Source of the DNA: an uncultured Eubacteriales bacterium
Lineage (GTDB): Bacteria > Bacillota > Clostridia > Oscillospirales > Oscillospiraceae
Direction of reading: 5' to 3'
Length of the DNA stretch: 38,170 nucleotides
Assembly: GCA_900319465.1 (NCBI GenBank)
Contig: ONOL01000019.1
Location: 1-38,170, forward strand
Positions 1 through 38,170 of this stretch are shown here, one piece after another (within the stretch, counting starts at the first letter, position 1; each line of letters begins with the position of its first letter). Below the pieces are notes generated by a model. It was not told where the DNA came from and ran no database searches. It saw only the letters and a list, made by a program, of their open reading frames with translations. The position numbers and the translations under genes were made by a program.

Positions 1-76
1 TGCGTTTTTCGTTTTGAGGAGATACATAATAACGCTCTTTCCTTCTTAAAAACGCAATTCTTAAAACGCAAAAGTG

Positions 77-114
77 AAACCCGGCTGCGGGACGGAAATC
101 TCGCAGCCGGGTTT
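77..114 (-). terminator. Stem-loop terminator after the L,D-transpeptidase gene
   Basis: A 13-bp perfect stem (77-89 with 102-114, core CCGGCTGCG) and a 12-base loop lie 5 bases past the L,D-transpeptidase stop. On the minus strand it is followed by T-rich sequence (TTTCACTTTTGCGTTTT). Bases 1-76 hold only AT-rich sequence with a 9-bp inverted repeat (1-9 with 48-56) and no gene. Confidence 0.75.
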
Positions 115-119
115 TCTAA

Positions 120-1694
120 TCAGTATACCAGCACCGGGATATAGGTCGATGCGTTCTCGTAGATGAGCTTCGCGGCCTCCTCCGGCACCTCGATGCAGCC
201 GTGCGAGCCGTCCGCGGTCAGGTAAGTGTCGTCCCCGTAGACGCCGGTGCGCCAGGAGGCGTCATGGATGCCGATGTTGCCGTGGAAGGGGATCCAGTAG
301 CTCACCGTGTAGCTGTATCCCGGTCCGCTGAGCTTGGCGTTCTTCTTGGTGTAGCTCACGGAGAAGGCACCGCCGGGCGTGGCCGTGTTGTTGGCGACGC
401 TGCCGGAGACGATCGGCGTGCTCATGACCAGCTTGCCCTTGCGGTAGAACCACAGGAACTGGTTCTCAAGGTCGATCTCGATGAAGGAGTTGTTGGCGAT
501 CTTGAAGTGCTTCTTGACGGGCGTGACGTAGTCGTACTCGGCGACGACCTCACCGCCGTCCTTCAGGGCGGCCAGCACGGCCTTGCGCAGCGCCTCGCGC
601 TTGACGACCCAGCCCGTGTCCCAGTTGTTGTAGTGCACCTCGGCGCCGTGGCGCTCGAGCAGGGAGTACTTGCGCTCGATGCCGTCGGCGTTGTTGTCGG
701 CGATGAGCTTGTCCAGCACGGCGGACAGCGCGTCCTTGTCCAGCGTCACATCCGCCCCGTTATCGGTCAGGGTGACGGTGTAGGCGTCGGCCAGCTCCGC
801 CTTGCCGAGCTGTACCTTCAGGTCGTCGCCAAAGACGATCGTCACAGTCTTGCCCATGCCGGCGTTGATGGCGTCCATCTGCTTCTGGAGCTTGGCGTCG
901 TTCTCGGCAAAGTTGCCGGGCACGCTGATCAGGGGCACCGCCACGCGGGCGCCGCTGCTCAGGGAGCCGCCCTCGAGCACAGCCGCCAGATTCGCCGCCG
1001 CTGCGATCAGATCCGGCGCGGTGCCGTCCTTCGCGCCCGCCAGCTCCCAGCCGTTCGGGCCGTTGACCAGAGAGGCGGGAGCGGCGTCGCTCTTGCCGTA
1101 GTCGCCGATGGCGCCGGCGATCATCGCCTCCAGAGAGTCCTCGTCCAGCCAGCCGAGGCTGTAGGAGCCGCCGCCCTGGCCCACGATGGCCAGAGGCAGG
1201 AATGCCTCGTGCTGGGCGTTCAGAAGGCGGCTGACCTCGCTGCCCATGTCGCCGGTGCGGAGCATGTCGCGCACGTTGAGCTGGGCCAGCGCGTCGCCGT
1301 TTTCATCGGTCAGGGTGATGACCTTGTCGAGCTGCAGGACGTTCGACACGGCGGCGGTCGCTTCCTCGGCCGTCATGCGGGAGACGCTCACGCCGTTGAT
1401 GTCGGTCATGCTGGCGAAGCGGTCCTTCTGCAGCATGTCCGCCGAGAAAGCGGCAAGCGCGAGGAGGATCGCTAAAATAAGCAGCGTGCGGACGGCCCTC
1501 AGCCAGCCGGGGGTGCGCAGCCGTCTTCTCTCCGATTCGGGCTCCCAGCCGGGCTCCCAGTCCAGGTCGTTATCGTCAGAGGTCTTCGCGTCGTAGTCAC
1601 GGTCGTACGCGTCCTCGAAGCGTTCCTCTTCCCATTCGTCGTCGCGAGGGGATCTGCTTGACGGGGCCATATGCTTTCCAGTGGTTCTCGCCAT
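120..1694 (-). CDS. L,D-transpeptidase (YkuD domain) with peptidoglycan-binding domain, membrane-anchored
   Basis: This 524-residue protein probably makes 3-3 cross-links, or attaches proteins, in peptidoglycan outside the membrane. An acidic/arginine-rich cytoplasmic tail (about 1-65) is followed by one membrane segment (about 68-88, TLLILAILLALAAFSADML). The middle (about 110-370) looks like the PG_binding_4 domain often found in front of YkuD. The YkuD domain covers about 395-524: it has the conserved His in FHGNIGIHDA and the catalytic Cys (about residue 500) in SHGCIEVP, fitting the family's HX(14-17)S/T-HGC pattern. The ATG at 1694 has an AGGAGG 10 bases upstream. It is a single-gene unit with its own promoter and terminator. 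The family call is firm; whether it cross-links or anchors is not visible. Confidence 0.93.
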   Translation of the reverse strand: MARTTGKHMAPSSRSPRDDEWEEERFEDAYDRDYDAKTSDDNDLDWEPGWEPESERRRLRTPGWLRAVRTLLILAILLALAAFSADMLQKDRFASMTDINGVSVSRMTAEEATAAVSNVLQLDKVITLTDENGDALAQLNVRDMLRTGDMGSEVSRLLNAQHEAFLPLAIVGQGGGSYSLGWLDEDSLEAMIAGAIGDYGKSDAAPASLVNGPNGWELAGAKDGTAPDLIAAAANLAAVLEGGSLSSGARVAVPLISVPGNFAENDAKLQKQMDAINAGMGKTVTIVFGDDLKVQLGKAELADAYTVTLTDNGADVTLDKDALSAVLDKLIADNNADGIERKYSLLERHGAEVHYNNWDTGWVVKREALRKAVLAALKDGGEVVAEYDYVTPVKKHFKIANNSFIEIDLENQFLWFYRKGKLVMSTPIVSGSVANNTATPGGAFSVSYTKKNAKLSGPGYSYTVSYWIPFHGNIGIHDASWRTGVYGDDTYLTADGSHGCIEVPEEAAKLIYENASTYIPVLVY

Positions 1695-1728
1695 GGAATC
1701 AGCACCTCCTCAAAGTAAACTATTGTAT

Positions 1729-1756
1729 ATTGTACCACGGATTAAAAAAAAAGCAA
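1729..1756 (-). promoter_or_regulatory. Promoter for the L,D-transpeptidase gene
   Basis: On the minus strand TTGCTT (1751-1756) and TACAAT (1729-1734) are separated by 16 bp, with a run of nine T overlapping the -35/spacer. It sits 35 bases before the start codon. Confidence 0.6.
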
Positions 1757-1822
1757 GAATAACTTGATGTTTTGGGACTATTTGGGGACTTGGGCCTTGG
1801 GAAACAGAGGCGGGAAACAGCA

Positions 1823-1856
1823 AGCGCGGGGGGGATCGGCAATCCCCTCCCGCGCT
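1823..1856 (-). terminator. Stem-loop downstream of pnp
   Basis: AGCGCGGG pairs with CCCGCGCT and the stem continues through a G-T pair and a G3/C3 run. It lies about 50 bases beyond the original pnp stop at 1909. There is no clean U-run, so the call rests on stem strength and position. Confidence 0.5.
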
Positions 1857-1908
1857 GTGTCCATGCGCCTCCAGGCAAGGCGCCTCACGTGGATCTGCTG
1901 CTTGTTGC

Positions 1909-2315
1909 TCAGGCTTCGCCGCGCTCGCGCAGGGCGTCCTTGCGGGAAATGTTCCAGCGGCCCTTCTCGTCGATGCCGGTGAACTTGACCCAGGTCTTGT
2001 CGCCGACGTTCAGCACGTCCTCGACCTTCTCGGTGCGCTTGAACTCCAGGTCCTTGATGTGGCACATGGCGTCCTTGCCGGGAGCCAGCTCCACGAAGGC
2101 GCCGAGGTTGGAGATGACGCGCTTGACCTCGCCGTAGTACAGGGCGCCCACTTCCGGCTCGAAGACGATGTCCTCGATGGTCTTGCGGGCGGCGCGGCAG
2201 GCCTCGATGTCGGAGGAGGCGATGAAGATGGAGCCGTCGTCGTTGATGTCGATCTTGCAGCCGGTGTCGGCGGTGATCTTCTGGATGACCTTGCCGCCGG
2301 AGCCGATGACCTCTC
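1909..2315 (-). pseudogene. pnp: Displaced C-terminal part of PNPase (KH and S1 RNA-binding domains)
   Basis: In this frame the sequence reads REVIGSGGKVIQKITADTG, the KH domain with its GxxG loop, then VGALYYGEVKRVISNLGAFVEL and the rest of an S1 domain, ending ...ALRERGEA and TGA at 1909. These are exactly the parts that the upstream frame (1778-4009) lacks. An internal ATG at 2151 would yield only the 80-residue S1 part and has no clear ribosome binding site, so independent expression is unlikely. Treat it as the 3' part of the same gene, separated by the deletion at 2311-2317. Confidence 0.85.
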
Positions 2316-4145
2316 TTCATCTGGATCATCTTGGGCGCGGTCTTGGCCAGCTCCTTGCGGGGCTCGGGGATCGCCTTGAGCAGGATCGCGTCGAGGATCT
2401 GGAAGCGGGCTTCCTTGGTGATCGCGAAGGCTTCCTTGACGATCTCATGCTTGAGGCCGTCGTTCTTGAGGTCCATCTGGATGGCGGTGATGCCGGACTT
2501 GGTGCCGGCCACCTTGAAGTCCATCTCGCCGTGGAAGTCTTCCACACCCTGGATGTCGATGAAGGTGGTGAAGTCGTCGCCGTCCTGGATCAGGCCGCAG
2601 GAGATGCCGGCCACGGGGGCCTTGAGGGGCACGCCCGCGTCCATCAGCGCGAGCGTCGTGCCGCAGATGGAGCCCTGGGAGGTGGAGCCGTTGGAGGAGA
2701 GCACCTCGGAGACCACGCGGATCGCGTAGGGGAAGTCCTCCACGTCGGGGATCACGCTCTCAAGCGCCTTCTCCACGAGCGCGCCGTGACCGTACTCGCG
2801 GCGGTTGGTGCTGCGGCTGGCACGGGCCTCGCCCACGGAGTAGGAAGGCATATTGTAGTGGTGCATGAAGCGCTTCTCGGTCTCCTCCCAGATGGTGTCG
2901 AGCTTCTGGGCCTCGGAGAGGGTGGCGAGGGTCGCGATGGAGAGCACCTGGGTCTGGCCGCGGGTGAACAGGCCGGAGCCGTGCACGACGGGGATCACGC
3001 CGACCTCGGCGGCCAGCGGACGGATCTCGTTCATCTGGCGGCCGTCGACGCGCTTGCCGGCCAGCAGCCACTTCTTGACGACCTTCTTCTGCAGCTTGTA
3101 GAGGATCTCGTCCATGTACTGCATGAGCTCGGGGTGCTCGTCCTCGTACTTGCCCTGCACCATGGTGATCCAGTCGTTGACGCGCGCCTCGCGCACGTTC
3201 TTGTCGTCGGTATCCATGCAGTACTCCATGGACGCGAACTCGTTCTCGACCAGCTTCTCGAACAGCTCCTCGTCAAACGCGGCGTGCTCGTAGCTGAACT
3301 TGGGCTTGCCGATCTCCTCGACCATGCGGTCGATCAGATCGAGCACGGGCTGCAGATGCTCGTGCGCCTGCACGATGCCCTCGTACATGACCTCGTCGGG
3401 GACCTGGTCGGCCTCGGACTCGATCATGACGATCTTCCTGTGCGTGGCGGCGATGGTGGTGATCATGCGGTTCGTCTTGCGCTCTTCCTCGGTGGGGTTG
3501 AAGAGGTACTTCTTCCCGTCCCAGCCGAGCACGATGCCGGCGATGGGCCCGTTGAAGGGCACGTCGGAGATGGAGACGGCGGCGGAAGCGCCGATCATGG
3601 CGGTGATCTCGGGAGAGCAGTCGCGGTCGACGCTCAGCACCTCGCAGGCGATGACCACATCGTTGCGCAGGTCGGAGGGGAAGAGGGGGCGCATCGGGCG
3701 GTCGATCAGGCGGGAGGCCAGCACGGCGGGCAGGCTGGGCTTGCCCTCCCGGCGCATGAAGCTGCCGGGGATGCGGCCGACGGCGTAGAGCTTCTCGTTG
3801 AAGTCCACGGCGAGGGGGAAATAGTCGATGCCGTCCTTGGGACGGGCGGAGGCGGTGCAGGTGACGAGCACGGTGGTCTCGCCGTACTTGACGAGGACGG
3901 CGGCGTTGCAGAGCTCGGCCAGCTTGCCGACCTCCATCGACAGCGTGCGGCCTTCGTACTCGATCTCGTACTTTTTGTAATTGGGGAACTGCTTGTTGGT
4001 GATGATCATTTGCTTTACTCCTTTTTTGATCTTTCCCGATGCAGCTTAGCACTTGGAGCAGGACCGCCGGACGGCCTTCCTCCAAATACTAACCTGCGCC
4101 GGAGCTTTGGCGTCGGGCATTTCCGGTCATAGCGGCGTTCGCCTC

Positions 4146-4182
4146 AAAAAAAGGCAGGGAGACTATTGAATTGTCCCCCTGC
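4146..4182 (-). terminator. Rho-independent terminator between rpsO and pnp
   Basis: GCAGGG.GAC (4154-4163) pairs with GTC.CCCTGC (4173-4182), one mismatch, 9-base loop, followed on the minus strand by CCTTTTTTT. It may act as a partial stop, since rpsO and pnp are usually co-transcribed and I see no convincing separate pnp promoter in 4010-4145. Confidence 0.8.
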
Positions 4183-4218
4183 AAAACCTTCATACCCTTC
4201 AAATCGGACAGGCAAGTC

Positions 4219-4485
4219 TTACTTGCGGATGCCCAGCTTGGCGATGATCGCGCGGTAACGCTCGATGTCCTTCTTCGCCAGATAGTCCAGCAGACGGCGG
4301 CGCTTACCGACCATCTTGTACATGCCCAGACGGCTGTGGTCGTCGTTGGGATGCTGCTTGAGATGCTCGGTCAGCTCGCGGATGCGCTGGGAGAGGATCG
4401 CGATCTGGACCTCGGGAGAGCCGGTGTCGCCCTCGTGGGTGGCGTTGTCGCTGATGACCTGGGTCTTGACTTCTTTGGTGATCAT
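4219..4485 (-). CDS. rpsO: 30S ribosomal protein S15
   Basis: An 88-residue protein of normal length for S15, which binds 16S rRNA in the platform of the 30S subunit. Family landmarks are [17 protein letters not shown] near residue 20, [32 protein letters not shown] in the middle, and the C-terminal [14 protein letters not shown]. The ATG at 4485 is preceded by GAAAGGAG about 9 bases upstream. It is directly upstream of pnp, the standard rpsO-pnp order, with a stem-loop between them. A minus-strand promoter lies at 4600-4628. In some bacteria S15 represses its own translation through a leader structure; the roughly 110-base leader here was not resolved into one. Confidence 0.98.
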
Positions 4486-4599
4486 GCTTGTTTTCTCCTT
4501 TCAATTTCCTGCTATACCCTGCGTCCAGGCCATGGGGCGGAAAGGACGCCGCATCGGCGGCATGACCCCATCGCATAGATCGCGGGCGCGTACTTGGAT

Positions 4600-4628
4600 A
4601 TACTATCATCCAAACCCGCGGAAGTCAA
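4600..4628 (-). promoter_or_regulatory. Promoter for rpsO
   Basis: On the minus strand TTGACT (4623-4628), 17 bp, TAGTAT (4600-4605). Directly upstream of the -35 lies an array of A-tracts (see 4641-4689) that could act as an UP-element-like or curved activator. Confidence 0.7.
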
Positions 4629-4640
4629 CAAAAAGTTTTC

Positions 4641-4689
4641 GTTTTCCGTCGCGTTTTCCGTCTCGGTTTTCCGTCTTGTTTTCTGTCTG
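4641..4689. repeat. Four imperfect 12-13 bp tandem repeats with A/T tracts
   Basis: Plus-strand units GTTTTCCGTCGC, GTTTTCCGTCTCG, GTTTTCCGTCTT and GTTTTCTGTCTG follow one another; a partial GTTTTC precedes them at 4635. On the rpsO strand this is GACGGAAAAC repeated every 12-13 bp just upstream of the -35. No protein reading explains it. The remainder of 4690-4773 shows nothing I recognise. Confidence 0.8.
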
Positions 4690-4773
4690 TGGTATGCCCG
4701 CTTCCGGCCGAAAACATACGCGGCCGCGCGCCCTCTTGTGCACAGCGTACAAAAACGCGCCTTCATTTTTGGC

Positions 4774-4802
4774 TTGTGTTTATTTTGACCGGCCTTTATA
4801 AT
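4774..4802 (+). promoter_or_regulatory. Promoter for the ABC transporter ATPase gene
   Basis: TTGTGT (4774-4779), 17 bp, TATAAT (4797-4802) on the plus strand, giving a leader of about 190 bases before the ATG at 5000. Confidence 0.6.
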
Positions 4803-4872
4803 GTTATTTGGGTCTGTGCGGCCCGCCATTACAATGCGTGTGCGGCTCTCCACCTTTCAGCCGTATGCAGCT

Positions 4873-4999
4873 TAAAAAAGGAGGAAAAGGTAAGGCCCGT
4901 GGCTCGGGCTGCGGCAGTGTGGAGACCTGTCGCAATGCGTGCGGCGAAAGCCCTCGCGAGCCTATCCGCGCGGAGGCGGGATAGGCAGAGCCGGAAAAC
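4873..4999 (+). promoter_or_regulatory. Unassigned leader with a stranded strong Shine-Dalgarno and a start-proximal hairpin
   Basis: AAAAAAGGAGGAAAAGG at 4873-4889 is a near-perfect ribosome binding site, but the ABC ATPase starts 110 bases later at 5000, where only a weak GCCGGAAAAC precedes the ATG. Just before that ATG an 8-bp perfect stem (4960-4967 with 4979-4986, GCCTATCC/GGATAGGC) could affect initiation. A GTG at 4899 after the strong site opens a frame that runs into the ATPase gene without a stop until 5267, so a leader peptide is not convincing. I do not recognise any named riboswitch. Confidence 0.35.
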
Positions 5000-6108
5000 A
5001 TGGCAACTGTCCAACTCAAGAACATCAAGAAAGTCTACCCCTTCATCAGCGGCGAGCAGAAAAAGAAGAAAAAGAAAGGCGAGGAGCCGGAAAAGAAGAA
5101 GGTCAATCTCCAGATCACCGACGAGGGCGTCGTCGCGGTGCAGGAGTTCAACCTCGACATCGCCGACAAGGAGTTCATCGTGCTGGTCGGCCCCTCCGGC
5201 TGCGGCAAGTCCACCACCCTGCGCATGGTCGCGGGTCTCGAGGAGATCTCCGGCGGCGAGCTGCTGATCGACGGCAAGGTCATGAACGACGTAGCGCCCA
5301 AAGACCGCGACATCGCCATGGTTTTCCAGAACTACGCCCTTTACCCCCACATGACCGTGTATGAGAACATGGCCTTCTCCCTGAAGCTCCGCAAGGAACC
5401 CAAGGACGTCATTGACAAGAAAGTCCGCGAGGCGGCCGAGATCCTCGACATCACCCAGTACCTCGAGCGCAAGCCCAAGGCCCTCTCCGGCGGCCAGCGC
5501 CAGCGCGTCGCCATCGGCCGCGCGATCGTGCGCGACCCGAAGGTCATGCTGATGGACGAGCCGCTCTCCAACCTCGACGCGAAGCTCCGCAACGAGATGC
5601 GCGCCGAGATCATCAAGCTGCGCAAGCGCATCAACACCACCTTCATCTACGTCACGCACGACCAGACCGAGGCCATGACGCTCGGCGACCGCATCGTCAT
5701 CATGCGCGACGGCTACATCCAGCAGATCGGCACGCCGCAGGACGTGTTCAACCACCCCGCGAACCTGTTCGTGGCCGGCTTCATCGGCATGCCCGTCATG
5801 AACTTCTTCGACGCGAAGCTCATCCGTGAGGACAAAAAGTTCTTCGTCGAGCTGGGCGGCTACAAGGTGGAGCTCCCGAGCACACCGACGTGTCCGACGA
5901 GGGCGTGGCCGCGAAGGTCGACGTCAGCGAGATGATGGGCTCTTCCGTGCACCTGCACGTGAGCGCCGAGGACCGCGACGTGATCATCATCGTCCCGACC
6001 ATCGACATGAAGGGCAACTACAACATCGGCGACACCGTGCACTTCTCCTTCAAGGGCAACGTCGCCCATGTATTCAGCAAGGAGACCGAGAAGAACCTCG
6101 AGTTCTGA
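5000..6108 (+). pseudogene. ugpC: Sugar ABC transporter ATP-binding protein (UgpC/MsmK/MalK type), frame broken by an internal deletion
   Basis: It would energise CUT1-type uptake of sugars or glycerol phosphate, often serving several permeases. The ABC domain is intact: Walker [12 protein letters not shown]-loop [10 protein letters not shown], signature [14 protein letters not shown], Walker [12 protein letters not shown]-loop YVTHDQ. Between strand 1 ([14 protein letters not shown]) and [11 protein letters not shown] is a lysine-rich insert of about 27 residues. The C-terminal MOP-like domain breaks at 5875-5880: after GGYKVELP the frame is lost and the open frame ends at 5935 with junk. 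The true C-terminus ([20 protein letters not shown] ... KETEKNLEF) resumes one frame away from 5878 to 6108. The family's GVRPEH motif is missing except for EH, so roughly 25-30 codons appear deleted. No permease or binding-protein gene is nearby. Confidence 0.85.
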
Positions 6109-6123
6109 TCCTCTTGAAAATCG

Positions 6124-6152
6124 CGCGGGCGACCATCGGTCGCCCGCGTTTT
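6124..6152 (+). terminator. Rho-independent terminator after the ABC ATPase gene
   Basis: CGCGGGCGACC, loop ATC, GGTCGCCCGCG (11-bp perfect stem) followed by TTTT, 15 bases after the stop at 6108. Confidence 0.9.
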
Positions 6153-6189
6153 ATGTTTTCTGCTGTAAAAAGCAGATCCCAGCACCTGA

Positions 6190-6230
6190 CCGGGCGGCAG
6201 CCCGCAGGGGCGGCCCTTGCAGCCGCCCGG
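6190..6230. repeat. GC-rich imperfect palindrome (possible REP-like element)
   Basis: CCGGGCGGC (6190-6198) and GCCGCCCGG (6222-6230) are perfectly complementary around a GC-rich core. It lies between two clear terminators, so it is not needed to end either gene. Whether it is dispersed in the genome cannot be judged here. Confidence 0.35.
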
Positions 6231-6260
6231 CAGGGGAAGCTGCGATTTTTGAAAAAGGGT

Positions 6261-6300
6261 GCGGGGAATTCGCAGAAATCTGCGAATTCCCCGCATTTTT
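6261..6300. terminator. Perfect 15-bp stem-loop, bidirectional terminator
   Basis: GCGGGGAATTCGCAG (6261-6275), loop AAAT, and the exact complement (6280-6294), followed by ATTTTT on the plus strand and by CCCTTTTTC on the minus strand. It sits between convergent genes, so it can stop both. Confidence 0.85.
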
Positions 6301-6328
6301 CCGTATTTTACGACAGTCTCCGCTCGCT

Positions 6329-7078
6329 TTATTCGTAATCCACGACGTTCGCCCAGCGGAGCAGGAACTCGCGCTCCTCCAGGTTGCCCTTGACGGACTG
6401 GGAGGCGGCGACGATGGGCATCCACTTCTGCACGTAGCGCTTGTCGATGTCGCTCTTTTCGCAGAAGAGGTCCAGATACCGGTCGGCGGTCTCGGGGTCG
6501 CCGGAGAGGTTGAAGGTCAGGAAGGTGCGCGCCGCGTCGGCGGAGGCGTTGCCCTGCGTGGCGTGCGCCCAGTCGAGGACGTACAGCTCGCCCTCGGGGG
6601 TGAGGATGACGTTGGAGGGGCACAGGTCGCCGTGGCAGAGCTTGTCATGGGTGGGCAGGCCCTCCAGACGGATCAGCAGCTCATAGCGGGTGACCGGCTC
6701 CAGATCCGCGGAGAGGATCTTGCGGTTCATCTTGTCCTTCAGGCGGCTGAGCAGCGGGCAGCGCTTGGAGTGGATCAAAAGCTGGGTGTCCACCAGCATC
6801 TCCAGATAGCGTTCCTTGTTCTCCGGATCGTCCCGCATCAGATGGGAGAGGGTGGTGCCCTCGATGAACTCGGAGACGATGGCCCAGCGGCCGTCGATGG
6901 TGGTGACCTCGAGGATCTTCGGGACGTTCAGCCCGATCCCCTCGACGCGGGCCTGGTTGAGGGCTTCATTGAGGATATCCGCCTTGGAGAAGCTTTGGTT
7001 GAAAACCTTGATTGCCTTGTCTCCGCTGCGGTAGATGGTTTTTGTTTTGCGTTCGGCGATCACAGTATCCAGATTCAT
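6329..7078 (-). CDS. Small-molecule kinase of the aminoglycoside phosphotransferase fold (TIGR02172-like)
   Basis: A 249-residue protein with a protein-kinase-like fold. Visible motifs are KAIKVFNQSF near the N-terminus (nucleotide-binding lysine region), the hinge-like IVSEFIEGTTLSHLM, the catalytic HGDLCPSNVIL (HGDxxxxN) and the metal-binding YVLDWAHATQGNASADAART (family form D-x-x). The substrate is unknown; relatives phosphorylate choline, thiamine, methylthioribose or aminoglycosides, and this sub-family is common in clostridia without evidence of drug resistance. AAAGGAG lies upstream of the ATG at 7078 and only 5 bases separate it from the adhE stop, so it should be co-transcribed with adhE. 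Nothing links it to ethanol metabolism beyond position. Confidence 0.85.
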   Translation of the reverse strand: MNLDTVIAERKTKTIYRSGDKAIKVFNQSFSKADILNEALNQARVEGIGLNVPKILEVTTIDGRWAIVSEFIEGTTLSHLMRDDPENKERYLEMLVDTQLLIHSKRCPLLSRLKDKMNRKILSADLEPVTRYELLIRLEGLPTHDKLCHGDLCPSNVILTPEGELYVLDWAHATQGNASADAARTFLTFNLSGDPETADRYLDLFCEKSDIDKRYVQKWMPIVAASQSVKGNLEEREFLLRWANVVDYE

Positions 7079-7083
7079 GCGTG

Positions 7084-9729
7084 TTATCTCCTTTCCAGTT
7101 GGCTCGCGTCAGGTCTCTCCGGCTCCGTAAAGGTCTTTCCGTAGTAGGCGTTGAGGTACATCTGCCGGATCTCGCTGATCAGCGGGTAGCGCGGGTTGGC
7201 GCCGGTGCACTGGTCGTCGAAGGCCTGCTCGCACATCGCGTCGAGCTTCGCGAGGAAGGCTTCCTCATCCGGCACGTAGTCGCGGATCGTGGGCTTGATG
7301 CCGATCGCTTCCTTCAGCGCGTCGATCTTGGCGATCAGCGCGTCGAGCTTCTCCTGATCCGTCGTGCCGCCGCAGCCGAGCGCATCCGCGATCTCGGCGT
7401 AGCGGGCGAGGGTATGGGGGTGGTCATACTGGGGGAAGGTGCCCATCTTGCTGGGGGCCTCGGCCGCGTTGAAGCGGAGCACCTCGTCCATCATCAGGGC
7501 GTTGGCCAGACCGTGGGCGATGTGGTGGAAGGCGCCGAGCTTATGGGCCATGGAGTGCATCACGCCGAGGAAGGCGTTGGCGAAGGCCATGCCGGCCAGC
7601 GTGGCGGCGTTGGCGACCTTCTCGCGGGCCTCCACGTCGGAGCCGTCCTCATAGGCGCGGGGCAGATAGGCAAACAGGCTCTTCAGCGCGCGCAGGGCGA
7701 GGCCGTCGGTATAGTCCGTGGCCATCACGGAGGCATAGGCCTCGAGCGCGTGGGAGACCGCGTCGATGCCGGAGGAGGCGGTCAGTCCCTTGGGGGCGGT
7801 CATGTGGTAATCCACGTCCACGATGGCCATGTTGGGCATCAGCTCATAGTCCGCGAGCGGATACTTGATGCCGGTGCTCTCGTCGGTGATGACGGCAAAG
7901 GGCGTCGCCTCGCTGCCGGTGCCGGCGGAGGTGGGGACTGCGATGAAATAGGCCTTCTCGCCCATCTTCGGGAACTTGTAGATGCGCTTGCGGATATCGG
8001 AGAAGCGCATCGCCATGTCCTCAAAGTCGGCCTCGGGATGTTCGTAGAGCACCCACATGATCTTGGCCGCGTCCATGGGGGAGCCGCCGCCGAGCGCAAG
8101 GATCACGTCGGGCTTGAAGGCGGCCATCTGCGCGGCGCCCTCTCTGGCGCAGGCGAGGGTCGGGTCGTTGGGGACGTTGAAGAAGCAGGTATGCTGGATG
8201 CCGAGCTCGTCGAGCTTGGCGAAGATGGGGGCGGCGGCGCCGGTCTTGTACAGATGCGGGCCGGTGACGATGAAGGCGCGCTTTTTGCCCATGTCCTTCA
8301 GCTCGCCGAGCGCCACGGGCAGGCAGCCCTTCTTGATATAGATCTTTTCCGGAGCCCGGAACCAGAGCATGTTCTCCCTTCTTTCCACAACGGTTTTGAT
8401 GTTGAGCAGATGCTTGACGCCGACGTTCTCCGAGACGGAGTTGCCGCCCCAGGAGCCGCAGCCCAGCGTGAGCGACGGGGTCATGGCGAAGTTGTACAGA
8501 TCGCCGAGGCCGCCGTGGGAGGAAGGCGAATTGACCACGATGCGGCAGGTCTTCATCCGGGCCTGGAACTCCGCGAGCTTGGCCTGCTCGGTGGCGGTGT
8601 TCAGATAGATGGCGGAGGTGTGGCCGCGGCCGCCGTCCGCGATCAGAGTCTCGGCCTTCCGGAAGGCGTCCTGGATGTCGGAGGCGCGGTACATGGCCAG
8701 AACGGGAGAGAGCTTCTCATGCGCAAACTCCTCGCTCAGCTCCACCGACTCCACTTCGCCGATCAGGATCTTGGTGCCTTCGGGGACCGTGACGCCCGCG
8801 AGGGAGGCGATCTTCGCGGCGCTCTGGCCGACGATGCTGGCGTTGAGGGAGCCGTTGATGAGGATCGTCTTGCGGACGGGGTCGAGCTCCTCTTCCTTCA
8901 GGAAGTAGCAGCCGCGGGACGCAAACTCCCGCCGGACCTCGTCGTACACCTTGTCCAGCACGATCACGGACTGCTCGGAGGCGCAGATCATGCCGTTGTC
9001 AAAGGTCTTGGAGTGGATGATGGAGTTGACGGCCAGCAGGATGTCGGCCGTATCGTCGATGATGGCAGGGGTGTTGCCGGCGCCGACGCCGAGGGCGGGG
9101 GTACCGGAGGAGTAAGCCGCGTTGACCATGCTGGGGCCGCCGGTGGCGAGGATGATGTCGGCCTCCTTCATCAGAAGCCGCGTCATCTCGCGGGAGGGCG
9201 CGTCGATCCAGCCGATGATGCTTTCGGGGGCGCCGGCGGCGACCGCCGCCTCCAGCACCACCTTGGCCGCCTCGACCGTGCTGCGTTTGGCGCGGTGGTG
9301 CGGGCTGATGATGATGCCGTTGCGGGTCTTGAGCGCCAGCAGCGTCTTGAAAATCGCCGTGGACGTCGGGTTCGTGGTGGGGATGATCGCGCAAATCAGG
9401 CCGAGAGGCTCTGCGATCTTACGCATGCCGTAGGCCTTGTTTTCCTCGATCACACCGCAGGTCCTGGTTTCACGGTAGGCGTTGTAGATATACTCGGCCG
9501 CAAAATGGTTCTTGATGACCTTGTCCTCGACAATGCCCATCCCCGTCTCTTCCACGGCCGCCCTGGCCAGCGGGATACGGGCCTTGTTTGCGGCGGTGGC
9601 GGCGGCCAGGAAGATCTTGTCCACCTGCTCCTGCGTATAGGTGGCGTAAAGCGCCTGCGCCTGTTTTACGCGGGCGATCTCCTCCTCCAGCTGCTGCACC
9701 GTCTCGATCACGGGATATTTTTGATTCAT
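7084..9729 (-). CDS. adhE: Bifunctional acetaldehyde-CoA / alcohol dehydrogenase
   Basis: AdhE reduces acetyl-CoA to acetaldehyde and then ethanol, oxidising two NADH; it usually forms spirosomes in the cytoplasm. The 881-residue length is normal. The aldehyde dehydrogenase half (about 1-440) has the catalytic cysteine in NGMICASEQSV. The linker leads to an iron-type alcohol dehydrogenase half (about 450-870) with the nucleotide loop GGGSPMDAAKIMW and the iron ligands in DAVSHALEAY and HSMAHKLGAFHHIAHG. I chose the ATG at 9729 (MNQKYPVIE) because AAAAAAGGAG lies just upstream; an upstream in-frame ATG at 9762 adds 11 residues that overlap the promoter and that site. First gene of a two-gene unit with the kinase at 6329. 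Together with PFOR it fits mixed-acid/ethanol fermentation. Confidence 0.97.
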   Translation of the reverse strand: MNQKYPVIETVQQLEEEIARVKQAQALYATYTQEQVDKIFLAAATAANKARIPLARAAVEETGMGIVEDKVIKNHFAAEYIYNAYRETRTCGVIEENKAYGMRKIAEPLGLICAIIPTTNPTSTAIFKTLLALKTRNGIIISPHHRAKRSTVEAAKVVLEAAVAAGAPESIIGWIDAPSREMTRLLMKEADIILATGGPSMVNAAYSSGTPALGVGAGNTPAIIDDTADILLAVNSIIHSKTFDNGMICASEQSVIVLDKVYDEVRREFASRGCYFLKEEELDPVRKTILINGSLNASIVGQSAAKIASLAGVTVPEGTKILIGEVESVELSEEFAHEKLSPVLAMYRASDIQDAFRKAETLIADGGRGHTSAIYLNTATEQAKLAEFQARMKTCRIVVNSPSSHGGLGDLYNFAMTPSLTLGCGSWGGNSVSENVGVKHLLNIKTVVERRENMLWFRAPEKIYIKKGCLPVALGELKDMGKKRAFIVTGPHLYKTGAAAPIFAKLDELGIQHTCFFNVPNDPTLACAREGAAQMAAFKPDVILALGGGSPMDAAKIMWVLYEHPEADFEDMAMRFSDIRKRIYKFPKMGEKAYFIAVPTSAGTGSEATPFAVITDESTGIKYPLADYELMPNMAIVDVDYHMTAPKGLTASSGIDAVSHALEAYASVMATDYTDGLALRALKSLFAYLPRAYEDGSDVEAREKVANAATLAGMAFANAFLGVMHSMAHKLGAFHHIAHGLANALMMDEVLRFNAAEAPSKMGTFPQYDHPHTLARYAEIADALGCGGTTDQEKLDALIAKIDALKEAIGIKPTIRDYVPDEEAFLAKLDAMCEQAFDDQCTGANPRYPLISEIRQMYLNAYYGKTFTEPERPDASQLERR

Positions 9730-9762
9730 GCGCGTTCGTCTCCTTTTTTCAGGGTTGTCCAC

Positions 9763-9791
9763 AGTTTAACGCAAGTTCCCGTTTCATTCAA
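9763..9791 (-). promoter_or_regulatory. Promoter for adhE
   Basis: On the minus strand TTGAAT (9786-9791), 17 bp, TAAACT (9763-9768). I looked for a Rex (NADH-sensing) operator of the TTGT-N10-ACAA type and did not find one. In the gap 9792-9963 there is a hairpin CGCTTTTTG/CAAAAAGCG at 9917-9944 of unknown role and otherwise nothing clear. Confidence 0.6.
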
Positions 9792-9963
9792 TAGGGAATC
9801 TTGTGTTTTTTCATTATTTTTCCGCTGCCTGCGCCGGCCCGCCGCCCCTTTTCGCCGGGCGGGCGCGGTCCTTCCCTCTTTTTATAGTCTGCCGCGCGGC
9901 GGGGCGAAAAGTCCGTCGCTTTTTGTACAATCTCACAAAAAGCGGCGCGCCGGAAAAAAGCCC

Positions 9964-9992
9964 TTGCATTTTGCCGCCGCCTGCCGTATAAT
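9964..9992 (+). promoter_or_regulatory. Promoter of the pyrR-uraA operon
   Basis: TTGCAT (9964-9969), 17 bp, TATAAT (9987-9992). Transcription would start near 9999, about 20 bases before the PyrR-binding loop. Confidence 0.75.
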
Positions 9993-10013
9993 CCACAGAC
10001 GAAAAGAAGATTT

Positions 10014-10724
<711 letters not shown>

Positions 10725-10729
10725 TAATC

Positions 10730-12094
10730 ATGGCTAAAGAAAACAAGGCTCAGCTTGACGAGCCGATCTACGATGCCCGTACGCTCGGCACCCCGAAAAC
10801 GCTGGTGCTCGGCCTGCAGCATCTGTTTGCGATGTTCGGGGCGACCGTGCTCGTTCCGATCCTGACCGGCCTGAGCGTGTCGGCGACCCTGCTGTTCGCG
10901 GGCCTGGCCACGCTGTTCATGCATCTGGTGACCGGGAAAAAGGTCCCCGTCTTCCTCGGCTCCTCCTTCGCCTTCCTCGGCGGTTACTTCGCGGTCGTCG
11001 CCTCCGGCGCCGAGCTCGGCCTGACCCAGCGGGAAGCCCTCCCCTACGCCTGCGTCGGCGTCGCCTGCGCGGGTCTTCTGTACCTCGTGCTCTCGCTGAT
11101 CTGCAAGGCCTTCGGCTCGAAGAACGTCATGCGCTTCTTCCCGCCCGTCGTCACCGGCCCGATCATCATCGCCATCGGCCTGATCCTCGCGCCCTCCGCC
11201 ATCAACAACTGCTCCACCAACTGGCTCCTCGCCCTCGTCGCGATCGTCGTCGTGATCGTCTGCAACATCTGGGGCAAGGGCATGATCAAGATCGTCCCCA
11301 TCCTGATGGGCGTCCTCGCCTCCTACCTTGTCGCCGCCCTGACCGGTAAGGTCGATTTCAGCGGCGTGAAGGAAGCTGCCTGGATCGGCTTCCCCTTCCA
11401 GATGCAGGACACCGTCTTCGGCCTCTTCTCCTCCGGCAAGGTCAACACCGGCCTGCTCGTCTCCTCGATCATCATGATCGTCCCGATCGCCTTCGCGACG
11501 ATGATGGAGCACGTGGGCGACATCTCCGCCATCAGCGGCGCCATCGGCAAGAACCTGATCGAGGACCCGGGCCTCCACCGCACCCTGATCGGCGACGGCG
11601 TCGGCACCACGATCGCCGCGCTCTTCGGCGCCCCGGCCAACACCACCTACGGTGAGAACACCGGCGTGCTCGTGCTGACGAAGGTCTACGACCCGAAGGT
11701 CGTCCGGATCGCGGCCTACTTCGCCGTCGTCCTCTCCTTCTGCCCGAAGTTCGCGGCTCTCATTTCCGCGATGCCCGCGGCCACGGTCGGCGGCGTGTCG
11801 ATCATCCTCTACGGCATGATCTCCGCAGTCGGCGTGCGCAACATGGTCGAGAACCACACCGATTTCCAGAAGTCCAGGAACGTCATCGTCGCGGCCGTCA
11901 TCCTCGGCCTCGCGCTGGGCATCAACTTCTCTGCCAACGGCGCCATCTCCTTCGCGGTCGGCAGCATGAACATTTCCCTCTCCGGCCTCGCGGTGGCCTC
12001 CATCGTCGGCATCCTGCTCAACGCCATCCTCCCCGGCAAGCGCGAAGAGTATATGCCGAATCAGGCCAACTCCGGCTCCCTCGGCAAGTTCTGA
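10730..12094 (+). CDS. uraA: Uracil permease (NCS2/nucleobase:cation symporter family)
   Basis: A 454-residue membrane protein that imports uracil, probably with protons. It is hydrophobic throughout with about 12-14 membrane segments and family landmarks: LGLQHLFAMFGATVLVPILTG near the N-terminus, FLGSSFAFLGGYF, the central motif FATMMEHVGDISAISGAIGKN (the glutamate is a substrate-contact position in UraA), and GAPANTTYGENTGVLVLTKV. The ATG at 10730 follows GAGAGAGG by 9 bases and lies 5 bases after pyrR. The pyrR-permease pair behind a PyrR attenuator means that uptake stops when pyrimidine nucleotides are plentiful. Xanthine permeases are related, but pyrR linkage and the motif details favour uracil. 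Confidence 0.95.
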   Translation: MAKENKAQLDEPIYDARTLGTPKTLVLGLQHLFAMFGATVLVPILTGLSVSATLLFAGLATLFMHLVTGKKVPVFLGSSFAFLGGYFAVVASGAELGLTQREALPYACVGVACAGLLYLVLSLICKAFGSKNVMRFFPPVVTGPIIIAIGLILAPSAINNCSTNWLLALVAIVVVIVCNIWGKGMIKIVPILMGVLASYLVAALTGKVDFSGVKEAAWIGFPFQMQDTVFGLFSSGKVNTGLLVSSIIMIVPIAFATMMEHVGDISAISGAIGKNLIEDPGLHRTLIGDGVGTTIAALFGAPANTTYGENTGVLVLTKVYDPKVVRIAAYFAVVLSFCPKFAALISAMPAATVGGVSIILYGMISAVGVRNMVENHTDFQKSRNVIVAAVILGLALGINFSANGAISFAVGSMNISLSGLAVASIVGILLNAILPGKREEYMPNQANSGSLGKF

Positions 12095-12160
12095 TCTGCG
12101 GCAATCCTTACAGGCGGGCGCCTATCCGGCAAAACGGGGAAGGCTTCCCGCAGTCCCATC

Positions 12161-12194
12161 AAACGGGAGGGCAAGCCCCTCCCGTTTTGCTTTT
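12161..12194 (+). terminator. Terminator after the uracil permease gene
   Basis: AAACGGGAGGG and CCCTCCCGTTT (11-bp perfect stem, 12161-12187) followed by TGCTTTT. It ends 10 bases before the start of the next gene, so the phosphatase gene relies on read-through or a promoter I cannot see. Confidence 0.8.
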
Positions 12195-12204
12195 GGAGGT
12201 AACG

Positions 12205-12987
12205 ATGAACACCCATGACATACTCTCCGCCATCGTCGGGGCCGAACGGGAGGCGGCGCGGCTCATGCTGCAGGCCCACGGCATTCTCGCCGAGCGCAAG
12301 AGCGGCAGGCGCGACGTGGTCACCGAGTACGACCGCCGGGTGCAGGCGCTTCTGACGGAGCGGCTCTCGGCCGCCGTCCCCGGGGCGCGCTTCTTCTGTG
12401 AGGAGAACGACCGGCACGACGAGCTCGGCGCCGAGCACCTCTTCCTCATCGACCCCATCGACGGCACCATGAACTTCGTGCGCGGGCTGAACCACAGCTG
12501 CCTCTCCGTGGCCTACTGGAGCCGGGGCGAGCGGCTGGTCGGCGCGGTCTTCAACCCCTATGCCGACGAGCTCTTCACCGCGGTGCGGGGAGAGGGCGCG
12601 TACTGCAACGGGCGGCGCCTCAGCGCGGACGGGGCGGCGCTTCGCGATACGATCGTGGTCTGCGGCACCGCGCCCTACGAAAGCGGCGCCTCCGAAAAGA
12701 CCTTCCGGCTGATGCAGCGGGCCTATGACGCGAGCCTCGACATCCGGCGGCAGGGCTCGGCGGCGCTCGACCTGTGCAGCGTCGCGGCAGGCCGGGCCGG
12801 GGCTTACTTTGAGCTGGCGCTCTCCCTCTGGGACTACGCGGCGGGCGCGATCCTCGTGGAAGAGGCGGGCGGCATATGCACCCGGCTCGACGGGACGCCC
12901 CTCCCCTACGACGCAAGCCGGCCGACGATCCTCGCCGGAGGGCGCGCGGCTTATGAGGAGCTGCGCCGGCTCGCGGCGGAGACCTGA
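12205..12987 (+). CDS. Inositol monophosphatase family protein (SuhB-like)
   Basis: A 260-residue magnesium-dependent phosphatase of the IMPase/FBPase/CysQ superfamily. Metal-site motifs are visible: FFCEEND (GEE region) near residue 72, LIDPIDGTMNF (motif A, DPxDGTxNF) near residue 90, and SLWDYAAGAILVEEAGG (motif B, WDxAAG) near residue 210. The ATG at 12205 has GGAGGT 5 bases upstream; an upstream in-frame codon lies inside the terminator stem. Members dephosphorylate inositol phosphate, fructose-1,6-bisphosphate or 3'-phosphoadenosine nucleotides; the sequence alone does not tell which. A perfect 48-bp palindrome ends it. Confidence 0.93.
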   Translation: MNTHDILSAIVGAEREAARLMLQAHGILAERKSGRRDVVTEYDRRVQALLTERLSAAVPGARFFCEENDRHDELGAEHLFLIDPIDGTMNFVRGLNHSCLSVAYWSRGERLVGAVFNPYADELFTAVRGEGAYCNGRRLSADGAALRDTIVVCGTAPYESGASEKTFRLMQRAYDASLDIRRQGSAALDLCSVAAGRAGAYFELALSLWDYAAGAILVEEAGGICTRLDGTPLPYDASRPTILAGGRAAYEELRRLAAET

Positions 12988-13000
12988 AGCCGGCCCCCCC

Positions 13001-13048
13001 AAAAAGGCAGCAGCGGGAAACGCGCGCGTTTCCCGCTGCTGCCTTTTT
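13001..13048. terminator. Perfect 48-bp palindrome, bidirectional terminator
   Basis: Bases 13001-13024 (starting AAAAAGGCAGCAGCGGGAAA) are exactly complementary to 13025-13048, ending CCTTTTT. The A/T ends serve as the U-tract in both directions between the convergent phosphatase and surface-protein genes. Confidence 0.92.
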
Positions 13049-13146
13049 GGGCGAGGATCCAACGCGAGAGGGAATCCCCGATCCCCTCTCGCGCTTTCTC
13101 TATGTGTTCACGATGCGTTCGCTGTTCCTGATGTGTTCGGTATCCC

Positions 13147-15810
13147 TTACTTTTTCTTCTTGTGGAAGAGGAGCCAGCCGCCGGCGCCGACTGCGCCGAG
13201 GCTGATCACAGCCAGCGCCGCATACAGCGCGACAGGCGCTTCGTCGCCGGTCTTCGGGGCGCCGGAGCTGCTGCCGCCGCCGGAGCCGCCGTTGTTATAG
13301 GAGCTGCTGCCCTTCTGCCAGGCGGCGTAAAGCGTCACGTTGCCGCCTTTGATCTTGACGTTATTGCCCGCGTAGTAGGCGGCGGCGCCGTTGCGGCTGA
13401 CCGCCCAGCCCAGGAAGGTGTAGCCGTTGCGGGTGGGTACGCCGAAGGTGATGGTCAGCGTGACGGTATCGTTTTCATCGCTGACCCCGCTCTGCGCCGC
13501 GGGCGCGCCGCTGCCGCCGTTGGCGTTATAGTACAGCGTATAGGTCGGGTTCTCTTTCCAGACCGCGTAGAGCACCGTGTCCTTCGTGACCAGGATGTCC
13601 TGCTGGGACTTCTTGGAGGAATTGTACTTATACTCGGCCTCCGTGGCCTTCGCGTCCTTGCTCCAGCCCTGGAAGGTGTGGTACTTCAGCGTGGGCTCCT
13701 GCTCGGGGATGTCGATGCTCACGCCCACGTCCGCCTTGGCCGCAGCCAGGATGGGGGCGGGCGCGCCGCTGCCGCCGTTGGCGTCGAAGCTCAGCTCCAC
13801 AAGGCGCTGGGTCACGTCGGCGACGCCGTCCTCGTTCTCGTCATAGCCGTAGACCGCGTAGACGGTGCGCATCACGTCCGCAATGCCGATGTCCAGCGTT
13901 GTGACCGTTGCGGGCGCGGTATCCTTGCGGGAATACAGGGTCTTGTCCTGCGTTTCGGACCAGCCGATAAAGACCACAGGCTTGCCGTTGGCGTCGGCGT
14001 GGGTGGGTACGGTCTCCGTATCCAGCACGTAGCCGGTCTGGGCGGAGACGAGCTTCGACGCCGGCGCGCCCTCGCCGCCGTTGGCGTCGTAGACCAGCGT
14101 GACCGTCGGGACAGGGAGCAGCTTGGTCTTGGCTTCCTTCTCCACGATGCCGGTCGCATAGTCCTTGGTCTTGCCGCCGATGTTGAAGCTCAGGCTGTCG
14201 ACCTTGCCGCGGGAGACCAGAAAATCGTTGAAATCCTGCTCGGTAAAGCTCGTCACGGGCAGGCGGCCGACACAGGTGAAGGTGAAGGGCTCGCCCAGCT
14301 CGCTCACGTGGTTTTTCCAGTCGTCCGCCAGCTCGAACTTCAGCGTGATCTGGCGGGTGCCGGGCTGCTCCTGGGCGTCGGAGAGGCGGAAGATCTTGCT
14401 GGTGAAGGTGTAATCCACGGTATCCTCGTCCGTAAGCTTGAAGGACATGCGGTTGTCAAGCGTCACGGTGAGGCTGCCGGTGGCGGAATTCACACTGTCT
14501 TTCGCGGCGCTGATCACCTTGACCAGCGAGTCTGAGAGCTGCATCTTCATCGTGTAGGTGAGCCGGTAGGGGATCACGCCGAGATACAGCTCCTCCTTGT
14601 CCACCGTCCAGGTCAGGCCGCTGTCGGAGCCGTCGCCGCCGGTGAGGCCGCCGAGGCCGTCGATCCCGCTGATCTCACCCGCGCCGGACGTGCTGAACGC
14701 CTCGATGCTGCCCTCCTGCAGGATTCCGCCGCCCTCGCCGTCCTGTTCGCCGCCGGCGGGCTCGCCCGCCGTCTGGCCGGCGTTTTCCTCAGGATCGGGA
14801 TTTCCTTCCGGCTCCGTATTTTCCTGCTGGCCGTCCGCAGGCGCGCCGTCCTCTTCGGGCTCCGCGCTGTCTGCGGGCGCATCGTTCTCCTCGGGCTCCG
14901 CGTTTTCTTCGGGTTCCCCGTTTTCTTCCGGCTCCGCGTTCTGCTCAGGCTCCGCGTCCTGGCGGTAATGGCCGGCGACGACGGCCTTGCTGCCGATGCG
15001 CACCTGATCGGGGCTGTCGGCGCTGATCGCCTTGAGACCCTCCGGCGCGTCGACGACGCCGGTATCCTTCACGCTGCAGCCGTCCTCCACGGTGAGCGTG
15101 GAGCCGCCGTCCACGCGGACGGCGGACAGGCCGCCGAAGTTGAGAAGCTCGGTGCCGGGATTCAGAACCAGCACGGAGCCGCCGTACACGGCGATGATGG
15201 CGTCCTGCACGCGCTCCTCGTTGCTCTCGCCCTCGCCGGGCTGCATGACCTGCGGCAGGTACTCGCTGCCCTCATGGGCGCCGCAGTCGTTGAGGATCAC
15301 GCTGTCAACGCTCAGGCGCGCGGGGGCGGCGCCCTGCAGGTCGCCCACCTCGATCATGGCGGGGTTGTAGCTGCCGCGCAGGGCGTCGCGCGCCTTGGCA
15401 AACTCGGCGCTGCGCGAAAGCATGCAGGCGCCCTCGTTGCTCATCAGGATCACGTTTTTGCCCAGGAAGCGGGCGGTGCTGCCGACCGTCAGATCGCTCA
15501 GGAGGATGACGTAAACCGTATTTTCCTGCGCGGCGTTGGCCGCCTCGGCCGCCGCCGCGAGCGTGGCCAGGGGCTTTGCCTCGCTGCCGTCGTTCCCGTC
15601 GCTGCCGGCAGCGGAGACAAAGATCTCGCGCGACTTCTCCGCGCCCAGCTCGGCGGCGTCCAGCGTGCCGGCCGGGGCGTCCTTCGCCCCGAGGATCTCC
15701 TGCGGTTCCGCGCCGCTGATGGTCCCTTCCGCCAGCGCGGGGAGCGCCAGACTCAGCAGCATGGCGAGCACAAACACGAAGGACAGGGTGCGGCGCAGCT
15801 TAGTGGTCAT
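13147..15810 (-). CDS. Large sortase-type surface protein: beta-helix region, Glu/Pro-rich linker, InlB-type repeats
   Basis: An 887-residue secreted protein. The signal peptide is about 1-28 (MTTKLRRTLSFVFVLAMLLS...ALA). About 60-270 is rich in V/G/T repeats such as GGSVLVLNPGTELLNFGG and GGSTLTVEDGCSV, typical of a right-handed beta-helix. A linker of about 285-365 repeats AEPEEN/GEPEEN units. Beyond a domain of unknown type (about 380-560) come three Listeria-Bacteroides (InlB B/Flg_new) repeats, each opening with YDANGG, FDANGG or YNANGG followed by xGAPA. The end APKTGDEAP, a hydrophobic stretch and KKKK form a variant sortase signal (A in place of L). The ATG at 15810 is chosen for GGAGG 7 bases upstream. 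Adhesion or glycan contact is plausible but unproven; no sortase is nearby. Confidence 0.9.
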   Translation of the reverse strand: MTTKLRRTLSFVFVLAMLLSLALPALAEGTISGAEPQEILGAKDAPAGTLDAAELGAEKSREIFVSAAGSDGNDGSEAKPLATLAAAAEAANAAQENTVYVILLSDLTVGSTARFLGKNVILMSNEGACMLSRSAEFAKARDALRGSYNPAMIEVGDLQGAAPARLSVDSVILNDCGAHEGSEYLPQVMQPGEGESNEERVQDAIIAVYGGSVLVLNPGTELLNFGGLSAVRVDGGSTLTVEDGCSVKDTGVVDAPEGLKAISADSPDQVRIGSKAVVAGHYRQDAEPEQNAEPEENGEPEENAEPEENDAPADSAEPEEDGAPADGQQENTEPEGNPDPEENAGQTAGEPAGGEQDGEGGGILQEGSIEAFSTSGAGEISGIDGLGGLTGGDGSDSGLTWTVDKEELYLGVIPYRLTYTMKMQLSDSLVKVISAAKDSVNSATGSLTVTLDNRMSFKLTDEDTVDYTFTSKIFRLSDAQEQPGTRQITLKFELADDWKNHVSELGEPFTFTCVGRLPVTSFTEQDFNDFLVSRGKVDSLSFNIGGKTKDYATGIVEKEAKTKLLPVPTVTLVYDANGGEGAPASKLVSAQTGYVLDTETVPTHADANGKPVVFIGWSETQDKTLYSRKDTAPATVTTLDIGIADVMRTVYAVYGYDENEDGVADVTQRLVELSFDANGGSGAPAPILAAAKADVGVSIDIPEQEPTLKYHTFQGWSKDAKATEAEYKYNSSKKSQQDILVTKDTVLYAVWKENPTYTLYYNANGGSGAPAAQSGVSDENDTVTLTITFGVPTRNGYTFLGWAVSRNGAAAYYAGNNVKIKGGNVTLYAAWQKGSSSYNNGGSGGGSSSGAPKTGDEAPVALYAALAVISLGAVGAGGWLLFHKKKK

Positions 15811-15922
15811 AGGTATTCCTCCATACAAATCGCAAATCGCGGACAGGCCCGCAGATCGGCGAGATCGTTCTTGTGATAAAACAGTTGATGTTTTTATCGG
15901 AGACTACATTCCGTTACCATAT

Positions 15923-15951
15923 ATGATACCAAAACCCCCGCCACAATTCAA
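15923..15951 (-). promoter_or_regulatory. Promoter for the surface-protein gene
   Basis: On the minus strand TTGAAT (15946-15951), 17 bp, TATCAT (15923-15928), about 110 bases upstream of the ATG at 15810. Confidence 0.6.
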
Positions 15952-15973
15952 GAGATTCCTTTCGTTTCCGAAT

Positions 15974-16036
15974 AAAAACGGCGGGCTTTCGCGGCGAGCG
16001 GCGCGGCGAGCGTCTGCGAAAGCAGGCCGGCCCGCC
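15974..16036 (-). terminator. Terminator at the end of the CotH-VTC operon
   Basis: On the minus strand GCTTTCGC...GCGAAAGC with an extended GGCGGGC/GCCCGCC arm (bulged) is followed by GTTTTTATT. It lies about 50 bases after the last stop of the operon. Confidence 0.65.
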
Positions 16037-16087
16037 CGCGGGGCGATCCCGCAGGCAGGCCGGCGCCTGTCTTCTTTCCGTATTTGC

Positions 16088-17395
16088 TCAGCGCACCGTC
16101 AGGCTGTAACCCCGGTCCTCGACCTGAACGGCGAAGGTCTCGCCCGTGCGCAGGGAGGAGGAAGCGTAAAGCAGCACCCGGAAGCTCTGCGGCACGATGA
16201 TGGTATCCATGCCGAGCAGGAGCCGCTCGTCCTTCGCGCCTTCGATGTCGGCCATCACGTAGGCCGGGCCGCCCGCGTCGGGCCGTCTCTGCTTGTCGGA
16301 ATTGCTCAGCGCCAACAGCTCGCCCCCGAGCGAGAGCCTGCCCTCGGCCTTCAGCGCCTGTCCGGCGGCCGAAACGAAGAGGCTGCCGCCGGTAATCTCG
16401 ATATCGCCCGCGCCGCTGTCCTTGACGCCGCTCTGCACGCCGGTGGAAGCGATGATGCTCACGCTGCCGCCGCTCAAGCGGATATTGCCGTCACAGCGCA
16501 GGCCGTCCTCGTCCGCGCGGACGGAGACGCTGCCGCCGGTGACGCTCAGAAGCGTCCCCGCCTTGAGCCCCTTGCGGCTGCCATTGCTCACCAGGTCCTG
16601 GCGGCTCTCGGTCTGCAGCGAGCCGCCCGTGACGCGCAGCTCGCCGACCGCGTCGACGCCGTCCCCGCCGCTGCGGATGCTGACGCTGCCGTCGGTGAGC
16701 TCGATAAAGCCCTTGCCTTCCTTCGCGGCGGAGCTGGTCTTGAGCCCGTCGTTCCCGGCCGTGACGGAGAGCGTCCCGCCGGTGACCGTGAGGGACTCCG
16801 AGGCGCGCACGCCGTTATTCGCGCTCAGCACCGTGATCGCGCCGCCCTTGATCTTCAGATCGTCCTTGCAGGTGATGCCGTTGTTGAGGTAGCCGCGCAC
16901 GGTGAGGCTCCCGCCGCCCTCAAAGCTGAGGTCGTCCTCGGAAAAGATCGCCGCGCCGCTGCGGTTTTCGTCCGCCGCGGCGAGATCCGCCTCCGTGCCG
17001 GAGGTCAGGACGTTCTCGCTGTCCCGGGCAAGCACCACATGCACGTTCTTCGCCTGCCTGACCAGGATGGCCGGGCCTGCGGAATTGCTGATCTGCGCCC
17101 CGTCGAGCACCAGCGTCACGTCCACCTTGTCCTCGCCGGTATCCACGACGATCTGGCCGTCGTCGAGCGTGCCGGAGATCCGGTACTCGCCGACCGCGCC
17201 GATGGTAACCACGCTGCCGCTCACGCTCGCGCCGCCGCCCTTCACCTCCGCGCCGCTGCCGGTGAGCGTGACGGCGACGCCGCTGTCCCTGTCCTGCTCC
17301 TGCCCGCTTTCGCCGGCGAGGGGGCTTTGCAGCCTGCCGCAGGCACACAGGAACAGCAGGCACAGCCCCAGCGCCGTAAGAATCCCTTTTTTCAT
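16088..17395 (-). CDS. Carbohydrate-binding beta-helix lipoprotein (Cthe_2159-like)
   Basis: A 435-residue lipoprotein with a lipobox LCAC (lipidated Cys about 19). The rest is a repetitive G/S/V pattern of short strands (ISGTLDDGQIVVDTG, LTVRGYLNNGITCKDDLKI, LTVTGGTLSVTAGNDGLKT, VTGGSVSVRADEDGLRCDG), as in the Cthe_2159 family (PF14262), whose studied member binds cellulose and pectin-like polymers. The ATG at 17395 overlaps the upstream stop as TGATG with AGGGAG 8 bases before; a GTG at 17398 adds one residue. It is the last gene of the CotH/VTC/DUF4956 operon, so it may be the surface-exposed part or the substrate of that system. The fold assignment is fairly sure; ligand unknown. Confidence 0.85.
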   Translation of the reverse strand: MKKGILTALGLCLLFLCACGRLQSPLAGESGQEQDRDSGVAVTLTGSGAEVKGGGASVSGSVVTIGAVGEYRISGTLDDGQIVVDTGEDKVDVTLVLDGAQISNSAGPAILVRQAKNVHVVLARDSENVLTSGTEADLAAADENRSGAAIFSEDDLSFEGGGSLTVRGYLNNGITCKDDLKIKGGAITVLSANNGVRASESLTVTGGTLSVTAGNDGLKTSSAAKEGKGFIELTDGSVSIRSGGDGVDAVGELRVTGGSLQTESRQDLVSNGSRKGLKAGTLLSVTGGSVSVRADEDGLRCDGNIRLSGGSVSIIASTGVQSGVKDSGAGDIEITGGSLFVSAAGQALKAEGRLSLGGELLALSNSDKQRRPDAGGPAYVMADIEGAKDERLLLGMDTIIVPQSFRVLLYASSSLRTGETFAVQVEDRGYSLTVR

Positions 17396-18057
17396 CACAT
17401 CAGCTCCCTGTCTTCGTCGCGGCCGCAGGAGATGTTCAGATTGCCGTTGCGGCAGCGGATGGCGTCGATGAACTCCTTGCTGCGCGCCGGCTCCTTCAGC
17501 TCGACGGCGTAGGTCAGCTCATAGAGCGTGCCCATGTTGGTGGTGCGCACCTTGACGAGCTCGTGGTGCGCCGTGTATTCCCGGAACAGGTCGTCGAACA
17601 GCGCGTCATACTCCAGGTTCTCGGGGATGGTGATCTTCAGCACGCGGGAAACGCCGCCCTCCTCGCCGAAGCGGAAGCGGCCGAGGGCGAGCGCGTAGAC
17701 GGCCATCACGAGGAAGAACAGCGCCGCGTAGCCCACGTAGCCCATGCCGCAGGCGATGCCGATGGCCACGGAGAAGAACAGCGCCGTGATCTCCTTGGCG
17801 CTGCCGGGCGCGCTGCGGAAGCGCACGAGCGCAAAGGTGCCGGCCACGGCCAGCCCCGCGCCGATGTTGCCGTTGACCAGCATGATGACCATGGCCACCA
17901 CCGGCGGCAGCAGCGCCAGCGACTGGCGGAAGGCCGCGGAATGGCGGTCCCGCCCGGCAAAGACCAGGGCGGCCAGCAGGCCGAGGACCATGGCCGTGAA
18001 GATGCAGAGCAGGAAGGAGAGAACGCTCATCTCTCCGCCGATGATGCTGTTAAGCAT
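17395..18057 (-). CDS. DUF4956 membrane protein
   Basis: A 220-residue integral membrane protein of a family with no established function. About four hydrophobic segments fill residues 10-35, 45-80 (with NGNIGAGLAVAGTFALVRFRSAPG, the conserved loop) and 95-130; the C-terminal 90 residues are a soluble domain (VLKITIPENLEYDALFDDLFREY...). The G-rich FALVRFRSAPGSAKEI stretch is the family's most conserved part. The start ATG at 18057 follows GAGGTG and overlaps the end of the VTC gene by 8 bases. DUF4956 genes commonly sit next to VTC-domain genes, which suggests a membrane partner for polyphosphate or a related polymer. Confidence 0.88.
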   Translation of the reverse strand: MLNSIIGGEMSVLSFLLCIFTAMVLGLLAALVFAGRDRHSAAFRQSLALLPPVVAMVIMLVNGNIGAGLAVAGTFALVRFRSAPGSAKEITALFFSVAIGIACGMGYVGYAALFFLVMAVYALALGRFRFGEEGGVSRVLKITIPENLEYDALFDDLFREYTAHHELVKVRTTNMGTLYELTYAVELKEPARSKEFIDAIRCRNGNLNISCGRDEDRELM

Positions 18058-18769
18058 GTTGCGTCACCTCGAACAGTTCTTGTAGAATGTGGTTTTTGTA
18101 TGCCGTGCCGTACTTGGAAAAGCTGGTGGGGAAGAGGCCCTCGTCGCTGAGCATCCGGGCGAGCCAGAGCGGCGCCGCCTGGGGCAGCTTGAGCTCCATG
18201 AGCACCTCGCCCGGCGCGGTCAGCGGCTCGCCGGTGCTGCCGGCGCAGAGATCCAGCTCCGTCTCCCGCCAGCGGAGGTTTTCATCAAAGGTGATGCGCA
18301 GCTCCGGATCCTCCCGCGCGCGCCAGGCCGTCCGCTCGCAGGCGATGAAGGCCCGCGGCGCCGGCGCGTTCTGGCGCAGGAACCAGTCGATCTCCCGCTC
18401 CATCTGCCCGTCCTCCGGGGGCTCTCCCCCGCCGGAGAGCCAGAGGGCCGCCTGCCGCGCAGGGGCCGTGACCCTGCGCTTGTACACCACGCCCTTGTAT
18501 TTCTTTTTGAGTTCCACGAACACCGGGTCCTCCGGGCCGGGGACGCCGTAGCTGCGCAGCCGCAGCTTCTCCTTGTAGACCGGGCCTTCGATCGAGTGCC
18601 GGATCAGGCGGCAGTCCGGCGTGTCGTAGTAAAGCGAGCACACCGTGCTGCGGAAGTACTCGTCCGGCTCGATCCGGGGCCGGAGCCGCTCCATCAGCAG
18701 CGCGCAGCGTTCGGCGGACAGGAGGTATTTCTTTTCGTATCGCTTGAAGCTGAGTCTCGTCTCTCCCAT
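18050..18769 (-). CDS. VTC-domain protein, predicted polyphosphate polymerase
   Basis: A 239-residue protein of the CYTH/VTC tunnel fold; in yeast the Vtc4 version makes polyphosphate from ATP. Expected basic and acidic tunnel residues are present: RYEKKYLL (10-17), SLYYDTPD (45-52), KLRLRSYG (68-75), VELKKKYKGVVYKRR (85-99), LRITFD (157-162), MELKL (191-195) and SFSKYGTAY (216-224). It is short, lacking SPX and membrane parts, so the neighbouring DUF4956 protein may supply the membrane anchor. I chose the ATG at 18769 (MGETRLSFKR), with GGAGAG 7 bases upstream; a TTG at 18784 is less likely. The gene starts 4 bases after the CotH stop. Activity is inferred from conserved residues. Confidence 0.9.
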   Translation of the reverse strand: MGETRLSFKRYEKKYLLSAERCALLMERLRPRIEPDEYFRSTVCSLYYDTPDCRLIRHSIEGPVYKEKLRLRSYGVPGPEDPVFVELKKKYKGVVYKRRVTAPARQAALWLSGGGEPPEDGQMEREIDWFLRQNAPAPRAFIACERTAWRAREDPELRITFDENLRWRETELDLCAGSTGEPLTAPGEVLMELKLPQAAPLWLARMLSDEGLFPTSFSKYGTAYKNHILQELFEVTQHA

Positions 18770-18773
18770 TGGG

Positions 18774-21206
18774 TCACTCTCCAAAATACGCCGCCCGCTC
18801 CTCGTCGGTCAGGAGCAGCTGCTGACAGATATGCTCGACGCAGGCGCGGTTCCACACGCCGTCGGCAAAGTAGCCGCAGAGCGCTTCCACGTCGGAATCC
18901 CATTTGGCCTTGAACATCCCGCGCAGGGCGTAGTCCCGCCCGATCTCCGGCTCCAGCTCGGCGGCGAGCCGCCGGATCTCCGCCGTCACGTTCTCCTCGG
19001 ACAGAACGCCGTTGAGAAGCTCCGCGAAGCGGCGCAGCATCCGGTCCCGGAAGTCCGGGTTCTGCAGCAGCGGGCGGACGAGGCAGTAGCTCACCTGCCG
19101 CGAGGTCAGCGCGGCGGGGCTGAGCATGTTGACAAAGGTCTTTTCCCTGTCCCAGAACGCGGCGTCCAGATCATAAAACATCAGGCGCCACTTTCCGTCG
19201 CCCTCGGTCGAGCGGACGTAGCGTACGTTGCCGTAGGTCAGATCCGTGTTGGCGGCGTAGCCCTCCAGCGCGACCCAGTCGATCACGCTGTCGATATCCA
19301 CGAGGGTCTGCACGTGCTCGTAGTTCTCGGGCACGGACAGGTCGTTCTCCGCGCAGTAGCGGAACAGCTCCCGGTACACGCTCTGGTACGAGGTCGCCTG
19401 GGACTCGATGACCTCGACGCTGTCCCTGCTCACGCCCATCAGATCGGCGTAGAGCTGCTCGTTGGTCTTTTCCATCAGGTTGTAAATGCCCCAGTACCTG
19501 CCGTTGAGGTAGAGCACGCAGAAGCGGCTGCGCCCGGTGACCGCCCGGTTGCCCGCCTGCAGGCACAGGTTCTGGCAGGCGGCGTTTTTCACGCCGGTAA
19601 AGAAATAGTCCTGCCCGGCCCGCAGCACGAGGCTGGTGAAGGAGCTGATCCCGCCCCCGTAAACGTCGAAGTCGAGCTTTTCCTGCCCGTAGACCGGGCG
19701 GAAGCGCACGCTCATGTTCTTCTTTTCCAGCTCCAGGCTCGTCTCCCCGTGCATGCGCACGCCGCAGGGGATCGAAAAGCCGCCGTCCGGCGCGTAGAGC
19801 GACAGCGAGGCGGGCAGCTCCCGCCCCTTGGCGCCGCCGTAGTACATCCAGTTAAACTCCTGCACGCTGTCGGAGGCGAGGCTCAGCACGGGCAGCGTAT
19901 GCCCCTCATTGACGATGTAGGTGAACACGGCCGGGCGGCTGGGCAGCGCGCCTTCCTCCAGCGCGACCGCGCGCACCACCGTGGTCTTGTCCACAGAGAA
20001 GGGCGCCTCATAGCGCTCGCCCGCCGTACCGGGCGCGCCGTCCCCCACGGTGTAGAAGATCTCGCCCTTTGCCGCAAGCGCCACGGGCACAGACTCCACG
20101 CCCTCAAACACGCCGTCCGGCGCGAGCAGGACGGGCTGTTCGGAGACCCGGCGGCGGCCGTCCGCGTTCTCCCCGCCGGGCGAGGGGCTCGCGAAATAAA
20201 ACCACCCGTTCTCCCCCTCCATGCGGCCGAAGCTGCAGCCGTAGGGGATGCCCTGCAGGGATACATAGTCGAGCAGCGTCCCGTCCGTCTTGGACAGATA
20301 GAGCTGCTCGCTCCCGCTGTCGAGCGAGAAGCCGGCGGAGGGATCGATCAGGGCGTTGCTGTCCCACTCGTCGCAGCGGACGAGAAAGAACCCGCCCGGC
20401 GCCAGCGTCTTGTCCGGCAGGCGGAAGCGGCCGGGCTCGGCCGCGTTGTCGGACAGACAGAAGTCGGAGAGCCTGAGATCGCCGTCCGACACGTTTTTCA
20501 GCTCCACCCAGTCGCTGGAGTACAGGCGCCAGGCGTCGCTGCCCGGGTTGTAGACGCAGACCTCCGTGATCACGAGGGGGCTCTCGGCGACGAGCGTCTC
20601 CTGCCGGCCGTCGTAGCCCTCCCGGGTGTTCGGCCAGCCGGGCGTGGGGTACGCCGTCTCGGCGTATTCGCCGTCCTCCCCGAGCGCGACCGCCCGGTCG
20701 GCCGTGCCGCTCAGGCACGGGGCGGCGGAGAGCACCCGGCCGAGGGGGTCGACGAGCAGCACGCGCTCCCCCTCGGACAGGGAGAAGTCCGCGTGCCCCT
20801 CCTCGGGGCGGTCCTTGCCGGAGGCCCAGCAGACGCGCCGGTCGCCCGGGGCGAGGACCCCGAAGAGGGCGAGTCCCTCCCGCCCCTCCTTCTCGGTCAG
20901 GCGGAAGCCTGTCAGCTCCACCGGGGTCTCGCCGTAGTTTTCGATTTCGATCCAGTCGGAAAAATCGCCGTCCGCGTCCCGCAACACCGCGCGGTTTTTC
21001 ACCATCAGCTCCGAGATGCGCAGGCACGCCCGTTCCGGCTCGGCCGTCGCTTCCGGCGCGGCGGACGGCGCGGGGGCGGCCGTCCGGGAGGGCGCGGGCG
21101 TTTCCGCCGTTTCGGCGGGCAGCCGGCTCTCCCCGCAGCCCGAGAGCAGGAGGCCCAGCAGGACGAGCAGGGAAAGATATTGTCTGAATTTGGGGGATAA
21201 AGACAT
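18774..21206 (-). CDS. CotH-like kinase lipoprotein with lamin-tail domains
   Basis: An 810-residue exported protein. The lipobox LSGC puts the lipidated Cys at 24, followed by a P/A/T-rich spacer. Two lamin-tail-like domains follow (about 60-160, RISELMVKN...SDWIEIENYG; about 200-310, ITEVCVYNPG...SDWVELKNVSDG), then a chitobiase-C-like beta domain (about 350-425). The CotH domain (about 440-790) shows VRMHGETS, VLYLNGRYWGIYNLMEK, NTDLTYGNVRYVR and KWRLMFYDLDAAFWD, which match the kinase motifs of spore-coat CotH (atypical secreted protein kinases). The ATG at 21206 is chosen for AGGAG 6 bases upstream. First gene of a four-gene coupled operon. Secreted phosphorylation of a neighbour protein or a polymer-linked role is inference; many non-spore paralogues exist. 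Confidence 0.92.
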   Translation of the reverse strand: MSLSPKFRQYLSLLVLLGLLLSGCGESRLPAETAETPAPSRTAAPAPSAAPEATAEPERACLRISELMVKNRAVLRDADGDFSDWIEIENYGETPVELTGFRLTEKEGREGLALFGVLAPGDRRVCWASGKDRPEEGHADFSLSEGERVLLVDPLGRVLSAAPCLSGTADRAVALGEDGEYAETAYPTPGWPNTREGYDGRQETLVAESPLVITEVCVYNPGSDAWRLYSSDWVELKNVSDGDLRLSDFCLSDNAAEPGRFRLPDKTLAPGGFFLVRCDEWDSNALIDPSAGFSLDSGSEQLYLSKTDGTLLDYVSLQGIPYGCSFGRMEGENGWFYFASPSPGGENADGRRRVSEQPVLLAPDGVFEGVESVPVALAAKGEIFYTVGDGAPGTAGERYEAPFSVDKTTVVRAVALEEGALPSRPAVFTYIVNEGHTLPVLSLASDSVQEFNWMYYGGAKGRELPASLSLYAPDGGFSIPCGVRMHGETSLELEKKNMSVRFRPVYGQEKLDFDVYGGGISSFTSLVLRAGQDYFFTGVKNAACQNLCLQAGNRAVTGRSRFCVLYLNGRYWGIYNLMEKTNEQLYADLMGVSRDSVEVIESQATSYQSVYRELFRYCAENDLSVPENYEHVQTLVDIDSVIDWVALEGYAANTDLTYGNVRYVRSTEGDGKWRLMFYDLDAAFWDREKTFVNMLSPAALTSRQVSYCLVRPLLQNPDFRDRMLRRFAELLNGVLSEENVTAEIRRLAAELEPEIGRDYALRGMFKAKWDSDVEALCGYFADGVWNRACVEHICQQLLLTDEERAAYFGE

Positions 21207-21239
21207 TTTCGTCTCCTGATTCGCATAGTAAATCATGTT

Positions 21240-21269
21240 ATTATACTATAAAATGCCGCAAGGTGTCAA
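21240..21269 (-). promoter_or_regulatory. Near-consensus promoter of the CotH-VTC-DUF4956 operon
   Basis: On the minus strand TTGACA (21264-21269), 18 bp, TATAAT (21240-21245): both hexamers are perfect sigma-A consensus. It suggests strong vegetative transcription, not sporulation-sigma control. Confidence 0.8.
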
Positions 21270-21285
21270 CGCATCGCGGCAATCG

Positions 21286-21314
21286 TTGCTATTTTTCCGC
21301 GCTGTTGGTATAAT
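21286..21314 (+). promoter_or_regulatory. Promoter for the flavoprotein pair
   Basis: TTGCTA (21286-21291), 17 bp, TATAAT (21309-21314) on the plus strand, divergent from the CotH promoter with only 17 bp between the -35 boxes. Confidence 0.7.
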
Positions 21315-21395
21315 GATTTTTTGATAGGGAAACGCCGCGCCGCGCTGCGGCGCAGCAAAACAGCCCCCGCCCGCGGGCGGGGAGAAGGAAGCACT

Positions 21396-22604
21396 ATGAA
21401 CACTGTCGTCGTCATCGGCGGCGGGGCCTCCGGCATCATGGCCGCGCTGACCGCCGCGGAAAACAAGGACAACCGCGTCATCCTGCTCGAGCGGCAGCAG
21501 CGCATCGGGCGCAAGCTGCTCGCGACCGGCAACGGACGCTGCAACCTCACGAACACCGGCGCCGCGCCCGGAAACTACCACGGGGAGCAGGCCGACTTCG
21601 CCCGGCCGGCTCTCGCGCGTTTTTCGCCGCAGGACGCCCTGGCCTTTTTCCACGGGCTGGGGCTTTTGACCGAGGAGGAATACGGCGGGCGGGTCTACCC
21701 GCTCTCGAACTCCGCCAACTCGGTCCTGGACGTGCTGCGCTTCGCGCTGGAGAAGGCCGGGGTGGATCTGCGCTGCGCCTGCCCCGCGCGCCGGATCCTG
21801 CGGCGGAACGGCGGCGGCTACACCGTCGTCACCGACGCGGGCGAAACGGACGCGGACGCCCTCATCGTCGCCTGCGGCGGCGCGGCGGGCGCGAAGCTCG
21901 GCGGCGTCACGGACGGCTACGAGCTCCTCAAGCCCCTCGGCCACAAGCGCACGCCCCTGCGCCCCGCGCTCACGCAGATCCTCACCGCGCCGGACTACCC
22001 CCGCGCCCTCAAGGGCGTGCGCGCGGCGGCGGTCCTGCGCCTGACGGACGGGGAGACGGCGCTCGGCGAGAACCGGGGGGAGCTGCAGTTTACCGAGACG
22101 GGCGTCTCCGGCCCCGCGGCCTTCGACCTGTCCCGCGCGGTGGCGGCCGGCGGCGAGGGTCTGAGCCTGTGCGCGGATTTTCTCCCGGAGGGGGCGGACG
22201 CCTTCGCGCTGCTGGAAAAGCGGCGGGAGACCTTCCCCGGCCAGCCCGCCTCCGAGCTGTTTACCGGCATGCTCCACAACCGTCTCGGGCGGATGCTGGT
22301 CAAATACGCCGGTCTGGAGGCTGCGCGCCCCATCGGAAGCCTCACGGACAACGAGCTGCGCCGCGCCGCGCGCGCCTGCACGGCCTTTACGCTGCCCGTG
22401 CGGGGCGTCGAGGGCTTTGACAGCGCCCAGGTCACCGCCGGGGGCGTGCGCACCGCGGGCTTCAACCCCGATACCCTGGAGAGCTGGTTCATGCCGGGGC
22501 TTTTCGTATGCGGGGAGCTGCTGGATATCGACGGCGACTGCGGCGGCTACAACCTCCAGTGGGCATGGGCGAGCGGCCGGCTCGCCGGGAGGCTGGGAAC
22601 ATGA
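21396..22604 (+). CDS. FAD-dependent NAD(P)-type oxidoreductase, HI0933/BaiN family
   Basis: A 402-residue flavoprotein. The N-terminal dinucleotide-binding motif is VVVIGGGASGIMAAL (GxGxxG), followed by the family block RIGRKLLATGNGRCNLTN and, at the C-terminus, GGVRTAGFNPDTLESWFMPGLFVCGELLDIDGDCGGYNLQWAWASG. These are typical of the TIGR00275/HI0933 family. One member, BaiN of Clostridium scindens, has been linked to bile acid 7-dehydroxylation, but the family is found in nearly all clostridia and no bai genes are here, so the substrate stays open. The ATG at 21396 has GGAGAAGG upstream; an upstream in-frame ATG overlaps the promoter. The stop overlaps the next start as ATGA. Confidence 0.92.
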   Translation: MNTVVVIGGGASGIMAALTAAENKDNRVILLERQQRIGRKLLATGNGRCNLTNTGAAPGNYHGEQADFARPALARFSPQDALAFFHGLGLLTEEEYGGRVYPLSNSANSVLDVLRFALEKAGVDLRCACPARRILRRNGGGYTVVTDAGETDADALIVACGGAAGAKLGGVTDGYELLKPLGHKRTPLRPALTQILTAPDYPRALKGVRAAAVLRLTDGETALGENRGELQFTETGVSGPAAFDLSRAVAAGGEGLSLCADFLPEGADAFALLEKRRETFPGQPASELFTGMLHNRLGRMLVKYAGLEAARPIGSLTDNELRRAARACTAFTLPVRGVEGFDSAQVTAGGVRTAGFNPDTLESWFMPGLFVCGELLDIDGDCGGYNLQWAWASGRLAGRLGT

Positions 22605-24175
22605 TCCTGATCCGGAACCTGCGCCTCGGCACGGACGAGGCGATCGGCGCGCTGCCGGAAAAAGCCGCGAAAAAGCTCCGGATCGCCCCGGAGCGGATCG
22701 AAAGCTGGCAGCTTGTGAAAAAATCGCTGGACGCGCGAAAAAAGGACGACCTGCACTACGTCTGCGCCGTCGCCGCGGAGATCCGCGGCAGCGTGCGCGT
22801 GAAGGATCGGGACGTGAGCGACTATGTGCCGCCCCGCTATGAGATCCCGCGCATCGCGGCGTCGAGCCGCCCCGTCGTCGTGGGCTTCGGCCCGGCGGGG
22901 ATGTTCGCCGCGCTGGTGCTGGCGAAGGCGGGGGCGCGCCCGATCGTGCTCGAGCGCGGGCAGGACGCGCCGACGCGCCTCGCAGCTGTGGAGGCCTTCC
23001 GCGCGGGCGGGCGGCTCGATGCGGAGAACAACGTGCAGTTCGGCGAGGGCGGCGCGGGCACCTTCTCCGACGGGAAGCTGAACACCGGCACGCATGACCC
23101 GCGCCTGCACTGGGTGCTGGCGCAGTTTGCCGCCCACGGCGCGCCGGAGAGCGTGCGCTATGACGCGAAGCCCCACATCGGCACCGACGTGCTTGTGGAC
23201 GTGGTGCAGAGCATCCGGCGCGAGATCGTTGCGCTCGGCGGCGAGGTGCGCTTCGGCGCGAAGCTCACGGGGCTCGCGGTCGAGGACGGGCGCGTCGCGG
23301 GCGCAGTCGTAAACGGCGAAGAAACGCTTCCCTGCGAGGCGCTGATCCTCGCGATCGGCCACTCGGCGCGCGACACCTTCGAAGCGCTGCTCGCGCAGGG
23401 CGTGCGGATGGAGCCGAAGCCCTTTTCGATGGGCGTGCGCATCGAGCACCGGCAGGAGCGCGTCGATCTGGCCCAATACGGCCGCGCGAGAGGAAGTCTG
23501 CCGGCGGCGGACTATGCGCTGAACGTGCATCTGCCGGACGGGACGAGCGCCTATACCTTTTGTATGTGCCCCGGCGGAGAGGTCTTCGCCGCGGCCTCGG
23601 AGGAGGGCGGCGTGGTGACCAACGGCATGAGCCATGCCGCGCGTGCCGGCGAAAACGCCAACGCCGCCCTGCTCGTGACCCTGCACGCGGAGGACTTCCC
23701 CGGCGAGGGCGTGCTGCGGGGCATGGTCTGGCAGCGCGAGCTCGAACGGCGGGCCTTCGTCCTCGGCGGCGGGAACTATCACGCCCCGGCCCAGCGCGCG
23801 GGCGACTTTCTCGCGCACCGGCCCAGCGAGGGCCCCGGTACGGTGCGCCCCAGCTACCGCCCCGGCGTGACCTGGACGGATCTGCACGAGCTGCTGCCGG
23901 CGCGCATCACGGACGTGCTGGAGCAGGCCATCCCCGCGCTCGGCAAAAAGCTGCGCGGCTTCGACGACCCCGACGCGGTGCTGACCGCGCCGGAGACCCG
24001 CTCCTCCTCCCCGGTGCGCATCCTGCGCGGCCCGGATCTGAGCGCCGAAACCGCCGGGCTGTACCCCTGCGGCGAGGGCGCGGGCTACGCGGGCGGCATC
24101 TCCTCCGCCGCGGTGGACGGCGTGCGCTGCGCCGAGGCCGTGCTGCGGCAGATTGACGCGGGCCGGCCGCTGTGA
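22601..24175 (+). CDS. FAD-dependent oxidoreductase (COG2509 type)
   Basis: A 524-residue flavoprotein. An N-terminal ferredoxin-like region (1-90, ILIRNLRLGTDEAIGAL...VKKSLDARKKDDLHYVCAV) is followed by a Rossmann motif VVVGFGPAGMFAALVLAKAG and an ERGQD end to the second strand, then ENNVQFGEGGAGTFSDGKLNTG, the hallmark of this family. Near the C-terminus RSSSPVRILR and LYPCGEGAGYAGGISSAAVDG close the FAD site. The ATG at 22601 overlaps the previous stop (ATGA) with GGGAGG 8 bases before, so the two are translationally coupled. This pair is recurrent in clostridia; a specific reaction has not, to my knowledge, been shown. Confidence 0.92.
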   Translation: MILIRNLRLGTDEAIGALPEKAAKKLRIAPERIESWQLVKKSLDARKKDDLHYVCAVAAEIRGSVRVKDRDVSDYVPPRYEIPRIAASSRPVVVGFGPAGMFAALVLAKAGARPIVLERGQDAPTRLAAVEAFRAGGRLDAENNVQFGEGGAGTFSDGKLNTGTHDPRLHWVLAQFAAHGAPESVRYDAKPHIGTDVLVDVVQSIRREIVALGGEVRFGAKLTGLAVEDGRVAGAVVNGEETLPCEALILAIGHSARDTFEALLAQGVRMEPKPFSMGVRIEHRQERVDLAQYGRARGSLPAADYALNVHLPDGTSAYTFCMCPGGEVFAAASEEGGVVTNGMSHAARAGENANAALLVTLHAEDFPGEGVLRGMVWQRELERRAFVLGGGNYHAPAQRAGDFLAHRPSEGPGTVRPSYRPGVTWTDLHELLPARITDVLEQAIPALGKKLRGFDDPDAVLTAPETRSSSPVRILRGPDLSAETAGLYPCGEGAGYAGGISSAAVDGVRCAEAVLRQIDAGRPL

Positions 24176-24181
24176 TACAAT
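24153..24181 (+). promoter_or_regulatory. Promoter for the 69-residue protein gene
   Basis: TTGACG (24153-24158), 17 bp, TACAAT (24176-24181). The -35 lies inside the last codons of the flavoprotein gene. Confidence 0.65.
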
Positions 24182-24224
24182 CGGGACAAGCCCGAACGGA
24201 CAAATATGGGAAAGGAGCCTGTTT

Positions 24225-24434
24225 ATGAATTTCAGAAGCCTGACCGTCAAGGAAGCCTTTGACAACCCCACCGTCAAGAAGATCATTCTCGACAACGCCC
24301 CCAACCTGGCCAAGTACCCCATCAAGCTCTTCAACAAGAAGACCTGCGGCGAGATCTTCGACCTGGTCGTCAGCAAGAAGATCCTCCCCGAGGATGTGGC
24401 AAGGAAGATCGAGGCGGCCGTCAACGCGCTGTAA
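24225..24434 (+). CDS. Small protein of unknown function (69 residues)
   Basis: I do not recognise this protein. It starts MNFRSLTVKEAFDNPTVKKI and ends KILPEDVARKIEAAVNAL, is soluble and helix-rich, has lysines spread throughout, one cysteine (KKTCGEIFDL) and no membrane segment or signal. The ATG at 24225 has AAAGGAG upstream, it has a good promoter at 24153-24181 and a strong terminator follows, so it is very likely expressed. Clear codon bias toward C-ending codons (ATC, CTC, AAG) suggests good expression. A role cannot be inferred from neighbours. Confidence 0.85.
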   Translation: MNFRSLTVKEAFDNPTVKKIILDNAPNLAKYPIKLFNKKTCGEIFDLVVSKKILPEDVARKIEAAVNAL

Positions 24435-24454
24435 GCGCCGCGTCCGCCGCAGCG

Positions 24455-24492
24455 AAAAAACACCGGAAAGCACTCGCTTTCCGGTGTTTTTT
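24455..24492. terminator. Bidirectional terminator
   Basis: AAAAAACACCGGAAAG (24455-24470) and its exact complement (24477-24492) around a 6-base loop; T6 in one direction and, by symmetry, the other. Its last bases overlap the stop codon of the convergent XRE gene. Confidence 0.9.
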
Positions 24493-25025
24493 CAGCCCAT
24501 GCCCCCGCCCGTCCGGCTCAGGTAGCGCCGCACGGTCTCGACCATCTTCCGGTTGACAAAGGCGGCCTCCACCTCTTCCATATCCACGCTGCAGCCCTGC
24601 AGGATGCCCTGGATCAGCACCTCCGCGTACAGGACGTCCCGGGTCTGCGGATCGCGCAGATACGCCAGCAGGTCCAGGTTCATCTTCTCGTTGACGCCCT
24701 CGATCATCGCCGTATAGAAGGTGCAGCGCTCGCCGAACAGCCGCCCGATCTCCTCAAGGCGGGAAAAGCCCGCGATCACGTCCTCCACGCGCATGCGCTT
24801 CCGCCCCCGGATGATGACGGAGCCGCCGTTCAGGAGCCTGTCCGCCGTCGTATCCAGGCAGTCGCACAGCGCCGGCAGCAGGCCGGTGTCGGGCAGACAC
24901 TCGCCCGTCTCCCACTTGCTCACGGCCTGAAAGGAGACGTTCAGGCGCTCGGCCAGCTCCTTCTGGGTCATGCCGGCGGACTTGCGCAGCGTCTGGATAT
25001 AAGTTCCGATCTTCAGGTTGTCCAT
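24492..25025 (-). CDS. XRE-family transcriptional regulator
   Basis: A 177-residue DNA-binding protein. The helix-turn-helix covers about 6-60 (IGTYIQTLRKSAGMTQKELAERLNVSFQAVSKWETGECLPD), with the recognition helix FQAVSKWETG. Residues 70-177 form a helical domain of unknown ligand, with GFSRLEEIGRLFGERCTFYTAMIEGVNEKM. There is no membrane segment. The ATG at 25025 follows GAGGAG. It has its own promoter (25110-25138). Targets are unknown; neighbours give no clear clue. Confidence 0.9.
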   Translation of the reverse strand: MDNLKIGTYIQTLRKSAGMTQKELAERLNVSFQAVSKWETGECLPDTGLLPALCDCLDTTADRLLNGGSVIIRGRKRMRVEDVIAGFSRLEEIGRLFGERCTFYTAMIEGVNEKMNLDLLAYLRDPQTRDVLYAEVLIQGILQGCSVDMEEVEAAFVNRKMVETVRRYLSRTGGGMG

Positions 25026-25109
25026 CGCTCTTCTCCTCGTTTCTCTTCTTCGTCGCGGACCGCCCGCCTCCCGGCGGGCTCCCGCTTCCGGGATTCTGCT
25101 TCCGGGACT

Positions 25110-25138
25110 ATGATAAACGCTCCGGCGGCGTCTGTAAA
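25110..25138 (-). promoter_or_regulatory. Promoter for the XRE regulator gene at 24492
   Basis: On the minus strand TTTACA (25133-25138), 17 bp, TATCAT (25110-25115). Confidence 0.6.
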
Positions 25139-25195
25139 TAACGGGAAAAGCGAACGGATTCCCGCGCAGGTTGAATCCGGCGGCGGAAGCGCCGG

Positions 25196-25221
25196 CAAAG
25201 AAGTCCGATCGGACTTCTTTG
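25196..25221. repeat. Perfect 26-bp palindrome
   Basis: CAAAGAAGTCCGATC and the rest of 25196-25221 read identically on both strands with no spacer. It lies between the FakA terminator stem and the XRE gene's promoter. It could be part of a terminator (stem ends TTCTTTG) or a protein-binding site. Confidence 0.7.
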
Positions 25222-25228
25222 ACAAGCA

Positions 25229-25258
25229 GAGCGGGCCGCCCCTTCGGGCGGCCCGCTC
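25229..25258 (-). terminator. Stem-loop after the DAK2/FakA gene
   Basis: GAGCGGGCCGCCC, loop CTTC, GGGCGGCCCGCTC (13-bp perfect stem). The following minus-strand sequence TGCTTGTCAAAG lacks a clean U-run, so the palindrome at 25196-25221 may contribute. Confidence 0.6.
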
Positions 25259-25273
25259 AGGCCGGTGAAGAAA

Positions 25274-26980
25274 TCACTCCACGGAGATCATGTAATAGTA
25301 GACGGGCTGGCCGCCGTTGACCACGCTGACCTCTGCGTCCGGGAAGCTCGCGCGGAGGCTCCCGGCGGCGGTCTCGGCGTCGTCCTCCCGCACGTCCTCG
25401 CCGTAGTAGACGGTGATGAACTCGGGGCGGAACTCGTCCACCGCTTTGGCCAACTCCTCGAAGAGGACGGCGGTGTCGGCGTAGCTGCCGATCAGCGCGC
25501 CGTCGAGCAGCGCAAGGTACTCGCCCGCGTGGATGCTGTGCCCGTCGAAGTCGGAGTCGCGCGCGGCGTAGGTGACCATGGCGGTGTGGACGTTGCCGAC
25601 AGCCTCGCCCATCGCGCCGACCAGGCTCTCCTCCGTCTCGTCGGGGGAGAAGTTGAGCATGGCGGAAATGCCCTGCGGCACGGTCTTGGTGGGCATGACG
25701 ATGACGCGCTTTTCCGTCAGGGGCACGCACTGCTCGGCCGCCATGATGATGTTCTTGTTGTTCGGGAAGACGAAGACCGTGGAGGCCGGGGTGCGGTTGA
25801 CGGCCTTGAGGATATCGTCGGTGGAGGGGTTCATGGTCTGGCCGCCGGTGACGACCCGGTCGGCCCCCAGCTCCCGGAACAGGTCCTCCATGCCCTTGCC
25901 CGCGCAGACCGCGACCACGCCGAAGTCCTTCTCCGGCTCGGCCACGCCCTCGTCCTCGTCGGACGGGGCCCCGCCGGCCTCCATGGCGGACAGCTCCGCG
26001 TCCACCTGCTCGAGGTCGTCGGTGCTCCTGGCCTTCTGACCGGCGAGCTGGTCGAGCGCCTGCAGGCGCATATTCTCGATCTTGGCAATGTCCAGCGCGC
26101 CGTATTTCTGGCTCTCGCTCAGGGCGGAGCCGGGGATGTCGGTGTGCACATGGACCTTGAAGATCTCGTCGTCGTCGGAGATGACCAGCGAGTCGCCGAT
26201 GCTGCCGAGATAGCGGCGCAGCGGCTCGAGATCCACGTCGGGGCTCTTCTTGCGAACGACGTAGACGGTGTCGAAAATGTTGATCTCCGGCACGTCCACC
26301 TTGCCCTCGACAAAGACGGAATCCTCCTTCAGCTCCCGCACGGAGACGGGTTTGCCGGAGGCGATCTCCCCGCGCAGCGAGGCGAGGACGGCCGAGAGGA
26401 TCACCATGTAACCCTTGCCGCCGGCGTCGATGACGCCGGCCTTTTTCAGCACCGGGTTCTGGTTGACCGTGTTCTCCAGCGCCTCATTGCCGGCGCTGAT
26501 GGCCTCGGCGAGCACGTTCTCCAAGTCCGCGCCGTTCTTCGCGGCCTTGACGGCGGCGGCGGCGGCCAGACGGGAAACCGTGAGGATGGTGCCCTCGGCG
26601 GGCTTCATGACGGCCTTGTAGGCGGCCTCGACGCCGTCGTTCATGGCGCCGGCGAACTCCTCGGCGCCGGCGGTCTCGGTACCCTTGAGGCGCCTGGCGA
26701 TACCGCGGAACAGCAGCGACAGGATCACGCCGGAGTTGCCGCGCGCGCCGCGCAGCATCGCGCCCGCCACGCAGTCGGCGGCGGCGGCGACGGAGTCGAA
26801 GCTCCGCTTGCGCAGCTCGGCCGCGGCGTTGTTGATGGTCAGACCCATGTTGGTGCCCGTGTCGCCGTCGGGGACCGGGAAGACGTTCAGGTCGTTGATG
26901 ACCTGGATATTGGCATGAAGTGCCGCGTCCGCGCAAAGGATCATTTCCTTGAAAGCCGCGGCATCGATATAATCTCTCAT
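25274..26980 (-). CDS. fakA: DAK2-domain kinase, FakA/YloV type (fatty acid kinase)
   Basis: A 568-residue protein of the DhaL/DAK2-DegV-like group. FakA phosphorylates fatty acids held by FakB proteins so they can enter phospholipid synthesis. The N-terminal DhaL domain (about 8-200) has the nucleotide/metal motif NVFPVPDGDTGTNMGLT and later GARGNSGVILS. The middle and C-terminal parts (about 230-568) include DIPGSALSESQKYG and FVFPNNKNIIMAAEQ, as in YloV-type proteins. GGAG lies upstream of the ATG at 26980. The YloU gene is upstream on the same strand, the usual yloU-yloV order. No FakB gene is in the window, which is common. The exact lipid substrate is inferred. Confidence 0.92.
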   Translation of the reverse strand: MRDYIDAAAFKEMILCADAALHANIQVINDLNVFPVPDGDTGTNMGLTINNAAAELRKRSFDSVAAAADCVAGAMLRGARGNSGVILSLLFRGIARRLKGTETAGAEEFAGAMNDGVEAAYKAVMKPAEGTILTVSRLAAAAAVKAAKNGADLENVLAEAISAGNEALENTVNQNPVLKKAGVIDAGGKGYMVILSAVLASLRGEIASGKPVSVRELKEDSVFVEGKVDVPEINIFDTVYVVRKKSPDVDLEPLRRYLGSIGDSLVISDDDEIFKVHVHTDIPGSALSESQKYGALDIAKIENMRLQALDQLAGQKARSTDDLEQVDAELSAMEAGGAPSDEDEGVAEPEKDFGVVAVCAGKGMEDLFRELGADRVVTGGQTMNPSTDDILKAVNRTPASTVFVFPNNKNIIMAAEQCVPLTEKRVIVMPTKTVPQGISAMLNFSPDETEESLVGAMGEAVGNVHTAMVTYAARDSDFDGHSIHAGEYLALLDGALIGSYADTAVLFEELAKAVDEFRPEFITVYYGEDVREDDAETAAGSLRASFPDAEVSVVNGGQPVYYYMISVE

Positions 26981-27198
26981 GTTCTGTGTTTCTCCATAAA
27001 AATGAACTTTTTTCTATTTCAATGGGACACCGGCCCGTTTCCCCGCCCCGGAGGGGGGCGCCGCTGTTTTCCGCGCGGCCTTGCCGCGGGAAAAACACCC
27101 GCGGCGTTCTGTGCCGGCCGGACGCGGCGGTTCAGCCTGCGCCGCGCACGGAAAAACGCGCCCTTGCGTCGGAAAACGCTGTTTTTCAGCAGCGCGGA

Positions 27199-27549
27199 TC
27201 AGCCGATGATCGAATCCACATATACGTCCACGGCCTTCACCGGCACGCCGGTGGCCTTGTGGAGCTTGTAGCCCACTTCCTTCATGATGCTGCGGCAGAC
27301 GGCGGAAATGTTCACGCCCTGGTCCACGCCGATATGAAGCTCCAGGCTGATGCTGCCGTCGTCGTTGTAATGCACTTCAACGCCCTTGGACATATTTTCT
27401 CTTCGCAGAAGCTGCAGGGGGCTGCTGCTCTGGCTGCGCCCGACCATGCCCTTGACGCCGAAGCAGCTTGTCGCCGCGTCGCCCGCTAGGTTGGAGAACA
27501 CCTCGCCGGTGATCCGGATCCTGCCCATGTCGTTGACGATCTTTACCAT
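27199..27549 (-). CDS. yloU: Asp23/Gls24 family envelope protein (YloU)
   Basis: A 116-residue cytoplasmic protein of the alkaline-shock family. Family signals are GRIRITGEVFSNLAGDAATSCFGVKGM near the start, the DGSISLELHIGVDQGVNISAVCRSIMKEVGYKL core, and VKAVDVYVDSII at the end. In Staphylococcus the relative Asp23 sits at the membrane and responds to cell-wall stress. AAAGGAGC precedes the ATG at 27549. The promoter at 27655-27683 probably drives both this gene and fakA; the 218-base gap between them (26981-27198) is GC-rich and shows no gene or terminator I can support. Confidence 0.93.
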   Translation of the reverse strand: MVKIVNDMGRIRITGEVFSNLAGDAATSCFGVKGMVGRSQSSSPLQLLRRENMSKGVEVHYNDDGSISLELHIGVDQGVNISAVCRSIMKEVGYKLHKATGVPVKAVDVYVDSIIG

Positions 27550-27654
27550 AAACGATACGCTCCTTTCTGCGGTTCATAGCCGCCGCCCTCCGGGATTCTT
27601 CCTCCGCGGCGCGGCGCTGGATTGCGGCAGGACGGCCGCAAATCCGATTGTATG

Positions 27655-27683
27655 ATTATATACCAATCAGGGAAAAAGTACAA
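27655..27683 (-). promoter_or_regulatory. Promoter for yloU-fakA
   Basis: On the minus strand TTGTAC (27678-27683), 17 bp, TATAAT (27655-27660). Confidence 0.7.
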
Positions 27684-27765
27684 GGCATTTTTCGCGCGCT
27701 TATCCAGTTTCCGGAAGATCTGCGCGGCCGGGTCCTTTTTTTTGAAAAAATATGGGGGCGGAAGG

Positions 27766-27794
27766 TTTACAACCTGCCGAAAAAATGATAAACT
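27766..27794 (+). promoter_or_regulatory. Promoter for the PFOR gene
   Basis: TTTACA (27766-27771), 17 bp, TAAACT (27789-27794), about 88 bases before the ATG at 27882. The rest of the divergent gap has nothing further I recognise. Confidence 0.6.
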
Positions 27795-27881
27795 TACCCT
27801 GTCCAACAGCGCGGTGCGATCCCCCCGGTCCCGGGGCGCCGCCGTACCGACGAATCTATATGTTTGGAGAGTGAAGCAATT

Positions 27882-30800
27882 ATGAGACACTTCAAAACGA
27901 TGGACGGCAACAACGCTGCCGCCCATGTATCCTATGCGTTTACCGAAGTCGCCGCGATCTACCCCATCACTCCGTCCAGCCCGATGGCCGACTACGTCGA
28001 CCAGTGGGCCGCGCAGGGCCGCAAGAATATCTTCGGCTCCACCGTCAAGGTGCAGGAGATGCAGGCGGAGTCCGGCGCCGCCGGTGCGGTGCACGGCTCG
28101 CTGAACGCCGGCGCCCTCACCACCACCTACACCGCCTCCCAGGGTCTGCTGCTGATGATCCCCAATATGTACAAGATCGCCGGCGAGCTGCTGCCCGGCG
28201 TGTTCCACGTCAGCGCCCGCACCCTGGCCAGCCACACCCTGAACATCTTCGGCGACCACAGCGACGTGATGGCCTGCCGCCAGACCGGCTTTGCGATGCT
28301 GGCCGAGTCCAACGTGCAGGAGGTCATGGACCTCAGCCCCGTGGCGCACCTGGCCGCCATCAAGGGCCGCGTCCCCTTCCTGAACTTCTTCGACGGCTTC
28401 CGCACCTCCCACGAGCTGCAGAAGATCCAGGTCTGGGATTACGACGATCTGGCCGAGATGGTCGACATGGACGCCGTCAAGGCCTTCCGCGCCCGCGCCC
28501 TCAACTCCGAGCACCCCGTCATGCGCGGCTCCCACGAGAACGGAGACATCTTCTTCCAGAACCGTGAGGCCTCCAACAAGTACTACGACGCCGTGCCCGC
28601 CATCGTCGAGGAGTACATGGGCAAGGTCAACGCCAAGCTCGGCACCGACTACCAGCTCTTCAACTACTACGGCGCGCCCGACGCCGACCGCGTCATCATC
28701 GCGATGGGCTCCATCTGCGACGTGGCCGAGGAAGTCATCGATTACCTGACCGCACAGGGCGAGAAGGTCGGCCTCGTGAAGGTCCGCCTGTACCGTCCCT
28801 TCTGCCCGGACAAGCTCCTCGCCGCCATCCCCGCCACCGCGAAGAAGATCGCCGTTCTCGACCGCACCAAGGAGCCCGGCGCCCAGGGCGAGCCCCTCTA
28901 CCTCGACGTCGTCACCGCGCTCGCGAACGCCGGCAAGACCGACGTGAAGGTCATCGGCGGCCGCTACGGCCTCGGCAGCAAGGACACGCCTCCCGCCTCC
29001 GTCTTCGCCGTGTACAACGAGCTGAAGAAGGACGAGATGAAGCGCCTGTTCACCCTCGGCATCGTGGACGACGTGACGAACCTCTCCCTCGCTGAGGAGC
29101 ACGCCCCCAATACCGCCGCCGAAGGCACGATCGAGTGCAAGTTCTGGGGTCTGGGCGGCGACGGCACCGTCGGCGCGAACAAGAACTCCATCAAGATCAT
29201 CGGCGACCACACCGACAAGTTCGTGCAGGCCTACTTCCAGTACGACTCCAAGAAGACCGGCGGCGTGACCGTGAGCCACCTGCGCTTCGGCGACAAGCCC
29301 ATCAAGAGCCCGTACTACATCAACAAGGCCGACTTCGTGGCCTGCCACGTTCCCTCCTACATCACCAAGGGCTTCCCCATCGTCCGCGACGTCAAGCCCA
29401 ACGGCGTGTTCCTGGTCAACTGCCAGTGGAGCTTTGAGGAGCTCGCGCATCACCTCGACGCCGCCTCCAAGCGCTACATTGCCAAGAACAACGTCCAGCT
29501 CTACATGATCAACGCCATCGACCTTGCCAAGCAGATCGGCATGGGCAAGCGCACCAACACGATCCTGCAGAGCGCCTTCTTCTCCCTCGCGAAGGTCATG
29601 CCCGAAGCGGAAGCGATCCAGTACATGAAGGACGCCGCCCTCCACTCCTACCTGAAGAAGGGCCAGGACGTGGTCGACATGAACTACAAGGCCATCGACG
29701 CCGGCGCCACCGCCTATGTCAAGGTCGACGTTCCCGCCTCCTGGGCCGACGCCGTCGACGGCGCCGCCGCCCAGCCCAAGCACGGCCTCGAGAAGACCGT
29801 CAAGATGGTCACTGAGATCCTCGATCCCGTGGACAAGATGGACGGCGACAGCCTGCCCGTGTCCGCCTTCATGGATCACGCCGACGGTACCTTCGAGCTC
29901 GGCGCCGCCGCCTACGAGAAGCGCGGCATCGCCGTCTCCGTTCCCAAGTGGGACGCCGACAAGTGCATCCAGTGCAACCAGTGCGCTTTCGTCTGCCCGC
30001 ACGCCACGATCCGTCCCTTCGTCCTGACCGCCGACGAGGCCGCCGCTGCCCCCGCGCAGACCAAGCTGGCCGCCGTCAAGGGCATCAAGAACATGGACGG
30101 CTACAAGTTCACCATGGCCGTGTCTCCTCTGGACTGCATGGGCTGCGGCGTCTGCATCGGCGAATGCGGCGTGCACGCCATCGAGATGGTTCCCATGGAG
30201 AGCCAGCTCGCCGAGCAGGAAGTCTTCGACTACATGGTGGAGAAGGTCTCCGACAAGCCCGAGCTCTTCAAGCGCGACAACGTGAAGTTCAGCCAGTTCG
30301 CCCAGCCCTACCTGGAGTTCTCCGGCTCCTGCGCCGGCTGCGCCGAGACCAGCTACGCCCGCGTCATCACCCAGCTCTTCGGCGACCATATGCTCATCTC
30401 CAACGCCACCGGCTGCTCCTCCATCTGGGGCGGTCCCGCGGCCACCTCTCCCTACACCGTCAACAAGGAAGGCAAGGGTCCCGCCTGGGCCAACTCCCTC
30501 TTTGAGGACAACGCGGAGCACGGCCTCGGCATGCACCTCGGCCAGAAGAAGATCCGCGACGATCTGAAGGCCAAGGTCGAGGCGCTCGTCGCCATCGAGT
30601 GGTGCGACAAGGACATCAAGGAAGCCGCTGCCAAGTGGATCGAGACCTACGACGACGGCAACCTCAACCAGGCTCCCGCCAAGGCGCTCATCAAGGCGCT
30701 GGAAGAGGGCATCTGCGAGGGCTGCGACTGCGATGCCTGCAAGCTCGCCCGCGAGATCCTCGCGCAGAAGGACTTCCTGAACAAGAAGTCCGTGTGGATC

Positions 30801-31427
30801 TTCGGCGGCGACGGCTGGGCCTTCGATATCGGCTACGGCGGCGTGGACCACGTGCTGGCCTCCGGCGAGGACGTCAACATCTTCGTGTTCAACACCGAGG
30901 TCTACTCCAACACCGGCGGACAGGCCTCCAAGGCTTCCAACATCGGCCAGGTGGCGCAGTTCGCCGCGGCCGGCAAGGAGCTCAAGAGCAAGGGTCTCGC
31001 CGAGATGGCCATGACCTACGGTTACGTCTACGTGGCGCAGGTCGCCATGGGCGCCAACAAGGCCAAGGCCCTCAAGGCCATCGTCGAAGCCGAGGCGCAC
31101 AAGGGCCCGTCCCTCATCATCGCTTACGCTCCCTGCGAGATGCACAGCATCAAGGGCGGCATGGGCAACTGCCAGAAGGAAATGAACAAGGCCGTCGACT
31201 GCGGCTACTGGAACCTGTTCCGCTTCAATCCCGCGGCCGCGCAGCCCTTCACCCTTGACAGCAAGGCGCCCGCCGGCGGCTACCAGGAGTTCCTGATGAA
31301 CGAGGCCCGTTACAGCCGTCTGACCCGTGAGTTCCCGGAGCGTGCCGAGCGCCTGTTCGCCGCGAACGAGCAGAACGCCAAGGATCGCTACGAGCACCTG
31401 ATGAAGCTCAAGGCGCTGTACGAATAA
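27882..31427 (+). CDS. nifJ: Pyruvate:ferredoxin (flavodoxin) oxidoreductase
   Basis: A 1181-residue one-chain PFOR that converts pyruvate and CoA to acetyl-CoA, CO2 and reduced ferredoxin. Order of parts: the pyrimidine-binding domain with YPITPSSPMADYVDQW near residue 30; the CoA-binding region; two [4Fe-4S] sites CIQCNQCAFVCP (about 695) and CMGCGVCIGECG (about 750); the TPP domain with CAGCAETSYARV, the CDCDAC motif and GGDGWAFDIGYGGVDHVLASG ... NTGGQASKAS. Length is normal. I chose the ATG at 27882 (MRHFKTMDG) with GGAGAG 11 bases before; an upstream in-frame TTG at 27864 overlaps that site. Strong C-ending codon bias suggests high expression. Supplies acetyl-CoA that AdhE can turn into ethanol. 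Confidence 0.98.
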   Translation: MRHFKTMDGNNAAAHVSYAFTEVAAIYPITPSSPMADYVDQWAAQGRKNIFGSTVKVQEMQAESGAAGAVHGSLNAGALTTTYTASQGLLLMIPNMYKIAGELLPGVFHVSARTLASHTLNIFGDHSDVMACRQTGFAMLAESNVQEVMDLSPVAHLAAIKGRVPFLNFFDGFRTSHELQKIQVWDYDDLAEMVDMDAVKAFRARALNSEHPVMRGSHENGDIFFQNREASNKYYDAVPAIVEEYMGKVNAKLGTDYQLFNYYGAPDADRVIIAMGSICDVAEEVIDYLTAQGEKVGLVKVRLYRPFCPDKLLAAIPATAKKIAVLDRTKEPGAQGEPLYLDVVTALANAGKTDVKVIGGRYGLGSKDTPPASVFAVYNELKKDEMKRLFTLGIVDDVTNLSLAEEHAPNTAAEGTIECKFWGLGGDGTVGANKNSIKIIGDHTDKFVQAYFQYDSKKTGGVTVSHLRFGDKPIKSPYYINKADFVACHVPSYITKGFPIVRDVKPNGVFLVNCQWSFEELAHHLDAASKRYIAKNNVQLYMINAIDLAKQIGMGKRTNTILQSAFFSLAKVMPEAEAIQYMKDAALHSYLKKGQDVVDMNYKAIDAGATAYVKVDVPASWADAVDGAAAQPKHGLEKTVKMVTEILDPVDKMDGDSLPVSAFMDHADGTFELGAAAYEKRGIAVSVPKWDADKCIQCNQCAFVCPHATIRPFVLTADEAAAAPAQTKLAAVKGIKNMDGYKFTMAVSPLDCMGCGVCIGECGVHAIEMVPMESQLAEQEVFDYMVEKVSDKPELFKRDNVKFSQFAQPYLEFSGSCAGCAETSYARVITQLFGDHMLISNATGCSSIWGGPAATSPYTVNKEGKGPAWANSLFEDNAEHGLGMHLGQKKIRDDLKAKVEALVAIEWCDKDIKEAAAKWIETYDDGNLNQAPAKALIKALEEGICEGCDCDACKLAREILAQKDFLNKKSVWIFGGDGWAFDIGYGGVDHVLASGEDVNIFVFNTEVYSNTGGQASKASNIGQVAQFAAAGKELKSKGLAEMAMTYGYVYVAQVAMGANKAKALKAIVEAEAHKGPSLIIAYAPCEMHSIKGGMGNCQKEMNKAVDCGYWNLFRFNPAAAQPFTLDSKAPAGGYQEFLMNEARYSRLTREFPERAERLFAANEQNAKDRYEHLMKLKALYE

Positions 31428-31459
31428 GCCTTTCTGGTAAAATCGCGCCAATAAAACCG

Positions 31460-31492
31460 CAAGCCCACGGGAGAAATCCCGTGGGCTTGTTT
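31460..31492. terminator. Terminator between PFOR and the MBL-fold gene
   Basis: CAAGCCCACGGGA, loop GAAA, TCCCGTGGGCTTG (13-bp perfect stem, 31460-31489) followed by TTT on the plus strand; convergent genes on both sides. Confidence 0.85.
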
Positions 31493-31518
31493 CCGTATCC
31501 GCCGTCCTTCTTCCGTTT

Positions 31519-32130
31519 TCACGCGCCGGGGCAGCGCAGTACCGTCACGCCGGCGGGCGTTTCCGTGAGATCGAGCTCGTTCGTGTCTGCATGGCGCACG
31601 CCGTCCATCCGCCGGGTGAACTCCTCCACCGGGCCGATCTCGGCGTAGCCGAAGCCCTCGCCGCGGTAATGCATCGGCACCGTGACGCGCGCCCCGACCG
31701 CTTTGGCCAGCCGTGCCGCCGTCTCCGCCCCGATCGTGTAATATCCGCCGACGGGGATCAGCAGCACATCGGGCGTTCCGAGCGCCGCGCGCTGCTCTTG
31801 CTCGAGCATATGCCCGAGATCCCCCAGATGCGCGATGCGCAGCCCTTCCGCCTCGATCACGTGGATCGTGTTCTCCCCGCGCAGCTTCCCGCCCCGCTCG
31901 TCGTGGAAGCTGGGGATCGCCGTCACCGCGAAGGTGGGCCGCTTTCCGCTCAGGCGCACCGCCTCGCGGCAGCCGTGGTCGCGGTGCCCGTGGCTGCACA
32001 GCACCAGGTCCGCCGTGAGCGGCGGCAGCGCAAGCCCCGGGACGCTGCCCGGCGCGTAGGGGTCCAGCACCGCCGAGCCCTCCGCCGTCCGCAGTTCAAA
32101 ACAGGAATGCCCGTGCCAGATCAGCTTCAT
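31519..32130 (-). CDS. MBL-fold metal-dependent hydrolase (UPF0173-like)
   Basis: A 203-residue protein with the metallo-beta-lactamase fold. The N-terminus MKLIWHGHSCFELRTAEG is typical of the YtkL/UPF0173 group. Metal ligands are SHGHRDHG (HxHxDH) near residue 58, the GDLGH segment near residue 118 and the VPMHY histidine near residue 165. The ATG at 32130 has GGAGAG upstream; longer upstream extension is an open frame without support. Substrate unknown. Two hairpins in the leader (32167-32220) may regulate it. Confidence 0.9.
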   Translation of the reverse strand: MKLIWHGHSCFELRTAEGSAVLDPYAPGSVPGLALPPLTADLVLCSHGHRDHGCREAVRLSGKRPTFAVTAIPSFHDERGGKLRGENTIHVIEAEGLRIAHLGDLGHMLEQEQRAALGTPDVLLIPVGGYYTIGAETAARLAKAVGARVTVPMHYRGEGFGYAEIGPVEEFTRRMDGVRHADTNELDLTETPAGVTVLRCPGA

Positions 32131-32166
32131 GTCTCTCTCCTTCCGTTTTTCCGGTTGCCGGATGCT

Positions 32167-32220
32167 GCGTATTGGAAGCATCCGCCCGATGCGCATTGCC
32201 ATGAACAAACGGCAATGCGC
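32167..32220 (-). promoter_or_regulatory. Two tandem hairpins in the leader of the MBL-fold gene
   Basis: On the minus strand GCGCATTGCC, a 10-base loop and GGCAATGCGC (32191-32220), a perfect 10-bp stem, precede a smaller hairpin near GGATGCTTCC...GCAGCATCC. Both are inside the transcript predicted from the promoter at 32297-32325. No known riboswitch was recognised. Confidence 0.35.
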
Positions 32221-32296
32221 TTTGCGGCGTTTCGCCGTCCGGGGATCCCAAGAACAACCGCAGGCCGTTTCCCGCCCATTTTTCTCCTGCGTCCCC

Positions 32297-32325
32297 ATTT
32301 TACCAGCGGCGCGGGGCGGCGGCAA
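32297..32325 (-). promoter_or_regulatory. Promoter for the MBL-fold gene
   Basis: On the minus strand TTGCCG (32320-32325), 17 bp, TAAAAT (32297-32302). Confidence 0.5.
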
Positions 32326-32335
32326 CAAAATGTTG

Positions 32336-32364
32336 TTGACCCCCCTGCCGCAAAATGATAGAAT
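32336..32364 (+). promoter_or_regulatory. Promoter for the M15 peptidase pair
   Basis: TTGACC (32336-32341), 17 bp, TAGAAT (32359-32364), about 70 bases before the ATG at 32436. Confidence 0.7.
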
Positions 32365-32435
32365 GACCGTGTTCACGTCTGACGTGGACAAGCATCGTTT
32401 TCGCTGCGTTTTCAGGCAGCGACGGAGGATCGTAC

Positions 32436-33356
32436 ATGAAAGGACATTTTCTGGCCCGTTTTCTGATGGCCCTGCTGGTCCTGGCCGTCTTCGGCGCCTA
32501 TTCCTATTACCGCGCCGCCTACACGCCGTACAGCGACGAGCTGGAGGCGGCAAGGCGGGCGAGCGAGTCGCCCATCGTGATCGCCGCGGCGCCCGCGCCC
32601 GAAGCGGCCCCCTCCGCCCCCGCGGCGGAGCCCGTCAGCCTCACGCCGCCCGCGAGCGAGACGACGCCTGAGCCCACGCCTGAGCCCACCGTCGATCCCG
32701 ATTCCCCTGCCGGCCGTGCGGCCGCGCTCGGCCTGCCCGCCCCGCCGGAGATCGACGTGACGAGCTGGGAGTACACACTGGTCAACGGCGACCACTCCAT
32801 CGGCCAGTACGCGCCCGAGCAGCTCGCCTACCTCCACCAGACCGCCGAGGCCGACGACATCCAAACCAGCTACAACGCCAACCGCTGCCCCGTGGACGCG
32901 CGCATCGCCCAGCCCCTGCTGGACTTCGCGCTCGGCTGCCGGGAGGCGGGCCTGCCGGTCTATCTCTCCTCCGGCTACCGCAGCTATAACGACCAGGCGG
33001 CGAACTTCCGCCGCATCTGCGAGAACAACGGCATTTCCGACGGCAAGATCAACGGCTACTACGTCACCATGCCCGCAGGCTGCAGCGAGCACCAGCTCGC
33101 CCTCTGCTGCGACATCACCGATAAATACTACGCCACCAAGCGCGACGACAAAGTCGCCAGCCCCACCATCGCCTGGCTGCAGGAGCACTGCGCCGAGTAC
33201 GGCTTCATCCATCGCTTCCCCGACGGCAAGCAGGAGATCACCGGCGTGATGAACGAGAGCTGGCACTTCCGCTACGTCGGCGTGGAGGCCGCGACCTATA
33301 TCATGGAAAATCATCTGGTGCTGGAAGAGTTTCTGGCGCTTTACGGTGTGGAGTAA
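32436..33356 (+). CDS. D-Ala-D-Ala carboxypeptidase of family M15 (VanY-like), membrane-anchored
   Basis: A 306-residue extracellular zinc peptidase that trims peptidoglycan stem peptides. One N-terminal membrane segment (about 7-27) is followed by an A/P/E-rich linker (to about 85). The VanY domain has SSGYRSYNDQAANF, the zinc motif SEHQLALCCD (His about 219, Asp about 226) and the catalytic ESWHFRYVG (Glu about 274, His about 277). The usual G in SxHxxGxAxD is L here, but all zinc and catalytic residues are present, so activity is likely. The ATG at 32436 follows GGAGG by 6 bases. The second gene starts 6 bases after its stop; the two are paralogues, so this is a local duplication. Confidence 0.92.
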   Translation: MKGHFLARFLMALLVLAVFGAYSYYRAAYTPYSDELEAARRASESPIVIAAAPAPEAAPSAPAAEPVSLTPPASETTPEPTPEPTVDPDSPAGRAAALGLPAPPEIDVTSWEYTLVNGDHSIGQYAPEQLAYLHQTAEADDIQTSYNANRCPVDARIAQPLLDFALGCREAGLPVYLSSGYRSYNDQAANFRRICENNGISDGKINGYYVTMPAGCSEHQLALCCDITDKYYATKRDDKVASPTIAWLQEHCAEYGFIHRFPDGKQEITGVMNESWHFRYVGVEAATYIMENHLVLEEFLALYGVE

Positions 33357-33362
33357 AGAACG

Positions 33363-34307
33363 ATGAAGCGTGCTTTTCAACTGATTTTCGCGTTTTTGCT
33401 CGTACTGGCCGCCATCGCGCTGGCTGTCAGCTCCTGCACGTCTCAGTCCGCGCTGAGAGGCGGCGAGACCGCCCCTGCCGAGACGCCCGCAGAGACAGAG
33501 GCTCCCGCCCCGGTGGAAACGCCTGCAGAGACAGAGGCTCCCGCCCCGCCGGAAACGCCCGCGGAGGCAGGCCCGGAGACACCGGTCACCGTGGACGCGC
33601 CGGAGCAGACCGGGTTGCCGGAGCAGGGCTTCGGGGAGGCGGGCAGTCTGAGCGCGCCGTCCATGGCGGAGATGACGCCCGCGGAGCGCGCCGCGGCCTG
33701 GGGGCTGCCCGCCCCGCCGGAGGGCATCGACCTGAGCGCTACGGAATTCAAACTGGCCAACTCCTATAACAGCATCACCGACAAGCGCCCCAATCACAGC
33801 ATGGGCGCCGGCGTCATTGTGGACGCGGTGGCCGACGAGGCGTTCAACAACTTTGTGGGCGACTGCGTCGCCGCGGGCTACGGTGTTTCCGCCTTCCGCG
33901 GCTATCTGGACTGGTGGACGGTGCTGGAGAACTACTACGAGCCGGAAGTCTTCGCCCACGGCGCGGAGTACGCGGCTTCCGCCACCTACGTCCCCGGCTG
34001 CAACGACCACCAGACCGCGCTCTGCATCGACCTGCGCCTGGGCGGCACCGGTTATCTCGGCGAAGGCGTCGATTTCCGCGGCACCGAAGCCTGGGACTGG
34101 CTGCTCGCGCACTGTGCGGAGTACGGCATCATCCTGCGCTACCCCGAGGGGCAGGAGAGCTGGTACGGCACGGCCTGCGTAAACCCCTGCCACTTCCGCT
34201 ATGTCGGGGAAGCCGCCGCCAAATATATCATGGAGAACAACATCACGCTGGAGCAGTTCATGCTCCTCTACGACTGGGAGAGCATCTACGTCCCCGGTGT
34301 GAACTGA
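33363..34307 (+). CDS. M15/VanY-like lipoprotein paralogue lacking the catalytic glutamate
   Basis: A 314-residue lipoprotein (lipobox VSSC, lipidated Cys about 25) with a linker of near-identical ETPAETEAPAPxE units, then a domain colinear with its upstream neighbour: SAFRGYLDW in place of SGYRSYND, CNDHQTALCID (zinc His about 216 and Asp about 223), then VNPCHFRYVG. In the active neighbour this is NESWHFRYVG, so the catalytic Glu is Asn and the Trp is Cys, while the zinc His is kept. By family rules it should bind zinc but not cleave. It could be a binding or regulatory partner. The ATG at 33363 is close behind the first gene and the pair share a promoter and terminator. Confidence 0.88.
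   Translation: MKRAFQLIFAFLLVLAAIALAVSSCTSQSALRGGETAPAETPAETEAPAPVETPAETEAPAPPETPAEAGPETPVTVDAPEQTGLPEQGFGEAGSLSAPSMAEMTPAERAAAWGLPAPPEGIDLSATEFKLANSYNSITDKRPNHSMGAGVIVDAVADEAFNNFVGDCVAAGYGVSAFRGYLDWWTVLENYYEPEVFAHGAEYAASATYVPGCNDHQTALCIDLRLGGTGYLGEGVDFRGTEAWDWLLAHCAEYGIILRYPEGQESWYGTACVNPCHFRYVGEAAAKYIMENNITLEQFMLLYDWESIYVPGVN
33476..33575 (+). repeat. In-frame tandem repeat coding for the Pro/Glu/Thr linker
   Basis: The DNA repeats GCAGAGACAGAGGCTCCCGC twice (about 36-bp period), flanked by partial copies. Copies differ at few bases, so slippage or unequal exchange can change linker length. Confidence 0.75.
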
Positions 34308-34308
34308 C

Positions 34309-34355
34309 AGGAAGCCGGATGCGGCGATCGGCCGCCTCCGGCTTCCTCTTTCTCT
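34309..34355 (+). terminator. Terminator after the M15 pair
   Basis: AGGAAGCCGGA (34309-34319) pairs exactly with TCCGGCTTCCT (34337-34347), with a further GCGGC/GCCGC inside, followed by CTTTCTCT. Confidence 0.75.
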
Positions 34356-34368
34356 GTGCGGCCGCCGA

Positions 34369-34428
34369 GCATTTTGCTTCAGGCAAAATGCTATGATCTG
34401 AAACGCTTGCAATCGCAAGCGTTTCAGA
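34369..34428. repeat. Two adjacent perfect inverted repeats (REP-like)
   Basis: GCATTTTGC, 5-base loop, GCAAAATGC (34369-34391) is followed after 5 bases by TCTGAAACGCTTGC, loop AATC, GCAAGCGTTTCAGA (34397-34428, 14 bp). They lie between a plus and a minus terminator, so they are not needed for either. Their form resembles dispersed palindromic elements. The rest of 34429-34524 has nothing I recognise. Confidence 0.55.
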
Positions 34429-34524
34429 CGGCGGTTTCTTGTATCGCGAGGCGGGCCTTGCCCCCTCGCGCTCCCCCGCGGCTCTATTGTCCATGTCTTG
34501 CACGAGGTTTTTAAACAGCCCCGA

Positions 34525-34561
34525 AGAAAACAGGGGACGGGTTTTCCGTCCCCTGTTTTCT
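34525..34561 (-). terminator. Terminator after galactokinase
   Basis: AGAAAACAGGGGACGG and its exact complement (16-bp stem, 34525-34540 with 34546-34561), loop GTTTT. On the minus strand the 3' arm ends TGTTTTCT, acting as U-tract. Confidence 0.8.
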
Positions 34562-34584
34562 TGCTTATCAGGCGCCGCTTCCGG

Positions 34585-35664
34585 TCATACGAGCCGGATC
34601 TCCCCGCAGGAGCCCGTGCCGAAGACTTTGTCCATCTCCGCCCGGTAGGTGGGGAAAACGTCGCTCGGCATCAGCGCCTGCACACAGCCGGCAAAACCGC
34701 CGCCGTGCACGCGCCACGCGCCGCGGCCCTCCAGCACCTTCCGGCTCAGCTCCAGCCCCTGGGCGAGCTTTGTGTCGCCGGTGGTGCTGGTGATGATGTT
34801 GTTCAGCAGCTGCTCGGAGGAGCGGCCGGACTCATTCATGAGCTTCATGTAGGTCTCGCCGTCCCCGGCCTTGAGCGCGTCGCGCATCCTGGGCACACGC
34901 TCGTTCTCGTCGAAAAAGTGCATCGCGCGGCGCACAGGGCGGTTGGAGGGGTCCCAGCCCTTGCTGCGGAAAGCCGCGGGGTCCACGTCGCCCAGCACGC
35001 CCTTGTCAAACAGGTTCGCCACGTAGACCATATCCGCCGGGATCCTGGCGTAGGAGGTGTCGAGCCCCGCATGGCTGCCGCCGGTCTCCGTCAGGCACAG
35101 CGTCAGCCCCATGGCGGAGAAATCCGCCCGGATCGGCTCGATCTCGCGGGTCTTGAAATCGACGTACACCGTCTGCCCCAGCGCGCACACGAGCTGGCTC
35201 ATCAGGCCGCAGGGCTTGCCGAAATAGCTGTTCTCCGCCTGCTGCGCCACGCGCGCGATGACCACCGGGTCGATCTTCCCGTCGTTGTACAGCTCGTTGA
35301 GGATGCGCCCGACCAGCACGGAAAAGGCCGCCGAGGAGCTCAGCCCCGCCCCGGAGGGCAGCGTGCTCGTCACCGTGGCGTCAAAACCGCCGATCTTCAG
35401 CCCGAGCCCCTGGAATCCGGCCAGCATGCCGCGCACCAGCGCCTGCGGCGTGGCAAATTCGCGCGTCCGTACCGAAAGCTGGCCCAGCCGCACCTCCAGA
35501 TCGCCGTGCCCTTCCGAGTGCACCCGGACCACATTCTGATCGTTCGGGCTGACTTTGGCGCGGATCCCCAGCGCGATCGCCGCCGCCAGGATCCTGCCGT
35601 TCTGATGGTCTGTATGATTGCCGGCAAGCTCCGTCCTGCCGCTGACAAAAAACTCTTTCTTCAT
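34585..35664 (-). CDS. galK: Galactokinase (GHMP kinase family)
   Basis: A 359-residue cytoplasmic kinase that converts galactose and ATP to galactose-1-phosphate in the Leloir pathway. The galactokinase signature is present in a variant form, GRTELAGNHTDHQNG (usual GRxNLIGEHTDYNGG), near residue 10; GHMP motif 2 is LPSGAGLSSSAAFS near residue 120; motif 3 is VHGGGFAGCVQAL near residue 330. It is somewhat short for the family (usually about 380-430), with no evidence of truncation at the ends. The ATG at 35664 follows GAGGAA. There is no galT or galE next to it. The promoter overlaps a perfect palindrome (35710-35727), suggesting repressor control. Confidence 0.9.
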   Translation of the reverse strand: MKKEFFVSGRTELAGNHTDHQNGRILAAAIALGIRAKVSPNDQNVVRVHSEGHGDLEVRLGQLSVRTREFATPQALVRGMLAGFQGLGLKIGGFDATVTSTLPSGAGLSSSAAFSVLVGRILNELYNDGKIDPVVIARVAQQAENSYFGKPCGLMSQLVCALGQTVYVDFKTREIEPIRADFSAMGLTLCLTETGGSHAGLDTSYARIPADMVYVANLFDKGVLGDVDPAAFRSKGWDPSNRPVRRAMHFFDENERVPRMRDALKAGDGETYMKLMNESGRSSEQLLNNIITSTTGDTKLAQGLELSRKVLEGRGAWRVHGGGFAGCVQALMPSDVFPTYRAEMDKVFGTGSCGEIRLV

Positions 35665-35709
35665 GAAAGCTTCCTCTTCTCCCGCACCGTCCGCTTTCTG
35701 CCTTATCTA

Positions 35710-35727
35710 TATATGATAAATCATATA
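35710..35727. promoter_or_regulatory. Palindromic operator candidate over the galK -10 box
   Basis: TATATGAT, two bases, ATCATATA (35710-35727) is perfectly symmetric and covers the -10 (35720-35725) and expected start site, the place for a repressor. It is not a LacI/GalR-type CG-centred site, and no repressor gene is nearby. Confidence 0.5.
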
Positions 35728-35748
35728 ACAGCTTCTTCCCAAAGTCAA
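35720..35748 (-). promoter_or_regulatory. Promoter for galactokinase
   Basis: On the minus strand TTGACT (35743-35748), 17 bp, TATGAT (35720-35725). Confidence 0.7.
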
Positions 35749-35779
35749 CGAGATTCCTGCCGCGCCGTCGCGATTTTTC

Positions 35780-35808
35780 TTGCACTTTCAGACAATCCGG
35801 TCTATAAT
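35780..35808 (+). promoter_or_regulatory. Promoter for the aminotransferase-like gene
   Basis: TTGCAC (35780-35785), 17 bp, TATAAT (35803-35808), 34 bases before the ATG. Confidence 0.75.
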
Positions 35809-35842
35809 GTTGGAAGTTTGGAAAAACCAAGGAGATTCTCCC

Positions 35843-36523
35843 ATGATCGACGCATCCCTGCTTTCCCGTTCCCGTGCCGACGCCGCGCTGGAAGCGCTGC
35901 TGGACACCGAAGATTCTACCGTACACGGATATACGCCGGCCGCCGGTCTGGTCGCCCTGCGCGCCGCCGTCGCCGAAGCCCTTGCCGGAAGCGGCGTCGC
36001 CGTTTCCTCCGATCTGCTCTATGTCACCTGCGGCGCTCCTGCCGGACGCGCCATTCTCGTGCGCGCGCTTCTGAGCGCCGGGGATGAGGTGCTCTTCCTT
36101 TACCCGCCCGAAGCGGACCTGCGCGCAGCCGTCGAAGCCGTCGGCGCGTTCGTGGTGGAAAACGGCATCCTCACCGAGCGCACACGGCTCGTCGTCCTCT
36201 CGGACAGCGACCCCATCCCCGCCGGCCTTGCCGACGCCCTGCGCGCGGCGGAAAAGGCCTACGGCCAGCCGGTCTACCTGCTCGCGGACTGCGTCAGCCC
36301 GACGGAGGAGAACCTCTCCCTCCTGCGAGACTACGACTCCTGCGTCCTCAACGGCGATTTCGGAACCGAACTCGCCGGCGAATGCATCGGCTACCTGGCC
36401 GTGAGCGAGCGCGCGCGGGAGGCGGAGCTGCTCTTCGCCGCCATTGCGGGCGCCGGCCGCGCCTGCGGCTACGTCAACCCGCCCAGCCTCATGCAGCGGG
36501 CCGTGGAGAAGTGCCTTTCCTGA
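35843..36523 (+). CDS. Shortened aminotransferase-fold homologue without the PLP lysine
   Basis: A 226-residue protein that aligns by eye with the large domain of class I/II aminotransferases: HGYTPAAGLVALRAAVAE (28-45, usual HGYTxAxGxxxLRxAIA), LLYVTCGAPAG (58-68), LSAGDEVLFLYP (77-88), AYGQPVYLLADC (139-150) and GECIGYLAVSE (179-189). In full enzymes the last block is SKSxxxPGERIGY; here the lysine position is Phe173 and the Arg is Cys181. The protein has only two lysines (138, 223), neither in place. The N-terminal arm and C-terminal small domain are missing. The ATG at 35843 has AGGAG upstream, with promoter and terminator, so it looks expressed. Transamination is very unlikely; it may bind a ligand or be decaying. 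Confidence 0.8.
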   Translation: MIDASLLSRSRADAALEALLDTEDSTVHGYTPAAGLVALRAAVAEALAGSGVAVSSDLLYVTCGAPAGRAILVRALLSAGDEVLFLYPPEADLRAAVEAVGAFVVENGILTERTRLVVLSDSDPIPAGLADALRAAEKAYGQPVYLLADCVSPTEENLSLLRDYDSCVLNGDFGTELAGECIGYLAVSERAREAELLFAAIAGAGRACGYVNPPSLMQRAVEKCLS

Positions 36524-36533
36524 GACAAGATAT

Positions 36534-36564
36534 GCCCCGTCCGTACGGACGGGGCGCGTTTTTT
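36534..36564 (+). terminator. Terminator after the aminotransferase-like gene
   Basis: Perfect 22-bp palindrome GCCCCGTCCG/CGGACGGGGC (36534-36555) followed by GCGTTTTTT. Confidence 0.9.
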
Positions 36565-36567
36565 GGA

Positions 36568-37107
36568 TCAGTAATTCTCTTTGCGGATCTCGAAGTAGGC
36601 CTGCGGATGGTTGCAGACGGGGCAGAGCTCGGGCGGCTGCGTCCCGACCACGAGATGGCCGCAGTTGCGGCACTCCCAGACCTGCACGCCGCTCTTTTCG
36701 AACACGGTCTTGTTCTCCACGTTCTCCAGCAGCTTGCGGTAGCGCTCCTCGTGCGCCTTCTCGATCGCGCCCACGCCGCGGAACTTTGCGGCCAGCTCTG
36801 CAAAGCCCTCCGCCTCGGCCTCCTGCGCCATGCGCTCGTACATATCGGTCCACTCGAAGTTCTCGCCCTCGGCGGCGTGGAGCAGGTTTTCCTCGGTGCT
36901 GCCGAGCGCGCCCAGCTCCTTGAACCAGAGCTTGGCGTGTTCTTTTTCGTTGTCGGCAGTCTTGAGGAAGATCTCCGCGATCTGCTCATAGCCCGCCTTT
37001 TTCGCCACGGAGGCGAAATAGGTATATTTGTTCCTCGCCTGGGATTCGCCCGCGAAGGCCTCCCACAGGTTCTTCTCGGTTTTGGTGCCTGCGTATTTGT
37101 TTGCCAT
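36568..37107 (-). CDS. rbr: Rubrerythrin
   Basis: A 179-residue non-haem di-iron protein that reduces hydrogen peroxide in anaerobes with electrons from rubredoxin or NADH systems. The ferritin-like four-helix domain (1-135) carries the iron ligands in [16 protein letters not shown], the [13 protein letters not shown] helix, and [13 protein letters not shown]. The C-terminal rubredoxin domain has [12 protein letters not shown] and [12 protein letters not shown]. The ATG at 37107 is preceded by AAGGAGG; an ATG at 37140 in the same frame coincides with the -10 box, so it cannot be the start. It is transcribed from 37139-37166. Confidence 0.97.
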
Positions 37108-37138
37108 AAAACAAACCTCCTTCAAAGCTTGTACCATC

Positions 37139-37166
37139 ACTATACCATATCCTGCCCCCGCGTCAA
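37139..37166 (-). promoter_or_regulatory. Promoter for rubrerythrin
   Basis: On the minus strand TTGACG (37161-37166), 16 bp, TATAGT (37139-37144). It lies inside the end of the upstream XRE gene. Confidence 0.6.
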
Positions 37167-37829
37167 GTCATTATTCTTACGGCTCAGGCGCAGCGCCGCT
37201 CCGAACAGAAGCGCCAGATGCCTTCCCCAGCCTGTCCCTAAATGCGCAGCCCGGGAAAAAGCTAACTCCACATCCAAACGGAACCGCTCTTCCAGCGGCA
37301 GGCGCAGCAGCATGGGCGCCAGTGCCATCAGATAGAGGACGATCGCCGAGATCACCGCAAAGCGGATCCCGATCCGAAGCCCCCGCGGCAGCGTCGGCAG
37401 CGGTGTGAGGCAGTCCGCGCCCTGCGCGAGCGTCCAGCCCAGCAGGAGGAAGATAAGCGGCATCAGCAGCAATACCACACGCTCATAGGGAACAATGTCG
37501 TAGTGTGTACCTTTCCAGGCGAAGGCCTGTTTCTCCAGAACGATAAACAGAACAGCCACGCCTGCTGTCAGCACCAGCCCGAGCAGGAAGGAGAGAAGTT
37601 CCTTTTTTCCTGATCCCTTGCGGGCAGCGGTCTCCGATCCGAGCAGTACGGCAGGTTCCGTCTCCAGCGCTTCCGCCAGGCGGCGCAGCATGTCCAGGTC
37701 CGGCTCGCTCAGCCCGCGCTCATAATTGGATATCGTCTGCCGCGTGACGAATAGCCGCGCCGCCAGTTCATCCTGCTTCAAACCGAGCGCTGCGCGCCGC
37801 GCGCGGAGCCGCTTTCCCAGTTCGTTCAT
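37140..37829 (-). CDS. XRE-family regulator with C-terminal membrane domain
   Basis: A 229-residue protein. The DNA-binding domain (about 3-58) reads [45 protein letters not shown]. After a short linker, about 75-230 holds several hydrophobic segments ([56 protein letters not shown]), so DNA binding may be tied to the membrane. The ATG at 37829 follows GGGGGTG by about 6 bases; upstream in-frame codons run through the promoter region and a repeat. An inverted repeat at 37872-37896 may be its own operator. It ends inside the rubrerythrin promoter; a role in oxidative stress is possible but only positional. Confidence 0.88.
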
Positions 37830-37871
37830 CGGATCACCCCCGGAAAGAGCATAGCACGGAGAAAGAAAAAA

Positions 37872-37896
37872 GTCACGCAAAGAAACTTTGCATGAC
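37872..37896. promoter_or_regulatory. Inverted repeat upstream of the membrane-linked XRE gene (operator candidate)
   Basis: GTCACGCAAAG, three bases, CTTTGCATGAC: 11-bp arms with one mismatch, about 45 bases before the ATG at 37829. It lies where a -35 would be (minus-strand TGACTT, then TATGCT 16 bases on), which suits self-repression. Confidence 0.45.
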
Positions 37897-37920
37897 GAAA
37901 AGAAGATATAAAACCCTCGC

Positions 37921-38014
37921 CTGTCATTCTGAGGAGGCGAAAACCGACGAAGAATCTCGATCACGCGAGTCAGTATACAGATGTCGAGATCCTTCGCTGC
38001 GCTCAGGATGACAG
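37921..38014. repeat. Short non-coding element with terminal inverted repeats (MITE/REP-like)
   Basis: CTGTCATTCTGAG (from 37921) and CTCAGGATGACAG (to 38014) are inverted ends; inside, GAAGAATCTCGA faces TCGAGATCCTTC. The whole 94-bp element folds into one long imperfect hairpin. Sequences of this type (TGTCATCCTGAGCG, CGAAGGATCT) recur as dispersed repeats in many bacterial genomes; copy number here is unknown. It lies between an XRE gene and the rRNA terminator. Confidence 0.75.
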
Positions 38015-38037
38015 AATTGAGCTGAATACAAAATAGC

Positions 38038-38061
38038 AGAGCCGCTCGATTGAGCGGCTCT
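38038..38061 (-). terminator. Terminator of the rRNA operon
   Basis: AGAGCCGCTC, loop GATT, GAGCGGCTCT (10-bp perfect stem) directly after the 5S gene; on the minus strand GCTATTTTGTATT follows. Confidence 0.8.
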
Positions 38062-38064
38062 GTG

Positions 38065-38170
<106 letters not shown>

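Follow-up and report, generated by a model that had tools for sequence, protein, structure and literature searches.

A predicted VTC polyphosphate polymerase constantly paired with DUF4956 shares an operon with two putative surface lipoproteins in a gut bacterium of the Oscillospiraceae

What does a bacterium gain from encoding a predicted polyphosphate polymerase between a secreted CotH-type kinase and a DUF4956 membrane protein? The question is raised by an operon on contig ONOL01000019.1 (GCA_900319465.1) of an uncultured Eubacteriales bacterium of the Oscillospiraceae, a gut bacterium; the 38,170 nt analysed are called the window here, and its genome is an 88.5% complete draft. Four minus-strand genes, spaced by +4, −8 and −1 nt as an earlier note on this DNA had claimed, lie in the 5′ to 3′ order CotH, VTC, DUF4956, Cthe_2159. 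They encode a CotH-type secreted kinase (18774–21206), a VTC domain protein predicted to be a Vtc4-like triphosphate-tunnel polyphosphate polymerase (18050–18769), a DUF4956 membrane protein (17395–18057) and a beta-helix lipoprotein of the Cthe_2159 family (16088–17395).

The near-consensus promoter described in that note proved to match the sigma-A-type consensus at 12/12 positions (TTGACA-18-TATAAT, minus strand, 21240–21269). A scan of 7.5 kb returned 4 sites of at least 9/12, versus a mean of 0.3 in shuffled sequence, and the −35 and −10 boxes are identical in the window and in five aligned relatives drawn from 24 other CotH-bearing close loci. The likely CotH start is the ATG at 21206, preceded by GGAG; the ATG of the mechanical ORF at 21236 was rejected as too near the −10 box. 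The terminator claimed for the operon was not recovered: directly 3′ of it, on the same strand, lies a strong GC-rich hairpin (16017–16069; 91-nt fold after the last stop, −52.1 kcal/mol, z −4.0) that lacks a U tract and drew no terminator call in the scan.

From the likely start the CotH protein is 810 aa long (820 aa as the mechanical ORF, whose numbering is used for its residues) and begins with a lipobox signal peptide. Pfam finds CotH (3.9e-39), a lamin-tail domain in two stretches (4.7e-21) and Fn3_assoc (5.1e-6), and the CotH and VTC motifs quoted earlier are all present in the translations. Spore-coat CotH of B. subtilis is a protein of ~360 aa without signal peptide, made in the mother cell. 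A spore-coat role for the window's CotH, doubted from the outset, was rejected on its lipoprotein signal, its length and its position outside an eight-row clade of signal-less CotH. Nor does it group with the main operon-linked CotH clade. The CotH and VTC trees are both quick trees, with streptococcal proteins left out. Signal peptides were called by a home-made hydrophobicity rule that tested each possible start up to codon 150 and was thereby biased towards finding a signal; it left ten signal-less frames, one of which (G061:C21) is a broken frame. D665 is kept in all 73 distinct CotH frames (74 alignment rows, the window counted twice) and D689 in 72/73, the lone exception being a gap in a fragment; G176, below the cut-off, two short G245 pieces and the second pieces of split matches had been left out beforehand. 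D665 and D689 of the window's CotH domain correspond by spacing to the catalytic and metal aspartates D228 and D251, the inactivating sites in B. subtilis CotH in the accessible text of PMC7821199. A CotH profile search of PDB sequences found no solved CotH, and phmmer searches of PDB sequences with the single VTC, CotH and DUF4956 proteins gave chance rows only.

The VTC protein (Pfam, 7.7e-36) is a single VTC domain in which Pfam finds no SPX or membrane domain, and its model has the Vtc4-like triphosphate-tunnel fold. Residues K19, R75, R77, K93, K102, R151, R163, E197, S223 and K224 (244-aa ORF numbering) are invariant (53/53). A tunnel devoid of basic residues, which the earlier note had named as decisive against its reading, was not found: the basic set of Vtc4, its places counted on the alignment, is kept. 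S221, which is not basic, presumably corresponds to Vtc4 K455. Two longer frames were discarded. A 1,139-aa open frame at locus L016, which would fuse VTC to a protein encoded before it, contains VTC alone according to Pfam, and the stretch before VTC is apparently intergenic with a promoter-like site, which counts against fusion; a 985-aa 'gene' before VTC at locus L018 has no Pfam match and clusters with the antisense frame of the FAD gene in the window.

Cthe_2159 proteins bind calcium. The one encoded here starts with a lipoprotein signal and contains the beta-helix domain (PF14262, 4.6e-73; PDB 4peu, 2.8e-41).

The gene set is conserved across 82 close loci, and the neighbourhood extends beyond close relatives. 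Among 119 genomes sampled from the phylum, VTC and DUF4956 never occurred apart. The four genes had been taken for one unit; they are instead a core VTC–DUF4956 pair with mostly alternative partners, both of which, CotH and Cthe_2159, are present in the window. A CotH or Cthe_2159 gene lies near 64/77 VTC genes. Neither lies near the other 13, a count that takes in several genes close to contig ends and one fragment (G308:C2) read without its surroundings. CotH-linked VTC genes number 41, Cthe_2159 having been looked for around part of these, and the pair often occurs with Cthe_2159 and without CotH. The window's VTC falls in the Cthe clade of the VTC tree, in which partner labels come partly from loci with a 1.5-kb flank and the label 'none' is over-called. 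Secreted CotH is nearly always found in genomes with the VTC pair, even where the genes are unlinked, and the link holds in 30/31 families when counted by kin group; the signal-less CotH clade is less tied to VTC. This co-occurrence hints at a shared role outside the cell.

Constant pairing, the Vtc4-like model and the invariant tunnel residues point to VTC–DUF4956 as a membrane engine. The surface phosphate-transfer system proposed in the earlier note stands in its surface-facing layout, with this engine and two outside lipoproteins; the transfer of phosphate we infer. In yeast, Vtc4 polymerises phosphate from ATP, and the presumed route of polyphosphate into the vacuole is the membrane part of the VTC complex. 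We tentatively favour the reading that the operon is a surface polyphosphate module, in which VTC–DUF4956 would make and export polyphosphate and CotH and Cthe_2159 would be its clients at the surface. VTC, at the inner membrane face, would polymerise phosphate from ATP as Vtc4 does; DUF4956, its dedicated membrane partner, would receive the chain as it grows at a basic entrance, the invariant RFRS motif, and move it outward, as is presumed of the yeast membrane part towards the vacuole. Outside the cell, CotH may phosphorylate a surface protein or sugar, and what Cthe_2159 holds may be the anionic polymer or else a polysaccharide of the wall or matrix. The window itself would be a hybrid, a Cthe-type VTC–DUF4956–Cthe_2159 operon that gained CotH at its 5′ end. 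The partnerless VTC genes count against a surface module, as does the presence of 6 of the 10 signal-less CotH frames in VTC genomes.

The export step would depend on DUF4956 (Pfam, 1.3e-13), which by model and fold comparison has about five membrane helices followed by an ACT/ferredoxin-like domain; the RFRS motif is invariant and on the predicted cytosolic side. The model of the membrane part is moderate (pLDDT 79.9, with blocks of 54–67 across residues 61–90). No convincing channel match was present among the Foldseek matches listed, an MmpL3 row reaching a probability of 0.25; the fold searches covered the C-terminal domain, which looks ACT-like in tied rows. Likeness to MgtC (PF02308) is weak: the window's protein scores below the cut-off (E 0.65; 10.8 bits versus 31.4), and 36/70 DUF4956 members match at E up to 1, the best at 0.0021. 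These three points count against export, and we know of no passage of polymers by the MgtC family. The MgtC likeness and the ACT-like C-terminus lend some weight to a possible, if rather doubtful, alternative, a regulatory or phosphate-homeostasis module. In it DUF4956 would be a sensor-regulator of MgtC/ACT type, polyphosphate made locally in the cytosol by VTC would be a signal adjusting how much exopolysaccharide or surface protein is produced, and there would be no export. OmpR-type two-component genes near VTC (10/21 wider and 29/82 close loci) fit it as well. So do the DUF4956 and VTC deletions in Streptococcus intermedius, where three of the four families (SIR_1592-1594) were each deleted: in the accessible text of PMC12345266, loss of DUF4956 raised Pel and lowered aggregation, loss of CotH lowered both, and loss of VTC (SIR_1593) brought no reported change in either, so that the module's effect does not always require the VTC product, which counts against the surface module too. 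A regulatory role does not account for the co-occurrence of secreted CotH with VTC at unlinked loci or for the looser tie of the signal-less clade, and the ACT-like domain is without a demonstrated ligand.

An unlikely extension of the favoured surface module would have the exported polyphosphate provide the phosphoanhydride energy with which secreted CotH kinases phosphorylate proteins or sugars, with Cthe_2159 holding the polymer via calcium and the signal-less spore-coat line being the lone CotH line free of the pair. Outside the cell there is little or no ATP, so polyphosphate could serve as donor; spore-coat CotH can work beside mother-cell ATP and could do without the pair. The silent VTC deletion in S. 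intermedius (PMC12345266) counts against the donor idea.

An accessory role in exopolysaccharide production is improbable. The genes would then work for polysaccharides that are Pel-like or otherwise synthase-dependent: CotH would phosphorylate the polysaccharide or the proteins that go with it, and the VTC pair would aid its export. That CotH, polyphosphate polymerase and DUF4956 stand beside Gram-positive pel operons has been known since 2020 (PMC7112168), and Clostridium perfringens NELoc-2 has a glycosyltransferase and a polysaccharide deacetylase (PMC2879425, PMC11677781). In one genome (G105), PelG adjoins two CotH genes, VTC and DUF4956; in another (G006), GT2, leucine-rich and DHHW/AlgX-like genes precede VTC–DUF4956–CotH. 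However, PelG, the pel gene searched, has no match in the window's draft genome and occurs in 1/15 VTC genomes, on which grounds confinement of CotH–VTC–DUF4956 to Pel loci was rejected. The window's operon also lacks a glycosyltransferase, and the pair's frequent company of Cthe_2159 without CotH does not fit. As to the earlier statement that no experiment covered the four genes together, we know of no account of all four. Three have been deleted singly in S. intermedius (PMC12345266).

Quite improbable, too, is cytosolic storage, with VTC a second polyphosphate synthase and its neighbours unrelated passengers. The Vtc4-like active site suits it, and PPK1 was not found in 8/15 VTC genomes; its presence in the other seven, the window's among them, counts against the surface module. 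Storage accounts neither for the constant pairing with a membrane protein nor for the CotH or Cthe_2159 genes beside most VTC genes. That VTC makes or cleaves another product, by some other tunnel-enzyme reaction on triphosphates, is highly improbable, since the nine yeast Vtc rows all come out on top in the VTC comparison, by a wide margin, and the Vtc4 basic residues are kept.

For DUF4956, a family without assigned role, VTC is now a firm partner, and a published statement that CotH–VTC–DUF4956 synteny is absent outside Pel loci has to be qualified. The phosphate donor of secreted bacterial kinases becomes a directly testable question, as secreted CotH and the VTC pair share genomes even when their genes are far apart. 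Export of polyphosphate by the pair, if real, would give bacteria a route to surface polyphosphate for which no account was found in the literature searched. Among the papers listed from that literature, which covered few subscription journals and no preprints, none was found to treat polyphosphate as donor of secreted kinases or bacterial VTC export, and the accessible parts of PMC2879425, PMC10657179, PMC7063780, PMC5817204, PMC10503014 and PMC11677781 do not deal with either. PMC10503014 does name a VTC gene of Clostridium thermocellum, Clo1313_1989.

Compared with known systems, the operon shares with the Gram-positive pelDEADAFG loci (SIR_1594-1592) a contiguous secreted CotH, VTC-type polymerase and DUF4956, the last named MgtC plus ACT in S. 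intermedius (PMC7112168, PMC12345266). In the accessible text DUF4832 follows there, whereas Cthe_2159 follows in the window; the window's genome also differs in its missing PelG match, its Cthe-clade VTC and its CotH outside the main operon-linked clade. The NELoc-2 cluster, VTC-'tubulin'-resolvase-VTC-'tubulin'-CotH, likewise has VTC adjoining a membrane protein of DUF4956 size (222–226 aa) and then CotH, with a glycosyltransferase gene following after another two genes; its 'tubulin' genes are probably DUF4956. It differs in its duplicated pair with a resolvase between, and Cthe_2159 is not named in the accessible text (PMC2879425). The B. subtilis spore-coat kinase has the same CotH domain and, by spacing, the same aspartates; the protein encoded in the window differs in being a lipoprotein and in carrying lamin-tail domains. 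With the yeast VTC complex (Vtc4/Vtc3/Vtc1) the window shares the tunnel fold and residues and a polymerase tied to a membrane part. The yeast polymerase has SPX and membrane parts, whereas the window's VTC is a single domain with a separate DUF4956 protein as membrane partner, and the far side would here be the cell exterior rather than the vacuole.

The operon consists of four minus-strand genes (window 16088-21206) spaced by +4, -8 and -1 bases, as the earlier note had it, and assigned by Pfam to CotH with lamin-tail domains, VTC, DUF4956 and Cthe_2159. The promoter claimed for it, TTGACA-18-TATAAT, was recovered 5′ of CotH by a promoter scan as a perfect consensus. Both hexamers are identical in five relatives, the five aligned out of 24 other CotH-bearing loci among the 82 close loci (the 80 nearest VTC relatives, the window and the VTC paralogue of its genome). 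A terminator had also been proposed; folding does place a strong GC hairpin 3′ of the last gene, but it has no U tract and a terminator scan did not score it as a terminator. CotH and Cthe_2159 should be located at the outer face of the membrane, since lipoprotein-type signals open both. The next gene past the operon (13147-15828, minus strand) encodes a cell-wall protein of 893 aa that contains Listeria-Bacteroides repeats and carries a sorting signal of the sortase B type. The window also contains a malK-I cis-regulatory RNA (4830-5005, plus strand; score 134.4 bits, cut-off 60.3) and, at the contig end, a partial 5S rRNA (38063-38170, minus strand, 69.1 bits).

The core of the operon is the VTC-DUF4956 pair. 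The window's genome has two VTC genes, each adjoined by DUF4956. In an even sample of 119 genomes across the phylum, VTC and DUF4956 were found in one and the same set of 15, with 21 matches for each family and equal copy number per genome; the two are adjacent in 20 of 21 pairs, the sole exception (genome G062) being split over two contig ends. Both also match in the same three of 14 control genomes. DUF4956 is present at 79 of the 82 close loci, 60 of these 79 showing the 8-base overlap with VTC. PPK1, a separate polyphosphate kinase, was detected in 7 of the 15 VTC genomes, that of the window included (4.4e-20).

Genes for an OmpR-type response regulator and a histidine kinase are found no more than 6 kb from VTC at 10/21 wider and 29/82 close loci, and at just 1 of 25 CotH-bearing close loci; they are often divergent from the pair (L243 in G022, L248 in G066, L250 in G298, L265 in G269 and others). 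Some VTC loci have an RsgI-like anti-sigma factor gene nearby (L060:8663-9922); in cellulolytic clostridia such proteins are polysaccharide sensors.

CotH and Cthe_2159 are mostly alternative partners of this pair. CotH occurs in 14 of the 119 genomes, 13 of which carry VTC, and Cthe_2159 in 13, of which nine carry VTC and two of the other four fall below the cut-off. Three genomes (G022, G105 and G106) have one VTC pair beside CotH and another beside Cthe_2159. Among 77 VTC genes from 398 genomes, CotH lies no more than 3 kb away for 41 (the window, with Cthe_2159 too, is counted here); another 23 lack CotH but have a Cthe_2159 gene nearby, and for 13 neither was found. Of the 82 close loci, both partners occur at 22, Cthe_2159 alone at 47, CotH alone at 3 and neither at 10; some of these loci are on short contigs.

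A quick VTC tree of 70 proteins separates two clades of 28 and 42 rows (support 99). The former, which includes the window, has 20 rows with Cthe_2159, three with CotH, one with both and four with none; the latter has 32 with CotH, two with Cthe_2159 and eight with none. The window CotH falls in a 23-row clade (support 99) containing 12 of 22 unlinked CotH, separate from the 35-row clade to which most operon-linked CotH belong. The paralogue in the same genome reads VTC-DUF4956-Cthe_2159, without CotH, and no CotH match was found before VTC in the relatives L016 and L018. Given these clade positions and CotH-free loci, the window operon most plausibly derives from a Cthe-type operon by gain of CotH, a direction that we infer, the trees being unrooted.

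Secreted CotH goes with VTC even where the genes are unlinked. The 398 genomes include 64 with VTC and 56 with CotH, one of the latter below the cut-off; the other 55 gave 74 CotH frames. Frames with an N-terminal signal lie in VTC genomes in 63 of 64 cases, those without in 6 of 10; eight of nine judgeable signal-less frames form one clade (support 100) of spore-coat size. VTC is present in 49/50 genomes with secreted CotH versus 15/348 of the remainder, and by family the two occur together in 30/31. Of 22 unlinked secreted CotH (on a different contig from VTC or more than 3 kb away, although draft contigs may conceal some linkage), 21 are in VTC genomes, and VTC is present in 11 of 12 genomes with only unlinked copies. 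The exception, G072, is 93% complete and its CotH very divergent. These counts cover one phylum; among the 14 control genomes, CotH matches without VTC in B. subtilis and with it in C. glutamicum and M. acetivorans. A common surface role, without direct dependence, could explain the co-occurrence. The window's genome has a second, unlinked CotH gene (L150, G000:C20:158000-171527, minus strand).

Our leading reading, held tentatively, is that VTC-DUF4956 would synthesize polyphosphate and export it, and that CotH and Cthe_2159 would act as clients at the cell surface. The main rival to such export, a cytosolic regulatory role, appears rather unlikely. A supply of exported polyphosphate to secreted CotH kinases is improbable: the signal-peptide pattern of CotH fits, but the accessible text of PMC12345266 reports no change on VTC deletion, which counts against such a supply. 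In G022 a purple acid phosphatase gene (L244:9663-10907), divergent from VTC-DUF4956-CotH, could serve to reverse surface phosphorylation. In G006, glycosyltransferase, leucine-rich and DHHW/AlgX-like genes precede VTC-DUF4956-CotH.

Published excerpts describe a yeast complex that synthesizes and translocates polyphosphate (PMC10657179), a similar cluster listed in C. perfringens NELoc-2 (PMC2879425, PMC11677781), and a Clostridium thermocellum VTC domain gene, Clo1313_1989, as one of those showing weak signs of convergent mutation in ethanol-adapted strains (PMC10503014). In the literature text accessible to a search, no account of Cthe_2159 together with the CotH/VTC/DUF4956 module was found. 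CotH, a polyphosphate polymerase and DUF4956 are described beside Gram-positive pel operons (PMC7112168, in part), and the available portion of PMC12345266 reports that deleting DUF4956 raises Pel and lowers aggregation, that deleting CotH lowers both, and that the three-gene arrangement is not found beyond the Pel locus. This confinement is not borne out in our draft genomes, with PelG as the only pel marker, because 10/119 genomes have CotH no more than 3 kb away from VTC and DUF4956, and nine of these ten lack PelG. No PelG match turned up in the draft genome of the window, and PelG is present in 1 of the 15 VTC genomes; in G105 it is followed by two CotH genes, VTC and DUF4956. The window has the order CotH-VTC-DUF4956 published for the Pel-associated loci, whereas most of the other eight PelG-free genomes depart from it with VTC-DUF4956-CotH.
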